Source: an uncultured Alphaproteobacteria bacterium (GTDB taxonomy: Bacteria > Pseudomonadota > Alphaproteobacteria > Rs-D84). From it: 64,000 bases of DNA. The DNA lies in the NCBI GenBank assembly GCA_905234185.1, contig CAJOGC010000002.1:1-64000 (forward strand), written 5' to 3'. Shown piece by piece: positions 1 to 64,000 of the stretch. Positions within the stretch are counted from its first letter, which is position 1. Each line of letters starts with the position of its first letter. The position numbers and the translations under genes are program-made. Under the pieces are notes generated by a model. It was not told where the DNA came from. It searched no databases and saw nothing but the letters and a program-made list of their open reading frames with translations.

Positions 1-56
1 CCCCCCCGCCGACCCACGCGACAAGTCGCGTGGGACCCCGCCCCCCCGCGCTCTGT

Positions 57-91
57 CGTATTCCCCTTCGCGCGTTGCGCGGGGGAATACG
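57..91. promoter_or_regulatory. Long imperfect hairpin immediately downstream of the DGR target stop codon (candidate cruciform/retrohoming hairpin and/or terminator)
   Basis: CGTATTCCCC(57-66) TT CGCGC GTT GCGCG GGGGAATACG(82-91): about 15 bp stem with one TT bulge, 4 nt beyond the stop codon at 96-98. A second perfect 10-bp stem lies at 13-34 (CCCACGCGAC aa GTCGCGTGGG). Confidence 0.6.
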
Positions 92-95
92 AAAA

Positions 96-533
96 TCAAT
101 CGCCGGCCGACCCGAACACGCCCCCGCGGAAGTCGGCGTAGGTGCGGACGTGGCGGCCGCAGTAGCTCGCGCAATTCGAAGCGCAGTCAGACGCGGAACT
201 GTACGCGCTGCGGTACACCCAAGCAGAGCGCGCAGGACGCAGCATCCGGCACCAACAATAAACACCTGTGGTGCCCTGCTCGAAGTTTGCATTGGGTCTT
301 GCCACCCCATATGAACCCGATGTGGAATTACATGTCGAAATGCCAGAAACCGTGCCATATGGGAAAGTTGCGGTCCATTCGCCCGACGTATTAGTATAAC
401 CAGTCCCCGCGATATCGGGATCCAATACGATTGCCACCATGTCGGATTCAACGCACATTGTTGTTGCGTTCGCGTTTGCGAACGCAACAATGGCCATCAA
501 TGGTATGACCGCGATGCGAAATGTGTTTTTCAT
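96..533 (-). CDS. Small secreted Cys-rich protein; DGR target whose C-terminus is the variable repeat
   Basis: 145 aa; Sec signal peptide MKNTFRIAVIPLMAIVAFANANA; SD AAGGAG upstream of ATG; the C-terminal 47 codons match the TR at 1234-1374 with only TR-adenine-specific differences. Confidence 0.9.
   Translation of the reverse strand: MKNTFRIAVIPLMAIVAFANANATTMCVESDMVAIVLDPDIAGTGYTNTSGEWTATFPYGTVSGISTCNSTSGSYGVARPNANFEQGTTGVYCWCRMLRPARSAWVYRSAYSSASDCASNCASYCGRHVRTYADFRGGVFGSAGD
102..242 (-). repeat. DGR variable repeat (VR)
   Basis: 141-bp gapless match to 1234-1374; 12 mismatches, all at TR-strand adenines; terminal 23 bp (102-124, GC-rich) identical to the TR, as expected for an IMH. Confidence 0.95.
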
Positions 534-578
534 GTTTGCTCCTTTTTTTTATTTTCTTTTGGTTGTTTTTTATTTTCC

Positions 579-977
579 ACTACCCCGCCCGACGGGGTAG
601 TCAGAAAGGCTGGAGAGTTTTTACTTTCTTTGGCTCTCGTCACAACTACCCCGTCACTTCGTGACACCCCTTCGTGAAACGAAGGGGAATTAAATTCTCT
701 GGAATAATTGCGTTATCTTTACGCTGGTATTCCAGATACCGTCATTCCCCTTCACCCCGTGAAGGGGTGGACGCGTAGCGGACGGGGTAGTCAACAAGAC
801 GCAGTTTGTTTTTACTTTCTTTGGCTCTCGTCACAACTACCCCGCCCTGCGGGCACCCCTTCGTGCCGCGAAGGGGATTTTATTCTCTGGAATCATTACT
901 TTATTTTTATGCAATTATTCCAGATACCGCCATTCCCCTTCACCCCAGTGAAGGGGTGGCGGGCGAAGCCCGACGGT
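579..977. repeat. Block A of nested palindromic (MITE-like) repeats: mini-palindrome 579-601, unit 645-791, degenerate unit 836-~977
   Basis: Units begin ACTACCCCG and end CGGGGTAGT; internal stems CCCCTTCG..CGAAGGGG, TCTGGAAT..ATTCCAGA, TTCCCCTTCAC..GTGAAGGGG; linker ...TTTTTACTTTCTTTGGCTCTCGTCACA repeats with the units. Confidence 0.85.
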
Positions 978-1233
978 AAAAAATCTTGTTCCCCGTGACG
1001 TTCTGACGAAACGTCTACTAGCCACGGGGGACCCTGTGCAGTGTGTTCGTAAGATTGTGTTGCCACAATCAAACGGGATACATCGCCCCGCCTTTTGATT
1101 TACAAGGCAAACAAACGGATTCATTCGAACCCGAAAAGTGGTTTCGTATTGGTCGCCAATGAGTTCCCAATACCGCACTTTGTCCCACAGGTTGGCAAAA
1201 CTTTTTCCTTTGCTAAGTTTTGTGCCCCAAGGA
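978..1233 (-). ncRNA. Putative structured 3' portion of the DGR RNA (TR transcript), ending in a terminator-like stem plus T-run
   Basis: Minus-strand stems (plus coordinates): 1196-1203/1215-1222 CAAAACTT/AAGTTTTG; 1146-1152/1167-1173 GTATTGG/CCAATAC; 1090-1094/1104-1108 GCCTT/AAGGC; 1053-1059/1064-1070 GATTGTG/CACAATC; 991-1002/1010-1029 nested CCCCGTG + GACGTT / AACGTC + CACGGGG, followed on the minus strand by ...GATTTTTTACC. Confidence 0.5.
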
Positions 1234-1374
1234 GCCGGCCGACCCGAACACGCCCCTGCGGAAGTCGGCGTTGTTGCGGACGTTGTTGCCGCAGTTGTTC
1301 GCGCAATTCGAAGCGCAGTCAGACGCGGAACTGTTCGCGTTGTTGTACACCCAAGCAGAGCGCGCAGGACGCAG
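1234..1374 (-). repeat. DGR template repeat (TR), non-coding
   Basis: Conceptual minus-strand translation ...NNANSSASDCASNCANNCGNNVRNNADFRRGVFGSAG; nine AAC codons, every one substituted in the VR; no plausible start/stop architecture for a protein. Confidence 0.93.
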
Positions 1375-1465
1375 GAATGACGGAGAGACAGACACACATC
1401 CGGACACGGTCCACCAGAATCGTGGTACAGCACGCATCGGCATCGCCGGCGATGCACCCCATTCC

Positions 1466-1500
1466 CGATTTTGGTCGGGAATCCCGTTTTTTACCAAGGC
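1466..1500. terminator. Hairpin ATTCCCGA-TTTTGG-TCGGGAAT with T-run on the plus strand
   Basis: 8-bp perfect stem followed by CCCGTTTTTT. Confidence 0.4.
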
Positions 1501-1545
1501 CGTAAAAAAATTCGTTTCGTTTTTTGTTTTGCTCCTTTTCTTATC

Positions 1546-2056
1546 ACTACCCCGCCCTGCGGGCACCCCTTCGTGCAACGAAGGGGAGTTTAACTCTCGA
1601 CTACCCCGCCCTGCGGGCACCCCTTCGCACCGCGAAGGGGACTTTATTCTCGTCACAACTACCCCGTCACTTCGTGACACCCCTTCACGATGTGAAGGGG
1701 AGTTTATTCTCTGGAATCATTACTTTATTTTTATGCAATTATTCCAGATACCGCCATTCCCCTTCACCCCAGTGAAGGGGTGGACGCGTAGCGGACGGGG
1801 TAGTCAGAAAGACGCAGTTTGTTTTTACTTTCTTTGGCTCTCGCCACAACTACCCCGCCCTGCGGGCACCCCTTCGCACCGCGAAGGGGAGTTTTATTCT
1901 CGTCACAACTACCCCGTCACTTCGTGACACCCCTTCGCACCGCGAAGGGGAATTTATTCTCTGGAATCATTACTTTATTTTTATGCAATTATTCCAGATA
2001 CCGCTATTCCCCTTCACCCCAGTGAAGGGGTGGCGGGCAACGCCCGACGGGGTAGT
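1546..2056. repeat. Block B of nested palindromic (MITE-like) repeats: half-units at 1546, 1600 and 1849; full units 1658-1804 and 1908-2056
   Basis: Same unit as block A (147-149 bp); terminal inverted repeats ACTACCCCG/CGGGGTAGT; last unit abuts the RT stop codon. Confidence 0.85.
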
Positions 2057-3099
2057 CACCCCATCAAATACCGCCGCACAAATTCCGTCGTTTTCGGATT
2101 CGCAATCCCACGAACCCGATGACATATGTCACGCCGATAATTGTATGTATTCGCCCATCGCGACCAACCATATGCCGCCGATATTTGCCCCCGCGCCAGA
2201 TTCGATGTGTCGTTCCGATGCCCTATGTTCATTATGCGACGACGCATCTTATACGCCGTCCGTCGCCGCAATAATACAAAATTACGAAAATGACGGTATC
2301 CTATAAAGTCAACCCCGCGCGATGTCGGATATACCGATGCACGTGAAAATGTCAACTTTAACCGCGTTGCCAGAAATTCCCGTATCGATTCACATGCACG
2401 ATGCAACGCGTGCTTGTCATTGCCAAACAAACAAAAATCATCACAATAACGAATATAATCCGACCAATGCAATTCATGTTTTACAAACATGTCCAATTCA
2501 TTCAAGTAAACATTCCCCAGCCACTGGCTGGTCAAATTGCCAATCGGAATGTTTTTTCCAACACCACACGAATGAACAATATCGTCCAATATTCGGATTA
2601 TTCGATTGTCCGCAATCTTTTTACATATTATATCCATCATTACCGAATGATCCATCGATGGGTAAAATTTGTGTATGTCACAATTAAGCACATAACGATT
2701 GCGACGAACAAATTCCATCACACGACGCGATGCAGAATGCAACCCACGCCCCGGAATACACGCAAATGAATCACTTATAAATCGCGATTGCCATATCGGC
2801 CCCAATACATTTATTAACGCATGGTGCACAATGTGGTCCGGATACAACGGCAAAACATATATTGTGCGGGGCTTTGGTTCATAAATCTGGTGCACGCGGT
2901 ATGGCGATGTGTGAAAATTATCACGGCGCAATGTGTGCATCAAATCCATCATCATTTGCCGGCGATGCGCTAAAAAACTGCGCACATCACGTTTGGACTT
3001 TTTGCTGCGCACCGCGTTGCGCGCCGCACGTTCCAGATTTACACCGGAAATAAAATCATGCCAAAGATGTCTGAACCGTTTTGCCAATTTTACCCCCAA
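2056..3099 (-). CDS. Reverse transcriptase, DGR type
   Basis: 347 aa; IPIGNLTSQWLGNVYLNELDMFVKHEL (the DGR-characteristic SQ in motif 4) and catalytic YIRYCDDF; adjacent to a TR/VR pair. Confidence 0.93.
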   Translation of the reverse strand: MGVKLAKRFRHLWHDFISGVNLERAARNAVRSKKSKRDVRSFLAHRRQMMMDLMHTLRRDNFHTSPYRVHQIYEPKPRTIYVLPLYPDHIVHHALINVLGPIWQSRFISDSFACIPGRGLHSASRRVMEFVRRNRYVLNCDIHKFYPSMDHSVMMDIICKKIADNRIIRILDDIVHSCGVGKNIPIGNLTSQWLGNVYLNELDMFVKHELHWSDYIRYCDDFCLFGNDKHALHRACESIREFLATRLKLTFSRASVYPTSRGVDFIGYRHFRNFVLLRRRTAYKMRRRIMNIGHRNDTSNLARGQISAAYGWSRWANTYNYRRDICHRVRGIANPKTTEFVRRYLMG

Positions 3100-3101
3100 A
3101 A

Positions 3102-3446
3102 CTAGGAAAACGAATAATACCGATCAATTTTAACAACCGTCGCATTAAACGGTATGTTGTCACCGACAGATGATATCTGATCCATTAAAACCGCACTGCC
3201 GGTGAACGAAACACAAACCGTATCATCCAGCAAATACTGAAATTGCAGGCAATCCTGGCCCGGGTGATGCTTGGATTTCATAATACGAAAATCCGTCACC
3301 AGTATTTCACGGTTTAATATCTGGTCCAATCGCATCTTGGTCCCCGGCAACGGCAATTTGCCACGCGCAAATACCGAAAATGCGGGAAATTTTGTCTTAT
3401 CAAGATTCAATACCTGGGCCGGTGTCATGGCATCACCATATCGCAC
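3102..3446 (-). CDS. Hypothetical 114-aa protein, possible OB-fold/ssDNA-binding-like; candidate DGR accessory factor
   Basis: Stop is 2 bp from the RT start; C-terminal pattern ...IPFNATVVKIDRYY resembles small phage ssDNA-binding-like proteins (weak); not an obvious Avd four-helix sequence. Confidence 0.5.
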   Translation of the reverse strand: MRYGDAMTPAQVLNLDKTKFPAFSVFARGKLPLPGTKMRLDQILNREILVTDFRIMKSKHHPGQDCLQFQYLLDDTVCVSFTGSAVLMDQISSVGDNIPFNATVVKIDRYYSFS

Positions 3447-3903
3447 TAAACATTCCCGTGCGAAATGCAGTCGATGTCTTTACCATATTCGCACAGTCCG
3501 CCGCACAACCCGATGCACACGCCGCATCTGACTGATATGTTTGGGTAAATGTCCAATATGAATGCGCGGGCGCCCACATTTCACACCAACAATTCGAACC
3601 TTCGTCCGATGTCGTGGTAAATAACGCCGTGTTCGCAGTGTTCGCCGTACCACTTATTTCATTGCATGCCGCAATGCCGGATATGGTTTGGGATGTATTG
3701 TTTAATACCGATAATGTCGTGTAATCAAATGTCACAGACCATGTACGCGCAGATGCATCAGATGTCATAGATGTACCGTCCGTCGATTTAGATAGTAATA
3801 TCACCGCCGTATTGCGCTTGCGACAAATATCCGTGTCCGCAAATGCAGTTGCCATTGTCATCATTCCGCAAAGTATATATATTAAATGTTTCATATTTTC
3901 CAC
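3433..3903 (-). CDS. Secreted Cys-rich protein, paralog of the DGR target
   Basis: Signal peptide; C-terminus NCWCEMWAPAHSYWTFTQTYQSDAACASGCAADCANMVKTSTAFRTGMF aligns without gaps to YCWCRMLRPARSAWVYRSAYSSASDCASNCASYCGRHVRTYADFRGGVF of the target. Confidence 0.75.
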   Translation of the reverse strand: MENMKHLIYILCGMMTMATAFADTDICRKRNTAVILLSKSTDGTSMTSDASARTWSVTFDYTTLSVLNNTSQTISGIAACNEISGTANTANTALFTTTSDEGSNCWCEMWAPAHSYWTFTQTYQSDAACASGCAADCANMVKTSTAFRTGMFSAIW

Positions 3904-3910
3904 CCTTGTT

Positions 3911-4783
3911 TTAATTGGTTACATGGTATGTGTGTGTACCATCACTAAGATTTAATGTCCCAGATCCCACCCCCGGCGCAATGTTCACATAACATACATC
4001 AACACCATCACTTATCTTTAACGTCGGAACTGTGGTTTGTGTGCCATAAACAGCAATCGATACCCCGGGTCCAATATGCATCTCTGGCAGCCCCAGCGGA
4101 CACACCTCCGAACAATACCCCAGCGCCGTCCGTAATAACCCACCATTGCATAATGTCGTACATATATTGTCCGTTGTCGTTGGATTACACGACTGATACG
4201 AACCCAATGCAGTATAATTACTGGGGCATGCACCATTCGCATCAACCGATGCAATAACCCCATCCGATCCAACATCAATATACCCAGATATACATCCATC
4301 CGTGTCATATGCCGCACACGAACCATTAACATAGTGCCCTGTCGCACACACCGTCGGCGCACTTGACAATATCAACCCATTAAATATAAATGTCATGTTG
4401 TTGCCATATGTGTACGCTTCATATCCAGTGGGACAAAGGTTATCCTTGTTCTTGGAATAAAATGTCGCCCCATTTACAGAATTACGATAAAAACCACTGT
4501 CGCAATTTTCGGGCGTGTTCTGGACACATGTGCCATTCTCGTAATGAGAATCCGAATCACATACCGTCGGCGCGGTGCCTAAGACCAGACCATTAAATGT
4601 AAAATCAAATGTCGATGGCGCAGTATATGATTCATAGCCCGCCGGACACAATCCATCCAGATTCTTAGCGTAAAATGTCGTTGGGTATTTCGTCGTAACA
4701 TCGTCAAAACCAGACGGACATGTCCCCGCAATTGCGTTCCCAAACACCAATAAAACCAACAAAAAACCGTGAAAAAATCGCAT
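3911..4783 (-). CDS. Secreted Cys-rich repeat protein
   Basis: Signal peptide MRFFHGFLLVLLVFGNAIA; internal repeats CPxGYExYT..F.FNGL.L..APTVC. Confidence 0.7.
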   Translation of the reverse strand: MRFFHGFLLVLLVFGNAIAGTCPSGFDDVTTKYPTTFYAKNLDGLCPAGYESYTAPSTFDFTFNGLVLGTAPTVCDSDSHYENGTCVQNTPENCDSGFYRNSVNGATFYSKNKDNLCPTGYEAYTYGNNMTFIFNGLILSSAPTVCATGHYVNGSCAAYDTDGCISGYIDVGSDGVIASVDANGACPSNYTALGSYQSCNPTTTDNICTTLCNGGLLRTALGYCSEVCPLGLPEMHIGPGVSIAVYGTQTTVPTLKISDGVDVCYVNIAPGVGSGTLNLSDGTHTYHVTN

Positions 4784-4816
4784 AAAACTTCCCTTCTTTC
4801 ATTGCGGATTATAATC

Positions 4817-4863
4817 TGATATCAATTTGAGTTCAAGTAATATTTGATATCAGAATGATATCA
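4817..4863. promoter_or_regulatory. Three TGATATCA palindromes (4817-4824, 4845-4852, 4856-4863), candidate operators
   Basis: Perfect 8-bp palindromes between the divergent DGR-cluster operon and the XRE gene. Confidence 0.6.
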
Positions 4864-5115
4864 AAAATGACTGGTAAATCGAAAACTATTTTTGATGAAA
4901 AATACCGTGATTTTGTCGCGGATATGGTTCACCAGCGCAAATCTATTAATATGACACAACGCGAATTGGCAAAAAAGTTGGGGACATCACATTGTTATGT
5001 GGCACGAATTGAAACACACGAACGACGCATTGATTTGGTGGAATCTGTCGCAATGATGCGCGCGCTGGAGATGAGCGATGACCAAATTATCGGCGAAATA
5101 AAAAAATTAATGTAA
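4855..5115 (+). CDS. XRE-family HTH transcriptional regulator
   Basis: MTQRELAKKLGTSHCYVARIETHERRIDLVE HTH; start may be the ATG at 4867. Confidence 0.85.
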   Translation: MISKMTGKSKTIFDEKYRDFVADMVHQRKSINMTQRELAKKLGTSHCYVARIETHERRIDLVESVAMMRALEMSDDQIIGEIKKLM

Positions 5116-5144
5116 TAAAAAAACGCCCGAATGGGCGTTTTTTA
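5116..5144. terminator. Bidirectional terminator
   Basis: AAAAAAACGCCCGAATGGGCGTTTTTTA. Confidence 0.8.
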
Positions 5145-7379
5145 TTTTCCAAACTTTCCACTGCGCGGGAAACCGACCGGAATCGTGCGACCCTGGGTTG
5201 CGCGTTTGCCAACCCACGGTTGCCAATCGTCCAGTTTCGTTGTGCCGCGACCCGTTGTCCAACCGAACCCGTCCGCCGCGTTAAAGAACATTGCATCAAT
5301 CGTGTATGTCCGTTCGGCATTGTATTTTTGTAATATCACGCCCTTGCCCCGGGTCATTTCCGGAATTTCCGTTGCACTGAATATCAACAGTTTATCATTT
5401 GACCCCGACATCGCGACCGTGTCACCCACAACATCGACACACAGCACCGCCGGATTCCGATCATCAACATTCATAACCTGCTTTCCGTTTTTGGTCTGGG
5501 CCAGGCAATTTTCACCAGACACAATGAACCCAATTCCATGCCGCGCAACCAGCAAATATTTCGAATCCGCATGCAACACAAATGCCCGAACAATGTTTTC
5601 ATCCGGACCAATATCCGCCATCATACGCACCGATTCACCGAACCCACGCGCCGATGGCAAATCATTCGCGCTTAGCGTAAACATTTTTCCAGACGAACCG
5701 AACAGATTAACCTTGTCCGTGGACATTGCATGAAATGCGCACAATAATTCATCGCCCTCTTTGAATTTCATATCCAAATTGTTCAGGTCCAAATGCCCCT
5801 TGGCCGCGCGAATCCAGCCCATTGTGGACAATATTACGGTTATTGGTTCCTTTTCGATAAATTCGTCCGCATTAACCACAATCTCTTCGGTCTGTTCCGC
5901 CCAGGTTGTGCGACGACGCCCCAGCGCAGTTTTTTTATCATAACGTTTTTTAATGTCGGTGAACCACGCCTTTAACTGTTCGTTTTGCATTTCTTCGCTG
6001 GCCAGCAATGCCTGCAACTGCTTCTGTTCCGCTAACAATTCCGCGTTTTCACGTTTGATTTCCATTTCCTCTAATTTACGCAGGCTGCGCAGACGCGTGT
6101 TCAAAATCGCCTCTACCTGCAACTCGGTCAATTTGAATTCGTCCATCAAAACGGCCTTGGCGTCGTCTTCGGTTCGGATAATTTCAATAACCCGATCCAG
6201 GTTCAAATAAACAATCAGCAACCCGCCCAGTATCTCTAACCGGCGTGTGATATTGCCCAGTCGCCAATTCGTGCGTCGCAACAACACTTTTTTCTGGTGC
6301 GTGATAAATTCACGCAAAACATCACCAATTCCCATAACATGTGGCGCACCGTTGGAATCGATGACATTGAAATTCATATTAAACTTATATTCTAAATCGG
6401 TGGTTGCGAACAAATGTGCCATCAACTTTTCCGGTGGCACATTACGCGTTTTTGGGGTAATAATAATGCGTACATCCGTTGTTGATTCATCAACAATATC
6501 ATCAACCAGTGGCAACTTCTTGGCATCAATTAACCCCGCAATCTGTTCCACCAACTTTGACTTAATCAAACCATACGGTATTTCGGTAATAGCAATTTGA
6601 TAACCACCACGGTCCAAATCTTCTATTTCCCAACGCGCACGAATACGGAACGCACCACGACCGGTATCATAGTTTTTACAAATTGTATCAAAATTATCTA
6701 TTAAAACACCGCCGGTTGGAAAATCGGGACCAACCAATTTCTTCATAATCTGCGAAGTTGTTGCATCGGGTTTATCCACAACCAGGTTCAATGCATCGCA
6801 AACCTCGGCCACATTATGGGTCGGAATGTTTGTTGCCATACCAACCGCAATACCCATACCACCATTTGCCAGCAAGTTTGGAAACGCGCCCGGCATAACC
6901 GTTGGTTCAACCGTTGTGCCATCAAAGTTAGGCATCATGTCGACACTGTCTTCGTCGATACCCTCCATAATCAGCATGGCGGCATCGGTCATTTTAGATT
7001 CAGTGTAACGGTACGCAGCCTGGGGGTCACCATCGATATTACCAAAATTTCCCTGGCCATCAATCAATGGATAACGAACCGAAAAATCCTGGGCCAGTCG
7101 CACCATTGCATCATACACCGACGAATCACCGTGCGGGTGATAATGCCCCAACACATCACCAACAACCGTTGCACATTTGCGGAACGCCGCCGCGGGCGAC
7201 AATTTTTGCCGCAGCATAGAGAACAAAATACGGCGATGCACCGGCTTTAACCCGTCACGAACATCGGGCAACGCACGCGATACAATGGTCGACACCGCAT
7301 ACGACAGATACCGTTCCGAAATTGCATCGGACAACTGCTGGGAATCGATTCTTTCAACAAAATTCGTATTTTTTGACAT
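5142..7379 (-). CDS. parC: DNA topoisomerase IV subunit A
   Basis: 745 aa; ERYLSYAVSTIVSRALPDVRDGLKPVHRRIL..GDVLGHYHPHGDSSVYDAMVRLAQDF..YRYTESKM. Confidence 0.93.
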   Translation of the reverse strand: MSKNTNFVERIDSQQLSDAISERYLSYAVSTIVSRALPDVRDGLKPVHRRILFSMLRQKLSPAAAFRKCATVVGDVLGHYHPHGDSSVYDAMVRLAQDFSVRYPLIDGQGNFGNIDGDPQAAYRYTESKMTDAAMLIMEGIDEDSVDMMPNFDGTTVEPTVMPGAFPNLLANGGMGIAVGMATNIPTHNVAEVCDALNLVVDKPDATTSQIMKKLVGPDFPTGGVLIDNFDTICKNYDTGRGAFRIRARWEIEDLDRGGYQIAITEIPYGLIKSKLVEQIAGLIDAKKLPLVDDIVDESTTDVRIIITPKTRNVPPEKLMAHLFATTDLEYKFNMNFNVIDSNGAPHVMGIGDVLREFITHQKKVLLRRTNWRLGNITRRLEILGGLLIVYLNLDRVIEIIRTEDDAKAVLMDEFKLTELQVEAILNTRLRSLRKLEEMEIKRENAELLAEQKQLQALLASEEMQNEQLKAWFTDIKKRYDKKTALGRRRTTWAEQTEEIVVNADEFIEKEPITVILSTMGWIRAAKGHLDLNNLDMKFKEGDELLCAFHAMSTDKVNLFGSSGKMFTLSANDLPSARGFGESVRMMADIGPDENIVRAFVLHADSKYLLVARHGIGFIVSGENCLAQTKNGKQVMNVDDRNPAVLCVDVVGDTVAMSGSNDKLLIFSATEIPEMTRGKGVILQKYNAERTYTIDAMFFNAADGFGWTTGRGTTKLDDWQPWVGKRATQGRTIPVGFPRSGKFGK

Positions 7380-7469
7380 ATCGTTATCTTATTTTTACCT
7401 ATAAAACTTAAAACATTGCAAAAAAAATAACAACAGAAAAAATCATTTTAACCTTGACAAACTAAATTA

Positions 7470-8285
7470 TTGTCATATATTACTGTAGAAATGAAGTTGA
7501 GAATCATAAAATTTGAATATCCTATTATCTTGGCAAGCATAGTTCTTTTGCTTGGTGGCGCCGCACAATCAAAACAAAAAAATATCCAACGTACCGCACC
7601 AACATTGGCGGACGTTGACAATGTTGCCGTTCATAAAAAGCTGTTTGATTCGGTGACACCACAAATGTATCGGCCAATAAACACAATTGACTTAGATAAA
7701 ATTGGGATCTCCAAGATACAATCGAAAGCTATGTTTCGCCCAAAAGTTATAAGTGCATCCAGAACACCAGACGGTGTATGCTATATTTTTAGCAATGGCG
7801 AAAAGGTTGAACGCTGTGGTGGTAGTATCGCATGGCGCAACAACAATCCTGGATGCATTCGTTATTCTGACAAAATTGCCGCGATGGGTGCAATTGGTGT
7901 AGCAAACAAATTTGCTATATTTCCAGACGAAGAAACAGGGATGCGTGCGATAAAACGCCTGTTGTTATCCGATAATTACTGCAATTTAAGCATTGTAAGT
8001 GCCATTGGCAGATATGCCCCACCCCATGAAAATAATACAGAAAGATATATAAAATCATTATGCAGACTGGTTGGTGTCCAAAAACACACTAAGTTATGCG
8101 ATTTGAACGACGAACAGATTGATTGTGTTGTGAATGCTATTCGCAGATTAGAAGGCTGGATTATTGGTACAGAAAAATGTACGCCCGCACCAAACAAGGA
8201 ATTAGGTTCCCCAAATGGTATAACCACACCGAATAAACTTATTACATATTATACACAGTGTGCTTTTTTTGACCGATCAATATAA
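7470..8285 (+). CDS. Exported/membrane-anchored hypothetical protein with RNNNPG motif
   Basis: N-terminal hydrophobic segment; WRNNNPGCIRYSDK motif seen in phage/cell-wall-associated proteins. Confidence 0.6.
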   Translation: MSYITVEMKLRIIKFEYPIILASIVLLLGGAAQSKQKNIQRTAPTLADVDNVAVHKKLFDSVTPQMYRPINTIDLDKIGISKIQSKAMFRPKVISASRTPDGVCYIFSNGEKVERCGGSIAWRNNNPGCIRYSDKIAAMGAIGVANKFAIFPDEETGMRAIKRLLLSDNYCNLSIVSAIGRYAPPHENNTERYIKSLCRLVGVQKHTKLCDLNDEQIDCVVNAIRRLEGWIIGTEKCTPAPNKELGSPNGITTPNKLITYYTQCAFFDRSI

Positions 8286-8309
8286 AAAAACGCCAAATCG
8301 GCGTTTTTT
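8284..8309. terminator. Bidirectional terminator
   Basis: AAAAAAACGCCAAATCGGCGTTTTTT. Confidence 0.75.
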
Positions 8310-8584
8310 CAATTTATCTTATTCTTGATTTCCCGAATTCGTGCCAAAATCTCATACAAATCGGCGTCTGTCACGGATGGTGTTGGTCGATTTCTGATTT
8401 CGTCTGCCATAACAATACACAATGTCGCCAGTAATGAACTTTCCGGCAAAGGGCCGATTTTATCCAATATCTCCCGCGCGCGCGCATCAACCATTTTACC
8501 AAGTTCAATCAGGCGCGCCTCTTGGCCATCTTCGCACCCCATGGTATAATTTTTATTAACAATAGGTATCGAAACTACGCTCAT
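8309..8584 (-). CDS. zapA: Cell division protein ZapA
   Basis: 91 aa; VSIPIVNKNYTMGCEDGQEARLIELGKMVDARAREI. Confidence 0.8.
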   Translation of the reverse strand: MSVVSIPIVNKNYTMGCEDGQEARLIELGKMVDARAREILDKIGPLPESSLLATLCIVMADEIRNRPTPSVTDADLYEILARIREIKNKIN

Positions 8585-8790
8585 GATAACTTCTTTAATA
8601 TGCTCAATGACTTATCAACCATTTCCGCCGCACGTTTGTTTTTGTCGCGCAGTGTTTTTACCTGCTCTGTTAAAATTGCGACCTCAAGATCCGTCTGGCG
8701 TCCCGCAAACGCGGCCGACGACCGCAGACGCGATGTCGCTTCTTCCAGTGCGGACAATTCTTGAAATATTTGTTGTTTTATATCAGGCAT
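8581..8790 (-). CDS. Short coiled-coil protein
   Basis: 69 aa heptad-like sequence, overlaps the zapA start. Confidence 0.55.
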   Translation of the reverse strand: MPDIKQQIFQELSALEEATSRLRSSAAFAGRQTDLEVAILTEQVKTLRDKNKRAAEMVDKSLSILKKLS

Positions 8791-8857
8791 GTTGCCATTT
8801 TAAGATATTTTTTATATGCGTTCAACTCTAAAATGTGATATAATGCGCGCATAAAGT

Positions 8858-9838
8858 GTGGGGATTTATGGTATGAAAACAAAAATCATTTATATTTCTG
8901 GTGGCGAAGTTTTCAATATGGCGGATATTCGGGCCGCGTTCGATACGGTGCGGGACGCATTGTCTTTGGATAACGAAACCGTGTTGTTTGGCGTACCAAT
9001 TGATAACGATGATGCATTCGCTGTGGATAAATCCGACACACCCGTCGAATCGGCCTTTATAGACGATTCGGTCGAAATTGCATCTAATGTGAACGATGAT
9101 GTTGTTGTGTCGGCCAAAATCGATACGCCCGAATTAGCACCTGAACCGGAACCCGTTATTGAAAAACCTAAAAAAACGGCACACGCTTCGCGGGCTAAGG
9201 TTATACCGATTACCACCGCGACAACCACCCCGGATTCCACCACCCAAGAAAACGAACCATCGACAAATGATGGCACCGCTATTCCTATTTTGTCTGTGTT
9301 GGGTGCAACATCGGACGATCAGACATCGAACGATTCCACAACCCAGGAAACCGCAAATACGCCGGTTGCCGCGGAAGATTTACAACCCAAAAATACCACG
9401 GTCATGCAACCGGATGCACAATCTGTGACAATTAGCGACATGTTGGCCGATGACACCACCCCGGTTGATAATCACGAAAAAACATTGGAAGAATTACTGG
9501 AAAGTATGACACCACTTGGCGAAGACGAAAAAACTAAGCCGACGCCGGTGGCGGAAACAGAACCAGTGACCGAAACCACACCGGCACAAACGACAAACGA
9601 TGATACCGATGCCACATTGGAATTGTTGGCGGCGGAATTTGCCGAATCTGCGGATAAAATTGTCACACCACGACCGGAAACACGTAGCAAAATCGGGAAA
9701 CTGAAAAACATTTTGCCGTTCAAAAAGGTAAAAAAACAAGATAATGGTATAATGGGCGACTTGTTTGGATGGGCCGGTGTTGCCAATGATGAAGATTTTA
9801 CAATACCTGGATTCTTTGCTAATGCGACAAAAAAGTAG
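8858..9838 (+). CDS. Low-complexity acidic Thr/Glu/Asp-rich hypothetical protein
   Basis: Long ORF; GTG start at 8858 or ATG at 8873. Confidence 0.6.
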   Translation: MGIYGMKTKIIYISGGEVFNMADIRAAFDTVRDALSLDNETVLFGVPIDNDDAFAVDKSDTPVESAFIDDSVEIASNVNDDVVVSAKIDTPELAPEPEPVIEKPKKTAHASRAKVIPITTATTTPDSTTQENEPSTNDGTAIPILSVLGATSDDQTSNDSTTQETANTPVAAEDLQPKNTTVMQPDAQSVTISDMLADDTTPVDNHEKTLEELLESMTPLGEDEKTKPTPVAETEPVTETTPAQTTNDDTDATLELLAAEFAESADKIVTPRPETRSKIGKLKNILPFKKVKKQDNGIMGDLFGWAGVANDEDFTIPGFFANATKK

Positions 9839-9841
9839 GAC

Positions 9842-10303
9842 ATGAATACCGAAGAGATAGTCACATTATTAACAAATTCTGGCATTCGTGTGTTGGACAC
9901 GGATTCTTATTCTGTATACATCGAAGACCCATCGTGCATTCTGCGTGGATTTGAAACCTTTGTGGAATACGCATGGATTATTATAACAATAATAACTGGT
10001 TTCTTGTTATTTGGGTGGGCGGTATCGATGATACGCGGTGACAAGAATGATATTCTGATTAATATTCGAAATCTGTTTCTGCTGTTTGCTGCATTGTCTT
10101 TGGTTGGCCCCATCATAAACATGATTTACGGAGATGACATTTTTGGCATCGGATGCAAAACCATTAATATTTCAAAATACGATTTAAATACATTGCTGGA
10201 TGCGCGTTATAAAAAGATGTCGATTACAACCGATGATTTATATGAGAATGTATCAATAAAAGATTCCGAACCCGTCAAAAATACGGACACACGCAACAAC
10301 TAG
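9842..10303 (+). CDS. Hypothetical inner-membrane protein
   Basis: Two TM-like segments. Confidence 0.6.
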   Translation: MNTEEIVTLLTNSGIRVLDTDSYSVYIEDPSCILRGFETFVEYAWIIITIITGFLLFGWAVSMIRGDKNDILINIRNLFLLFAALSLVGPIINMIYGDDIFGIGCKTINISKYDLNTLLDARYKKMSITTDDLYENVSIKDSEPVKNTDTRNN

Positions 10304-10986
10304 CCTTTTATAAATGGATAGTATGTGCGCATAGAAAACACCTTTTCTCCCGCGACCAGAATAAGATCATAAAATTCGATTTCCAAACTTTTCAAAACAG
10401 ATATTACTAATTGTGTACTGTCCAAATCATCTTGAGAAAACGCGTGGTCTGACATGGGATGATTATGAACCATCACAACAGAACGTGCATTCAATTCCAA
10501 TGCGCGTCGCGCAATTTCCCGGGGATAAACAAGACTGGTATTAAATGTTCCCGTACTGTGTGTTTCATCAGAAATAAGTTGCAAATTATGGTCCAGATAC
10601 AGTAAATGTAATTCTTCGACCCGTTTGTTCGCCAACACCATACGGCAATAATTGTGTAAAATTTTCTCGTCGTGAAACACGGGCATATCTTTCATTTGCC
10701 CTTTGTAATTCACGGTCATTATTTCTTTTACCAACTTTATGAACACGGCGGTATTGTGGCCAATACCCTTGCACGCGACCAGTTCATCAACAGAAGCATT
10801 AAAAACCTTATACACACCGCCAAACCGTTGCACCAAACTGCGCGCCAATGGGCGAACATCGCGTCGCGGAATCGCATATGCCAACAACAATTCTAGTTTT
10901 TCATTATCCGTTAATTTGCCATCCAATAACTTGGCGCGTAATCTTTCGCGATGACCGGCATAAAACTTTTCATCAGTATCCGGCAA
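10300..10986 (-). CDS. radC: RadC-family JAB/MPN protein
   Basis: SVVMVHNHPMSDHAFSQDD (HxH..SxxD) motif. Confidence 0.88.
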   Translation of the reverse strand: MPDTDEKFYAGHRERLRAKLLDGKLTDNEKLELLLAYAIPRRDVRPLARSLVQRFGGVYKVFNASVDELVACKGIGHNTAVFIKLVKEIMTVNYKGQMKDMPVFHDEKILHNYCRMVLANKRVEELHLLYLDHNLQLISDETHSTGTFNTSLVYPREIARRALELNARSVVMVHNHPMSDHAFSQDDLDSTQLVISVLKSLEIEFYDLILVAGEKVFSMRTYYPFIKG

Positions 10987-11001
10987 TTTATAAATCCCCC
11001 A

Positions 11002-11769
11002 TTACATCATGCGTTCTGTAAATATTATAACCCCATCTTCGGTGATTCCCAGTGTATGTTCCCACTGGGCCGACAAACCGCCATCGACTGTACGCGCGGT
11101 CCACCCATCGGCATCTATTTTACATTCGGGGCGTCCTGTATTTATCATCGGTTCTATGGTGAACACCAATCCAGGAACCATTTTTACACGATCCCACATC
11201 TTGTCATAAAAGTGATATATTTGTGGTTCATCATGCATGACTTTGCCAATACCATGACCAACAAAATCGCGTGATATCGAAAATCCATGTGGTTTTACGA
11301 CCGCTTCTATTGTTTTACCGATTTCAGATAACGGCACCCCGGGCGCGCATATCGATATTGCTGCGTTCAGCGCATCTTGGCATGTTTGTACCAGTTCGCG
11401 CGCCTTGGGCGAAACATTACCAATCATAAACATCCGTGACGCATCGCCGTGCCACCCCTTGTATTCTGCAGTTAAATCTACATTGACGATATCACCATCT
11501 TTCAATATTACATCATCACTTGGTATACCATGCACAATAACATCATTAACCGATGTGCAAATACTTTTCGGATACCCCTGGTACCCCAAATCGGATGATC
11601 GCGCGCCATTTTCGCGCAAGAATTCGGCAACCATACGATCGATTTCACCGGTCGATATGCCCGCCCGAATATATGGCGATATGTAATCGAAACAACGCGC
11701 AACCAAATCGCCCGACACACGCAAGCGTTTAAAATCTTTTGGTGCATATACAGATGCCAACATTTTCAA
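11002..11769 (-). CDS. map: Type I methionine aminopeptidase
   Basis: VDLTAEYKGWHGDASRMF, FVGHGIGKVMHDEPQI, FTIEPMINTG. Confidence 0.92.
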   Translation of the reverse strand: MKMLASVYAPKDFKRLRVSGDLVARCFDYISPYIRAGISTGEIDRMVAEFLRENGARSSDLGYQGYPKSICTSVNDVIVHGIPSDDVILKDGDIVNVDLTAEYKGWHGDASRMFMIGNVSPKARELVQTCQDALNAAISICAPGVPLSEIGKTIEAVVKPHGFSISRDFVGHGIGKVMHDEPQIYHFYDKMWDRVKMVPGLVFTIEPMINTGRPECKIDADGWTARTVDGGLSAQWEHTLGITEDGVIIFTERMM

Positions 11770-12755
11770 TTCCTTTTTTTGATTGCTAATTTGGACGCAC
11801 GCATTGCCAACTTTAACGAAAAATCGCGTAATAATATTTCCGCTGGCATACCAGTGGTGCGTAATTGCCCTTCTAACTCGCTTAATCGCACTAATACAGA
11901 TGTTATATCAGATTCAGACCATATTTTCAATGCCCTGCGGAATTTATCTTCGACTTTCCAAAAAAGACGCGGTAATTGACCATCGACGACCGCCACCAAC
12001 AATCTTTTGAAATGACTGTTCAGCATTCGAATCAACATATTTGGTTCGGCACCACTGTACAATAAACGATCCAATGCCATCATGGTCTGGGTCAAATGTC
12101 CGGCCGTTAATGAAAACAGATAATCATCTGTATCAACGGCACCGGTATCCGGCAAACATTTTTCCACATCTTCTAATTCAACGATATGTTTATCACTGAC
12201 ATAAATTGCGATTTTATTAAGAAACCCGCGTGTAATCCCACGATCGCCCCCTAAATGCGTTGTCATATATGCCATTGCGTCCGGTGTAATTTGTTTTATA
12301 CCAGATTGTGCGGACAATGTTTCGCGAATTAATGATTCAAGTGTTCTTTCATCATCCGTATAACATGGCAATATCGCGATATTATCACCAGATTCGAACA
12401 AAGAACGCAACCCACCACCAGCACGCAATTCCCCAGCGGTAATAATCACAATTGCCGCCAAACCTGGATGAGAAATCAGTTCAGATATAACCCCCACATC
12501 ACTGTCACCGGCATTAGAAATTATCACCATTTTTTGTCCGCCAAACATCGACGGGGTACAACTTTCCGCAAACAAGGCTTCTTGTTTGGTGACCAAATCA
12601 TCGGCATCCAACACGAACAAATTATCCTTTTCTATGCCCAGTTGTTCAATGGCACGATCGCAATACTCGTCAACCTGACCAGCATCCGGACCATATATTA
12701 ATACTGCGCGAACTTTTGTTATCCCGCCTTTAAAATCGGATTCTTTCCATTTCAT
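11766..12755 (-). CDS. holA: DNA polymerase III subunit delta
   Basis: HolA-like sequence, located downstream of lptE as is common. Confidence 0.8.
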   Translation of the reverse strand: MKWKESDFKGGITKVRAVLIYGPDAGQVDEYCDRAIEQLGIEKDNLFVLDADDLVTKQEALFAESCTPSMFGGQKMVIISNAGDSDVGVISELISHPGLAAIVIITAGELRAGGGLRSLFESGDNIAILPCYTDDERTLESLIRETLSAQSGIKQITPDAMAYMTTHLGGDRGITRGFLNKIAIYVSDKHIVELEDVEKCLPDTGAVDTDDYLFSLTAGHLTQTMMALDRLLYSGAEPNMLIRMLNSHFKRLLVAVVDGQLPRLFWKVEDKFRRALKIWSESDITSVLVRLSELEGQLRTTGMPAEILLRDFSLKLAMRASKLAIKKRN

Positions 12756-13309
12756 TGCTTTTTGGTGTCCGTATTTGCATATTTATATGTTTCCGCAATA
12801 GCGCGATTTGCGATTTTTTCCGCCAATACGGTGATAGTGTTCTGGACCGCACTGTTATATGACGCGTTCGATGCGACTAAATAACGCACAAAAGAATATG
12901 ATTCAGACGCAGATTCGCGTCCAGTCGCAACAACCTTGTCCCCCGCCAACAGTGTATATGTGGCCACCAACGATATTTCTTGCCATGTGGAAACACCGGT
13001 TGCTTCCAGAGCCTTATACTTAGTGGTTGGATCGTACAACACAACATTCAGTGTATATTGTGCATTGGAATCCCGTTGTCCACCAAAATATGTGTTCAAC
13101 GCATTGCGTAATTCAATCCCATTAACACCACTGGCAATCGGGGCAACATAGATATTGGTATCATTATCTGAAAACATTGGCCGAAACCCGCACCCGACCA
13201 ACAATAAAAACAGTAATAATTTTTTCACGCGATTTACCTTTTTGTTTGCGACAAAAGTTTTCCTGTTGCAATTTATTTTTATATTACCTAGACTTTTAAT
13301 AAATCGCAA
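12752..13309 (-). CDS. lptE: LPS-assembly lipoprotein LptE-like
   Basis: LLLVGCGFRPMF lipobox, overlapping holA. Confidence 0.75.
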   Translation of the reverse strand: MRFIKSLGNIKINCNRKTFVANKKVNRVKKLLLFLLLVGCGFRPMFSDNDTNIYVAPIASGVNGIELRNALNTYFGGQRDSNAQYTLNVVLYDPTTKYKALEATGVSTWQEISLVATYTLLAGDKVVATGRESASESYSFVRYLVASNASYNSAVQNTITVLAEKIANRAIAETYKYANTDTKKQ

Positions 13310-13318
13310 GGGGGAAAG

Positions 13319-14557
13319 ATGAATATTTTTATCATGATTTTAATTGCCTTGTTTATGGGAACATATTATTTGATTTCCAGCCCGTCTTTGCGCATTCGCG
13401 AACAAGAAATTGACTATGCCATAACTCGTGCTGATTTACGGGCAATTGCCGAATGCACACTGGCGGCGCACAATGCCACGATTAACGGTATGGACTTTGA
13501 TGATGTATGCGTGTCCCAAAATAAGATAGAAAGCCATGTTGTGTGTATGACCGCTAAAAATGCCATTGTATCATGTGAAAGTGACCAAAGAAATAAAAAG
13601 CCAGAATATACATACATTCTTACCACTACATCCCCTATTCCGGACGCCACATATAACGATATGATGGAAGTTCTGGAACAGAACTATGCCGATGTTGGTA
13701 CTTTTGGCGTGTTTATAGACAATCAAATCATATCCGGGGGCGGGACCAAGCGCAATATACCAAACGCAATGCTCAAAGAATTACCAGTCACAAACGGACA
13801 ATTGGTGTATTTGACCCAATATTCTGTACCGGACACCGAAACGGACTATGAAACCGTCGATGCCGATGATATGATATGCCCCGCCGGCACGGCAAAGGTT
13901 TATCGTTTCAGCCGATGGCAATGTGTAAATGTCAACACAAAAACGAATTGCGCGGGCGACATGATTTGGGATGCCGGTTCATCTGAATGTATTCCGGACG
14001 AATCGCGAAAACCGCTTTGTGCGGCCCAACAAACCGCTGTGATTGTTGATGATGTGTGGGAATGCATTAATCCATTTTCGGAAAAAACTTGTCCGAATAA
14101 CATGGTTGCGCGTCTGAATTATAATACACTGGAATGGGAATGTGTATCGGACCCGAATGCAATCCAGGCCGCAAAGAAATGCGATCATATGGTTGGCGGC
14201 GTAATATATGGGAAGCAAGGTGCAACATTACGTATTCCGACATCTTCGTGTACGGATTGTGAAACCCAGTATATTGATCCGAACACTTGCCGTGCAACAT
14301 GTTTGCCAGACAAATCAAAATTGAATGATTTGCGTTGTTATCCAGAAAACGCACGCACCTGTGATGGTTCGTCCCGTGGATTTTACTTCGGATTTCCGGA
14401 TGCCACATACATTGCAAATGTGTCCGTTGTTCGTTCTGTTTCGGTTCCATTGGACGCAGAACATTCGAAAAACCGTAAATTTAATTGCATGGATTGTGGC
14501 GCGCGTGGCATAAATAAAGCCAAATCATTGCCCCCATATGTAATTGTATGTAATTAA
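13319..14557 (+). CDS. Cys-rich envelope protein with N-terminal TM/signal anchor
   Basis: Repeated Cys-rich segments (CPAGTAKVYRFSRWQCVN...). Confidence 0.6.
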   Translation: MNIFIMILIALFMGTYYLISSPSLRIREQEIDYAITRADLRAIAECTLAAHNATINGMDFDDVCVSQNKIESHVVCMTAKNAIVSCESDQRNKKPEYTYILTTTSPIPDATYNDMMEVLEQNYADVGTFGVFIDNQIISGGGTKRNIPNAMLKELPVTNGQLVYLTQYSVPDTETDYETVDADDMICPAGTAKVYRFSRWQCVNVNTKTNCAGDMIWDAGSSECIPDESRKPLCAAQQTAVIVDDVWECINPFSEKTCPNNMVARLNYNTLEWECVSDPNAIQAAKKCDHMVGGVIYGKQGATLRIPTSSCTDCETQYIDPNTCRATCLPDKSKLNDLRCYPENARTCDGSSRGFYFGFPDATYIANVSVVRSVSVPLDAEHSKNRKFNCMDCGARGINKAKSLPPYVIVCN

Positions 14558-14580
14558 AAACGCCCGAACGGGCGTTTTAA
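14556..14580. terminator. Bidirectional terminator
   Basis: AAAAACGCCCGAACGGGCGTTTT. Confidence 0.8.
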
Positions 14581-14585
14581 TTTCA

Positions 14586-15512
14586 TTACTTGTATTCTTT
14601 GCCTTTTATACTGTTTTTTATCTGTTCCAGTTTTGCACATTGCTGTTGATATTGTTCAATTTCTTTATTCTCATATTCTTCGGGTGTTATATGAACGTTT
14701 GTTTTTTTCCAAAATTCATCTATCTCGTATTTAATACGTTCTTCTTCGCCATCATGGGAAAAATCATCAATAGCGTCATTTTTATCCGCCCCCGTTATGG
14801 GTGGTGCAATCGAAATATTACTCGTTTTACCGAACGGTTTTTGTGTCAGTTCAAATGGTTTATTCGTTCGCGTTCCGTTTGGATGTCGTTTTTTTATGAC
14901 ATTTAACATCTCGGCCCGATATTCTTTGTGTTTGAAATCTTCGACATTCTGGCTTGCGATTTTGTGAATGATTTTTCGTAATAAAGTTAATTTTTTGTAA
15001 TAAACGCTGAAATTTTCCAATTGAATCCAACCGTCCGTGGTTTCTATTTCCGGATTCCACCCACCAGTAGCATCGGGCATTGCCCGCATATACGTAATAA
15101 GATCAGACCAAATATCCTTTACAATATCATAGCCCGGGGTGTTTTCTGGCACCGGATGGTCGCAAAATCTGAAAATCACATCGCCACGATTAATCGGAAA
15201 CGGCGCAACCGTTCCGAAACGGACCGGATTATAAGACATTTCATACCACAACGCCCGGCAAATCACATACCCATCGATATGCCCAACCCGAATGGGGGCA
15301 CTTTTTACCGGCCGATCTAAATTCTGGGTGCGCCGCAATAAACCATGCGCATAGTCAAGTTCCGCAGCCGTAAATTTGCTAAAATATGCGCGTCTTGTAT
15401 TATATTTCAGAATGTTGCGCGATATTTTTTCAAGTTTTTTATCCATACATACCTCCCTGGGCCATATTAAATATAGCACATATTTTGTTTTTGTCAACCA
15501 CCGGTCCAACAA
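14586..15512 (-). CDS. Hypothetical protein
   Basis: 308-aa ORF; start possibly internal (MDKKLEK...). Confidence 0.6.
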   Translation of the reverse strand: MLDRWLTKTKYVLYLIWPREVCMDKKLEKISRNILKYNTRRAYFSKFTAAELDYAHGLLRRTQNLDRPVKSAPIRVGHIDGYVICRALWYEMSYNPVRFGTVAPFPINRGDVIFRFCDHPVPENTPGYDIVKDIWSDLITYMRAMPDATGGWNPEIETTDGWIQLENFSVYYKKLTLLRKIIHKIASQNVEDFKHKEYRAEMLNVIKKRHPNGTRTNKPFELTQKPFGKTSNISIAPPITGADKNDAIDDFSHDGEEERIKYEIDEFWKKTNVHITPEEYENKEIEQYQQQCAKLEQIKNSIKGKEYK

Positions 15513-15516
15513 TCAA

Positions 15517-15544
15517 CAAAAATGGGGCGTTTTGCCCCATTTTC
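15517..15544. terminator. Terminator
   Basis: AAAAATGGGGCGTTTTGCCCCATTTT. Confidence 0.7.
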
Positions 15545-15545
15545 A

Positions 15546-17144
15546 TTATCCATCGCACCTTTGATATTCGCCACGTTCCAGCAATTCTTTGACCATATGG
15601 TGTTTGATTTTTTTTGCCGATGTTTGTGGCAATTCTTTTTCGGTAATCGCAAAATGTTTCACCCATTTATATTGTGCAATTTTAAGATTCGATGCCTTGA
15701 CTAACAGTGAAATATATTCCGCCTTGGTTCCCGGCTTTACCTGAAACACCGCGTACGGAACGATTTTGCCATTAATTTTATACTCGAAAACGGCGGCCGC
15801 TAAAATATCTGGATTTTGCAGATACAGGTCTTCCATTTCTTCGGGCCAAATCTTTTTACCGCTTTCCAGAACGATTAGTTGTTTCTGGCGTCCCTTTACG
15901 ACCAGACGCCCCTTGGAATCAAGCATTCCAACATCACCGGTTTTGAACCATCCGTCTTCGAATGCAGCGGCGTTTGCTTCGTCATTACCAATATATCCCG
16001 GCATTAACATTGGTCCACGGAACCATATTTCACCAACGCCGTCCTTGTCTGGATTGTGAATCTTTAATTCATTACCACGCAACGGCCCCGCATAGTGGAT
16101 GCCACGGCCGTTTTTCTTTGGTACCGCCCAGTTAAACAATGCTGGTCCTGTTGTTTCGGTCAAGCCAAAGCAATCGCCAACCGAAAATCCCAACTTTTCA
16201 TAGAATTTACGAATCGTTGGCTTTAATGGTGCACCGGCGGAAACCAGAACGCGCGTCCGACCACCGAAAATATCATGCACAGGCTTTGTGACTTTGTTCA
16301 CCAACCCCCCCATGCCAATTTTGCGCAACGGTTTTTGTAATGCCAATATGATTCGCATAATTGTCCATAAATGTTTTTCGCGTGCACCATCCACAATTTT
16401 TTTATAAAACACCTCCCAAATACGTGGCACTGCGGGAATAACCTCTGGCTTGTACTGTTTCCAATCTGCAACAAATTCGGCGGGCTTAAGGACGGGCTGT
16501 AATAACAGTTTTCCCTGCATCGTGACCGGACACACAACATTAATTACAATCCCATATATATGGTATAATGGTAAAAACCCATAGAATGTAAATCCAGGTT
16601 TAACCACATGGGTGTAATCTTCGGCCCCCTCACACAATGACAACAAATTTCCATGTGTAATCCCCACCACCTTTGGATTACCGGTTGATCCGGATGTGAA
16701 CGACATTTGCGCAATATCAGAACGTTTTACATCTGCGGCAATAAATTCGGTTTCATCTGTATCATCGACATTCTGGATATTAACCATTTCGACATCGCAA
16801 TCAAACATATGTGGCCGATCCGCCAAAGCCAATTTTGCCCCCGTGCGTTTCATCATATTAATATGTTCTTCATGCGCCAACCCGGTGTCCAGCAATAAAG
16901 CGCATGCCCCGATTGACAGAATTGCATAATACGATTCTATGAATTCGGGAATATTAGAACACAGCAATGCAACAACATCGCCCTTTTTAATGTGAAACTG
17001 TTTTACCAACAAGACCGCGCGCTTTTGCACCGCGCGCAAAAATTCCGCATATGTCTTGTTTTCGCGAACAAAGAAAACTTTGTCCCCATTGCGGGCACAA
17101 ACATCTGCCAGCATCTCATACATATTTTTCATTGTTTCTAACAT
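15546..17144 (-). CDS. AMP-dependent acyl-CoA synthetase/ligase
   Basis: MSFTSGSTGNPKVVGITH, GYIGNDEANAAAFEDGWFKTGDVG. Confidence 0.88.
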   Translation of the reverse strand: MLETMKNMYEMLADVCARNGDKVFFVRENKTYAEFLRAVQKRAVLLVKQFHIKKGDVVALLCSNIPEFIESYYAILSIGACALLLDTGLAHEEHINMMKRTGAKLALADRPHMFDCDVEMVNIQNVDDTDETEFIAADVKRSDIAQMSFTSGSTGNPKVVGITHGNLLSLCEGAEDYTHVVKPGFTFYGFLPLYHIYGIVINVVCPVTMQGKLLLQPVLKPAEFVADWKQYKPEVIPAVPRIWEVFYKKIVDGAREKHLWTIMRIILALQKPLRKIGMGGLVNKVTKPVHDIFGGRTRVLVSAGAPLKPTIRKFYEKLGFSVGDCFGLTETTGPALFNWAVPKKNGRGIHYAGPLRGNELKIHNPDKDGVGEIWFRGPMLMPGYIGNDEANAAAFEDGWFKTGDVGMLDSKGRLVVKGRQKQLIVLESGKKIWPEEMEDLYLQNPDILAAAVFEYKINGKIVPYAVFQVKPGTKAEYISLLVKASNLKIAQYKWVKHFAITEKELPQTSAKKIKHHMVKELLERGEYQRCDG

Positions 17145-17514
17145 TATTCTTTCCTTGGGTTTTACATTCTACGCTTCCGATAACCTGACCGCGTCTCGGG
17201 ATTGATTATAATGCTTTTAATCCTAATAAAACAACCATTTTGTGTATTTTTTCTTATTTTATTTACAAATCACAAAATCAATATCTTGATTCCGAATCGA
17301 TTTTTACAAACTTTTTTATCAATATTTTGTGTGTTTTATAAAAAACCGAATCGTTTTTGACATGTTTACCCCCGAAAATTTTACACAAAATGTTCTTTTG
17401 TGTCGTTTATACCGATTCCGATTCGCTCTGTAATGCGCGGAAAATATGCCTTCCTAAAAGTAAAGCAAAAAAATACAAAAAATTCATTTTTATTATGTTG
17501 AGAAAAAACCTTGC

Positions 17515-17530
17515 ATACAATATATTGTTA
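17515..17530. promoter_or_regulatory. NrdR box 1
   Basis: ATACAATATATTGTTA, resembles the NrdR consensus ACACWATATATWGTGT. Confidence 0.7.
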
Positions 17531-17546
17531 TAAAATCAACAAAACG

Positions 17547-17562
17547 ACACTATATATTGTGT
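17547..17562. promoter_or_regulatory. NrdR box 2
   Basis: ACACTATATATTGTGT; centre-to-centre distance 32 bp from box 1, directly upstream of nrdD. Confidence 0.85.
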
Positions 17563-17584
17563 TTTTAATAAAAAGGCGTTTAAC

Positions 17585-19624
17585 ATGTCCCAGGAAGGTA
17601 ATCGTATCAATGCAACACCGACATTAAGCACCAAGATGGTCGCTGTCCAAAAGCGTGGCGGGGAAACAGTCCCATTCGATGCGTCAAAAATATATGACGC
17701 AATAAGAAAGGCTGTGGCCGTGACAACTGAAATCGATGATGCCATGGTGGTCCAAATAACCCAAAACGCATTAAACAAGATCGATGAACGTTTTGCCGGC
17801 AAAACCCCAAAAGTCGAAGAAATTCAAGAGGCTGTTATCGAATCATTAATGGATGCCCACGCATACAAAACGGCCGAAGCATACATTATATATCGTCAAA
17901 AACGTTCCGAAATTCGTGACTCGTCCGTTGACGCGGTCGAAGTTATCGAAGGCTATGTTGGTGGTTCTAATTGGCGTATCAAAGAAAATGCAAATATTGG
18001 TTATTCGATTGGTGGTCTTATTCTGCGGACATCTGAACGTGTTACGGCGGAATATTGGCTGAACCTTTATCCGCGCGCCATTGCCGAAGCGCACAAATCC
18101 GCCGCGGTTCATATTCACGATTTGGGTTGGTTAACCGGATATTGTGCGGGTTGGTCGTTGCGTGAATTATTATACGAAGGGTTCAACGGGGTTCCGGGTT
18201 ATCTGCAATGCGAACCGGCGCGTCATATGGCAACCGCGGTTTCACATATGGTGAATTTCCTTGGGACACTACAAAACGAATTCGCCGGGGCCCAGGCTTT
18301 TTCATCTGTTGATACATATCTGGCACCATATGTCCGTGTTGACAATATGTCATATGCTGATGTTAAAAATGCGATGCAGACATTGGTATTTAACTGTGCG
18401 GTTCCGTGTCGCTGGGGGACCCAGACACCGTTCATCAATTTCACATTTGATTGGACATGCCCAAAAGATTTACGTGAACAACGTCCGTTTATCGGTAAAA
18501 AACAGGTTGATTTCACATATGGCGACCTGCAACCGGAAATGGATATGATTAACAAAGCGTTCTTAGAGGTCATGACCGAAGGTGACGCATTGGGTCGTCC
18601 ATTTACATTCCCGATTCCGACATATAATATTACGCCGGATTTCCCATGGAATCATCCAAATGTAAAACCTTTGTTTGATTTGGCGGCAAAATACGGTATT
18701 CCAAATTTCCAGAATTTCCTTAATTCCGATTTGAATCCGACCGATGTGCGTTCAATGTGTTGCCGTCTGCGTCTGGACGTGCGCGAATTACTGAAACGCG
18801 GCGGTGGACTGTTCGGTTCTGCGGAAAAGACTGGTTCCATTGGTGTTTTCACAATCAATCTGGCACGCCTGGGCTATACGCACAAGGGTGACCGTGATGG
18901 TTTATTCACCGAATTGAAACGTTTATTGGAATTGGGCCGTGATCAATTGGAAATCAAACGTCATATTATAACCAAGAATATGGAACGTGGTCTGTATCCG
19001 TTCACAAAACGTTATCTGGGTAATTGGAATCATCACTTTTCCACAATCGGTGTTAACGGCGCAAATGAAATGGTTCGCAATTTTACGGACGACCGCGAAA
19101 ATATCGCGACACCAATGGGTAAAAAATTGGTGTTGGATGTGATGGATTTCATCCGCGAAAACCTGGCCAATTTCCAGGAACAAACCGGAAACCTGTATAA
19201 TCTGGAAGCGACCCCAGCCGAGGGTTGTTCATATCGCTTTGCGAAAACGGACAAGAAAAACTTTCCGGATATCATCACCGCCGGCACACCGGATGCACCA
19301 TATTATACTAATTCAACCCAGTTGCCTGTGAACTATACCGACGACCCATTTGTCGCATTAGAACACCAGGAAGAATTACAGCGCAAATATACCGGCGGTA
19401 CAATGTTGCACCTGTATATGGGCGAACCGGTATCCAGCGGCGAAGCCGCACAAAAAATTGTTCGGACGATATTTGAAAACTATCGTATTCCGTACATGAC
19501 ATTAACCCCGACATTTTCCATCTGTCCAAAGCATGGATATCTGCCGGGACGTCACGAGTTTTGTCCGAAATGCGATGCGGAAATTGCCGCAAACCAGAAC
19601 GACAATAAAACAGCCAATAACTAA
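17585..19624 (+). CDS. nrdD: Anaerobic ribonucleoside-triphosphate reductase, large part (lacks glycyl-radical C-terminus)
   Basis: 679 aa; ATP-cone N-terminus; ends TPTFSICPKHGYLPGRHEFCPKCDAEIAANQ without the RxxGYxRP radical motif. Confidence 0.92.
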   Translation: MSQEGNRINATPTLSTKMVAVQKRGGETVPFDASKIYDAIRKAVAVTTEIDDAMVVQITQNALNKIDERFAGKTPKVEEIQEAVIESLMDAHAYKTAEAYIIYRQKRSEIRDSSVDAVEVIEGYVGGSNWRIKENANIGYSIGGLILRTSERVTAEYWLNLYPRAIAEAHKSAAVHIHDLGWLTGYCAGWSLRELLYEGFNGVPGYLQCEPARHMATAVSHMVNFLGTLQNEFAGAQAFSSVDTYLAPYVRVDNMSYADVKNAMQTLVFNCAVPCRWGTQTPFINFTFDWTCPKDLREQRPFIGKKQVDFTYGDLQPEMDMINKAFLEVMTEGDALGRPFTFPIPTYNITPDFPWNHPNVKPLFDLAAKYGIPNFQNFLNSDLNPTDVRSMCCRLRLDVRELLKRGGGLFGSAEKTGSIGVFTINLARLGYTHKGDRDGLFTELKRLLELGRDQLEIKRHIITKNMERGLYPFTKRYLGNWNHHFSTIGVNGANEMVRNFTDDRENIATPMGKKLVLDVMDFIRENLANFQEQTGNLYNLEATPAEGCSYRFAKTDKKNFPDIITAGTPDAPYYTNSTQLPVNYTDDPFVALEHQEELQRKYTGGTMLHLYMGEPVSSGEAAQKIVRTIFENYRIPYMTLTPTFSICPKHGYLPGRHEFCPKCDAEIAANQNDNKTANN

Positions 19625-19658
19625 AAAAAACAAAAAAATAAAAAAAGGGGAGAAAAAA

Positions 19659-19850
19659 ATGCAAACAACATGTTCTTGTTCACAACGTACACCATGCGAA
19701 GTCTTTTCACGTTCAATGGGATTCATTCGTCCGGTATCGAACTTTAACATTGGAAAATATTCCGAATTTTGTGAACGTAAAACATTTACCGAAGCAAACA
19801 GTTTATCGACGGGTGCGCGTCACGCAGAATTATTAAAGATGGCGGCGTAA
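19659..19850 (+). CDS. Separate small ORF carrying the NrdD glycyl-radical segment
   Basis: 63 aa: MQTTCSCSQRTPCEVFSRSMGFIRPVSNFNIGKYSEFCERKTFTEANS...; matches the C-terminal VxSRxMGYxRPVSxxNxGKxxEfxER region of NrdD; own SD (GGGGAG); different reading frame from nrdD. Confidence 0.85.
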   Translation: MQTTCSCSQRTPCEVFSRSMGFIRPVSNFNIGKYSEFCERKTFTEANSLSTGARHAELLKMAA

Positions 19851-19855
19851 TCCAC

Positions 19856-20557
19856 ATGAAAGATATCCAGATTGGCGGATTGGTTTCGTTCACAACAATT
19901 GACTATCCAGGTAAACTGGCGGCGGTGCTGTTTTTGGTTGGATGTCCGTTGCGTTGTGCATATTGTTCCAATCCGCATTTGCTGGAAATCGGTCCGGGCG
20001 CATATGACCCGGAAAAGATATACGATTGGTTGCAATCACGCGTCGGAAAATTAGAGGCCGTCGTTTTTTCTGGGGGCGAAGCATTGATGCAGGGCGATGC
20101 CACAATCGAATATGTAAAACGTGTTCGCGATTTGGGCTTTGCAATCGGACTGCATACGAATGGTTTTTACCCAAAAATGTTGGAACGCGCCGAACCGTAT
20201 GTTGACTGGATTGGCCTTGATTACAAGGCAACGCGGGAACATTATGAATCATTGGTTGGCAACGGAATTGCATATGACAACATGATTCAATCACTAACAT
20301 TTTGGCAAAGCACAGGAAAGGATTTTGAGGTTCGCATAACATGTGATCCACGATTTATATCTAAAAGCGATTTAATTGCGATTGTACGCGATTTACATGA
20401 ACGGGGTGTAAATACCGTTGCAATTCAAAAATACATCGCCCATTTCGAAGATGATGCGCATAAAACAACACCGGAAATGCGGGAACAGTTTTTTAATGAT
20501 ACCGCCCTGCGCACAGAGATTTCCGCCATGGTTCCCAACACTATTTGGCGGGAATAA
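19856..20557 (+). CDS. nrdG: Anaerobic ribonucleotide reductase activating protein (radical SAM)
   Basis: GCPLRCAYCSNPHL CxxxCxxC motif; adjacent to nrdD. Confidence 0.9.
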   Translation: MKDIQIGGLVSFTTIDYPGKLAAVLFLVGCPLRCAYCSNPHLLEIGPGAYDPEKIYDWLQSRVGKLEAVVFSGGEALMQGDATIEYVKRVRDLGFAIGLHTNGFYPKMLERAEPYVDWIGLDYKATREHYESLVGNGIAYDNMIQSLTFWQSTGKDFEVRITCDPRFISKSDLIAIVRDLHERGVNTVAIQKYIAHFEDDAHKTTPEMREQFFNDTALRTEISAMVPNTIWRE

Positions 20558-20583
20558 AAAACGCCCATTTGGGCGTTTTTTTT
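20555..20583. terminator. Bidirectional terminator
   Basis: AAAAAACGCCCATTTGGGCGTTTTTTTTA. Confidence 0.8.
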
Positions 20584-21667
20584 ATTCAATACTTTTTTGA
20601 CATTTTTCTAATAAATTTTTGTATTCATCTATCAATTCCTGGGGTTTGATTGGTATGATATTGCCGCCCCATTGTGTCAAATACAAACTTATCGCGCGCA
20701 ATCCCCCCGTACGCATTGTCACAGACATACTGCCGTCATCGTGTGGCACGAAGTTTTGTGTTGTGTGAAATTTGTATTTTTGGGCCACTTTAATTGTTTC
20801 TGGATCGCGAATCAACCATTCTATATCGTATACTTTGCCATCGTTATATGTCCCGAACATAGAATTTGCATATTCTTCGATGGTAAAATTATTATCCGGT
20901 TCAAATCTGGTATTGGTTTCAACCACATCTGTAATTTTTGATAAAATATAATGTATTGGATTTGCCCCCAAAAACGCATTCGCAATAAGGTAAACATTAT
21001 TCGGGCTGTACATAATTCCCAATGGGCGCATATGAACATTTTTTTGTTTGCCGTCTTTGCCACAATATTTGAAATCTATTTCGTGCATGTTGTATATCGC
21101 AGAATCCAATGTATTTTTCACATTTTCATCAAAATCTATGATTGGATGCGGCCCAATAAACGCATAGTCAGAATTAATTTTCTGATCGATTTCGTTTATT
21201 CTGCGCGCGGCCCGTTTGGGTTCTGTATGTTCTATTTTTTTATACATGCGCGATGTTAATTTAGATTTAAGTTTTTCCAATAAATGGTTAACATTAAGAT
21301 TATTGCTGGTGCGTTGGATTGCAACCTCTAATGCCTGGATTTCGCTATCATCGACTTCGTCGGTATCTTCTGCAAAATCGTACAATTCCAGTTTATAGTT
21401 ACCACCATCTGTTATTAATTGATCGCCATATTTTTTTTGAATTGCTTCTATGTGTCGTTTAACGGTTCTGGGGTGCACCTTATAACTATCATAATTTGTA
21501 CATTTGGCCGGGACCTTTCCGAGTCTTTTATACTCTTCGGACAAGAAATCTCGAATTTGCGCCCGTGTCATTGTCCAAGACCTAAGCGCCCTGATTAATT
21601 CCAGAGTTATGTCGGTTTTTTTGTAATTTTCACGTGATTCTGGCATTTTTACCTCTAAATAAAGCAA
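20582..21667 (-). CDS. WYL-domain transcriptional regulator
   Basis: N-terminal HTH; WYL-type core (IDFKYCGKDGKQKNVHMRPLGIMYSPNNVYLIAN). Confidence 0.75.
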   Translation of the reverse strand: MLYLEVKMPESRENYKKTDITLELIRALRSWTMTRAQIRDFLSEEYKRLGKVPAKCTNYDSYKVHPRTVKRHIEAIQKKYGDQLITDGGNYKLELYDFAEDTDEVDDSEIQALEVAIQRTSNNLNVNHLLEKLKSKLTSRMYKKIEHTEPKRAARRINEIDQKINSDYAFIGPHPIIDFDENVKNTLDSAIYNMHEIDFKYCGKDGKQKNVHMRPLGIMYSPNNVYLIANAFLGANPIHYILSKITDVVETNTRFEPDNNFTIEEYANSMFGTYNDGKVYDIEWLIRDPETIKVAQKYKFHTTQNFVPHDDGSMSVTMRTGGLRAISLYLTQWGGNIIPIKPQELIDEYKNLLEKCQKSIE

Positions 21668-21775
21668 CTATTTACAATGATATAGATTTTTTTGCACAAG
21701 TAAAGAACAAAATGGACCATTTTTGTCCACACCGCGCCCCACATTAAAAGTGAACCAGAACCCACGGAGCCAAAA

Positions 21776-23866
21776 ATGAAATCAAAAGACAGACAAATTA
21801 TTTTATATTACCTTAAAAATGCGATAAGCAGCGAATACGAACCCGACGACATGGATTTATTTTTCCATCAACTGTCGCGGTTTTCGTCCGAATTGTTCGG
21901 TTTTGGGCTGCGCGATTTGCTGACATCTGCCGAAGGTAATATTTCAACAAATGACAAATCTGACTTTTTATTAAATTTATTAAATGGCAAATTACAACGC
22001 AATTCGCTGTTGGCAGATGACGGCCTGTATGAACGGATTTCTAATGTTTTCAATTCGCACCAATCGGATTACAACATTGATATTACCCATCGTGATTTCG
22101 ATAAAGATTTTACAATAATATGCGACACATTTGATTTGTCTGACAAATGCAGAAAGTTGTTGCAATTTTGGGTTTATATGAAGAAAAATTTGCAACTGCG
22201 TCGAATAATGTGTTATTTCAACGATGGTATTAATAATGATTTTATGGACGATATTAATGCTGACTTTGTTGCCACGGTATGCAAAATAACGCCCGATGAA
22301 ATCAAAATCGCAACATCCCAAACCGGTCAACTGGTCGAATCTGGAATATTGAAAAGCCGATATGGCGACAACACAATAAGCCCCATGTTCCTTAATTTAT
22401 TAACAATGACTTTTGACAGTTGTACCGCCGTCCGCGATGTATTAATCGGCGCCCCGTTAACAACAACACTGAAACGCGAAAACTTTGATTATATTGCGGA
22501 TGACTTTGATAAAATATCTAATATTTTATCTGGCTGTATTGAAAAGCATAAATCGGGCACAAATATTTTACTTTATGGCCGTCCAGGTACGGGCAAAACA
22601 GAAATCGCAAAATCGATTTGCAATGCCCTGGGAATGCGCCTTTATACAACTTCTGAAAAGCAAGAAGATAAAGAATATCGTTTATCAAACCTGGCCCATC
22701 TGCAAACGGTACTTGAAAAAGACGACAATTCGGTCATCTTGTTCGATGAAGCCGAAGATGTCTTTTCTCTTTCGCCGTTCAGCAAACACAGCCCCAGCAA
22801 ATTATACGTCAATCGCGTATTGGAAAAAAACAAACGTCCAGTTATATGGATAACAAATAACATAAAAGATATCGACAGTGCTTATATTCGCCGGTTTACA
22901 ATGGCGTTGGAAATGACCGACCCGGACGAACGCGCAAAAATTAATGCATGGAAACGCGTATTCATAAAATATGATATGGAAATATCTGATACCGATTTGA
23001 AACGTATCGTTAAAAAGTATCAGGTTCCAATGTCCATCATCGACACAGCAGTAAAAAACGCAAAAATGGTGAATGATTGCGGCATCATTGATTACACCAT
23101 TGATAATTTAATGCGCGCCATGACCGGCAAAATGGCAAAGTCTACGAAACAAAACGGTGTCGATTTTGACACAAAACTATTAAATACAGATACCGATTTG
23201 GAAAACTTGGCACATCAAATTCATGATAAAAAACTGAACGCGTTTTCATTATGCCTTTACGGTGCACCGGGTACTGGGAAAACCGCGTTTTGTGAATATC
23301 TGGCCGATTTATTGGGAATAAACATATTGAAAAAACGTGCCAGTGATATAATAAGCCCATATATCGGCGAAACAGAAAAAAATATCGCGCGTGCATTTGC
23401 CGAATCACATGCAAAAAAAGCAATGTTAGTCTTTGACGAAGCGGATACTTTCCTGGGCGACCGTACAAACGCCCGACATTCATGGGAAATAAGTTTCGTT
23501 AACGAAATGTTGACACAAATGGAAAGTGCGGAATATCCGTTTGTTTGCACAACCAACCTTATGGACAATCTGGATCGTGCGGCATTGCGTCGTTTTTCGT
23601 TCAAGGTTAAATATGATTTTTTGACCCGTGACCAAGTGGTGACGGCGTTCCAAGATTTTTTTGGTCAAACTGTTTCTGCAAATGAAGTTTCCGATTTGAT
23701 TCATCTGGCGCCCGGTGATTTCGCCGTCGTAAAAAAGCAGGCAGATTTATTAGGCATAACCGATAAAAACGAATTGTTGGCCAAATTACGCAATGAACAG
23801 TCCGTAAAAAAACTGCCCGGCGATCGTGGCAAAATAGGCTTTTCTGTGGCAAAAATCGATATTTAA
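21776..23866 (+). CDS. Tandem AAA+ ATPase
   Basis: Two Walker A/B sets: GRPGTGKTEIAK..VILFDEAEDV and GAPGTGKTAFCE..MLVFDEADTF. Confidence 0.88.
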   Translation: MKSKDRQIILYYLKNAISSEYEPDDMDLFFHQLSRFSSELFGFGLRDLLTSAEGNISTNDKSDFLLNLLNGKLQRNSLLADDGLYERISNVFNSHQSDYNIDITHRDFDKDFTIICDTFDLSDKCRKLLQFWVYMKKNLQLRRIMCYFNDGINNDFMDDINADFVATVCKITPDEIKIATSQTGQLVESGILKSRYGDNTISPMFLNLLTMTFDSCTAVRDVLIGAPLTTTLKRENFDYIADDFDKISNILSGCIEKHKSGTNILLYGRPGTGKTEIAKSICNALGMRLYTTSEKQEDKEYRLSNLAHLQTVLEKDDNSVILFDEAEDVFSLSPFSKHSPSKLYVNRVLEKNKRPVIWITNNIKDIDSAYIRRFTMALEMTDPDERAKINAWKRVFIKYDMEISDTDLKRIVKKYQVPMSIIDTAVKNAKMVNDCGIIDYTIDNLMRAMTGKMAKSTKQNGVDFDTKLLNTDTDLENLAHQIHDKKLNAFSLCLYGAPGTGKTAFCEYLADLLGINILKKRASDIISPYIGETEKNIARAFAESHAKKAMLVFDEADTFLGDRTNARHSWEISFVNEMLTQMESAEYPFVCTTNLMDNLDRAALRRFSFKVKYDFLTRDQVVTAFQDFFGQTVSANEVSDLIHLAPGDFAVVKKQADLLGITDKNELLAKLRNEQSVKKLPGDRGKIGFSVAKIDI

Positions 23867-23894
23867 TGTATAATTTTATGCAAAAGGATAAAAT

Positions 23895-25367
23895 ATGTTC
23901 AGAATATCAAAATCAGATTATGTATTGGGAATTAAATGTCCAAACGCATTGTGGTTTAAAAAGCACCGCAAAGATTTACAACCTGAAATGAATCAGGCCG
24001 TTTTGGATAACGGCACCGCCGTCGGAGAATTGGCATGCAACCGATTCCCGGGTGGGGTTCGTATCACCGCAAAGCCGTGGGAAGAAGATGCTATCACACA
24101 AACAAAAACCGCCGTCGATAATAATGCACCGTTTATTTACGAAGCCACATTCGGCACCGACACGGGCGAATATTGTGCGGTTGATATTTTACGCAACAAC
24201 AATGATGGCACATGGGATATCATAGAGGTCAAATCCACCAGTTCCCCGCATGATTACCATATATTGGACGCATCATTCCAACGTTTTGTATTAACCCACT
24301 GTGGAATAAAAATTAATAAATGTTTTATCATGACATTTAATCCAAACTATGTGCGTCATGGCGACATTGAATTAGACAAATTATTTGATTTGCATGATGT
24401 GACCGATAAATTACAAGACTTTGATACGGCCCAACGCGAAATCGCCCGTCTGCGCGCGATTTTGGATGGTCCAGAACTGGGTATCGCAATATCCAAGGCC
24501 AAGTGTAGCAATTTCTATGAATGTGGATATAAATGCCATTGTTGGAAAGATGTCCCGCCCTATTCTGTGTTTGATGCGTTTCGTGGTGCATCGGCCGATG
24601 AAATCTATGCAAAATATGGTGCGGATTTACATAATGTTCCGGCCGACATGCGCGCAAAGCAAATGCACGCGGGCGACATAGAATCTTTTCTGGACAATAC
24701 AGATATAGTTAACAAAGATATCCTGCGCGATTTTACAAACAAGTTGCATTGGCCATTGTATTTCTTGGACTATGAAACGATTATGCCGGCTGTTCCAATG
24801 TTTGATAATTCGCGTCCGTATCAACAAATTTGTTTTCAGTTTTCATTGCATGTCCAACGCACACCGGGTGGTGAACTGAAACACTATGAATATTTACATG
24901 CCGAACGCGGAACCGACCCGCGTCCAGGATTGATAAAGCGATTGATTGAAACGATTGGCGACACCGGGTCGGTAATTGTTTATAACCAAAGTTTTGAACA
25001 GGTTCGCAATTCAGAAATGGCAATCGACTTTCCAGAATATGCCGATGAATTAAATGCAATAAATGCACGCATGGTTGATTTACTGGTGCCATTCCGCGAA
25101 CGTGGTCTTTATCGGCCGTGTCAAAATGGTGGCGCATCTATTAAATTAACCTTGCCCGCTTTTGTGCCGGAAATGTCCTATGCAAATTTAGACATACATA
25201 ATGGGAACGAAGCCAGCACGCAATTTCTGGACTTTATGTCTGGTAAATTGACATCAGATGAAGCATTGCAACTGATGCAAAGTCTGCACGAATATTGTGG
25301 TCAAGATACCATCGCCATGGTCCGATTGCTGGATGTGATATTGGGAATTTTACAATGTCAAAATTAA
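23895..25367 (+). CDS. DUF2779-type protein (Cas4-like PD-(D/E)XK/Fe-S N-terminus plus DEDD exonuclease-like C-terminus)
   Basis: GIKCPNALWFKKH; cluster CSNFYECGYKCHCW; PLYFLDYETIMPAVP; Y.CGQDTIAMVRL. Confidence 0.75.
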   Translation: MFRISKSDYVLGIKCPNALWFKKHRKDLQPEMNQAVLDNGTAVGELACNRFPGGVRITAKPWEEDAITQTKTAVDNNAPFIYEATFGTDTGEYCAVDILRNNNDGTWDIIEVKSTSSPHDYHILDASFQRFVLTHCGIKINKCFIMTFNPNYVRHGDIELDKLFDLHDVTDKLQDFDTAQREIARLRAILDGPELGIAISKAKCSNFYECGYKCHCWKDVPPYSVFDAFRGASADEIYAKYGADLHNVPADMRAKQMHAGDIESFLDNTDIVNKDILRDFTNKLHWPLYFLDYETIMPAVPMFDNSRPYQQICFQFSLHVQRTPGGELKHYEYLHAERGTDPRPGLIKRLIETIGDTGSVIVYNQSFEQVRNSEMAIDFPEYADELNAINARMVDLLVPFRERGLYRPCQNGGASIKLTLPAFVPEMSYANLDIHNGNEASTQFLDFMSGKLTSDEALQLMQSLHEYCGQDTIAMVRLLDVILGILQCQN

Positions 25368-25522
25368 TATTTACATTGTTTATATTTCCCGCATCGGTAT
25401 ATGCCTATGTGGATAAATATGACAACACCGTCGGTGCCAACGATTTCAAATGGTTTGTTATTACGAGTGTTGTTGTATTGGTAATATATTTACTGTGCCG
25501 TTTGTTTGGTGGCAAAAAATAA
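25355..25522 (+). CDS. Small membrane protein
   Basis: MSKLIFTLFIFPASVYAYVDK...VITSVVVLVIYLLCRLFGGKK, overlaps the preceding gene end. Confidence 0.5.
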   Translation: MSKLIFTLFIFPASVYAYVDKYDNTVGANDFKWFVITSVVVLVIYLLCRLFGGKK

Positions 25523-25546
25523 CCCGCCCAAATGGGCGGTGTTTTT
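25521..25546. terminator. Terminator
   Basis: AACCCGCCCAAATGGGCGGTGTTTTTA. Confidence 0.6.
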
Positions 25547-25778
25547 AATCTAAACCGAAAACATCTTGCAATTTTTCTATCAGCATCCGTGCAGATTCTT
25601 TATCGAACTGAACAGTCTGGCTAACTTTACCTACACATTCCCTATCTTCGCGGCCATATGTGTCGATTTGGAAAATCGTTCTGCCACACTCGTTGAAAAC
25701 GGTATAGCTGGCATTTACCACATCGTGGATACTTGTTCTGTCTTTACTGATTCTCTGAAGTTTTTTGATAAAAGCCAT
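25545..25778 (-). CDS. Conserved hypothetical protein (77 aa)
   Basis: Compact ORF FQIDTYGREDRECVGKVSQTVQFDKESARMLIEKL. Confidence 0.6.
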   Translation of the reverse strand: MAFIKKLQRISKDRTSIHDVVNASYTVFNECGRTIFQIDTYGREDRECVGKVSQTVQFDKESARMLIEKLQDVFGLD

Positions 25779-25800
25779 GACCCTTCTCCTTATTTTATTG

Positions 25801-25864
25801 TGGCGGAGTTGTAATATATAACGGTATTATATATGAAAAATACAGGGATTTACAGTGAAATCTT
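25801..25864. repeat. Element-end repeat copy (att-like, 'Y' type)
   Basis: 56/64 nt identical to 27483-27546; begins with TGGCGG, shared with the tRNA-Ser 3' end. Confidence 0.65.
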
Positions 25865-25871
25865 AAATATT

Positions 25872-26198
25872 TCAGACAAATCCCCAATATGTTATTATTG
25901 ATAATACAAACAGTAAAAAACCAAAAAACGGAATCAGCAACACCTGTTTGCCGTATATTCGCATTAACCAAAACAACATAAAAAACGCTATTGGCAATAT
26001 AAACACAATAAACGCAATATCATAATTTATCATACATACCAAATATTCACCGTCAACATCAAACGGACACACATTTACCCAAATATGATTAAATTTTGAG
26101 ATTTTACCGATACAAACTAAATCAAATAAAAAAATATTCAAGGCAAAAAACAAACATACTGTTAAAAAATAATTTATTCTGTTTAATATTTTTTTCAT
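25872..26198 (-). CDS. Small membrane protein (candidate immunity protein)
   Basis: 3 or more TM-like segments; directly downstream of a Tlde1/DUF2778-like gene. Confidence 0.5.
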   Translation of the reverse strand: MKKILNRINYFLTVCLFFALNIFLFDLVCIGKISKFNHIWVNVCPFDVDGEYLVCMINYDIAFIVFILPIAFFMLFWLMRIYGKQVLLIPFFGFLLFVLSIITYWGFV

Positions 26199-26215
26199 TT
26201 TGTGCCTTTATCTTT

Positions 26216-27202
26216 TCAGTATTCTACTTTAATAATTAAATCTTTTCCATTGTTTTTAAACCAATCGGCAAACCCCGGCATTTCGTTTGTCAAATCGATG
26301 CAACCCGCAGAACCCGGCTCTGCACCACCATGAATACTGAACCCACCTCGACCAAAAACATTTGTTTCCTTGGATGGCTCTAACCACACTCTATTTTTGC
26401 CCCATCCCCGCTCACCACCAGGCCACGATGTATATTTTTTTATTGGACCATAGTCATCTCTGTTTTGAAAATCTTTTTTGCGTGCAACATATGTTCCTTC
26501 CGGAATCGGGCCAGTATCTTTCTTGTTTTGATATTCCGGGGATTGATAACCTGGTTTTCCAGACACCGCAGCGAATTCTGCAACCTTTTCGCCTTCATCA
26601 TAAATGGCTAACTCTTTCCCATCAAAAACTGCATATTGACCATCTTTTGCATTGATTGACGCTTTAAATGTTGAACCATGGTATTTAAAATCTGCTTCGG
26701 GTCCTTTTGTTTGATTTTGCAATTCATTATTTATTTTGGCCTCGGTTTGATAACCCGGTTTCACAATACCACGTTCGGGTAATTCATGTTCGCGCTGGAA
26801 TTTATTAATTCCATCAAACAAATTCTGATTAGGGTATTCATTTAAATCACTTGGTGTTTCACCGGCCCTTGTGTCGGGCTCATAAAAACCAAGTTGATTT
26901 AGGGCTTCTTTTAACCATTTGACATCTTTGGGCTTAGAATTTCTATCTGGGCCAACAGGACTATCTAAATTAGAATCGTGCTCTGGTGCGTCCGCAATAT
27001 CATCTGCCGACAAAGAACACTTACAGTGCGGATGAAACGGCGGACCAGACACAATCTCGCCATCAACAATTAAGGCAATACATCCGCCACAATCGCCCCC
27101 ACAATCTATTTCTTTATATGTATGTTTAGGTGGTTCTTTGTATATGTTCGCAACCAATTCGCCATTCTCGTTCCAAGTGGCACCTTCCCACATATCATTC
27201 AT
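26216..27202 (-). CDS. Peptidoglycan-binding + DUF2778/Tlde1-like L,D-transpeptidase-fold protein (putative cell-wall toxin)
   Basis: PG-binding segment WLKEALNQLGFYEPDTRAG..; C-terminal TGPIPEGTYVARKK...GGFSIHGGAEPGSAGCIDLT (His...Cys LDT-like motif). Confidence 0.7.
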   Translation of the reverse strand: MNDMWEGATWNENGELVANIYKEPPKHTYKEIDCGGDCGGCIALIVDGEIVSGPPFHPHCKCSLSADDIADAPEHDSNLDSPVGPDRNSKPKDVKWLKEALNQLGFYEPDTRAGETPSDLNEYPNQNLFDGINKFQREHELPERGIVKPGYQTEAKINNELQNQTKGPEADFKYHGSTFKASINAKDGQYAVFDGKELAIYDEGEKVAEFAAVSGKPGYQSPEYQNKKDTGPIPEGTYVARKKDFQNRDDYGPIKKYTSWPGGERGWGKNRVWLEPSKETNVFGRGGFSIHGGAEPGSAGCIDLTNEMPGFADWFKNNGKDLIIKVEY

Positions 27203-27344
27203 GTAAATTCTCCTTTGTTAAATAAAAAATCCCGCACATGGCGGGTTCAAATAAAAAAGACGACAAAATGTCGCCTATTAAGTTGCACTTATTGTATCAT
27301 AAATCGCATAAAAAATCAACCAAAACTGGCATCGGGATTTTGGG

Positions 27345-27488
27345 CAAAGTATATAAATGGCGAGGATTTTGGTAAATTGGGCAGATGGAATGATATATAC
27401 TGGTAATGTTATAACTAAAAATCGCCAGAAACGGGGCAAAAAAGAACATCCCATGGGATTGCCACGGGATGTCTGATTTTACTGGCGG
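27345..27488. repeat. Element-end repeat copy (att-like, 'P' type, left copy)
   Basis: 144-nt ungapped alignment to 56599-56742, about 98/144 identical, ending in ACTGGCGG. Confidence 0.65.
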
Positions 27489-27546
27489 TGTTGTATTATT
27501 CAACAGTATTATATATGAAAAATACAAGGATTTACAGGGAAATTTT
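27483..27546. repeat. Element-end repeat copy (att-like, 'Y' type)
   Basis: 56/64 nt identical to 25801-25864. Confidence 0.65.
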
Positions 27547-27747
27547 TCGCATCAAAAACGAAGTTTTTGCATACCCCCCCCCGATATTCCAACGTGCTAT
27601 GCCCCAACACCAGAATAATAACAGGGAATTTATTTTAAACATCGGCGATTTTTAGCGGACAACCAGTTGATTTTACGCAATTGTCGTTTTTACTGTATTT
27701 CACGTGTTCCGTCAGGTAACATTTGGCATAAAATTAAGGAGATTTAG

Positions 27748-28473
27748 ATGACCGATTTTTTTACTGATAATTTTAAATTCCAATCTTTATTTCAAGCCCA
27801 CTTAAGCATTGCGCTCACCGCTTGGGGAATTATACGCCCAGATATTGCTGAAAAATTAAAACATAAACAATATGATGTTTTAACCGCAGATATTCATGAT
27901 TTGATGGCAAATACCGCCCAAAAATATGGCTGTGATTTAGTCGGCTTTTTAACCCCTGGAAATCGAAAATTATATATTCAACCCGATTACGAAAAAGAAC
28001 TGTGGCGAACCGCAGGCGTCAAATCAAGTAAAGAAAATAAACAGTTCCTTATTGGCGAAGTCTTTGTTTTGATTGACCAGATATGGCAACAAATGACAGC
28101 CCCCGACCAATTAAAATTACCCAAGGACATAAGATTGCTGTTTATGCGCACCGATACATTACGCGGAATTACCGACGATTTATCAACAGTGTGTATTAAC
28201 GGTAAGAACGCTAAAACTGGCGGTGAAAAACGCAGTACCAGGCAAGCACGATGCAAAGCAATAATTCAATCGCCAGAATATAATATCGGCGCACGGGATG
28301 CCCAAAAACACCTGGCGGAAACAATCCAAAAAATTAAAGACATATATTTTGAGATATATGGCGAATCACTGCAAAAGCCGAACAAAAAAGGTGGTATCAC
28401 GCCATGTGATAAAACAATTACTAATTGGCTTTATGAGTTTTCCAAAAATAATTTACCCGACAAGCGCGCTTAG
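27748..28473 (+). CDS. Hypothetical protein
   Basis: 241-aa ORF, adjacent to phage-like genes. Confidence 0.55.
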   Translation: MTDFFTDNFKFQSLFQAHLSIALTAWGIIRPDIAEKLKHKQYDVLTADIHDLMANTAQKYGCDLVGFLTPGNRKLYIQPDYEKELWRTAGVKSSKENKQFLIGEVFVLIDQIWQQMTAPDQLKLPKDIRLLFMRTDTLRGITDDLSTVCINGKNAKTGGEKRSTRQARCKAIIQSPEYNIGARDAQKHLAETIQKIKDIYFEIYGESLQKPNKKGGITPCDKTITNWLYEFSKNNLPDKRA

Positions 28474-28533
28474 AGAAACGAGTTATTGAAACCCTAATTC
28501 TGTCCGCATATATTCGTTGTGAATTAACCAAAG

Positions 28534-29874
28534 GTGTATGCAATGACAGAATTAAAAATCGAAACTGTAAACGTTGAACAATTAAAACCTTATAAAAATA
28601 ACGCAAAAATTCACAGTCCAGACCAGATTAGTCAAATTGCAGATTCAATCAACCAATTTGGGTTTGTGAATCCAATCTTGATTGATGAAAATGACGAAAT
28701 TATCGCCGGACATGGATGATTTGAGGCCGCCAAGATATTAAATCTGTCACAAGTGCCTGTGATACGTATTGGACATTTGACCAATGTCCAAAAACGCAAG
28801 TTGCGGATTGCCGACAATCGAATATCTGAAAACGGTGGCGGTTGGGATGCGGATTTATTAAATATAGAAATCGGTGAATTGTGTGAATTGGAAGATATCG
28901 CGGATATCACAATTACAGGGTTTAACGATATTGAAATTGACCAAATCTTGGCAGAACCGCGTACAAAGGCCGAAGTCAAAAAACTGGATACGGTTCCATA
29001 TGTAGCAGACGATGAGATAATCACAGCCTCTGGCGATATTTGGGAATTTGACGGCGGCCACAGAATTATTTGTGGCGACAGTACAGATCGTGATACGTTT
29101 GCGGAACTGCTTGTCAACAAGCGCGTAAACCTGGTTTTGCAAGACCCGCCGTTTAATATCAAAATCGACGGCTTTGTATCAGGCAACGGCACTGTAAAAC
29201 ATCCAGACTTTGCAATGGCCACTGGGGAAATGTCAGATTCTGAATATACAGAATTTCTTGGCAAAAACTTTGCCCTGTGTTCCAAGTATGCAACCGACAA
29301 TGCCATGATATTCAATTTCATAGATTGGCGGAATATTATGCCTATGTTGACCGCCTGCAAACAAAATTTTGCACGATATATCAACCTGTGCGTTTGGGTT
29401 AAGAATAAGGCGGGCATGGGAACACCATATCGCAGTCAGCATGAATTGTGCACGGTATTCTTGAACAAAGGTGGTACGGTTCCCGACCATATCAAACTGG
29501 GGAAATACGGACGGAACCGCAGTAATGTTTGGCACTACTATGGATGTAATTCGTATGGCCCACACCGCAACGATTTGAAGATGCACCCAACCGTCAAAAG
29601 TTTCGAGATGTTAAGCGATATTATGTTAGATGTGACCAGTGTTGGTGATAAGGTGTTGGATTGTTTCTTGGGCTCTGGCAGTACACTGATTGCCGCACAA
29701 CGCCATAAACGTATTTGTTATGGCATTGAATACGAACCCAAATATGTGGATACATGTGTAAAACGGTTTTATGAAGCATTCGGTATTGATGCGAAAAATC
29801 TGCGAACCGGTAAAACATATACTCAATTGTTAGATGAAAAACGTGCACACAAGGAGATGCAAAATGCCCAATGA
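28534..29874 (+). pseudogene. ParB/sulfiredoxin-domain DNA methyltransferase interrupted by an in-frame TGA
   Basis: ...ENDEIIAGHG-TGA-FEAAKILNLSQVPVIRIGHLTNVQKRKLRIADNR... same frame on both sides; methylase motifs LQDPPFN and DCFLGSGSTLIAAQ downstream. Confidence 0.7.
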
Positions 29875-30238
29875 ACAAAAATGCGGGTTTTGCGTTCCGC
29901 CAAAGGAACATCAATATCAAAAGGGACAATCGGGCAATCCACATGGACGTCCGCGTGGTACCCGCAATCGCAATACCATTGTGCGCGAGCAAATGAACCA
30001 TAAAATCACATTAAAAACCCCAGACGGTGGTATTCGTCGTGTCAGTGCCAAGGAAGGTATTATCGCTAAACAGGTCAACAAGGCTTTACAAGGCAACCTT
30101 GATTCTGCCAAATGGATGTTCGAATTAAACGATGTCGCAGAGGCTGAATACGATGCCATGTCCGCGGCACGAGAACAGCTGAATCGTGACGACAAATTAA
30201 TACTGCAACAATACGTCAAATCGCATAATGGACAATAA
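29864..30238 (+). CDS. DUF5681-type protein (terminase small-subunit-like position)
   Basis: YQKGQSGNPHGRPRGTRNRNTIVREQ; immediately upstream of terL; SD AAGGAG. Confidence 0.75.
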   Translation: MPNEQKCGFCVPPKEHQYQKGQSGNPHGRPRGTRNRNTIVREQMNHKITLKTPDGGIRRVSAKEGIIAKQVNKALQGNLDSAKWMFELNDVAEAEYDAMSAAREQLNRDDKLILQQYVKSHNGQ

Positions 30239-31676
30239 TATTACTGAATTTGATGTGTTTTATTCGTTGTTGCGAACAGATTTTAAATCGTTCGTTATCA
30301 AGGTGTTCAACGAAATATCTGGTGGCGGCGGATACATAGACGGCGAATATATCGACCTGGTTTGCGATTATATCGTTAACGTTATTAATGGTAACCAAAA
30401 CCGCCTAATTATCAATATACCGCCACGATATATGAAATCAATTATCTGTTCAGTGGCACTACCGGCATTTGTATTGGGACACAATCCGCGGTCACACATA
30501 ATATGTGTAAGTTATTCTGATGATCTGGCAACCAAGTTCGCAAATGATACCAGAACGGTTATGATGTCAGATTGGTATAAACACATATTTCCACAAACAC
30601 GAATTTCCAAACAACAATTCGCCAAAGATGATTTTGAAACAACCGTCCATGGTGGGCGTTTTGCAACATCAGTTGGTGGTGTTTTAACCGGACGTGGCGC
30701 AGAATGGATTATTATAGACGACCCGATTAAACCAGTTGACGCCAATTCAGAAATTATGCGAAACCGAGTGAATGATTGGTATCATACAACGTTATTTTCA
30801 CGGTTAAATGATAAAAACACTGGTCGCATTTTACTGATTATGCAGCGGTTGCATCAAGACGACCTGACTGGACACTTGTTAGAAAACGGTGATGGTTTTC
30901 AACTCCTGCGATTACCAATTATTGCAGATACTGATGAAGCAATACCTTTTACCCAAGCCAACCGTGTTTTTAGACGAATCCCTGGAATGCCACTACACCC
31001 AGAACGCGAATCTATAGAAACCGTTATGCATATCAAAGACAGTGTTGGTGAATTTGTGTTCGCTGGACAATACCAACAATTACCCGCACCCCAGGAAGGT
31101 TGCATAATTAAATCTGAATGGATGCAATATTACACAACCACCCCCGAAAACTTTACACATATAGTAACATCTTGGGACACGGCATCGAAAACGGGGACAA
31201 CCAACGCATATTCCGCGTGCATAACCTTCGGGATTTCCGCTGACAAACATATTTACCTATTGGACATTTATCGTGAAAAACTTGAATTTCCACACTTGGC
31301 AAATATGGTAAAATCTAAATTTGATTCGTTGTTTGCGGCACACCAAAGAGCGCAACACAAGATTGTTATTGAAGATGCATCGTCAGGAACTCAACTTATT
31401 CAATTTTTGCCAGAAAATGGTATCCGTAGCACATATATTCAAGCCGTTCATCCAGACGAAGACAAAGTTGCGCGTATGAATGGTGCATCAGCATATGTTT
31501 ATCGTGGAACGGTATTATTTCCATCAATCCACAACCATTTTTGGGATAATTTTGAAAAAGAATTGTTGCTGTTCCCAAATTCCGCATTCAAAGACCAATG
31601 CGATGCTTTCGCCCAAGGTGTTCTATACTGTGCCGAAATCATCGCCAAACCTACCCCACGCTTATTCGTTCTATAG
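30228..31676 (+). CDS. terL: Phage terminase large subunit
   Basis: IINIPPRYMKSIICSVALPAFVLG, GAEWIIIDDPI, nuclease domain TSWDTASKTG. Confidence 0.88.
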   Translation: MDNNITEFDVFYSLLRTDFKSFVIKVFNEISGGGGYIDGEYIDLVCDYIVNVINGNQNRLIINIPPRYMKSIICSVALPAFVLGHNPRSHIICVSYSDDLATKFANDTRTVMMSDWYKHIFPQTRISKQQFAKDDFETTVHGGRFATSVGGVLTGRGAEWIIIDDPIKPVDANSEIMRNRVNDWYHTTLFSRLNDKNTGRILLIMQRLHQDDLTGHLLENGDGFQLLRLPIIADTDEAIPFTQANRVFRRIPGMPLHPERESIETVMHIKDSVGEFVFAGQYQQLPAPQEGCIIKSEWMQYYTTTPENFTHIVTSWDTASKTGTTNAYSACITFGISADKHIYLLDIYREKLEFPHLANMVKSKFDSLFAAHQRAQHKIVIEDASSGTQLIQFLPENGIRSTYIQAVHPDEDKVARMNGASAYVYRGTVLFPSIHNHFWDNFEKELLLFPNSAFKDQCDAFAQGVLYCAEIIAKPTPRLFVL

Positions 31677-31709
31677 ACTTAACATAAAACCGCCCGAATG
31701 GACGGTTAT

Positions 31710-32801
31710 TTACATATTGTGAACGACATCCTTAACTTCTATCATAATCTTACCTATCTCTTTATCGGTCATACCAACTTGATGACCAAGGTGTATCATA
31801 TCTGCACCTGTTATATCTATTCCTTTATGATTAACCGATGTTGTATGTTCCCAATGACCAATGGTTTGTGTTAAATCAAATGCAGGTGCCAGTTTCCAAT
31901 CTTTGCCATCATATAAAAATGCAAAATTCTTGGAATGATCGTCTGTGTTGTTTATTAACACATTAAACACCATTAAACGAAACATCTTTTCAACATCGAC
32001 CATATTGCGTGTCAATTTTGCAGTAAGCGATAACAAATCAGAATAATCTAGTACTGGTTGATTGTAGTCGGCATCCAACAGACCAGATGCCGATATCATA
32101 AATACCTTTTCACCATTCTCTTTCCTGTCAAAGCGTCTTACACCAAAGTATTTATCGTTGAATAGTCTATGTTCTGGCACCTCTAATCCTGCTCGCACGG
32201 CCTGTTCCATAATATCAAATTCACGTTTGCCGATATCTACTGGATCGACCGCAGCACGAAACTTGATTATCCAGTTACTACCATCAAACTTACGAAATAT
32301 CTTTGGACGTGTTCCACCAGACGAACCACCAACTCTAAACAATTCTTCCGTAACAGAATCTTCGGTAACAACGTTCGCATCATTAATTATCTTGTTTATT
32401 TCATCTGCGATGACTTCTAGACTTGAATCTTTGTATTCTGCGAGCATGTTTTCTGCTGGTTCAAATTCAAGTGCTCCGGGGCCATTTTTACCAACAATTG
32501 CCAACCTATCCAACACAGAAATACTATTTGGGGCAATACCACGTCTTTGTAATTCACGATTTACCAATAACTTTCCCCAATTATCTGGCAGACAGTCGTT
32601 GAATACGCCAAACACCCCATTAAAGGGTTCTCTATTTGCAATAAATACCGTCTTTTCCAGCGGTAATTTAAATGGCGATATGCTAAATCCATTTTCCAGC
32701 CATCCTGCATCATATTCAAACGCCATAAGGCTATCGGGGGTCAACGCCAAACGCCCTACAATAGAATCACGATATTTTACGATCAGCATCTTATTTTGCA
32801 T
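31710..32801 (-). CDS. hipA: HipA-family kinase toxin
   Basis: GVFNDCLPDNWGKLL, MVFNVLINNTDDHSKNFAFL, KLAPAFDLT. Confidence 0.88.
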   Translation of the reverse strand: MQNKMLIVKYRDSIVGRLALTPDSLMAFEYDAGWLENGFSISPFKLPLEKTVFIANREPFNGVFGVFNDCLPDNWGKLLVNRELQRRGIAPNSISVLDRLAIVGKNGPGALEFEPAENMLAEYKDSSLEVIADEINKIINDANVVTEDSVTEELFRVGGSSGGTRPKIFRKFDGSNWIIKFRAAVDPVDIGKREFDIMEQAVRAGLEVPEHRLFNDKYFGVRRFDRKENGEKVFMISASGLLDADYNQPVLDYSDLLSLTAKLTRNMVDVEKMFRLMVFNVLINNTDDHSKNFAFLYDGKDWKLAPAFDLTQTIGHWEHTTSVNHKGIDITGADMIHLGHQVGMTDKEIGKIMIEVKDVVHNM

Positions 32802-33075
32802 CTGTACCTCCGTCTTTTACTACATCAAAAATAGATTGATAGTTTTTGCGTGCGAATAGATTATTAAAGTCAGATTCATACCCCAGCACCATTGCGAGTT
32901 TCAACAACGACGACAAAGATATTTCCCCAGTGCGCTCAAACCGCTTGATAGATCCCAACGATACTCCAGACCGCTCCGCTAAAACCGTCTGAGATACCTC
33001 TGCATTTTTACGAGCGTTACGAAATCTTTCGGAAACATTCTGTTTTATAGATAATATATTGTCTATTTGTATCAT
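32791..33075 (-). CDS. hipB: HipB-like XRE antitoxin
   Basis: RNARKNAEVSQTVLAERSGVSLGSIKRFERTGEISLSSLLKLAMVL; overlaps the hipA start. Confidence 0.85.
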   Translation of the reverse strand: MIQIDNILSIKQNVSERFRNARKNAEVSQTVLAERSGVSLGSIKRFERTGEISLSSLLKLAMVLGYESDFNNLFARKNYQSIFDVVKDGGTDAK

Positions 33076-33088
33076 ATTTTTCTACTTA

Positions 33089-33106
33089 TAGATATTATAT
33101 TATCTA
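33089..33106. promoter_or_regulatory. Candidate HipB operator
   Basis: TAGATA-TTATAT-TATCTA inverted repeat upstream of hipB; a related ATAGATAATATATTGTCTAT lies inside the start of the gene. Confidence 0.5.
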
Positions 33107-33270
33107 TTATAGTGTATAATTCAAACCTTTGCAAGTATTAAAAACGGTCATATTTTTTCTATCTTGTTTTTCCGTTAAGTTATTGTGTTTTTTGATAATC
33201 AACCCCATAAACACATTGTGAAAATAGAAAAAAAATGATACAATATATGGCGTTAAAACAAGGATCATAC

Positions 33271-34281
33271 ATGAAACAAACCGATGAACAAATAATTGCT
33301 ACGGTTCGTAAAATATTGGATGTGTTACATGATCCAAATACGGGGTTTAATGCTTTTCGTAAGGAATTACGTGAACAACATTTAAAAAAGGAAGAATACG
33401 AACAACGTATTGTTGATAAAGAATACGAATTAGCAGAAAAGTATGGATTAACAAAAGAATACAATCGAGACGAAATCAAGTTCCGCCTTAGTGGTAAAGA
33501 TGTCATGGACAGCCATTTATATGTTTCGTGTGGTCAGGCAGCAAAGGCGTTTTGTTATGTCAATTCACAATTACCAAAAGAAGAACAGCTGGATTTGAAA
33601 GTATTATTTAGTACAGATATTGAACACCTGATTGATGCTAAGGAAGGCCATACATTACCATGTGTTAAATTGTCAGACGGTAAATGGCATGCAATAGAAC
33701 CACAGATACAGCCAGAAAAAGGCAAGCAACCAGGATTCCAATTTGTTTGTGATGATGTCAAGGTTAGTGGTGAAATCTGGCATCAATTGGAATCAATAAA
33801 AAAGAAGGGGCGACCATATCAAATTACCAAGATAGTAACTCCAGAAGAACATGCAACCACATACTCTGACTTTGGTAAGTTTTTAGAAGCATCTATGGTA
33901 CATAAGGGAAAACTAGGCTTTGTCTGTTCCACGCTTAAACTGATATTGCAAAACAAAAATCCTGGACAATATAAAAACGGCAAACGTCAAATTTATGAAA
34001 TTTGTAAAGCATTGGACGGAAAGAATGCCTCGGTAAAAGTGTGGGTCTTCACTAGAGGGGAAGATATAGCATGCAGAATTGGTATTGAAGACAATGGTGT
34101 ATGTTACGATATGAACCCAACAGTACAATACTTGTCTTTGAGCAAAGTTGTTGGCAATGATTTCAAGTTTAATGAACAAGGGTTTCAATTAACACAAACA
34201 CTGACCCCAGAAGAATATGTCCAAGAGTTTGAAAAACGCAGTCAGACATTAACAAACATCAACAACCAAGGAAGAGAATAA
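33271..34281 (+). CDS. Hypothetical protein, possible transglutaminase-like cysteine peptidase fold
   Basis: CGQAAKAFCYVNSQL...EGHTLPCVKLSDGKWHAIEPQ resembles the Cys/His/acid core. Confidence 0.45.
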   Translation: MKQTDEQIIATVRKILDVLHDPNTGFNAFRKELREQHLKKEEYEQRIVDKEYELAEKYGLTKEYNRDEIKFRLSGKDVMDSHLYVSCGQAAKAFCYVNSQLPKEEQLDLKVLFSTDIEHLIDAKEGHTLPCVKLSDGKWHAIEPQIQPEKGKQPGFQFVCDDVKVSGEIWHQLESIKKKGRPYQITKIVTPEEHATTYSDFGKFLEASMVHKGKLGFVCSTLKLILQNKNPGQYKNGKRQIYEICKALDGKNASVKVWVFTRGEDIACRIGIEDNGVCYDMNPTVQYLSLSKVVGNDFKFNEQGFQLTQTLTPEEYVQEFEKRSQTLTNINNQGRE

Positions 34282-34331
34282 TTGTACGAAAATGGTTATA
34301 ATGCATAAAAATAAGAAAAAGGATTACAATA

Positions 34332-35474
34332 ATGCACGAGCTTAACAAGGATATTAGCAATCAAAAAATAGATGCAATAATAGATTTGTTGGTGGCAATG
34401 TACGTTAGGTCTTTTTGTAACAAAGTATATAACGGAAGGCCTTGGGGATTTGTTCTACCAGAAGACGATAAAAATATATCTCGATTTGAAAATGTGCTTT
34501 TATTATACCTGTTTAATGCATGCCGTGCATATACGACGAGGAATATCTTTTCTGCACAAGAATCATATCCTTTCGGTAATCCGACCATAAAAAAACAAAG
34601 CAGATTATGGCTAGATGGATCTGCTGCGCCGTTTGCTGGAAACACCCTGAAACAGAATGAAACTTTGAATTGGTTTATGGATATAATAGATAACCGCAAC
34701 ATTGGCCAAAGGTGGTACCCAGATTATGACAAACCGGATTTTAACCCTGAAACACAATATAAAACTGAAATTGAAATGGCAAGAAAATCTGGTGATTGGA
34801 AATCGCTGATAAAATTGCTAAGCGAAGACTTTAGAAAACTTTTACATGACATATATGGTAACAATGAAAAAAAACTGAAAAATATCGGGGTTACATATGA
34901 TGGTTATGTAGACTTGGTGATTCAACGATTTAAACGAGATGCTACACAATTATTAACAGAATCGATTGGACAACCAGATTATCATGGTGAGTATGATGAC
35001 CACTATAGTTATCCAAAGAACCAAGAAGAAGTTCCAGCATATTTTGAGAAAATATGTGGAGAAAGTGTACATAAGCTTGAAGAATTGAAATCTATCCACA
35101 GGGAATCTGAAGAATATGTTGATGAATTGTATAATTCAGGTCAATTACAACATAAAGCCAAACAGTATCTTATGGGATGCGACAATATCAATGATTTTGT
35201 AGAGCAGTTTATAAAGTTGAAAAATTTGCAAAAAGAACGAGATGCTCTTTCCGAACAGTATGTCTCCAAACTGGAACAAAAAATAGCAAAAGAACTTCCG
35301 TTAAAATCAAAGGGTCGAGTTACAAAAGAACTGAAAACACAGCGTCGAGACAAGTTTAATGGAGCAAAGAACAAGGTATTAGAAATGTTGAAAGATATTG
35401 ATGATAACACTGTCGTTGGCATAGAACAAACGGTACAGGTATATCGTCAAGCGATAAGAGAATTAGAAATTTAA
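34332..35474 (+). CDS. Hypothetical protein
   Basis: 380-aa ORF in a same-strand gene series. Confidence 0.55.
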   Translation: MHELNKDISNQKIDAIIDLLVAMYVRSFCNKVYNGRPWGFVLPEDDKNISRFENVLLLYLFNACRAYTTRNIFSAQESYPFGNPTIKKQSRLWLDGSAAPFAGNTLKQNETLNWFMDIIDNRNIGQRWYPDYDKPDFNPETQYKTEIEMARKSGDWKSLIKLLSEDFRKLLHDIYGNNEKKLKNIGVTYDGYVDLVIQRFKRDATQLLTESIGQPDYHGEYDDHYSYPKNQEEVPAYFEKICGESVHKLEELKSIHRESEEYVDELYNSGQLQHKAKQYLMGCDNINDFVEQFIKLKNLQKERDALSEQYVSKLEQKIAKELPLKSKGRVTKELKTQRRDKFNGAKNKVLEMLKDIDDNTVVGIEQTVQVYRQAIRELEI

Positions 35475-35494
35475 TGGTATAAGCGCGAATAACC

Positions 35495-36838
35495 ATGGCG
35501 ACAGGTAGTTTTATATTTAAATTTAAAAAAGAACCCTCGGCACGAGCTGTTGCTGATAATATAATTCGGATTCCGAACTTTGCCGATAAGACGACACAAC
35601 TGGGGTCGTATGATTTTGTTTTATATGGTGATGCGTCTGGCGTAGATATTTCAAATGCGGGGGATTTATTAAAATATATGCGTTTCAGCAATGAGACAAT
35701 ATTTCCATCAAAGGATAAGATGCCAGATGGATTTGAACCAGATAAAGTTCTGGAAAGCGGTAAAGCCCCAGGTTTGCATATTGGAGATTTGCATGATGCT
35801 GGCATAACCGGCAAAGGTATAACTGTTGCCATTATAGACCAAGCATTAAATACCGAACATGTTGAAATCAAAGATAACATTGTTCATTATGAATCCATAG
35901 GTTATGAAAAAGGTAAGCTTGCGGATTTACATGGTACGGCCGTATCCAGTTTGTTGGCAGGCAAGACACTGGGGGTTGCACCGGATGCCAAGGTTGTATA
36001 TTTTGCTGCAAATAATTTAAAAGATGCTTCTGACAAGTTATTTGTGGATCCAGAAATCAAAGAGGCAGTATCAAAACATCTGCCAGAAAATGTGAAATAT
36101 GACGATTTCATCGCTGGTGTTAAAAACAAGAAATATGAAACCGATAAAACGTTTCAACAATTGCTTCGTGGTGTAATGCGTCAATTGCCACCAGGGATTG
36201 TAAAACGTATAGAAAATGCTAAACGCGAGATATGTTTTGAGAATTATGCAGAGGCACTGCGCAGAATATTGTTTATGAATTCTAGATTGCCGAAAGATAA
36301 AAAGATATCTGCGGTTTCAATCAGTTGGGGTATGTTGCACGAAGATCCAGAAAGCACGAAACTAATAAAAATGTTAATAGAAAGTGGCGTAATGGTGTTA
36401 ACCACAGATTCTTATAGGTTTTATGGTGATAAAGCAGCATTTACAACAATAGACAGAAAAACGAATTCTGACCCAGATAATATCGAATCTTATGATGCTG
36501 GCTTTTGGAGAAAATATTCTGAACAACCAGAAAATAAGTTGTTGGTCCCTGCAGGTGGTCGGACGATTGCCGGATACTACGATGATACCCAGTATATTTA
36601 TTCTGGAGCTAATGCGGGTATGTCTTGGGCGACACCGTATTTAGTTGGTGTATATGCGCTGGCAAAGCAAGTAATGCCAACCTTGACACCCGAGCATTTC
36701 TTTGAGGTGGCACATAAGGTAGCCGCTACAAGCGAAAAGACAGGAAATAACGCTATTATTCAACCGCAAAGAATAGTAGAATACCTACAGAATGAAAACT
36801 TATTACAAATGCAAAATATAGACACAAAAGGCAGATAG
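35495..36838 (+). CDS. Subtilisin-like S8 serine peptidase without a signal peptide
   Basis: GKGITVAIIDQAL (D), DLHGTAVSSLLAG (H), GMSWATPYLVG (S). Confidence 0.85.
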   Translation: MATGSFIFKFKKEPSARAVADNIIRIPNFADKTTQLGSYDFVLYGDASGVDISNAGDLLKYMRFSNETIFPSKDKMPDGFEPDKVLESGKAPGLHIGDLHDAGITGKGITVAIIDQALNTEHVEIKDNIVHYESIGYEKGKLADLHGTAVSSLLAGKTLGVAPDAKVVYFAANNLKDASDKLFVDPEIKEAVSKHLPENVKYDDFIAGVKNKKYETDKTFQQLLRGVMRQLPPGIVKRIENAKREICFENYAEALRRILFMNSRLPKDKKISAVSISWGMLHEDPESTKLIKMLIESGVMVLTTDSYRFYGDKAAFTTIDRKTNSDPDNIESYDAGFWRKYSEQPENKLLVPAGGRTIAGYYDDTQYIYSGANAGMSWATPYLVGVYALAKQVMPTLTPEHFFEVAHKVAATSEKTGNNAIIQPQRIVEYLQNENLLQMQNIDTKGR

Positions 36839-36840
36839 AT

Positions 36841-37422
36841 ATGACGGAAATGGAAAAATTCTATAAGTTATTTAGACGGGATTTAAAAACACCGCGTTTG
36901 GAATTACGTGTATTAGAGCCAACGAAAGAAAATGCAAAACTGGTATGGGATGCGATCAAAGGCGAAAATCCAGCGGATTTTAAGTATGTGAATTGGACCC
37001 CAGATTATAAGAAACCACTGCCTGAAAGTATGGAAGAAACGTTAAAACAAATGCAACAAGAAGAAAAGTTCGATATTAATCCAAATGGTGCAATTTGGTA
37101 TGTGTTTTATAAAGGTAAGCTGATCGGTCATCATGGTGTGTTCTATTTCGACAATAACAGATCTATGCAAATTGGAAATGTCTGGTTCATAAAATCAGCA
37201 TGGGGACACGGTTTTAATCATGAAATTCAAGATATGTTGATGAAAAAGGCGTTCTTGGAATTAGGTGCAAATCGATTGCTGTATCAATGTATGGCAGCCA
37301 ATGAAAGATCGCACAAATCTGCGATTGGTAGTGGATTTCATTTGGATGGCACACACATGCCAGACGGCAGTTATATGGATCAGCTGGTCTTTACAAAACT
37401 TGCTAGCGAATACGGAAAATAA
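36841..37422 (+). CDS. GNAT N-acetyltransferase (RimJ/RimL-like)
   Basis: TPRLELRVLEPTKENAKLVWDAI... GANRLLYQCMAANERSHKSAIGSGF. Confidence 0.8.
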   Translation: MTEMEKFYKLFRRDLKTPRLELRVLEPTKENAKLVWDAIKGENPADFKYVNWTPDYKKPLPESMEETLKQMQQEEKFDINPNGAIWYVFYKGKLIGHHGVFYFDNNRSMQIGNVWFIKSAWGHGFNHEIQDMLMKKAFLELGANRLLYQCMAANERSHKSAIGSGFHLDGTHMPDGSYMDQLVFTKLASEYGK

Positions 37423-37432
37423 AGGGTTAATT

Positions 37433-38155
37433 ATGCAAATAGTATTAAAACATGCAACCGCAGAGGATGTGTGGAATCAGATTATAGAAACACATACAGA
37501 GTATCATCAAGGATTAAAATACTTTGGGTATGGTTACAGTATGTTTGTTCCAAACAATCCGCGTTTGCATGAAATGTTTGAAATTGAACATCTGACCGAT
37601 GAACAAACTAAACACTATCATGACATCGTTGTTAACGAAATATACAACATAAATGATCTGAATAAATTTGATGATATGATTTTGAATCAGGTTATACCAA
37701 TGGTTTCGCGTGGTGTGGAAAAGTTGAAACCTATGCTGAAATCATGGGGGGCAACACTGCCTGATGAACTGGAAATAATGTGCCATTATGGTCGTGGTGG
37801 TGCGTATTGGTATAGTGAACCGGACAGCAATGACCCAAATCGTATTGTGTTCCGCTGCACGAATTTCCATGGCAATCATTTCGGCATGGCACAGTTGTTT
37901 ATGCACGAATTGATACATATATTGATAGAATTGCCGATTATCAAAAAATACCATGTGCCACAGGATTTGAAAGAACGCATCGTTGATATCATTGGTTTTG
38001 AATTCTTTGGGAAACCTGTGCAGCCACTGTATGAAAACTCTTTCGCAAATGCCTATATAACATTGGATGCAATCAAAACAGATCTGCCTGGTGCCGTTGC
38101 TAGAATGATGAACGATTATAATGCAAGGCAACAAAAACAGACCCTTGAACGTTAA
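37433..38155 (+). CDS. Putative HEXXH metallopeptidase
   Basis: FMHELIHILIELP motif; start ATG at 37433. Confidence 0.6.
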   Translation: MQIVLKHATAEDVWNQIIETHTEYHQGLKYFGYGYSMFVPNNPRLHEMFEIEHLTDEQTKHYHDIVVNEIYNINDLNKFDDMILNQVIPMVSRGVEKLKPMLKSWGATLPDELEIMCHYGRGGAYWYSEPDSNDPNRIVFRCTNFHGNHFGMAQLFMHELIHILIELPIIKKYHVPQDLKERIVDIIGFEFFGKPVQPLYENSFANAYITLDAIKTDLPGAVARMMNDYNARQQKQTLER

Positions 38156-38249
38156 AAATATAAAATTGTGCAAAATTGGTCTTTGCTATTGACAAAATAT
38201 AATTTTTGTATTAGATATATGCCATATAACCTACATAAAGGGGGTGCAC

Positions 38250-38498
38250 ATGAGCAAAAAAACGTTCAAAACATCCAAAGACAACACAGGGTTGATTGTT
38301 TTGTTTGTCGTAGCGGGCTTGACGTTTGCCGCATTGATAGGTCTTTCTATTGATGGGCAAATTCGATTGAATAAAGACAGAAAATTGAACGATCCCCAAT
38401 TAAATGAGGCAATAGATAAACGCCTTCGGAACGAGATATCTGGGGCCGAGTATCAATACGTACGCGAACAGGCATTACGCAATCAGAAAAGCAGATAA
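38250..38498 (+). CDS. Small membrane protein
   Basis: Single TM LIVLFVVAGLTFAALIGLSI. Confidence 0.5.
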   Translation: MSKKTFKTSKDNTGLIVLFVVAGLTFAALIGLSIDGQIRLNKDRKLNDPQLNEAIDKRLRNEISGAEYQYVREQALRNQKSR

Positions 38499-38524
38499 CC
38501 AACAAGTAACAAAAAGAGGCACAA

Positions 38525-39280
38525 ATGTTTGTAACAAAATATACCCAGGAAGATATACAAAAACGCAAAGATGCCAAATTGGTAGCTATTGTCATAGCTG
38601 CTTTGCTTGTCATGTTGGGCGGGGCAGAATTGCACAAAAATGCTGCAGAAAAGAAAGCGCAGCGTAAACTGGAACAAAGAAATGCGGCACGCGGGCAAGA
38701 CTTTGCAAATTATGTGTTTGCAGATGTCAAAACATATGTTTTGCAGAACATGCCAAGCCAACGTAAAATAAATGCGGAAGCCGCACACTATGATCCAGAT
38801 TATCAGGATCGTCATATTCAGTACTTGGTTCAAGATTCTACGAAATATGCAGATGCTATCGTTCGCGATGCGCCAGCTGTTATTTCTGGATTGGATGGCA
38901 CAAGGATTTATGAATACACAATGCCAGGCGATAAGAAACCGACAGTTGAAACATTGTCTAAATCTTTCCGCACTACGCTTAGGGAAAATGGCAACACTTA
39001 CACATCTTTTGATAAGGCAATGGAACATATTCAGAGTCAGCAAGCGTTAATAACTGGCCCAGAATACAGACTGGAACCTTGGCCAGAAGAAGAAGGTGGT
39101 TTGCGTAGAGGTTATGAACATGTTCCAACGGGCAAAACTATTGTCAAAGGTTCAAATACTAGTGAGTCATACAAAATGAAAATCAACATTGGACATTTGA
39201 AGGAAATTTGTAAAGAGTTGGCATATGCTCGTGCAGTGAAAGCACAAGCTGTCAGAAATGCAAAATCTCGTGGTAAATAA
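38525..39280 (+). CDS. Membrane-anchored hypothetical protein
   Basis: N-terminal TM segment LVAIVIAALLVMLGG. Confidence 0.5.
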   Translation: MFVTKYTQEDIQKRKDAKLVAIVIAALLVMLGGAELHKNAAEKKAQRKLEQRNAARGQDFANYVFADVKTYVLQNMPSQRKINAEAAHYDPDYQDRHIQYLVQDSTKYADAIVRDAPAVISGLDGTRIYEYTMPGDKKPTVETLSKSFRTTLRENGNTYTSFDKAMEHIQSQQALITGPEYRLEPWPEEEGGLRRGYEHVPTGKTIVKGSNTSESYKMKINIGHLKEICKELAYARAVKAQAVRNAKSRGK

Positions 39281-39304
39281 CCTTTGCATATAAGCACTAC
39301 GATT

Positions 39305-39329
39305 ACCGCCCATTTGGGCGGTATTTTTT
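39305..39329. terminator. Terminator
   Basis: ACCGCCCATTTGGGCGGTATTTTTT. Confidence 0.7.
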
Positions 39330-39347
39330 GTATTTTGTAGACTTTTG

Positions 39348-39373
39348 TGGTATAATACTTCTGATAATAACAA
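39348..39373 (+). promoter_or_regulatory. Shared promoter-like element copy 1
   Basis: TGGTATAATACTTCTGATAATAACAA, 24/26 identical to 43832-43857; TATAAT -10. Confidence 0.55.
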
Positions 39374-39391
39374 TGCTTAAAGGGTGTTGAT

Positions 39392-41242
39392 ATGGTCAAT
39401 CATAAACCAGAATTGTATTATGACGAAAAGGGGCATCAGAAGGGATATCGTGTGGGTATTTCCGATGGTGTCTATGGTACATGTCCTTTTTGTGGTAAAT
39501 CATACACCGAAGAAGACATCAAAGATTCTGAGTACATCAATTTTGAGCATATATATCCAAGTTTTGCGGTCAGAAGTGCAATGAACACAGAGGGTAAATT
39601 TGGAAATCTAGAATCTAACTTTATGATTGCCGTCCACAAGCAATGTAATTCTGATGGAAAAATATTAGAAGATAATATAAAAACCTTAGTTAAATCTATT
39701 AACAAAGGTGGCCAATTAAAACCTGATCATGTAGAGAAAATATTGCAATACTGCAAGAAAACGAGTGTGCTTTTAAGGTATCTTATCGATCCAGAACATG
39801 TATCGGTTGGTTTGTCCTCAGATGCGGAAAAAGAAAAAAGTATTGATTGTCACCTTTTTATAGCGAAGTGTGACTATTTGCCAGATACGTTGCTCTATGA
39901 AAATCCTAATTTGTTTACTGTGTTTATAGGGGGAATCGGGTTTTATTATCTGGCTCAAAAAGATGCCGCAGAAGAATTTTGGGACAGTTTATCGAAATAT
40001 TACATGTTTAATCCAACGATGGGTATTGGAATTGTATCACGTAACGGCACATTATATCGTTCTTCCCAAAAAATAGAAGATCAAAATAAGGATGATGTTC
40101 GTTATACTTACTACAATGACGGCGTGTATTATTTCCCGCCTCGACAAGATGTTTCATATGAAGTAAAAACTACAGAGTTTAAAAAGCCAATACAGTGGAA
40201 ATTACAATCAGCACCTCTCGATAAATGGTTATTTAGGAAATCCTTGGGGCCATTGCCCGATTCTACAAAATTATTTGATAGAGATACTGGTGTAAATCCT
40301 TTATCTCGAACGAGACTGGCTTTCAACGGAACATATAGAAAGGATATCGATGAAGGTGTTGTTTTTAATCAGAATGATGAACTGTATATATATCAAGACG
40401 GAATGAAATATAAACTAGAGTATGCTAAACGACTCAAATCATACGATTTAAGTAGATTGGGTATAAAAAAACTACCAGATCTATCAAAACACAATGTGAT
40501 TGGTAATTTTGATTGTTTTATGAATGAGCTGACGTCTTTACAGGGAGCCCCCAAAAAGGTTGGTGGCGATTTTGTATGTGAATATAATAAATTGACCTCT
40601 CTGCAAGGTGCTCCCCAAAAGGTAGGTGGAGCATTTGAGTGTAGTTATAATAGGTTAATAACATTAAAAGGTGCACCTCAACAATGTGGTAGCTTCAATT
40701 GTACTAGCAATCAGCTAACGTCTTTAGAATATGCACCCCAAGAGTGCGAAAGTTTTTCTTGCTTTAACAATAAACTAACAACTCTGAAAGGTGCTCCCCA
40801 GAAGGTCGGCTATTTCAATTGTTATAATAATAAATTGAAATCGTTAGATGGGGCACCAAAACACATAAAGGGGAATTTTGTATGTTTTGATAATCCTCTT
40901 GTGTCATTAAGTGGAGCACCAAAAAATATTGATGGCAGATTTCATTTTGATGGAGACGGACTGGAGTCGTTAGATGGTTTACCAATGGCAAGGGAATATG
41001 TATTGGAAGATGCTTTTACACGATTTTGGAACGCACAAGAAGGAAAAACTTATTTCCCAAAAATCTTTGATTCTGCCGATGAATTACGTAAGTATTTTGA
41101 ATTGTACAAAGCACAACGTAAGCTCAGAGACGAAATATACAGAATGGCTTTTCTTGAGTCAATGAATAAATTTCTCTCTATGGATAAAGACGAAAGAGAG
41201 AGAATTATCAAAGGAATAATGAGCGATATGTCACGACGATAA
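39392..41242 (+). CDS. HNH-type nuclease domain fused to leucine-rich repeats
   Basis: N-terminus CPFCGKSYTEEDI..INFEHIYPSF..AVHKQCNSDGK; C-terminal about 20-aa repeats LTSLQGAPKKVGGDFVCEYNK. Confidence 0.75.
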   Translation: MVNHKPELYYDEKGHQKGYRVGISDGVYGTCPFCGKSYTEEDIKDSEYINFEHIYPSFAVRSAMNTEGKFGNLESNFMIAVHKQCNSDGKILEDNIKTLVKSINKGGQLKPDHVEKILQYCKKTSVLLRYLIDPEHVSVGLSSDAEKEKSIDCHLFIAKCDYLPDTLLYENPNLFTVFIGGIGFYYLAQKDAAEEFWDSLSKYYMFNPTMGIGIVSRNGTLYRSSQKIEDQNKDDVRYTYYNDGVYYFPPRQDVSYEVKTTEFKKPIQWKLQSAPLDKWLFRKSLGPLPDSTKLFDRDTGVNPLSRTRLAFNGTYRKDIDEGVVFNQNDELYIYQDGMKYKLEYAKRLKSYDLSRLGIKKLPDLSKHNVIGNFDCFMNELTSLQGAPKKVGGDFVCEYNKLTSLQGAPQKVGGAFECSYNRLITLKGAPQQCGSFNCTSNQLTSLEYAPQECESFSCFNNKLTTLKGAPQKVGYFNCYNNKLKSLDGAPKHIKGNFVCFDNPLVSLSGAPKNIDGRFHFDGDGLESLDGLPMAREYVLEDAFTRFWNAQEGKTYFPKIFDSADELRKYFELYKAQRKLRDEIYRMAFLESMNKFLSMDKDERERIIKGIMSDMSRR

Positions 41243-41272
41243 AATTCTATCACAGTTCAGACGAACTGTTGA

Positions 41273-41986
41273 TTAAATTCGTGTGTTTTTTAATTGGTTT
41301 AATAATTCGTGCTGTATTTCAATGTTATCTTTGGACCTGGCTATAAGCTGCTGCAGCCGTTTTGTTATATATTCGCCAACCTCACGAGCTTCATATTCGT
41401 GTATGGAATCGGCATATATTTGTTTGTATTTCTTTTTATCAGCATAATAATATTGGTAATAATCTGCCGCTTGCTTTACAACATCGCGCGAAAGACTGCT
41501 TTTTCCTATGGATTGCAGATAATGTGTAAATTCGTGAGTAATTTGTCCCAACAATCCATGTTCAGATAAATCATGAAAGAACGCGAAAAATGGGTTTGTT
41601 GATCCGAGTGCTACTTCAGCCATTTTGTTCGCCCAAGGACTAAGTTCCGGTGAATAAAACAAAGCGGATGGCATCGGTATATCTTTCGGCCAAACTGATT
41701 TAATATCTTCTTGAAAATAAATCTTGGGTGTCGTGGTGTTGTTGCTTGGAAACTTTTCTACTAACAGATTCAATATATCGCTGATGAACTTTTTGCGCTG
41801 GGGATAATCTTGATTATCCCAATTTTGATATACAGACAGGTTTTCTTGGACATATGACTGTATTACGTCCCAAACACGCTGGGCTAAAACATCGGCATTT
41901 TGTCTGGAATAGTTATCAATAGTCAACTGCTTGTTGGCATTGATAATTTGTACCATTTTTTTTGCTTCATCAAAACCTTGTCTCAT
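41273..41986 (-). CDS. Putative zinc metallopeptidase
   Basis: QITHEFTHYLQSIGK (HEXXH). Confidence 0.6.
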   Translation of the reverse strand: MRQGFDEAKKMVQIINANKQLTIDNYSRQNADVLAQRVWDVIQSYVQENLSVYQNWDNQDYPQRKKFISDILNLLVEKFPSNNTTTPKIYFQEDIKSVWPKDIPMPSALFYSPELSPWANKMAEVALGSTNPFFAFFHDLSEHGLLGQITHEFTHYLQSIGKSSLSRDVVKQAADYYQYYYADKKKYKQIYADSIHEYEAREVGEYITKRLQQLIARSKDNIEIQHELLNQLKNTRI

Positions 41987-43094
41987 TATTCAACCTTATT
42001 AAATCTTTTCTCTGTAACATGGCTTTTGTGATATCAAGTTTAGCAATGGCTATGTCCATTGCGTTGGTGCCGTCTTTGCACTTTATCTCAGGCTGATAGC
42101 CGTGCAATTCAAAGTTGTCATATTCCAGGATACGATAATTCATACCGACAGATACTGTAATGTTGCTGTGGGGCAGGAATCCGTGACACATATTACCATA
42201 AACTTCCATCCCAGCAGAATTGTCGCCAATTACGGTTACCATTGGGTGATGAACCATACGCAACAAGAACATTTCTGCGCTGGAACCTGTGCGTTCATCA
42301 GTTAAAATGAATATCGGCTTCATATATGCTTTCTTTTTATCAATCTTAAAGCATTTGCCGGTCTTCCATAATTGCAGTTTTTCTGATGCTGGTATTTTGG
42401 ACCATGGTGCATCCGGATACGATGCTGCTTGTACTTTCATTGCTTCTGGTGTAGTGCGGACATAAGTCTTTTTCATGCTGTCTACATCTGCCCCACACAA
42501 AAAATCCGCAAGATCGTCAGAATATCTGCTACTTCCACCACCATTATTACGCAAATCAATAATCAATGCTTTTGACTTTGGCAAATCGTTCGTTTGAAAA
42601 TTAATGATAGCATCGCGAAATTCATCCGTTCTCAGCATAGTGTTGAACCCGATAATCGCAACGCCATCTTTACGCAATTCCGTCTTTATGGGCAATTTGC
42701 CGGCAAAGTTTTTACCAACATCTTTATGCTTTCTTTTTGATTTCGTTCCTGCACGAACACCATTAAATCGAAGAGATATATGATTGTCCGGAATCTGTTC
42801 TATTACATCCCGCATGGATTCAAACAGTTCACCAGCAGTCATATCATGAGCGGATTTGTATGCTTTTGTCAGACGGGTTAAAACCTTTCTTTTTACAATA
42901 TCGTTATGCACCGGCCATCCAACATAGACACGTATCAGATAACGTGCCAGCACAGCAATATCGTGCCGCACATCATTTGCAGTCAGACGTTTCCCTGGCG
43001 TATGAGTATCAGGCTTGCCACCACGCACATCATCCAGTGTAGAATCTTTCAATAAAGCATCTTCCAAATTCTTAATTGTTGGTATTTTGAGCAT
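41970..43094 (-). CDS. S41-family (C-terminal-processing-like) serine peptidase
   Basis: ALIIDLRNNGGGSSRYSDDLADFL; FILTDERTGSSAEMFLLRM. Confidence 0.8.
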   Translation of the reverse strand: MLKIPTIKNLEDALLKDSTLDDVRGGKPDTHTPGKRLTANDVRHDIAVLARYLIRVYVGWPVHNDIVKRKVLTRLTKAYKSAHDMTAGELFESMRDVIEQIPDNHISLRFNGVRAGTKSKRKHKDVGKNFAGKLPIKTELRKDGVAIIGFNTMLRTDEFRDAIINFQTNDLPKSKALIIDLRNNGGGSSRYSDDLADFLCGADVDSMKKTYVRTTPEAMKVQAASYPDAPWSKIPASEKLQLWKTGKCFKIDKKKAYMKPIFILTDERTGSSAEMFLLRMVHHPMVTVIGDNSAGMEVYGNMCHGFLPHSNITVSVGMNYRILEYDNFELHGYQPEIKCKDGTNAMDIAIAKLDITKAMLQRKDLIRLNNETRF

Positions 43095-43788
43095 GATAAA
43101 ATCCTTTTTGAGTAATGATCCCGTCAATCAATTGTTGAAGACGCTTCGGTGCCATAAGAAGATTGGGAGCAACCCCCAGAACCGATATGGCTTTGTCCTG
43201 GTTTTTAATGGCGGCCTCATGTTTAGTAGGTTCTAGCGAACAGAAATACGCGATATCTTCGGGGTGGAATTGTGAAGTCATTCCGACATATAAATCCATA
43301 AAATCAAAAATGGATTTCGGTTTCATATTTCTGATTTCTGGGTTTAATACCTTTAGTTCTGGCAAATATCTTGCTAGCCTGGCTAGTGCCTTTGGCTGTT
43401 CAGTCTGAAAATAGTGAACGACATATTCTTTTTCTTCATCCGATAAATGCCTAGTGATTTTTTCTAAACCGGCCAAATACTGCTTTTGTTCCTGTTCCGA
43501 TACAGTAGTACCACGAAAAAACTTTTGTATGTATTTTGCTGGATTCATAACCCTGTCTGGATCAAAAGTATGGATGTATTCTTGTTGCATAACATACTGT
43601 TCAAAGGATTGTTCATCAAAGCCCTTGGGAAACTTGTATGTGTGATAGATTTCGATTGTTGGCACAAATCCGTGTTTTTTAAGTACAATATCAAAATCTT
43701 GGGCGGATGACCAATGACCATTCTGGAATCCGGCCTCTTTATTCAGTAAATCATCAATAACCGTCAGTACTTTCTGTTTGTCTATCAT
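43072..43788 (-). CDS. Hypothetical protein
   Basis: ORF with ATG at 43788; overlaps the S41 gene start. Confidence 0.5.
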   Translation of the reverse strand: MIDKQKVLTVIDDLLNKEAGFQNGHWSSAQDFDIVLKKHGFVPTIEIYHTYKFPKGFDEQSFEQYVMQQEYIHTFDPDRVMNPAKYIQKFFRGTTVSEQEQKQYLAGLEKITRHLSDEEKEYVVHYFQTEQPKALARLARYLPELKVLNPEIRNMKPKSIFDFMDLYVGMTSQFHPEDIAYFCSLEPTKHEAAIKNQDKAISVLGVAPNLLMAPKRLQQLIDGIITQKGFYHAQNTNN

Positions 43789-43831
43789 AATGTCGTTATT
43801 ATACCACAAAATGTACAAAATCACAAAAATA

Positions 43832-43857
43832 TGGTATAATATTCCTGATAATAACAA
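43832..43857 (+). promoter_or_regulatory. Shared promoter-like element copy 2
   Basis: TGGTATAATATTCCTGATAATAACAA upstream of the GNAT / HNH-LRR genes. Confidence 0.55.
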
Positions 43858-43868
43858 AGGAACAGGTT

Positions 43869-44399
43869 ATGGTTTTTGAGAAACATATCGATTGTGGTGA
43901 TTTTATACTAGAGAAAATTATGCCCGATGCACAAAACGCACAAAAATTATTACATGTCATAGATAATAATCGTGCTTTTTTATCAAAATATTTAGAATGG
44001 GTCGATACGTATACAACGGCGGATAAGGCACTTGCAAATATAACTAAAACATTTTGTGATGAAAGTTGCTCATATTTTATAATTGTTGATAGTCAAATTG
44101 CAGGAAAAATAGGATATGTTGATACCGATGAAAATATGGGCGAAATAAGTTATTGGCTTGCAAAAGAATATACTGGTCGCGGTATTATGACACGCGCATT
44201 GAATTTAATGACAGATATCGGTTTTAATAAAATAGGATTAAATCGTATACAGTTAACTTTGGATGTGGATAATACAGCTTCAGAGGCGGTAGCACAACGT
44301 TGTGGGTTTAAGTTAGATGGTGTTTTACGGAAATATTTTTTATTACGCGGAACCCCAAGGGATATGAAAATGTACTCTAAATTAAAAACGGACAATTAG
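43869..44399 (+). CDS. GNAT N-acetyltransferase (RimJ/RimL-like)
   Basis: GEISYWLAKEYTGRGIMTRALNLMTDIGF...RCGFKLDGVLR. Confidence 0.85.
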   Translation: MVFEKHIDCGDFILEKIMPDAQNAQKLLHVIDNNRAFLSKYLEWVDTYTTADKALANITKTFCDESCSYFIIVDSQIAGKIGYVDTDENMGEISYWLAKEYTGRGIMTRALNLMTDIGFNKIGLNRIQLTLDVDNTASEAVAQRCGFKLDGVLRKYFLLRGTPRDMKMYSKLKTDN

Positions 44400-44427
44400 T
44401 TATTGACAATAATAAGGGAATGTCAGT

Positions 44428-46518
44428 ATGGAAAAACGTGAAGCGCCACAAATGGTTTATAAGGGTAAAATTCCACAAGGGTATCGTGTTGGTATAGGTA
44501 TTAACGGTGCATACGGTATATGCCCATTTTGCGGAAAAGCATACACAGAAGAGGATATAACAGATTCTGAAAAGATCAATTTTGAACATGTTTATCCTCG
44601 GTTTGCGGTAAAAGATGCGATAAGATTAGTAAATCGTGGCGATGATAAAAATAAAAAATCACCAGAAATAGAATCAGGTATCAAAGTTGCCGTGCACAAA
44701 AAATGTAATTCAGACGGACGAGAATTAGAAGACACAATAAAAATGTTGGTCGAGTCTGTTAATAAAGGTGGGCAATTAACCCCAGAACAAGCGAAAAAGG
44801 TGTTGCAATATTGTAGAAAAACAAGAGTGTTTTTACGCTATCTTACAGATTGGGAAAATGTCCCGGAAGCGTTTGCTTATGACAAGGAAAAAAAGAAGAA
44901 CCTTTATGATGTTGTTTTGATAGGACTTTGCGATGACACCAACACCCTAATGTATAATACATTTAAAGATTTTTCTATTCAGATACAAAATTGTGTGTTT
45001 CAGTATAAAGATTGTATATCTCAGTATAAAGAAGTGTCAGATTTTATGTATTATACGAGTTTTCTTAGGGTAATGATGTCGCCAAAAGGTGTATGCATAG
45101 CGATTACTAATTTTGATGATAGTTGTATATGTTTCAAAAAAGAGGATGAAAAACCAATATGTTCATACATTGATAAACCTGTACCGTGGTATTTGACTGA
45201 TAGGTTAAGATTTTTACACATTTATGAACATGCTTTAAATACATTATCTAATACTAAGACAACATTTTTAAGAGATTTAGAAGACAACGGGTTTACAGGA
45301 AACTTGTTGTTAAGAAAAAGATTATCTTTGGGAGGGCGGTATAGACCTGGGATTGATGATGATTTGACTTTCGTTCAAGATGGGGTTGTATATGTTTATG
45401 AAAATGGGCAGAAATATAATATTGGGGAAGCTTCACCTCGTAAGATTTATTTATTAGGAGGACTCGGTATTAGCGTATTACCAGACTTATCTAAGACTTC
45501 TCCGGACATTTTTGTATGTTCTAGAAACAAGTTAAGGTCATTAAAGGGAAGTCCAAATCAAAAAGCAGGAGAATTCGATTGTTCATATAATGAATTAACC
45601 TCTTTGAAATATGCGCCCAAAAAAATATATGGCGATTTTCTATGTAACAGGAATCAGTTAAAATCATTAAAAGGAGCCCCAAAAGAAATTAGTGGTAGTT
45701 TTCGGTGTGATAAGAATAAATTAACGTCGTTGGAAGGTGCTCCAAAAGAAATTGGCGGCGATTTTTTGTGTATCGGAAACGCACTTTTAACATTAAATGC
45801 CGGTCCAGAATTTGTTGGCGGTAATTTTTATTGTGGTGGGAACAAATTGAGGTCACTAGACGGGACACCAAAAAGAATTGGTGGCAATTTTTCTTGTGAT
45901 CAAAATAGGTTAACATCTTTAAAAGGTGGGGCAGAGTTTGTTGGCGGTAATTTTCATTGTGTTTTTAATAAATTAACATCACTAAAATACGCACCCAAGA
46001 AAATAGATGGCAATTTTCGGTGTACCAAGAATGAGTTAACATCGTTATACGGGGCCCCAATATCCGTTGGTGGCAATTTTTCTTGTGATCAAAATAAATT
46101 AACATCGTTAAGGGGTGCCCCAAAAAAAATTGGTGGCAGTTTTTCGTGTAATATTAATAAATTGTCATCATTAAAAGGGGCGTCACAAGAAGTTGGTGGT
46201 GATTTTTTTTGTTCGGGAAATAAATTAAAATTATTTGATTGCCCGAATACAGTAATTGGTGGAAAATTTTTATTTGATGCCCAATACTTACAATCATTGG
46301 ATGGCTTGCCGCAGGCAAAATGCTATGTTGTACTCGATTGTGATAAGGAGTTCAATTCTGCTGATGAACTTCGGGTGTGGTTTGAAAAATATAAAAAAGA
46401 ACGCAACGGTAAAAAGGTAGTAAAGGGGATGCGGGCTGGCGCAAAGAAGGTTAGTGCATTATCCAAAGCCAGTGATGTCCAAAACGCAATAAAACCAGAT
46501 AATCAAAAGAAAAAATAA
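44428..46518 (+). CDS. HNH-type nuclease domain fused to leucine-rich repeats (paralog of 39392-41242)
   Basis: CPFCGKAYTEEDITDSEKINFEHVYPRF..AVHKKCNSDGR; about 13 repeats of LTSLxGAPKxIGGxFxCxxNK. Confidence 0.78.
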   Translation: MEKREAPQMVYKGKIPQGYRVGIGINGAYGICPFCGKAYTEEDITDSEKINFEHVYPRFAVKDAIRLVNRGDDKNKKSPEIESGIKVAVHKKCNSDGRELEDTIKMLVESVNKGGQLTPEQAKKVLQYCRKTRVFLRYLTDWENVPEAFAYDKEKKKNLYDVVLIGLCDDTNTLMYNTFKDFSIQIQNCVFQYKDCISQYKEVSDFMYYTSFLRVMMSPKGVCIAITNFDDSCICFKKEDEKPICSYIDKPVPWYLTDRLRFLHIYEHALNTLSNTKTTFLRDLEDNGFTGNLLLRKRLSLGGRYRPGIDDDLTFVQDGVVYVYENGQKYNIGEASPRKIYLLGGLGISVLPDLSKTSPDIFVCSRNKLRSLKGSPNQKAGEFDCSYNELTSLKYAPKKIYGDFLCNRNQLKSLKGAPKEISGSFRCDKNKLTSLEGAPKEIGGDFLCIGNALLTLNAGPEFVGGNFYCGGNKLRSLDGTPKRIGGNFSCDQNRLTSLKGGAEFVGGNFHCVFNKLTSLKYAPKKIDGNFRCTKNELTSLYGAPISVGGNFSCDQNKLTSLRGAPKKIGGSFSCNINKLSSLKGASQEVGGDFFCSGNKLKLFDCPNTVIGGKFLFDAQYLQSLDGLPQAKCYVVLDCDKEFNSADELRVWFEKYKKERNGKKVVKGMRAGAKKVSALSKASDVQNAIKPDNQKKK
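45480..46310 (+). repeat. Degenerate tandem coding repeats (~60-63 bp) encoding LRRs
   Basis: Recurrent TTAACATCNTTAAAAGGNGCNCCAAAAGAAATTGGTGGCANTTTT pattern. Confidence 0.7.
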
Positions 46519-46519
46519 T

Positions 46520-47071
46520 ATGAAACCATTGATAAATTTTCTGCGCACCATTAAAACACCAAGGTTGGTATTAAAGATCGTGCCGCCGACCCAGGAAAAC
46601 GCGGAAACGTTTTTTAGTATAATTGAGCAAAACCGCGACTATCTTGAGGCATGGCAGGGACATTTTGAATATCTGCGAAATCCAGATGAAGTGCGGCAGA
46701 AATTGGAACAACGCTATACCCAAATGAATAATAGCGAAGGTATGTTATTCGGCATTTACAAAGACAACAAACCAATCGGACGCATCCGGTTCTTTGATAT
46801 CCATGATAACGGCTGTGAAATCGGCTACTGGTTGATTCAATCTGCAAATGGGCATGGATATATGAGTGAAGCATTATCTGCGCTGGAAACAGAGTTATTC
46901 AAATTCGGGTTTAATAAAATCACACTGGATATAGATAACGGAAACATTCATTCGGAAAATCTTGCTAAACGCAATGGCTATACTTTGGATAAAAGATTGC
47001 CGATGGCATCATGGGCCAAGTGCGTTGGCAAATGTGATTCTTTGATTTATATAAAAAGGGAAAGCAGATGA
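46520..47071 (+). CDS. GNAT N-acetyltransferase
   Basis: CEIGYWLIQSANGHGYMSEALSALE...AKRNGYTLDKRL. Confidence 0.8.
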   Translation: MKPLINFLRTIKTPRLVLKIVPPTQENAETFFSIIEQNRDYLEAWQGHFEYLRNPDEVRQKLEQRYTQMNNSEGMLFGIYKDNKPIGRIRFFDIHDNGCEIGYWLIQSANGHGYMSEALSALETELFKFGFNKITLDIDNGNIHSENLAKRNGYTLDKRLPMASWAKCVGKCDSLIYIKRESR

Positions 47072-47328
47072 AATATACAAAATCTGGTCAATTTACAACC
47101 GACATGTTCAGTATAGGGGAAACTATAACTGAAACTCGTGATGTGATCACTATTGCAGCGGATATAATTAAAAACATACCCGATGTACCAAATGACATAA
47201 AAAAGAGTTTAGATTTGGCCCTAAACAACCTGAACCAAGCAACCGGTTATCTGGATCATATACAACGGAAAACCGATATTGCCTTGCGGTTTGTTCCGGC
47301 AGAGGTTCAGGAAAAAGAGTGCTTATAA
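47068..47328 (+). CDS. Hypothetical protein
   Basis: 86-aa ORF overlapping the upstream gene by 4 nt. Confidence 0.5.
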   Translation: MKYTKSGQFTTDMFSIGETITETRDVITIAADIIKNIPDVPNDIKKSLDLALNNLNQATGYLDHIQRKTDIALRFVPAEVQEKECL

Positions 47329-47343
47329 GAATAGGAGTCAAGT

Positions 47344-48093
47344 ATGCTTAAATTGGTAAAACCATCAAAGGAATATTCGAAATTATTTTTAAATGCGATC
47401 CACAAAGCACGATTTCTGTTAATGATTGTTGGGGATGGCATTCGGGAAAACGTTGAAGAATTATTGGAACACACTGGTAATATGATTGATATGCACCACA
47501 ATATTGCTCTTTGCGAATTGGAAATATATCAAATGGGTGCATCAAAAATTGTTATTCCGCATCTAACTGCACATACACGTATTATCACACGTGGTGTTAT
47601 CAGCATTGAAGATGGAAATATAAAACTGGACAACATTGAAGAAGAAATCTCAACCGCAAGGCCCAAACACAACAACGCAATTTTAACTGATGAAGAGTTT
47701 ATTAAAAATTATACCAAATCGCATCACAACATTACCATGGATCAAATAAGCAATTTTATGGAAAATGTAAGGAATCTTGGATTTTATACAAACTACGGTG
47801 AAAAGAGCATGATTATACACCTGCCTGGCGTAGCCCCACTGATAAATATCAGTTTCAAAGATAATTGGTTTGTGCCGATAAAGATAAAAAACTCACTAAA
47901 ACGTCGTGGATATTCTGAATTGATGGCGGACTCACTATTAGCAGACTTAAAGCCATTTGTAAAAAACACACCTCGTTCTAAATCAAAACCGTACGATAAA
48001 CAGGATGTGTTTTATTATTTAGACGAAAACATTATAACCACCAAATGCGAACTGTTCCTAAACGCACTAGAATCATTTAAAAACAAATTCTAA
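47344..48093 (+). CDS. Hypothetical protein
   Basis: 249-aa ORF followed by a terminator. Confidence 0.55.
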   Translation: MLKLVKPSKEYSKLFLNAIHKARFLLMIVGDGIRENVEELLEHTGNMIDMHHNIALCELEIYQMGASKIVIPHLTAHTRIITRGVISIEDGNIKLDNIEEEISTARPKHNNAILTDEEFIKNYTKSHHNITMDQISNFMENVRNLGFYTNYGEKSMIIHLPGVAPLINISFKDNWFVPIKIKNSLKRRGYSELMADSLLADLKPFVKNTPRSKSKPYDKQDVFYYLDENIITTKCELFLNALESFKNKF

Positions 48094-48119
48094 AAACCGC
48101 CCATATGGGCGGTTTTTTA
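48093..48119. terminator. Terminator
   Basis: AAAAACCGCCCATATGGGCGGTTTTTT. Confidence 0.8.
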
Positions 48120-48155
48120 TCTCAATTTAGTAATAAGTACCTTAGCAAAGTATCA

Positions 48156-51100
48156 CTATTTATAATCAATACCAATCACTTTTATTGCTTTAATATGACT
48201 GTATTGACCCGAGGATATAATGTTGTTTGCATGTTGCTGTAATAAAGAAATCAAGTCATCAAATATATTCTTACCCCATTTTACTCTATCTATTCTCGCT
48301 AGTAATAATATCCCATGTTGATATTTTGGATATTTTAAATACTTTCTTACCAACTGTTCATCTATAGCTTCTTTTAGCTTTTTAAAACTCCAATTGTCTA
48401 CGATTTTGCATTCTATATTTATGCACCAGTTTTTGTTCCATATTTGCAAATCAGGTTTTTTATTATTGGCTACTTCAGGCTCTCTAACTGCAGAATAAAG
48501 CTTGTTAGAAACCCTTCGCATTTCCATCAATACATACTTTTGAAAATATGTTTCTTTTGTTAATTTCTCTTTTGTATCAGAATTTTGTCGGACTTTCAGG
48601 TGCTTGTACAATTCTTTTATGCTATAATCAGATGTTTCAATGTCTTCTTTTATATCAATAAGCTTATTTAAACAGATATTGAACAGTTCATCTGCATTTG
48701 TTGGGTCTATATAATCTTCATATTCAAATTTTACCACCCTGTTTTCCTGCCAAATTGCATTCTCATCCTTTAATAACAACTTATCTGCATTGCTACGTAA
48801 ATAATTAGCGATTTTTGGCTCAATAGAATCAAAAGATTTTGCTAAATTATGTAAAGCAGGAATATCTTTATGTGATAAATATCTATCACTCAATAAATTT
48901 AACAAATGACTTCTAAAATGTTGTGCATTATCACGATTCGTTGGTGTAAAAATCCCCATGTTTTCCCGATGAATATCCTGTTTAAGTTGTATATATTTGT
49001 AAACCATTTGCACAAGATCAATCAGGGTTTCAATATCAATGTTTGTGCTATCTTGCTCGGATAATTTGGCAAACAAATGCTCGAAAAATTGATATAATGC
49101 TTCAGGTTTTTTTGTATACTTTGTTTCCAATAGTTTGATTCTGTCCACAAACGTTTTTGGCGATAATTGATACAACAAAATTAGCCAATTATATATATTT
49201 TCGTTTCGTATATTATTTATTTTTGAGATTATATATCTGATAAACAAACGTTTTTTAGTCTCATTAATCTCCATCTTAGATACTACTTTTGCAATTTGGT
49301 AACAATTTGGATTTGTAGGATACTTTATTAATGCACGAAGTAATACTGGCTCTAACAGGTTTAACAATTCTGCAGGAAACTTTTTCAATTTCCACAGCAC
49401 AGAATTATCTTCTGTATCAGATATCGCTATTTTATCAATACAAGGTACCATTATCTCCATAAATACATCAGGATGTTTTTTTGCACACGATATAACGTAG
49501 TCAGGAACACTATTTAATGTTTGTAATCCATAATATACCATTTTCCGTGATAAATCCTTGTTAAATTCTGCATTTGGATTCTCTTTTACAAATAAAGAAA
49601 TTCCCATAATGCAAACCAAACTTTTTACCAATATTCTATTCGTACAAAGGATTTCAAAGAAATCGTCCAAATTAATATCTGTTATTTGCCAATATCTTTG
49701 GATGCTTTCAAGAAAAACATTCGATATATTTTCTTCATAGTTATGGAATAGTTTATCTATGTTTAGTTCTTCATTAAAACCATCTATATCAGATACTATT
49801 GTCCATAATATTTGGACGCCTTTTTCATCCAGACTCTTTAAATGTTCTAAGTCTTTTGTAATTGCTTTTATTTTTTGTGCCCTTTTTTGTTCAAATTTTA
49901 GTTCTTCATTTTTTATAGTTTTATCAAATTCAGATTCTTGATAGGATTCTTGTCGTTTTGATTCTTTCAAAAGCATTTCCAAGTCAGGATTTTGTACGAT
50001 ATATGGTGTTAGTTGCGATTCTGCATATGCCAATGACGTCTTTTCCCACTGCGTTTTAGCATAATAGAACAATCTAGCCCTCATATCCTGATTTGTCACT
50101 TTCTCTAGGTTCTCTAGACAAATATGCGCACATCCATCATCAATAGTATAATATTGGCTTGAAACATCAAACCAGTACACATAACCACCGCTGTGGTCGT
50201 ATGGTATTGATGAACATTTCTCTACGGCACGGCTAATAATTACATGATTCAATCCTTGGCGATTATCCACTGCTTGTTTTATGTCAGAAGTTCTCGTTTT
50301 TTCGTACCTATAATTGTGGTATTCAAAATCACATAAAATAAAGACATAATTAGCAATAGTATTTAAATTTTCGCACACATTTATTAATCTGATTAAAAAA
50401 ATCTCATATAATTCACACAATTTTTCATCTTTTAAATGATGAGATAATCGGTTTAAAACAGCCTGCAAAATATTTTCATCATGTAACTTATCAATGATAT
50501 CCTGTAGTTCGTAATCAAATGGGAATTCATATGACGCATTATTTGAAACAGAATTTCTGTAACTGATTATTATATCTATAACATCCACTAAAGATACATA
50601 CTGTGGATACAATGTCTTTAATAATAGGTCTATTGTGCTTTTGTCTTTTGTTGCCTCGGCCATATGCAGTTTATCTAACAAATACGCAACATTATCGGCA
50701 TCAGTAAATTTTGTTAGTATTTCTAAGGCATAAGACTGTAAATAACTTGTATCCGTATCAATGATTTTATACAAAAATTTTTTTAATTTTTTTTCTTCTG
50801 TAGCAATTAAATTTTGGGGTTGTATCCCATTCATAAGTTCAAGCACAAATAAACGTTTATCTTCCGAAGATTTATCAATATGATTCAATTTGTGTAGCAA
50901 AAAATCTACCCCGATGTTATTAGCAAAGTTTGCCACGAATAACCTTTGCCCCCATCCAGACATCCAACGTATACGGTGTTCATATTTTTGTAAAATATCG
51001 TTTATAATATTTTCTTTATCCCGAGACGGCAAATTTGGACAAAGGTGAGAATTGATTATAAATGCTTCTGGATGATTTTTTATTAAAAGTTTATGAATTT

Positions 51101-52295
51101 TTGGTTCACTATTGCTCAAAGCAATCAGTGCTGGAATAAATTGTTCTTTAGGATGACCGTTTATGAAAAGGTGTTGTACAACATCTCTATATTTTCCGTT
51201 AGCAATTCTTTCTTTTAACCATAAATAAGCCAGGTAATCTCTAGCCGTTTCATTCCAAAATTTAACTCTATTTAACCCATTTGAAGAAAATATTGTAGAA
51301 CTTATAAAGTCTTTTATTGTTTGATGATCTTCTTCAGGAAATAATTCTAAAACAGAAACACTGTCTTGTGTTGCGAAAGATCCATAACTCTCTTTTTTAC
51401 TGATCGAAAGAGTCTGTTTAAACAAAGTGGATACAGCTAACCTCTTAGCCATTTTTTCTATTAATTTTATTGGCATATTTGAAGTTCTATGATTGTTCAA
51501 CTCTCTATATCTGTATCTTAACTGATACAGGAAAAATTCATCCATATCATAATTGGTTATCGAGTGTTGTTTAAGGAATACTACTAACTGTATGCATTCA
51601 AGCGGTGTATTAGTAAATTGATTAAATAAATTATTTGTTAAGCTCTTTCCGTTCAAACCATAATTTTTTGCTATAATCTTTTTCTGTTCTTCCGACAAAT
51701 CTTCTAAATGAAATATTTTTATTTTTGGAACAAAGTTTTGTTTGTCATCAACAGAATTTGCTTCGTTTTCTGGTACAAATAAATTATTAAAACTTTCATT
51801 TATAAGTTTTGCATCTAAATCACCTTCGTATTGCTTTTCTGTATACCACCCCAAATTGCCACGCCAATCACTTCCTCGGCAAGTAAATAATATTTTTGTA
51901 TACTTCAATTTTTCTGGAAATTTTCCCAATACTTCACACAAATTATCAAGAGCAACTTTAAATGCATCTTGGGCATTGTCTAACATACGACATTCATCTA
52001 TAGAATCTAACAAAATGTTATAACTTGCTACATCACCAGAAAACAATCTGAATATTTGGTCTTGAAATCTATCTTTTGCATTCACAACATCGTTTAAATG
52101 CCCCCACACTGTATTATTTTTATTTTTACAATAAAATTGTTTTAACTCTGTTGTCTTACCACTCCCCTTATCTCCAATTATAACAATTATATTACAAGAA
52201 TCGTCTAGTAATAATTCTGACAACATCTTCGGTGATTCTATTCTATATTCTATACTACGATAAGAGCGATTTAATTCTATAAATTCTTCAGCCAT
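48156..52295 (-). CDS. Large NACHT/STAND-like P-loop NTPase with C-terminal PD-(D/E)XK-like nuclease domain (defence candidate)
   Basis: 1379 aa; Walker A IIGDKGSGKTTELKQF, Walker B YNILLDSIDECR; long helical-repeat-like centre; C-terminal KKPDLQIWNKNWCINIECKIVD. Confidence 0.7.
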   Translation of the reverse strand: MAEEFIELNRSYRSIEYRIESPKMLSELLLDDSCNIIVIIGDKGSGKTTELKQFYCKNKNNTVWGHLNDVVNAKDRFQDQIFRLFSGDVASYNILLDSIDECRMLDNAQDAFKVALDNLCEVLGKFPEKLKYTKILFTCRGSDWRGNLGWYTEKQYEGDLDAKLINESFNNLFVPENEANSVDDKQNFVPKIKIFHLEDLSEEQKKIIAKNYGLNGKSLTNNLFNQFTNTPLECIQLVVFLKQHSITNYDMDEFFLYQLRYRYRELNNHRTSNMPIKLIEKMAKRLAVSTLFKQTLSISKKESYGSFATQDSVSVLELFPEEDHQTIKDFISSTIFSSNGLNRVKFWNETARDYLAYLWLKERIANGKYRDVVQHLFINGHPKEQFIPALIALSNSEPKIHKLLIKNHPEAFIINSHLCPNLPSRDKENIINDILQKYEHRIRWMSGWGQRLFVANFANNIGVDFLLHKLNHIDKSSEDKRLFVLELMNGIQPQNLIATEEKKLKKFLYKIIDTDTSYLQSYALEILTKFTDADNVAYLLDKLHMAEATKDKSTIDLLLKTLYPQYVSLVDVIDIIISYRNSVSNNASYEFPFDYELQDIIDKLHDENILQAVLNRLSHHLKDEKLCELYEIFLIRLINVCENLNTIANYVFILCDFEYHNYRYEKTRTSDIKQAVDNRQGLNHVIISRAVEKCSSIPYDHSGGYVYWFDVSSQYYTIDDGCAHICLENLEKVTNQDMRARLFYYAKTQWEKTSLAYAESQLTPYIVQNPDLEMLLKESKRQESYQESEFDKTIKNEELKFEQKRAQKIKAITKDLEHLKSLDEKGVQILWTIVSDIDGFNEELNIDKLFHNYEENISNVFLESIQRYWQITDINLDDFFEILCTNRILVKSLVCIMGISLFVKENPNAEFNKDLSRKMVYYGLQTLNSVPDYVISCAKKHPDVFMEIMVPCIDKIAISDTEDNSVLWKLKKFPAELLNLLEPVLLRALIKYPTNPNCYQIAKVVSKMEINETKKRLFIRYIISKINNIRNENIYNWLILLYQLSPKTFVDRIKLLETKYTKKPEALYQFFEHLFAKLSEQDSTNIDIETLIDLVQMVYKYIQLKQDIHRENMGIFTPTNRDNAQHFRSHLLNLLSDRYLSHKDIPALHNLAKSFDSIEPKIANYLRSNADKLLLKDENAIWQENRVVKFEYEDYIDPTNADELFNICLNKLIDIKEDIETSDYSIKELYKHLKVRQNSDTKEKLTKETYFQKYVLMEMRRVSNKLYSAVREPEVANNKKPDLQIWNKNWCINIECKIVDNWSFKKLKEAIDEQLVRKYLKYPKYQHGILLLARIDRVKWGKNIFDDLISLLQQHANNIISSGQYSHIKAIKVIGIDYK

Positions 52296-52574
52296 TTTGC
52301 TTCCATGGGTTAATTAAGCTAACTTGTATATCTACTTACAATTTATACAATAGGATAAAAGGGCTAAAAAATCCACTGTTTTATATTGTTATTTGATGAC
52401 AATTATGGATAATCGCCGTTTATATTGTAAATTATCAATAAAACCCATTGATATATGTTTTGCCATTGTGCTTCAAACTTGTCGCATATCACAACTATTA
52501 AACATTTTTGTTTTATTAACTTGACTTCTGGGGCTTTCAGAGCGGTAATTGCGTGACGTTATAAAGGAACCGAT

Positions 52575-53000
52575 ATGTCATATAAAGATAACATGCCCAA
52601 GACGATGGAGGAGTTAAAAGCCCTGTCATTTGATGAACGGGCGCGATTGTGGGCTAAATATTCACAATATCCGTTTAAACGGCAAATACGGTCACTTTGG
52701 TATTATATTCAATGCGACAGGTTAAATCTTCGAATTGAACATAAATATTTGGTAAAAATTCGTAAATATAAGGATAATCCAGAACAATGTTTAGACCATG
52801 CGTGCCAAAACAAATATAATTTTGTCCCAGGCACAATTTTAACCCGATATTTCAAGGGTATAAAATACACCATCTTAGTCAATGACGATGGCAGTTTTTC
52901 ATACAATGGCGACAAATATTCCACATTGTCAGCAGTTGCAACTAAAATCGCTGGTATGAAACTATCCGGACCAAAATTTTTTAATCTAGCCACAAAATGA
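52575..53000 (+). CDS. DUF2924-type protein
   Basis: PGTILTRYFKGIKYTILVNDDGSFSYNGDKYSTLSAVATKIAG; family commonly sits next to phage-type recombinases. Confidence 0.7.
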   Translation: MSYKDNMPKTMEELKALSFDERARLWAKYSQYPFKRQIRSLWYYIQCDRLNLRIEHKYLVKIRKYKDNPEQCLDHACQNKYNFVPGTILTRYFKGIKYTILVNDDGSFSYNGDKYSTLSAVATKIAGMKLSGPKFFNLATK

Positions 53001-53685
53001 CATTTTTGATATATGGTATTAATTCTTCCATAAGAGTTGATTGCTTAAATTCTACACCAGTATGGCTTTCTGCATTATTGCCGCTCCCATCATCATAAAT
53101 TTCTACAGTTGTAGAGGTATGAACTTTTATAAAGTAAAGCCCAGTGCGTAGTAATGCGTATCGTATAGTATTTATATCTGCAGGAATTTTTAGTTGTTTT
53201 ATAAATTTTTCTCTGTCTTCTCGCCATAATTTGTGATTTTCACACTCGTATATCTCTGTAACGCCATTTTTAACAACCACTGATGTTTCATCAGAATGTT
53301 TAGGTTGAGGGTTTAAAATGGGCCAGAGATCATAAGCGATAACTTTTATTTCTTCTTCTGTTAATCCTTCTAAAATTTGAGCAAATTTTAAAAAGTTTTG
53401 AGCAGTTAATTTATTATTGTTATGCAAACCTGCGATCATGGCACATAGTAGGCGTAAATTATTTTTAGCAATTCCTTCCATAGCATCTTTCTGTAATCTG
53501 TAACTTATCCCCACTAAATCATCACTATCAACATTAGAAAAATCTCCTTGTCTTATTTCTGATAAAATAACCTCCCTTAACATTGTTATTTTCTTCTTTT
53601 TATACTTATTCCAAAAAAATTCAACTCCCCTTGCTAAAGGATTATTTGTAAGTTTATCTATTGTGCTTAGAAAGTTCATAATCAC
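52981..53685 (-). CDS. Hypothetical protein inserted between DUF2924 and recombinase genes
   Basis: 234-aa ORF on the opposite strand. Confidence 0.5.
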   Translation of the reverse strand: MIMNFLSTIDKLTNNPLARGVEFFWNKYKKKKITMLREVILSEIRQGDFSNVDSDDLVGISYRLQKDAMEGIAKNNLRLLCAMIAGLHNNNKLTAQNFLKFAQILEGLTEEEIKVIAYDLWPILNPQPKHSDETSVVVKNGVTEIYECENHKLWREDREKFIKQLKIPADINTIRYALLRTGLYFIKVHTSTTVEIYDDGSGNNAESHTGVEFKQSTLMEELIPYIKNVILWLD

Positions 53686-53788
53686 TCCTTTTGTATCAAA
53701 TATACGTTTTTTTACGCTTTTTTCAATCTAATTAACTTGACTAATGGCTTAAAACAAGCACCAATTGTAAGCAAAACATGAGGTAAAA

Positions 53789-55408
53789 ATGACAATTAAA
53801 TGTGCAATTTATACTCGTAAATCTACGGAACACGGGTTGGAACAGGAGTTTAATTCTCTGCAAAATCAGGAAGAATCCTGTAAGGCTTATATTGCTTCAC
53901 AGGCATTTAATGGCTGGCAATACTATAAAACCTATAGTGATGCGGCGATATCGGGTGGAACTATGGATAGACCCGCACTAAAGCAAATGTTGGACGATAT
54001 GGCCCATGGATTGGTGAATACTGTGGTTGTTTACAAGGTCGACAGATTATCACGTTCAATCTTAGATTTCCATAACATGATGAAGTATTTCGAAAAATAC
54101 GGTGCGAACTTTGTATCTATCACGCAATCATTTGACACCAGTACATCAATGGGCAAATTGACACTAAATATGTTATTATCATTTGCCCAATTTGAACGTG
54201 AAGTTTCAAGTGAACGCGTGCGAGATAAGATACGAGCCAGTAAAGCCAAAGGGTTATGGATGGGTGGTGCGCCACGTTTGGGTTACAACCTGATTAACAA
54301 AAAGTTGGTAGTAAACCCAACCGAAGCAGAACAAGTGCGACATCTGTTTGAGAAATACCTAGAACTGCAATCTGTAAACGATTTGACCGAATATGCAAAA
54401 CAAAACGGTATATATGGCAAACGATGGGAGACAGCAAAACGGCAAATTCGTGGTGGCAATCCTATTGCTAAAATGAGTATGCATCGCATTCTGCGGGATA
54501 AAGTTTACATAGGTCAAATTGAAAATAAAAAAGAAGGCACTTTTGCCAAAGGCGAACACAAACCGATTATATCAAACGATTTGTTTAATCGTGTCCAAGT
54601 TGCGTTGGCTAATAATGCGAATAATAAATCCCAAAGCACACATGCCCCCAATATATTGACTGGCAAATTATTTAATCACAATGGTGTGAAGTTTATAAAC
54701 CAACGCACCAGCGGCAAAGGCAAAAAGACCGCGTATTATTACGCGACTAAGGGGTTCTATCTAACCGCGGCACGCGTGGATGAAATTGTTATAAAAACGA
54801 TAACAGATTTTCTGAACAGCGATATGTCGAATCTGCCCATAAACCTGGCCGCTATATTAAAACGAATTGATATAGCAAATATGAATTTTGCAGAAAAACG
54901 CGATTTAATTCAATCGCTGGTTGAGAAAGTTGTATATTCGCAGGAACAACTGATTTATACACTGACTATAGATGCGCAAAAATTACAGCCGTTTATCAAG
55001 GAACATTATGTAAATCAAAATGTTGAGCCCATGGAATATATAATTGGCGACAACAGCATAACAATCACGGAAAAAGTATTCTTACGCAAATACGTCAACA
55101 CGGTATACGACCGTGGTAAAAACGGGGTGATAAGTGTCACTGACAATAACCATCTGATCCTAAAAGCCTTTGCTACCGCATGGAAGTACAGAGAATTATA
55201 TGAGCAAGATGGCAATGTAGACAACGTTATACATAATGCTCGTACTTCAACAAGATTATTTTATAAATATTTATCTCTCTCGTATCTTAGTCCGTCAATC
55301 GTAAATAAACTATTAAGTGGCAAAATTAATATGGCAGTTAGAGATATTTTGGATAAAGTATCAAGAAGTGATGACTTTGAGTATCAAGTCAAACTGTTTA
55401 ATCTATAA
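53789..55408 (+). CDS. Large serine recombinase (resolvase/invertase family)
   Basis: CAIYTRKSTEHGLEQEFNSLQNQEESC (Ser active site region), VYKVDRLSRS, LLSFAQFEREVSSERVRDKI. Confidence 0.9.
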   Translation: MTIKCAIYTRKSTEHGLEQEFNSLQNQEESCKAYIASQAFNGWQYYKTYSDAAISGGTMDRPALKQMLDDMAHGLVNTVVVYKVDRLSRSILDFHNMMKYFEKYGANFVSITQSFDTSTSMGKLTLNMLLSFAQFEREVSSERVRDKIRASKAKGLWMGGAPRLGYNLINKKLVVNPTEAEQVRHLFEKYLELQSVNDLTEYAKQNGIYGKRWETAKRQIRGGNPIAKMSMHRILRDKVYIGQIENKKEGTFAKGEHKPIISNDLFNRVQVALANNANNKSQSTHAPNILTGKLFNHNGVKFINQRTSGKGKKTAYYYATKGFYLTAARVDEIVIKTITDFLNSDMSNLPINLAAILKRIDIANMNFAEKRDLIQSLVEKVVYSQEQLIYTLTIDAQKLQPFIKEHYVNQNVEPMEYIIGDNSITITEKVFLRKYVNTVYDRGKNGVISVTDNNHLILKAFATAWKYRELYEQDGNVDNVIHNARTSTRLFYKYLSLSYLSPSIVNKLLSGKINMAVRDILDKVSRSDDFEYQVKLFNL

Positions 55409-55449
55409 ACACATTGATTTTTTATCTGTTTTATGTTATATTGTGTGTA

Positions 55450-55613
55450 TGCCTGTTGGAAGGCTAGCCCGTTCGTGTAAAGATTTCATCATCCAACAAA
55501 TAAAATAATATAAACCTCCGAGCTTATTATCTAAGCCAAGAGACTACGAACGCAAAATCAATATTAGATAATGAACTTGGGCAACTCCGCAAATGCGGTA
55601 AAGGATTTATATT
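55450..55613 (+). ncRNA. Putative structured leader RNA upstream of 55614-56294
   Basis: Stems TGTTGGA/TCCAACA (55454-55460/55492-55498), ATTATCTAA/TTAGATAAT (55526-55534/55564-55572), CCGC/GCGG (55587-55590/55595-55598) and possible long-range CGTTCGT/ACGAACG (55470-55476/55546-55552). Confidence 0.35.
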
Positions 55614-56294
55614 ATGAAAAATATAGACTACTTTAAATTACAAGCAAAAAATCTGCTTAAAGACTACCAAACCCGCTATCTTTCTGAAGATGGTGATATT
55701 TATGAATACGAACCAAAGTTTTTTGATATCGTTGGCATATTCCTTGAATATGATATAATGGACGATGATAAAAATTTTGAATTCAAACTAGGCAATGCGC
55801 AACATCTGATCGCACAAATGGCCGGTTTTAATAGTTGGAAAGATTTAATAACATCGACAGAGGCAGAACAGTCAAAAGCTCGAAAACTTCTGGAAGAAAG
55901 TGTTCATAATGAATACGGATGTACAAGTTTTATATCACATAATTTTACACCTGATGGTCGTGAAATAACAGAATATTCACACGAACCATTGGATAGTGAT
56001 GTGCCTTATCATGAAGAATTGTCTGGACAGGATTGGCAAGATGGTATAGATGAATGCCGTCAAAACAGTATGGGGTTTGAACCAGATGAAATTGTTGAAT
56101 GCTTACATTGTGGAAACCGGTTTCCATTTAAGGAAGTAAAGGTTAGACGATTGAAGTCCGAGTACAACAATGGCAAAGAAGATGACTTTAAAGAAATTGT
56201 ATGCAAACACTATCCAGAATGTAATGGTAATTTACTAGATTTAATACCGGTGGAAATGCTTGATGCGAAAGGAGGTGATGAAAATGAGGAATAA
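55614..56294 (+). CDS. Hypothetical protein with Zn-ribbon-like CLHCG segment
   Basis: 226-aa ORF; EIVECLHCGNRFPFKE. Confidence 0.5.
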   Translation: MKNIDYFKLQAKNLLKDYQTRYLSEDGDIYEYEPKFFDIVGIFLEYDIMDDDKNFEFKLGNAQHLIAQMAGFNSWKDLITSTEAEQSKARKLLEESVHNEYGCTSFISHNFTPDGREITEYSHEPLDSDVPYHEELSGQDWQDGIDECRQNSMGFEPDEIVECLHCGNRFPFKEVKVRRLKSEYNNGKEDDFKEIVCKHYPECNGNLLDLIPVEMLDAKGGDENEE

Positions 56295-56577
56295 ATTTGC
56301 ATCTTATTCTCGCAGTACGTCAAAAACATATACTAATGCCAATGGATATAGAGTGTACAAAGATTCAGGGCAGCTAGTTCATCGTCATATGGCAGAAATA
56401 AAACTTGGTAGACCTTTGCAATCTGGTGAAGTTGTGCATCATATAAACCGAAACAAACAAGACAATCGTCCATCAAATTTGTATGTGTTCCATGACCAAC
56501 AAGCACATTGGGCGGCTCATAAACAGGATGCCCAAAATTATGGAAAAGATTATAGTTTTAAAGGCAAAAATCATTAA
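56284..56577 (+). CDS. HNH endonuclease-like protein
   Basis: GEVVHHINRNKQDNRPSNLYVF; ATG at 56284. Confidence 0.7.
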   Translation: MRNKFASYSRSTSKTYTNANGYRVYKDSGQLVHRHMAEIKLGRPLQSGEVVHHINRNKQDNRPSNLYVFHDQQAHWAAHKQDAQNYGKDYSFKGKNH

Positions 56578-56598
56578 AAGTGCCTCAACGAAAATGAC

Positions 56599-56742
56599 CA
56601 AAGTATATCAATGCGTGCTATTTGGGCTGGTTTGATAAATTTGGCGATATACACTGGTAATATCGTGCAGTAAAACTGCGGAAAATCGGGCGAAAAAGAA
56701 AATCCCGTGGGGTTACCACGGGATGTTCAATATTACTGGCGG
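56599..56742. repeat. Element-end repeat copy (att-like, 'P' type, right copy)
   Basis: Ungapped 144-nt match (about 68%) to 27345-27488; abuts and overlaps the tRNA-Ser 3' end. Confidence 0.65.
56700..56724 (-). terminator. tRNA-Ser terminator hairpin
   Basis: Minus strand ATCCCGTGGTAACCCCACGGGATTTTCTTTTT. Confidence 0.6.
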
Positions 56743-56826
56743 ATGGGGAGGGATTCGAACCCCCGGAAGCCTTGCGACTTCAACGGTTTTCAAGACCGTC
56801 GCATTCGACCGCTCTGCCACCCATCC
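56737..56826 (-). tRNA. tRNA-Ser (anticodon UGA), CCA encoded
   Basis: Minus strand GGATGGGTGGCAGAGCGGTCGAATGCGACGGTCTTGAAAACCGTTGAAGTCGCAAGGCTTCCGGGGGTTCGAATCCCTCCCCATCCGCCA; 7-bp acceptor, long variable arm, TGA anticodon. Confidence 0.93.
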
Positions 56827-56944
56827 GAAACTCTGTTTCCGCCGGTCTTTCAACCTACGGTTTTGTTCGCTTTTCGCACCTGGCGGTGCTGCTCACCACT
56901 CGTTCGCGCTCGACTGCACTTTGTTTGTCTCGCTGACTCGTATG

Positions 56945-57028
56945 CAAGACCGTCGCATTCGACCGCGGCTCTCACCCATCCAAAACTCTTTTCCCGCCGG
57001 TCTGCGGGCCTACGGTTTTGTTCGCTTG
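56945..57028 (-). pseudogene. Truncated second copy of the tRNA-Ser 5' half plus upstream sequence
   Basis: CAAGACCGTCGCATTCGACCGC...CACCCATCC repeats 56791-56826; homology continues into the upstream region (CGCCGGTCT..CCTACGGTTTTGTTCGCTT). Confidence 0.75.
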
Positions 57029-57096
57029 GGTATTTTATACTTCTTTTTTCTGAAACGCAAATGTAAAATGCGCTAACCGCGTACCCGTGTCTGGTT

Positions 57097-58257
57097 CTAA
57101 ATATGTTTCTTTAATCGCATAATACGGTTATAAGATTCGCGAATTCTGGATTTTTTTATCTGGCCAGTATCAACCAAATGCATAATTATGCCGTGCACAT
57201 CGCGACCACGATTTCTGTCGAATGTTAAATTATTACCAAATACCAATACATCATTTCCCGCGTCCAGGGCCATTTTAATCGCCTGGGCCAAACCATATTC
57301 ATTCGCGATTGCTCCCATATCCATATCATCGGATACAATTACACCGTCAAACCCCATATCACGCAACATAGATATCGTTTTGCCTGATAACGACGCTGGC
57401 ACATTGTCAAAATTATTGTTTATAACATGCGCAACCATTACCGTTGTCCGCACATCATTGTCTGATAATAATTCGCGCCAAGGTTCCAGTTCATATTCTT
57501 GGTATGTGTTGGTTATATCTGTGATTCCATTATGTGAATCGGTCCCTGCACTGCCGTGACCGGGAAAGTGTTTAAATGAATATGCAATCCCAGCGTCCGC
57601 CAACCCACGCGCAAATGCACCACCAAAAGTGGCAACTGTTTCTGGGTCATCTGAAAAACTGCGTTCTTTGGCACCAATCGCGGGCGATTCAGGATTCACA
57701 TTAACATCCAATAACGGTGCAAAATCCATATTGATGCCCAGGTCGTGCAGACGCGATCCCAAATCATATGCGATTTCATATGTTGTATTTGTATCCCCAC
57801 GTCCCAACTGGGCCGCGGACGGTATTGATGCAAATCCATGTTCCGGTTTCAGACGCTGTATATTTCCGCCTTCTTGATCGACAGCGACCAGCAATTTTTT
57901 CGGTGCGATTTTTTGCAGACGGGAGACCATATTTTTTACCTGGTCAATATTTTTTATATTAGATGAAAATATTTGCTGTTTGGCCTGTTCCATTGTCATA
58001 CCACGGGCCAACAATCCGGAAATATCAACATCAAATAGTATAATTCCACCGATTACCCCGTCTTGAATTTGGGATTCTATGGCGGCAAAATCATCAGCAT
58101 TTTCACCCATGCCATCCCCGTGAAAACCAGTCATAATTATTTGCCCAACCATATCATTTAAACTGGGACGTTTATGCATCCAGGCAACAGTGCCACACAC
58201 AAACGCCAGCGCAACGGCACAGATAAAAAATACTTTTTTATTTTCTGGGAATAACAT
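57097..58257 (-). CDS. nagZ: Beta-N-acetylhexosaminidase (GH3)
   Basis: FKHFPGHGSAGTDSH, DGVIVSDDMDMGAI. Confidence 0.88.
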   Translation of the reverse strand: MLFPENKKVFFICAVALAFVCGTVAWMHKRPSLNDMVGQIIMTGFHGDGMGENADDFAAIESQIQDGVIGGIILFDVDISGLLARGMTMEQAKQQIFSSNIKNIDQVKNMVSRLQKIAPKKLLVAVDQEGGNIQRLKPEHGFASIPSAAQLGRGDTNTTYEIAYDLGSRLHDLGINMDFAPLLDVNVNPESPAIGAKERSFSDDPETVATFGGAFARGLADAGIAYSFKHFPGHGSAGTDSHNGITDITNTYQEYELEPWRELLSDNDVRTTVMVAHVINNNFDNVPASLSGKTISMLRDMGFDGVIVSDDMDMGAIANEYGLAQAIKMALDAGNDVLVFGNNLTFDRNRGRDVHGIIMHLVDTGQIKKSRIRESYNRIMRLKKHI

Positions 58258-58285
58258 TCTGCAACTCCATATGTTCTATTGAATT

Positions 58286-59089
58286 TTATGCTTCTTTTTT
58301 GCGCAACGCAAATGCAAAAATTATCGCACCGGCAACAAACATTATCCCCGATAGCAATGTTCCCATCGTCAATCCCCATGAAGTCAAGAAGCCGATTTGT
58401 GCATCAGGCGCACGGAACTGTTCACACACGATACGCGCGACAGCATATCCCATGCCCCAAATTCCCCCAAGCGCCCCCGGATACCGACGCAGGTCTGTCC
58501 AACGATAAAGACAAACCATCAATGCTAATAATAAAACACCTTCACCAAAAGCCTCATAAATCGGGCTTGGGTGGCGCGGAATTGTGGTTTCGCCATTAAA
58601 AACTATCGCCCACGGCACATTGGTTGCCCGACCCATAACCTCCATATTAATAAAATTCGCAATACGACCACAGAGTACCCCAATTGGTACAACCGCCGCC
58701 ATCATATCTAGTATGGACCAAGCGCGAACTTTATTCTTTCGTGCGAACAACCATGTTGCCAATAAAACACCGGCCAGACCACCATGAAAACTCATTCCGC
58801 CATGCCACACGGCAAATATTTCCAGTGGATGTGCAACGAAAAACCACGGATTATACATCAACACATAGCCCAACCGTCCACCAATCACGACCCCCATTAT
58901 CACATACGACAATAAATCATCCAGTTGTTTTTTATCCAACCGTACCGGGCTTTTTGGCGACAACATCATTTTTTTTATCAACCAATAACCCAATACAAAT
59001 CCCGCGATGTACGCCAACGCATACCACCGCACATCCAGTCCAGCAATGCTGAATGCGACTGGGGAAATTGGATTAATTGTTATTGCCAC
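58286..59089 (-). CDS. lgt: Prolipoprotein diacylglyceryl transferase
   Basis: WYALAYIAGF, GGRLGYVL, HGGMSFHGGLAGV, GRIANFINMEVMGR. Confidence 0.93.
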   Translation of the reverse strand: MAITINPISPVAFSIAGLDVRWYALAYIAGFVLGYWLIKKMMLSPKSPVRLDKKQLDDLLSYVIMGVVIGGRLGYVLMYNPWFFVAHPLEIFAVWHGGMSFHGGLAGVLLATWLFARKNKVRAWSILDMMAAVVPIGVLCGRIANFINMEVMGRATNVPWAIVFNGETTIPRHPSPIYEAFGEGVLLLALMVCLYRWTDLRRYPGALGGIWGMGYAVARIVCEQFRAPDAQIGFLTSWGLTMGTLLSGIMFVAGAIIFAFALRKKEA

Positions 59090-59103
59090 GATTGTGATCC
59101 GTT

Positions 59104-59550
59104 TTAACGTTGTGGTTGTGTAATTGCCTGTTTCTTTGCTTCGGTCATGGCCAGAAATTCTTTATACTTTCTTGCATGTAATCCCGGATTTTTTCTTGCC
59201 ATCGCATAAAGCACTTTTTGTGTCACACCCTGGACATTCATATCTTCGATGTCTTTTATAACATTGGCAATTTCATCGCTACTGGCGCCCAAACGGGACA
59301 TACGTACTTTGATTGTTTCCATACAATTTTTTATGTTCTGTTCGGCTTTTGTTATAACTTTTGCACTGGGCATGCGTGCCGCCCGTTGTTCCGCGATGGT
59401 TTCATAATTTTTGATAATTAACCTTACATTATATGATATCAAATAACCGTGTTCATCTGATGAAGTGACACCCTTAAGTGCCTCTGCATTATCTAAAGTT
59501 TCACGATAAGACACCTTGTCGCATTTTGCTACGTTTCTTAACGCATTCAT
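59104..59550 (-). CDS. Hypothetical protein
   Basis: 148-aa ORF. Confidence 0.5.
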   Translation of the reverse strand: MNALRNVAKCDKVSYRETLDNAEALKGVTSSDEHGYLISYNVRLIIKNYETIAEQRAARMPSAKVITKAEQNIKNCMETIKVRMSRLGASSDEIANVIKDIEDMNVQGVTQKVLYAMARKNPGLHARKYKEFLAMTEAKKQAITQPQR

Positions 59551-59621
59551 TTTGTATCCTTTTATTCTTGAATTTACCGATGCATTGTATTATATAAATA
59601 TGGAATGACAAGGAGAATTTT

Positions 59622-60329
59622 ATGTCAAATCGCATACAACAATTACACAATGACGGCATGTCTTTATATCTTAAACGCGTATTTGCATTAATGTTTGGCG
59701 CGGTGGGGTTAACTGCAATCGCATCGTTTTTCACAATGGCAACACCGCTGATTACGTTTTTGTTCACATCAACGGGGCTGTCCGCATTTTACTACATATT
59801 ACTTTTTGGCGGACTGGCACTTTCCATTTGGGCCCAGGTTCGGGCATTTCACCTTAGGCCGATGACTGGGGGTGTGTTGTTGGCACTGTACGCGATTATG
59901 ATGGGCATTGTTATGACGCCGTTATTATTAGTCGCTGTGACGCATAATCCATGGACAATATTGTTTGCATTTATAATTGCGGCGGTTATGTTTGGATGCA
60001 TGGCATTGTTCGGATACAAAACCGTCCGTAATTTGTCATTTTTGCGTTTGTTTTTATTCATGGGTATGATCGGATTAATTTTGGTTGGCGTCTTTTCATT
60101 TATTTGGCCGGCATTGGTTGGTGGTACATTCGGCACGATAGTGTGTCTGATTGGTGTATTAATATTTGCTTTGTTCACCGCGTATGACATGCAGACGTTA
60201 AAGAGTGCATATAATTATGTTGGTGATGACACACAAAAGAATCAATTGGCTGTGCTGGGCGCATTGCATTTGTACATTTCGTTCATTGCAATGTTTCAGT
60301 ATATTTTAAGCCTGTTTAACCGTAATTAA
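59622..60329 (+). CDS. Bax inhibitor-1/YccA family membrane protein
   Basis: About 7 TM-like segments; C-terminal TAYDMQTLKSAY...LGALHLYISFIAMFQYILSLF. Confidence 0.88.
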   Translation: MSNRIQQLHNDGMSLYLKRVFALMFGAVGLTAIASFFTMATPLITFLFTSTGLSAFYYILLFGGLALSIWAQVRAFHLRPMTGGVLLALYAIMMGIVMTPLLLVAVTHNPWTILFAFIIAAVMFGCMALFGYKTVRNLSFLRLFLFMGMIGLILVGVFSFIWPALVGGTFGTIVCLIGVLIFALFTAYDMQTLKSAYNYVGDDTQKNQLAVLGALHLYISFIAMFQYILSLFNRN

Positions 60330-60352
60330 TACCAAGGAAAAAGGAAAACAAA

Positions 60353-60529
60353 ATGGCATACAAAATAGATAAATCACAATGCATTGGCTGTCACACATGT
60401 GCGGGTGTTTGTCCCATGTCGGCGATATCCATTGATGGCGACGGCAAATGCGTTATTGACGCATCAAAATGTGTTTCATGTGGCACCTGTGCGGCAATGT
60501 GTCCGGTAAGTGCTATAAAGGCAGAATAA
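60353..60529 (+). CDS. 2[4Fe-4S] ferredoxin (58 aa, below the ORF-track cutoff)
   Basis: MAYKIDKSQCIGCHTCAGVCPMSAISIDGDGKCVIDASKCVSCGTCAAMCPVSAIKAE: two CxxCxxCxxxCP motifs. Confidence 0.93.
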   Translation: MAYKIDKSQCIGCHTCAGVCPMSAISIDGDGKCVIDASKCVSCGTCAAMCPVSAIKAE

Positions 60530-60557
60530 TAAAAACGCACCGTTTGGTGCGTTTTTT
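60530..60557. terminator. Terminator
   Basis: AAAAACGCACCGTTTGGTGCGTTTTTT. Confidence 0.75.
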
Positions 60558-60635
60558 ATCGAAAAAATCAATATATTATTGCAAAATCTTATTTAAGGTA
60601 TCATAATAAGCACGCAATAAAATTGGAGTTTTGAT

Positions 60636-61997
60636 ATGCCAGCAAAAACAGTTAATGATATTGTCGCATTGTGCAAGCGGCGCGGTTTTATTTTCACAGG
60701 TTCCGAAATCTATGGCGGATTGGGTGGTGCATATGATTATGGTCCATACGGCGTGGAATTGATGAAAAACATCAAAAATGCGTGGTGGAACGCCATGATT
60801 TATTCCCGTAATGATATCGAAGGCTTAGATGCGGCCTTGATATCAAACCGCCTGCTTTGGAAATATTCGGGCCACGAAGCATCTTTTTCCGACCCATTGG
60901 TCGAATGCAAAAAATGTGGTGCCCGCATGCGCCAGGACAAGATGCGCGACCCGACCAAGTGTGATAACTGTGGTTCTACCGACATCACCGAACCACGCGC
61001 ATACCAACTGATGATGGGATTGTCGATTGGTGCAATGGCGGACGGTGCGATAAACGCATACCTGCGTCCGGAAACGGCGACCACGACATATGTCAATTTT
61101 AAAAATGTTTTGGATGCAAAGCCACATAAACTGCCATTTGGTATCGCCCAAATTGGCAAGGCTTTCCGTAACGAGATTTCGCCCCGCGGTTTTGTTTTCC
61201 GCATGCGTGAATTCGAACAGGCGGAAATGCAATACTTTGTAAACCCGGCAGATGACGAAAAATATTTCGAAATGTGGAAAGCGACGCGCATGGCATGGTG
61301 GATTGATACACTGGGCATACCGGCCGAAAAATTGCGTTTCTTGCCACACGTAAAATTAGCACACTATGCCAAGGCCGCGGTTGATATCGAATACGCATTT
61401 CCCGATGGTTTTGACGAAGTCGAAGGTGTCCATAATCGCCAGGATTTTGATTTGGGGTCCCACACGAAATCCCAGGATGAATTCGAAATCCATGCGAAAG
61501 TACTGGAAAACAAAGACAGCACAACAAAGTTGGCATATTCTGACCCGCAAACAGGCGATAATTTCATCCCATATGTTATTGAAACCGCAATGGGTGTGAA
61601 TCGCGCAATGTTGGCGGTTATGATAGAAGCATATACCGAAGAAGATCTGGGTGATGGCAAATCGCGCATCGTGTTGAAATTAAAGCCATGGTTGGCACCG
61701 GTCAAGGCGGCGGTCATTCCGCTGGCGCGAAATGTTCCGGAATTGCTGGAAATATCAAACAGCATTGAAAACGATTTGCGCAAATTGGGCATTGGCCGTA
61801 TTGAACTGGAAAACAGTGGTAATATCGGTAAAAATTATCGCCGTCACGACGAAATTGGCACACCTGTGTGCATTACGGTTGACCACCAAACAATCGAAGA
61901 TGGTACCGTCACACTGCGCTATCGCGACACAATGGAGCAAATTCGTGTTCCGGTTGCGGATGTTCCGTCAAAAGTGTTAGAGATTGTGAAACATTAA
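60636..61997 (+). CDS. glyS: Glycyl-tRNA synthetase, dimeric type
   Basis: GFIFTGSEIYGGLGGAYDYGPYGVELMKNIKNAWW; class II motifs FRNEISPRGFVFRMREFEQAEMQYF. Confidence 0.92.
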   Translation: MPAKTVNDIVALCKRRGFIFTGSEIYGGLGGAYDYGPYGVELMKNIKNAWWNAMIYSRNDIEGLDAALISNRLLWKYSGHEASFSDPLVECKKCGARMRQDKMRDPTKCDNCGSTDITEPRAYQLMMGLSIGAMADGAINAYLRPETATTTYVNFKNVLDAKPHKLPFGIAQIGKAFRNEISPRGFVFRMREFEQAEMQYFVNPADDEKYFEMWKATRMAWWIDTLGIPAEKLRFLPHVKLAHYAKAAVDIEYAFPDGFDEVEGVHNRQDFDLGSHTKSQDEFEIHAKVLENKDSTTKLAYSDPQTGDNFIPYVIETAMGVNRAMLAVMIEAYTEEDLGDGKSRIVLKLKPWLAPVKAAVIPLARNVPELLEISNSIENDLRKLGIGRIELENSGNIGKNYRRHDEIGTPVCITVDHQTIEDGTVTLRYRDTMEQIRVPVADVPSKVLEIVKH

Positions 61998-62023
61998 AAA
62001 ACCGCCCAAACGGGCGATTTTTT
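61996..62023. terminator. Terminator
   Basis: AAAAAACCGCCCAAACGGGCGATTTTTTA. Confidence 0.7.
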
Positions 62024-63704
62024 ATTCGTTTACATTCGGAATAATCACCGTATCATTATAATATGATATAAATCGATTTCCGGTTGCACAGTAAAATTTT
62101 TGTAAGGAATCATTATATTCACGCACCGCCGAAACCCATCGTTCATCGATATCGCTTTGGGCACCCTGGTACGCAGTAAATGCCCCCAATGCACCACCGG
62201 CACCGGCACCAATCATTGTACCCTTTAACCGTGCCTTGTTATCTAAATCGATTATACCACCATCTTCGGCACTGATATACATGGGGTCAAAGTCGTTCAA
62301 TGTTGCATCATCAGATGTTAACGGTTCCCCCACGGCTTCGCCACGGGTATTGCGCAAATATATTGGGGCACCCGGATTCGACTTCATCCATTCATACCAA
62401 TCTGCGCGTTTCATACCAAAGAATTTATCTGAAATCCCCCACACCAATGCCGGTTTTTGTTCCTTGGCACGGATGGCGCTTTTTATTTTCACATATACAT
62501 GGCCTTCGCCCGGGCCGCTCTGCATTGTGGATTTTCCATTTAAATCTTCATACATGTGATATCTTTCACCGGCACCGCCATCGCGCAAATCGGTCCATTC
62601 AACATCCGTAAGTGAATTCACATCTCTCAAAACCAAATTACCGTTTTTGTCCTTTAATTCGATTTTAATTGATGCCAGATTATCAAGCACACAACTTTCA
62701 TTACGGCAAACGACCGCCTTTCTTTCATTTACATCAAGATATACATTTTCACCATCGCCAACCTTGTCACCACGAACAATGTATCCCCACAAACATTTTG
62801 ATGTCTCACTGCCACTTGCTTTTTTGCAATCTTCGATACGCAACACCGAATCGCCAGATGCCATAATATTACCGACAACACCACCGGCCGCCGCGTTTAT
62901 TCCGGTGGACATAATCATATCGCCACCAACCTTGCCCGCGTACGAGCCACCGGCACCAATCGCTGCGCCACTTAACGCGCCTATAACAGTCCCCTGGATT
63001 TTGCCCTTGTCGGTTCCAATTAAACCGTCTTTGCCTATATCATTTTTTCCGGCGATATTACCACCAATTCCGCCAATCAATGCCCCAGCCGCAATTTTAA
63101 GTGCCGCATTTTGTTTTTGTTCTTGGTCCATTACCTTTTTTACATCTTCGACGGTCGGTGCTTCGTCCGCCGGGAAAATCACATTTTCGACATCCGCTGT
63201 ATAAGAATATTCAGGAAAATCAGAAATGTTGCACTTTACCATGGAGCCAGCCGCAACATTTGCACGCGCCAATGTCACATATTGTGGCGCATTTGGATTA
63301 GTAATCGACACATTATTTGGTGCCAAGGCACGAAGTTCAACAACCGCAACACATGTCGATGCACCGCCGGCACCAACACCCGCCGTCGGCTTGTCCCAAG
63401 TAAATTCACCGTCTGGATAAATACGAGAACACGCTTCTAATTGGCCCGCGCCGATGTGCGCTGTCCCGCTTGTTATCTGCTTTGCTAAATCATCATTTGT
63501 AATCCGTGCCGATAAATCCGTGTTGCCCGGTGCCATCTGGGCCGTTGAATCAACGGTCACAGTATTTGCCGCAACCATTTGCCGATAAACATCATTTTTT
63601 GTTTTGTTGCCGATACGTACGGCACCATTTGCCACCCCGCCGGCCAATATACCAACCACGCCGACAAATAATGACATGTGTAAAATCTTGTTTTTCTGTG
63701 CCAT
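62022..63704 (-). CDS. Exported glycine-zipper-containing hypothetical protein
   Basis: N-terminal signal-like segment; Gly/Ala-rich stretches (GALIGGIGGNIAGK, GAGAGGALGAF). Confidence 0.65.
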   Translation of the reverse strand: MAQKNKILHMSLFVGVVGILAGGVANGAVRIGNKTKNDVYRQMVAANTVTVDSTAQMAPGNTDLSARITNDDLAKQITSGTAHIGAGQLEACSRIYPDGEFTWDKPTAGVGAGGASTCVAVVELRALAPNNVSITNPNAPQYVTLARANVAAGSMVKCNISDFPEYSYTADVENVIFPADEAPTVEDVKKVMDQEQKQNAALKIAAGALIGGIGGNIAGKNDIGKDGLIGTDKGKIQGTVIGALSGAAIGAGGSYAGKVGGDMIMSTGINAAAGGVVGNIMASGDSVLRIEDCKKASGSETSKCLWGYIVRGDKVGDGENVYLDVNERKAVVCRNESCVLDNLASIKIELKDKNGNLVLRDVNSLTDVEWTDLRDGGAGERYHMYEDLNGKSTMQSGPGEGHVYVKIKSAIRAKEQKPALVWGISDKFFGMKRADWYEWMKSNPGAPIYLRNTRGEAVGEPLTSDDATLNDFDPMYISAEDGGIIDLDNKARLKGTMIGAGAGGALGAFTAYQGAQSDIDERWVSAVREYNDSLQKFYCATGNRFISYYNDTVIIPNVNE

Positions 63705-63738
63705 ACCTTACCCAACCACCATAAACGCGTGCGATTTA

Positions 63739-63996
63739 TCAGAACTGTAACCGCAACCGTGCACCAACATCGACCATTCCCAAACGTCCACTTTCATACC
63801 AATCGGTATAATGATAAACGCTGTCATATGGGGCTTCGTATTCGCCACCGGCGCCGTCCCCCAGCCATTCGGTTTGTGACATAACTATACTGCCCGATGT
63901 TTTGACGCGTCCAAGATTTGCATACCGAACAAAGAAATCCATTTTCAGTCCACCTGACAATTCAGTTGTGACACCACCTTCTAACATAAATGCCAA
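63739..63996 (-). CDS. Outer-membrane beta-barrel-like protein, C-terminal part (runs off the window)
   Basis: Alternating aromatic pattern and C-terminal ...VGARLRLQF; ORF open toward the window end. Confidence 0.6.
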   Translation of the reverse strand: MAFMLEGGVTTELSGGLKMDFFVRYANLGRVKTSGSIVMSQTEWLGDGAGGEYEAPYDSVYHYTDWYESGRLGMVDVGARLRLQF

Positions 63997-64000
63997 CTGT

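Follow-up and report, generated by a model that had tools for sequence, protein, structure and literature searches.

The locus described here raises the question of whether a diversity-generating retroelement (DGR) can act on a protein scaffold other than the C-type lectin (CLec). In a survey of >30,000 DGRs, the annotated domains carrying the variable region (VR) were systematically CLec, and this fold was called seemingly unique for such variation (PMC8144416). The solved DGR targets Mtd, TvpA, AvpA, and TaqVP are all four CLec proteins (PMC6328139). In tentaclins, the domain bearing the VR is predicted to be a CLec and adjoins Ig domains (PMC10743442), and the Ig assignment of DGR targets was withdrawn in the Roux 2021 reanalysis (PMC8144416). 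The reading proposed here, to which a probability of about 0.8 is assigned, is that a chromosomal DGR hypermutates a small exported, putative ligand-binding protein on a scaffold distinct from CLec.

The window, i.e., the whole stretch of 64,000 nucleotides that was analysed, starts at the end of contig C2 of an 895 kb assembly (95% complete). A sequence-only reading had placed a 145-aa ORF with a Sec signal peptide at 96-533 and regarded it as a DGR target. The ORF was found as described, with a Sec-type leader ending in ...ANANA/TTMC, a pattern that is shared by other single-domain members of the family. The target and its template region comprise the following features:

96-533, minus strand: DGR target gene ('A' protein), a 145-aa ORF with ATG start and a member of the family; the mature protein corresponds to residues 24-145
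465-533, minus strand: signal peptide, residues 1-23 (MKNTFRIAVIPLMAIVAFANANA), assigned from sequence; without lipobox
102-242, minus strand: VR, assigned by TR comparison and corresponding to strand 5, helix 1, and helix 2 of the domain in the predicted secondary structure
102-124, minus strand: IMH-like VR end of 23 nt, the same in the TR and without coding-strand A (TR/VR sequences)
56-92, minus strand: hairpin with an 11-bp stem, directly 3' of the VR
1234-1374, minus strand: template repeat (TR), with 10 Asn codons (9 AAC, 1 AAT) at variable positions
1134-1233, minus strand: conserved element directly 3' of the TR, from a 22-sequence alignment; core GCYAACCTGNRGGACA at 1181-1196

In the target/TR/RT interval (568-2060 of the window), palindromic GAAGGGG/CCCCTTC repeats are numerous and accompanied by direct repeats of 141 nt.

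VR and TR differ at 12 positions over 141 nt, and every difference falls on a TR adenine (A to G in five cases, to C in four, and to T in three). With a TR adenine content of 25/141, the chance of 12/12 differences at A is ~6e-11 (hypergeometric, hand-calculated). All nine AAC codons are altered from TR to VR, in addition to one AGG, which is changed to GGG. The diversified segment, WVYRSAYSSASDCASNCASYCGRHVRTYADFRGGVF, had been quoted correctly, and the assignment as a DGR target is borne out by the adenine-specific differences together with an intact reverse transcriptase (RT), accessory ORF, and TR. Near-repeats with substitutions at template adenines are similarly present at other loci of the genus. 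The absence of coding-strand A from the 23 nt at the 3' end of the VR is as expected of an IMH, and this invariant end is followed by a hairpin, as recognised by sequence. Hairpins are also located 3' of most other VRs in the genus.

The remaining components are encoded upstream of the target on the same strand:

2056-3099, minus strand: DGR-type RT, 347 aa, with the motifs IGNLTSQ and RYCDDF (assigned by phrog_1423, RVT_1, and clade)
3102-3446, minus strand: accessory ORF, 114 aa, adjoining the RT; fold unassigned
3433-3903, minus strand: 'B' paralog of the target domain, undiversified, with Trp at its end; the likely start is the ATG at 3894

The RT matches phrog_1423 with an E-value of 7.5e-96, as well as RVT_1. 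Its IGNLTSQ motif conforms to the pattern of DGR-clade RTs ([IVL]GxxxSQ), and it groups with RTs having TR/VR pairs. No Avd was matched among the ORFs scanned; a different conserved ORF lies beside the RT. Avd is not universal among DGRs. As the accessory ORF accompanies related RTs at 76 of 80 phage loci and is present in nearly all DGRs of the genus, its distribution indicates a general accessory of this RT clade. No published name for it was found in the open-access literature. The conserved element 3' of the TR shows 16 invariant columns in the alignment of 22 sequences from genus DGRs and probably belongs to the template RNA. Consensus folding gave no compensatory changes, so that no RNA structure is proposed for this element; in an Rfam search, its E-value matches were far below the gathering scores.

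Activity was assessed by comparison of six close orthologs. Of the TR-A sites in the VR, 36-76% differ, compared with 4-22% of the other VR sites and 10-39% of positions in the remaining gene. The differences at TR-A sites point to recent or ongoing mutation, and the overall pattern fits repeated homing, with the template keeping the remaining VR.

Of 192 genomes searched, 89 contain the target domain and 33 the RT. Most RT loci contain TR/VR repeats with A-biased changes, amounting to 28 pairs, 27 of them within the genus. In 25 of these 27, the VR is in frame and located in the same domain; in the two further pairs, the automated reading did not give that frame for the VR. Judged by sequence, the same domain would thus be diversified at about 27 DGR loci of this genus, whose members are gut Alphaproteobacteria with small genomes. 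Targets that could be read are between 141 and 1135 aa long. With a 115-member profile, the domain was detected in 142 of the 191 genomes searched from the order, nearly all of them belonging to one family; a sample of 290 genomes of the class yielded three with the domain, all of this genus. Some genomes have 20 or more domain copies. Related public records come from uncultured Alphaproteobacteria, in many cases from the rumen or from the gut of horse, buffalo, or deer. The ATP/ADP translocase (PF03219), which would indicate an intracellular life style, was matched nowhere, but neither were the controls of that search, so that its absence carries no information. The arrangement of the loci varies: in G013, one TR serves two diversified copies inside a single 677-aa protein, and in G021, G031, G068, and G103, VRs are found on another contig or inverted relative to the TR. 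In G068, the RT-adjacent VR (L066 5102-5237 / L099 7743-7874 pair) is frameshifted, and the distant VR of the same TR is intact. On contig C4 of the same genome as the window (L003 640-2361, L284 1369-2622), two more family domains are part of larger, exported-looking proteins; one of them resembles an old VR pattern that the window TR does not explain. G249 (L282 5240, 7164-15941) encodes a 2925-aa protein with a Tyr/Ser-rich domain copy at its end and the TR-flank motif nearby, and this locus is likely a further DGR.

The C-terminal domain of the target has no relative above cut-offs in Pfam, NCBIfam, PHROG, PDB, or PADLOC. An AlphaFold2 model based on the 115-member family alignment (pLDDT 88, pTM 0.80) has the topology beta(5)-alpha(2). 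In mature numbering, the predicted strands comprise residues 22-26, 29-34, 37-46, 69-76, and 82-87, and the predicted helices, which are C-terminal to the strands, residues 91-108 and 110-118. Foldseek comparison of this model with the PDB returned nothing at E <= 0.001 (best E 2.2, highest listed query TM 0.31), and comparison with viral models (BFVD) returned no match. The Mtd-like target domain of a phage DGR with a related RT served as positive control in the same pipeline. The control model was weaker (pLDDT 75), yet it matched Mtd (1e-7), FGE, and TaqVP. Since the pipeline recognises a CLec even from the weaker model, the absence of a CLec match for the target is informative. A CLec fold around the VR is not seen in the predicted structure, and neither is an Ig beta-sandwich carrying the VR, as two predicted helices lie in the VR and neither Pfam nor PDB gave a match. 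Furthermore, META/HslJ (PF03724) was considered and rejected: 11 of the 115 members match it weakly (best E 0.0037), but only over a short stretch and, where the Pfam cut-off was given, below it, and the fold comparison with the PDB gave no counterpart. The suggestion of a non-CLec, non-Ig and possibly new scaffold thus withstands the structure prediction and fold comparison with known targets that had been proposed for it, neither a CLec structure nor a close described target family having been found. The domain appears to be a scaffold distinct from the C-type lectin, its fold being a prediction. No description of it was found in the open-access literature, although published DGR catalogues may contain its sequences without a name.

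If the first Cys of the helix is taken as position 0, variation in the 25 TR/VR pairs falls on positions -9, -8, -6, -1, 3, 6, 7, 10, 11, 14, and 15. The alternation of variable-residue pairs with Cys at i, i+4, and i+8, pointed out for the window, recurs in these 25 pairs, 24 of which are from relatives. In the predicted structure, the variable sites occupy the end of strand 5 and one stripe of the helix. The positions on helix 1 have a periodicity peak at 95 degrees (permutation p 0.0002), and the variable face is ~105 degrees away from the Cys. At most variable positions the TR codon is Asn (AAY), and Tyr, Ser, Arg, Gly, Asp, and His are enriched among the VR residues. Six Cys are near-invariant, namely 45, 70, and 72 in the sheet region and 94, 98, and 102 in helix 1 (mature numbering); each is present in 112-115 of 115 members and lies off the variable stripe. 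The three helix Cys are invariant in TRs, and the sole departure among VRs is one frameshifted VR. C45 and C94 are lost jointly in two family members (n=115), which hints at a C45-C94 disulfide. Beyond residue 20, most single-domain members contain 7 or 9 Cys, and most domains within larger proteins contain 6; an extra N-terminal Cys may join two chains. The sequence-only reading of a helical variable tail holds in part: most of the predicted variable surface is helix, and the Cys lie outside the variable stripe, but the domain also has a five-stranded sheet, and the end of strand 5 is variable as well.

The signal peptides would place the proteins outside the cytoplasm, and it is plausible that the target is a mini surface or secreted binder; the single-domain protein shows no membrane anchor. 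Larger relatives of 3084 and 4109 aa contain five or six domain copies each, consistent with a binding module. The 4109-aa protein (G088, L281 5-12334) combines five domain copies with List_Bact repeats and a C-terminal Endonuclease I domain. B genes are located directly upstream of A-type genes in ~20 tandem pairs, with or without a DGR nearby, and the B paralogs in these pairs mostly terminate in Trp. An exported ligand-binding A/B pair with A as the variable partner is favoured, ligand binding being putative.

In a midpoint-rooted RT tree, the 27 RTs of the genus form one clade (support 1.0), separate from phage RTs and from two RTs found in other genera of the order; the direction of change is inferred from this rooting. 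The tested targets of related phage loci are Mtd-like (PF21916; PDB Mtd E 3e-12), and most related phage DGR targets have the FGE/Mtd-type motif GGxW..GSR..GGRG in common, which is not present in the target VR. By the same motif, the VR of G128, from another family of the order, is CLec-like. Compared with the related phage RTs, which serve CLec, the genus DGRs have apparently undergone a lineage-wide scaffold switch. The simplest reading of these sequences would be a single acquisition followed by retargeting to a domain already present in multiple copies.

One challenge to a new scaffold is that the domain is a very divergent CLec, missed by sequence and fold searches alike. This would agree with the expectation of Roux et al. 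2021 (PMC8144416) that uncharacterised VR domains are new CLec variants, and with the CLec targets in DGRs with related RTs. It is nevertheless considered highly improbable, given that the predicted order is E-E-E-E-E-H-H and the VR takes up the final strand and both C-terminal helices, that the Cys pattern is not CLec-like, and that the target model matches none of the CLec structures matched by the control. An origin of a different kind, a prophage cassette whose target is a phage receptor-binding protein, is suggested by the RT of the window, which is 43-51% identical to many phage RTs. Against it stand the signal peptide of the target and the single clade of the genus RTs, as well as the lack of any relative of the domain in 80 phage RT loci or, by single-protein and alignment pattern scans, in 2.9 million viral contigs. 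A larger alignment contained no segment of sufficient conservation for such scanning. In addition, a 745-aa ORF (5142-7379), presumably a topoisomerase/gyrase A subunit, lies ~1.2 kb upstream of the B gene. A prophage cassette is thus exceedingly unlikely.

Two other alternatives accept the DGR and its scaffold but differ in activity or role. The cassette could be a relic here, with variability from past activity only, and relatives do show decay: a VR of G068 is frameshifted, and the RT frames of G023 and G080 are split or broken. In the window, however, the reading frames of RT, accessory ORF, and target are uninterrupted and the TR retains its AAC codons, which makes a relic improbable. A real DGR could also have a periplasmic role in conflict or sensing, e.g., recognition of phages or rival toxins, rather than in adhesion. 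DGR targets of multicellular bacteria have been proposed as antigen sensors (PMC10907252), and the Endonuclease I domain of the giant protein bearing the target domain is in line with such a role. However, the genes scanned at the locus included no recognisable defence effector, PADLOC gave no match for target or accessory ORF, and the adhesin-like List_Bact repeats of the large members favour a surface role, so that a conflict function is a serious but rather unlikely option.

For an exported binder diversified by an active DGR, the following course can be envisaged. A phage-type DGR, whose relatives serve Mtd-like lectins, would have been taken up and re-aimed at a domain that had previously expanded within this bacterial family. 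The TR RNA would undergo copying that is error-prone at A, and the product would home into the VR, where ~10 Asn codons could each give rise to any of 15 residues; AAY codons would give no stops. Three disulfides formed by the Cys would pin the helix to the sheet, so that the helix 1 stripe and the end of strand 5 would present an exposed binding face rich in Tyr, Ser, and Arg. Outside the cytoplasm, the A protein, probably with its co-encoded B paralog, would recognise changing partners, for which gut protist, bacterial, phage, or host surfaces are candidates. In a broader reading, which is also rather likely, this gut lineage replaced CLec by a disulfide-stapled beta-sheet/helix DGR target, giving some species an antibody-like repertoire of >20 paralogs per genome, part of it hypermutated on a helical face.

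The mutation machine is of a known kind, and the predicted shape of its target is unlike the lectin shape of nearly all reported targets. The DGR of Bordetella phage BPP-1 with its target Mtd (PDB 1yu0-1yu4) likewise combines a TR/VR pair, A-specific changes, an RT, a C-terminal VR, and an IMH-like end with downstream hairpin, and RTs related to the present one act on Mtd-like proteins in phages. In contrast, Mtd is a tail fibre protein varying a CLec, whereas the present target is a cellular exported protein varying a predicted beta-sheet/helix domain with conserved Cys, and another accessory ORF takes the place beside the RT, where no Avd is recognised. TvpA, AvpA, and TaqVP share with it a DGR-diversified ligand-binding domain (binding being inferred here) and the existence of single-domain targets, but they are CLec (PMC6328139), as opposed to a predicted fold of five strands and two helices without Foldseek match. 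Tentaclins and 'Ig-like' DGR targets are comparable in that they were formerly thought to be non-CLec; the present domain differs in being, by prediction, neither CLec nor Ig.

The domain thus appears to be a second natural scaffold for rapid protein variation by DGRs. A well-supported exception to CLec would show that the mutation machinery is not bound to one fold, would give a scaffold switch traceable on the RT tree, and would offer a natural scaffold of ~120 aa with a variable face that is largely helix. For the organisms themselves, the data point to an exported, hypervariable family of proteins in a gut lineage that has received little study.
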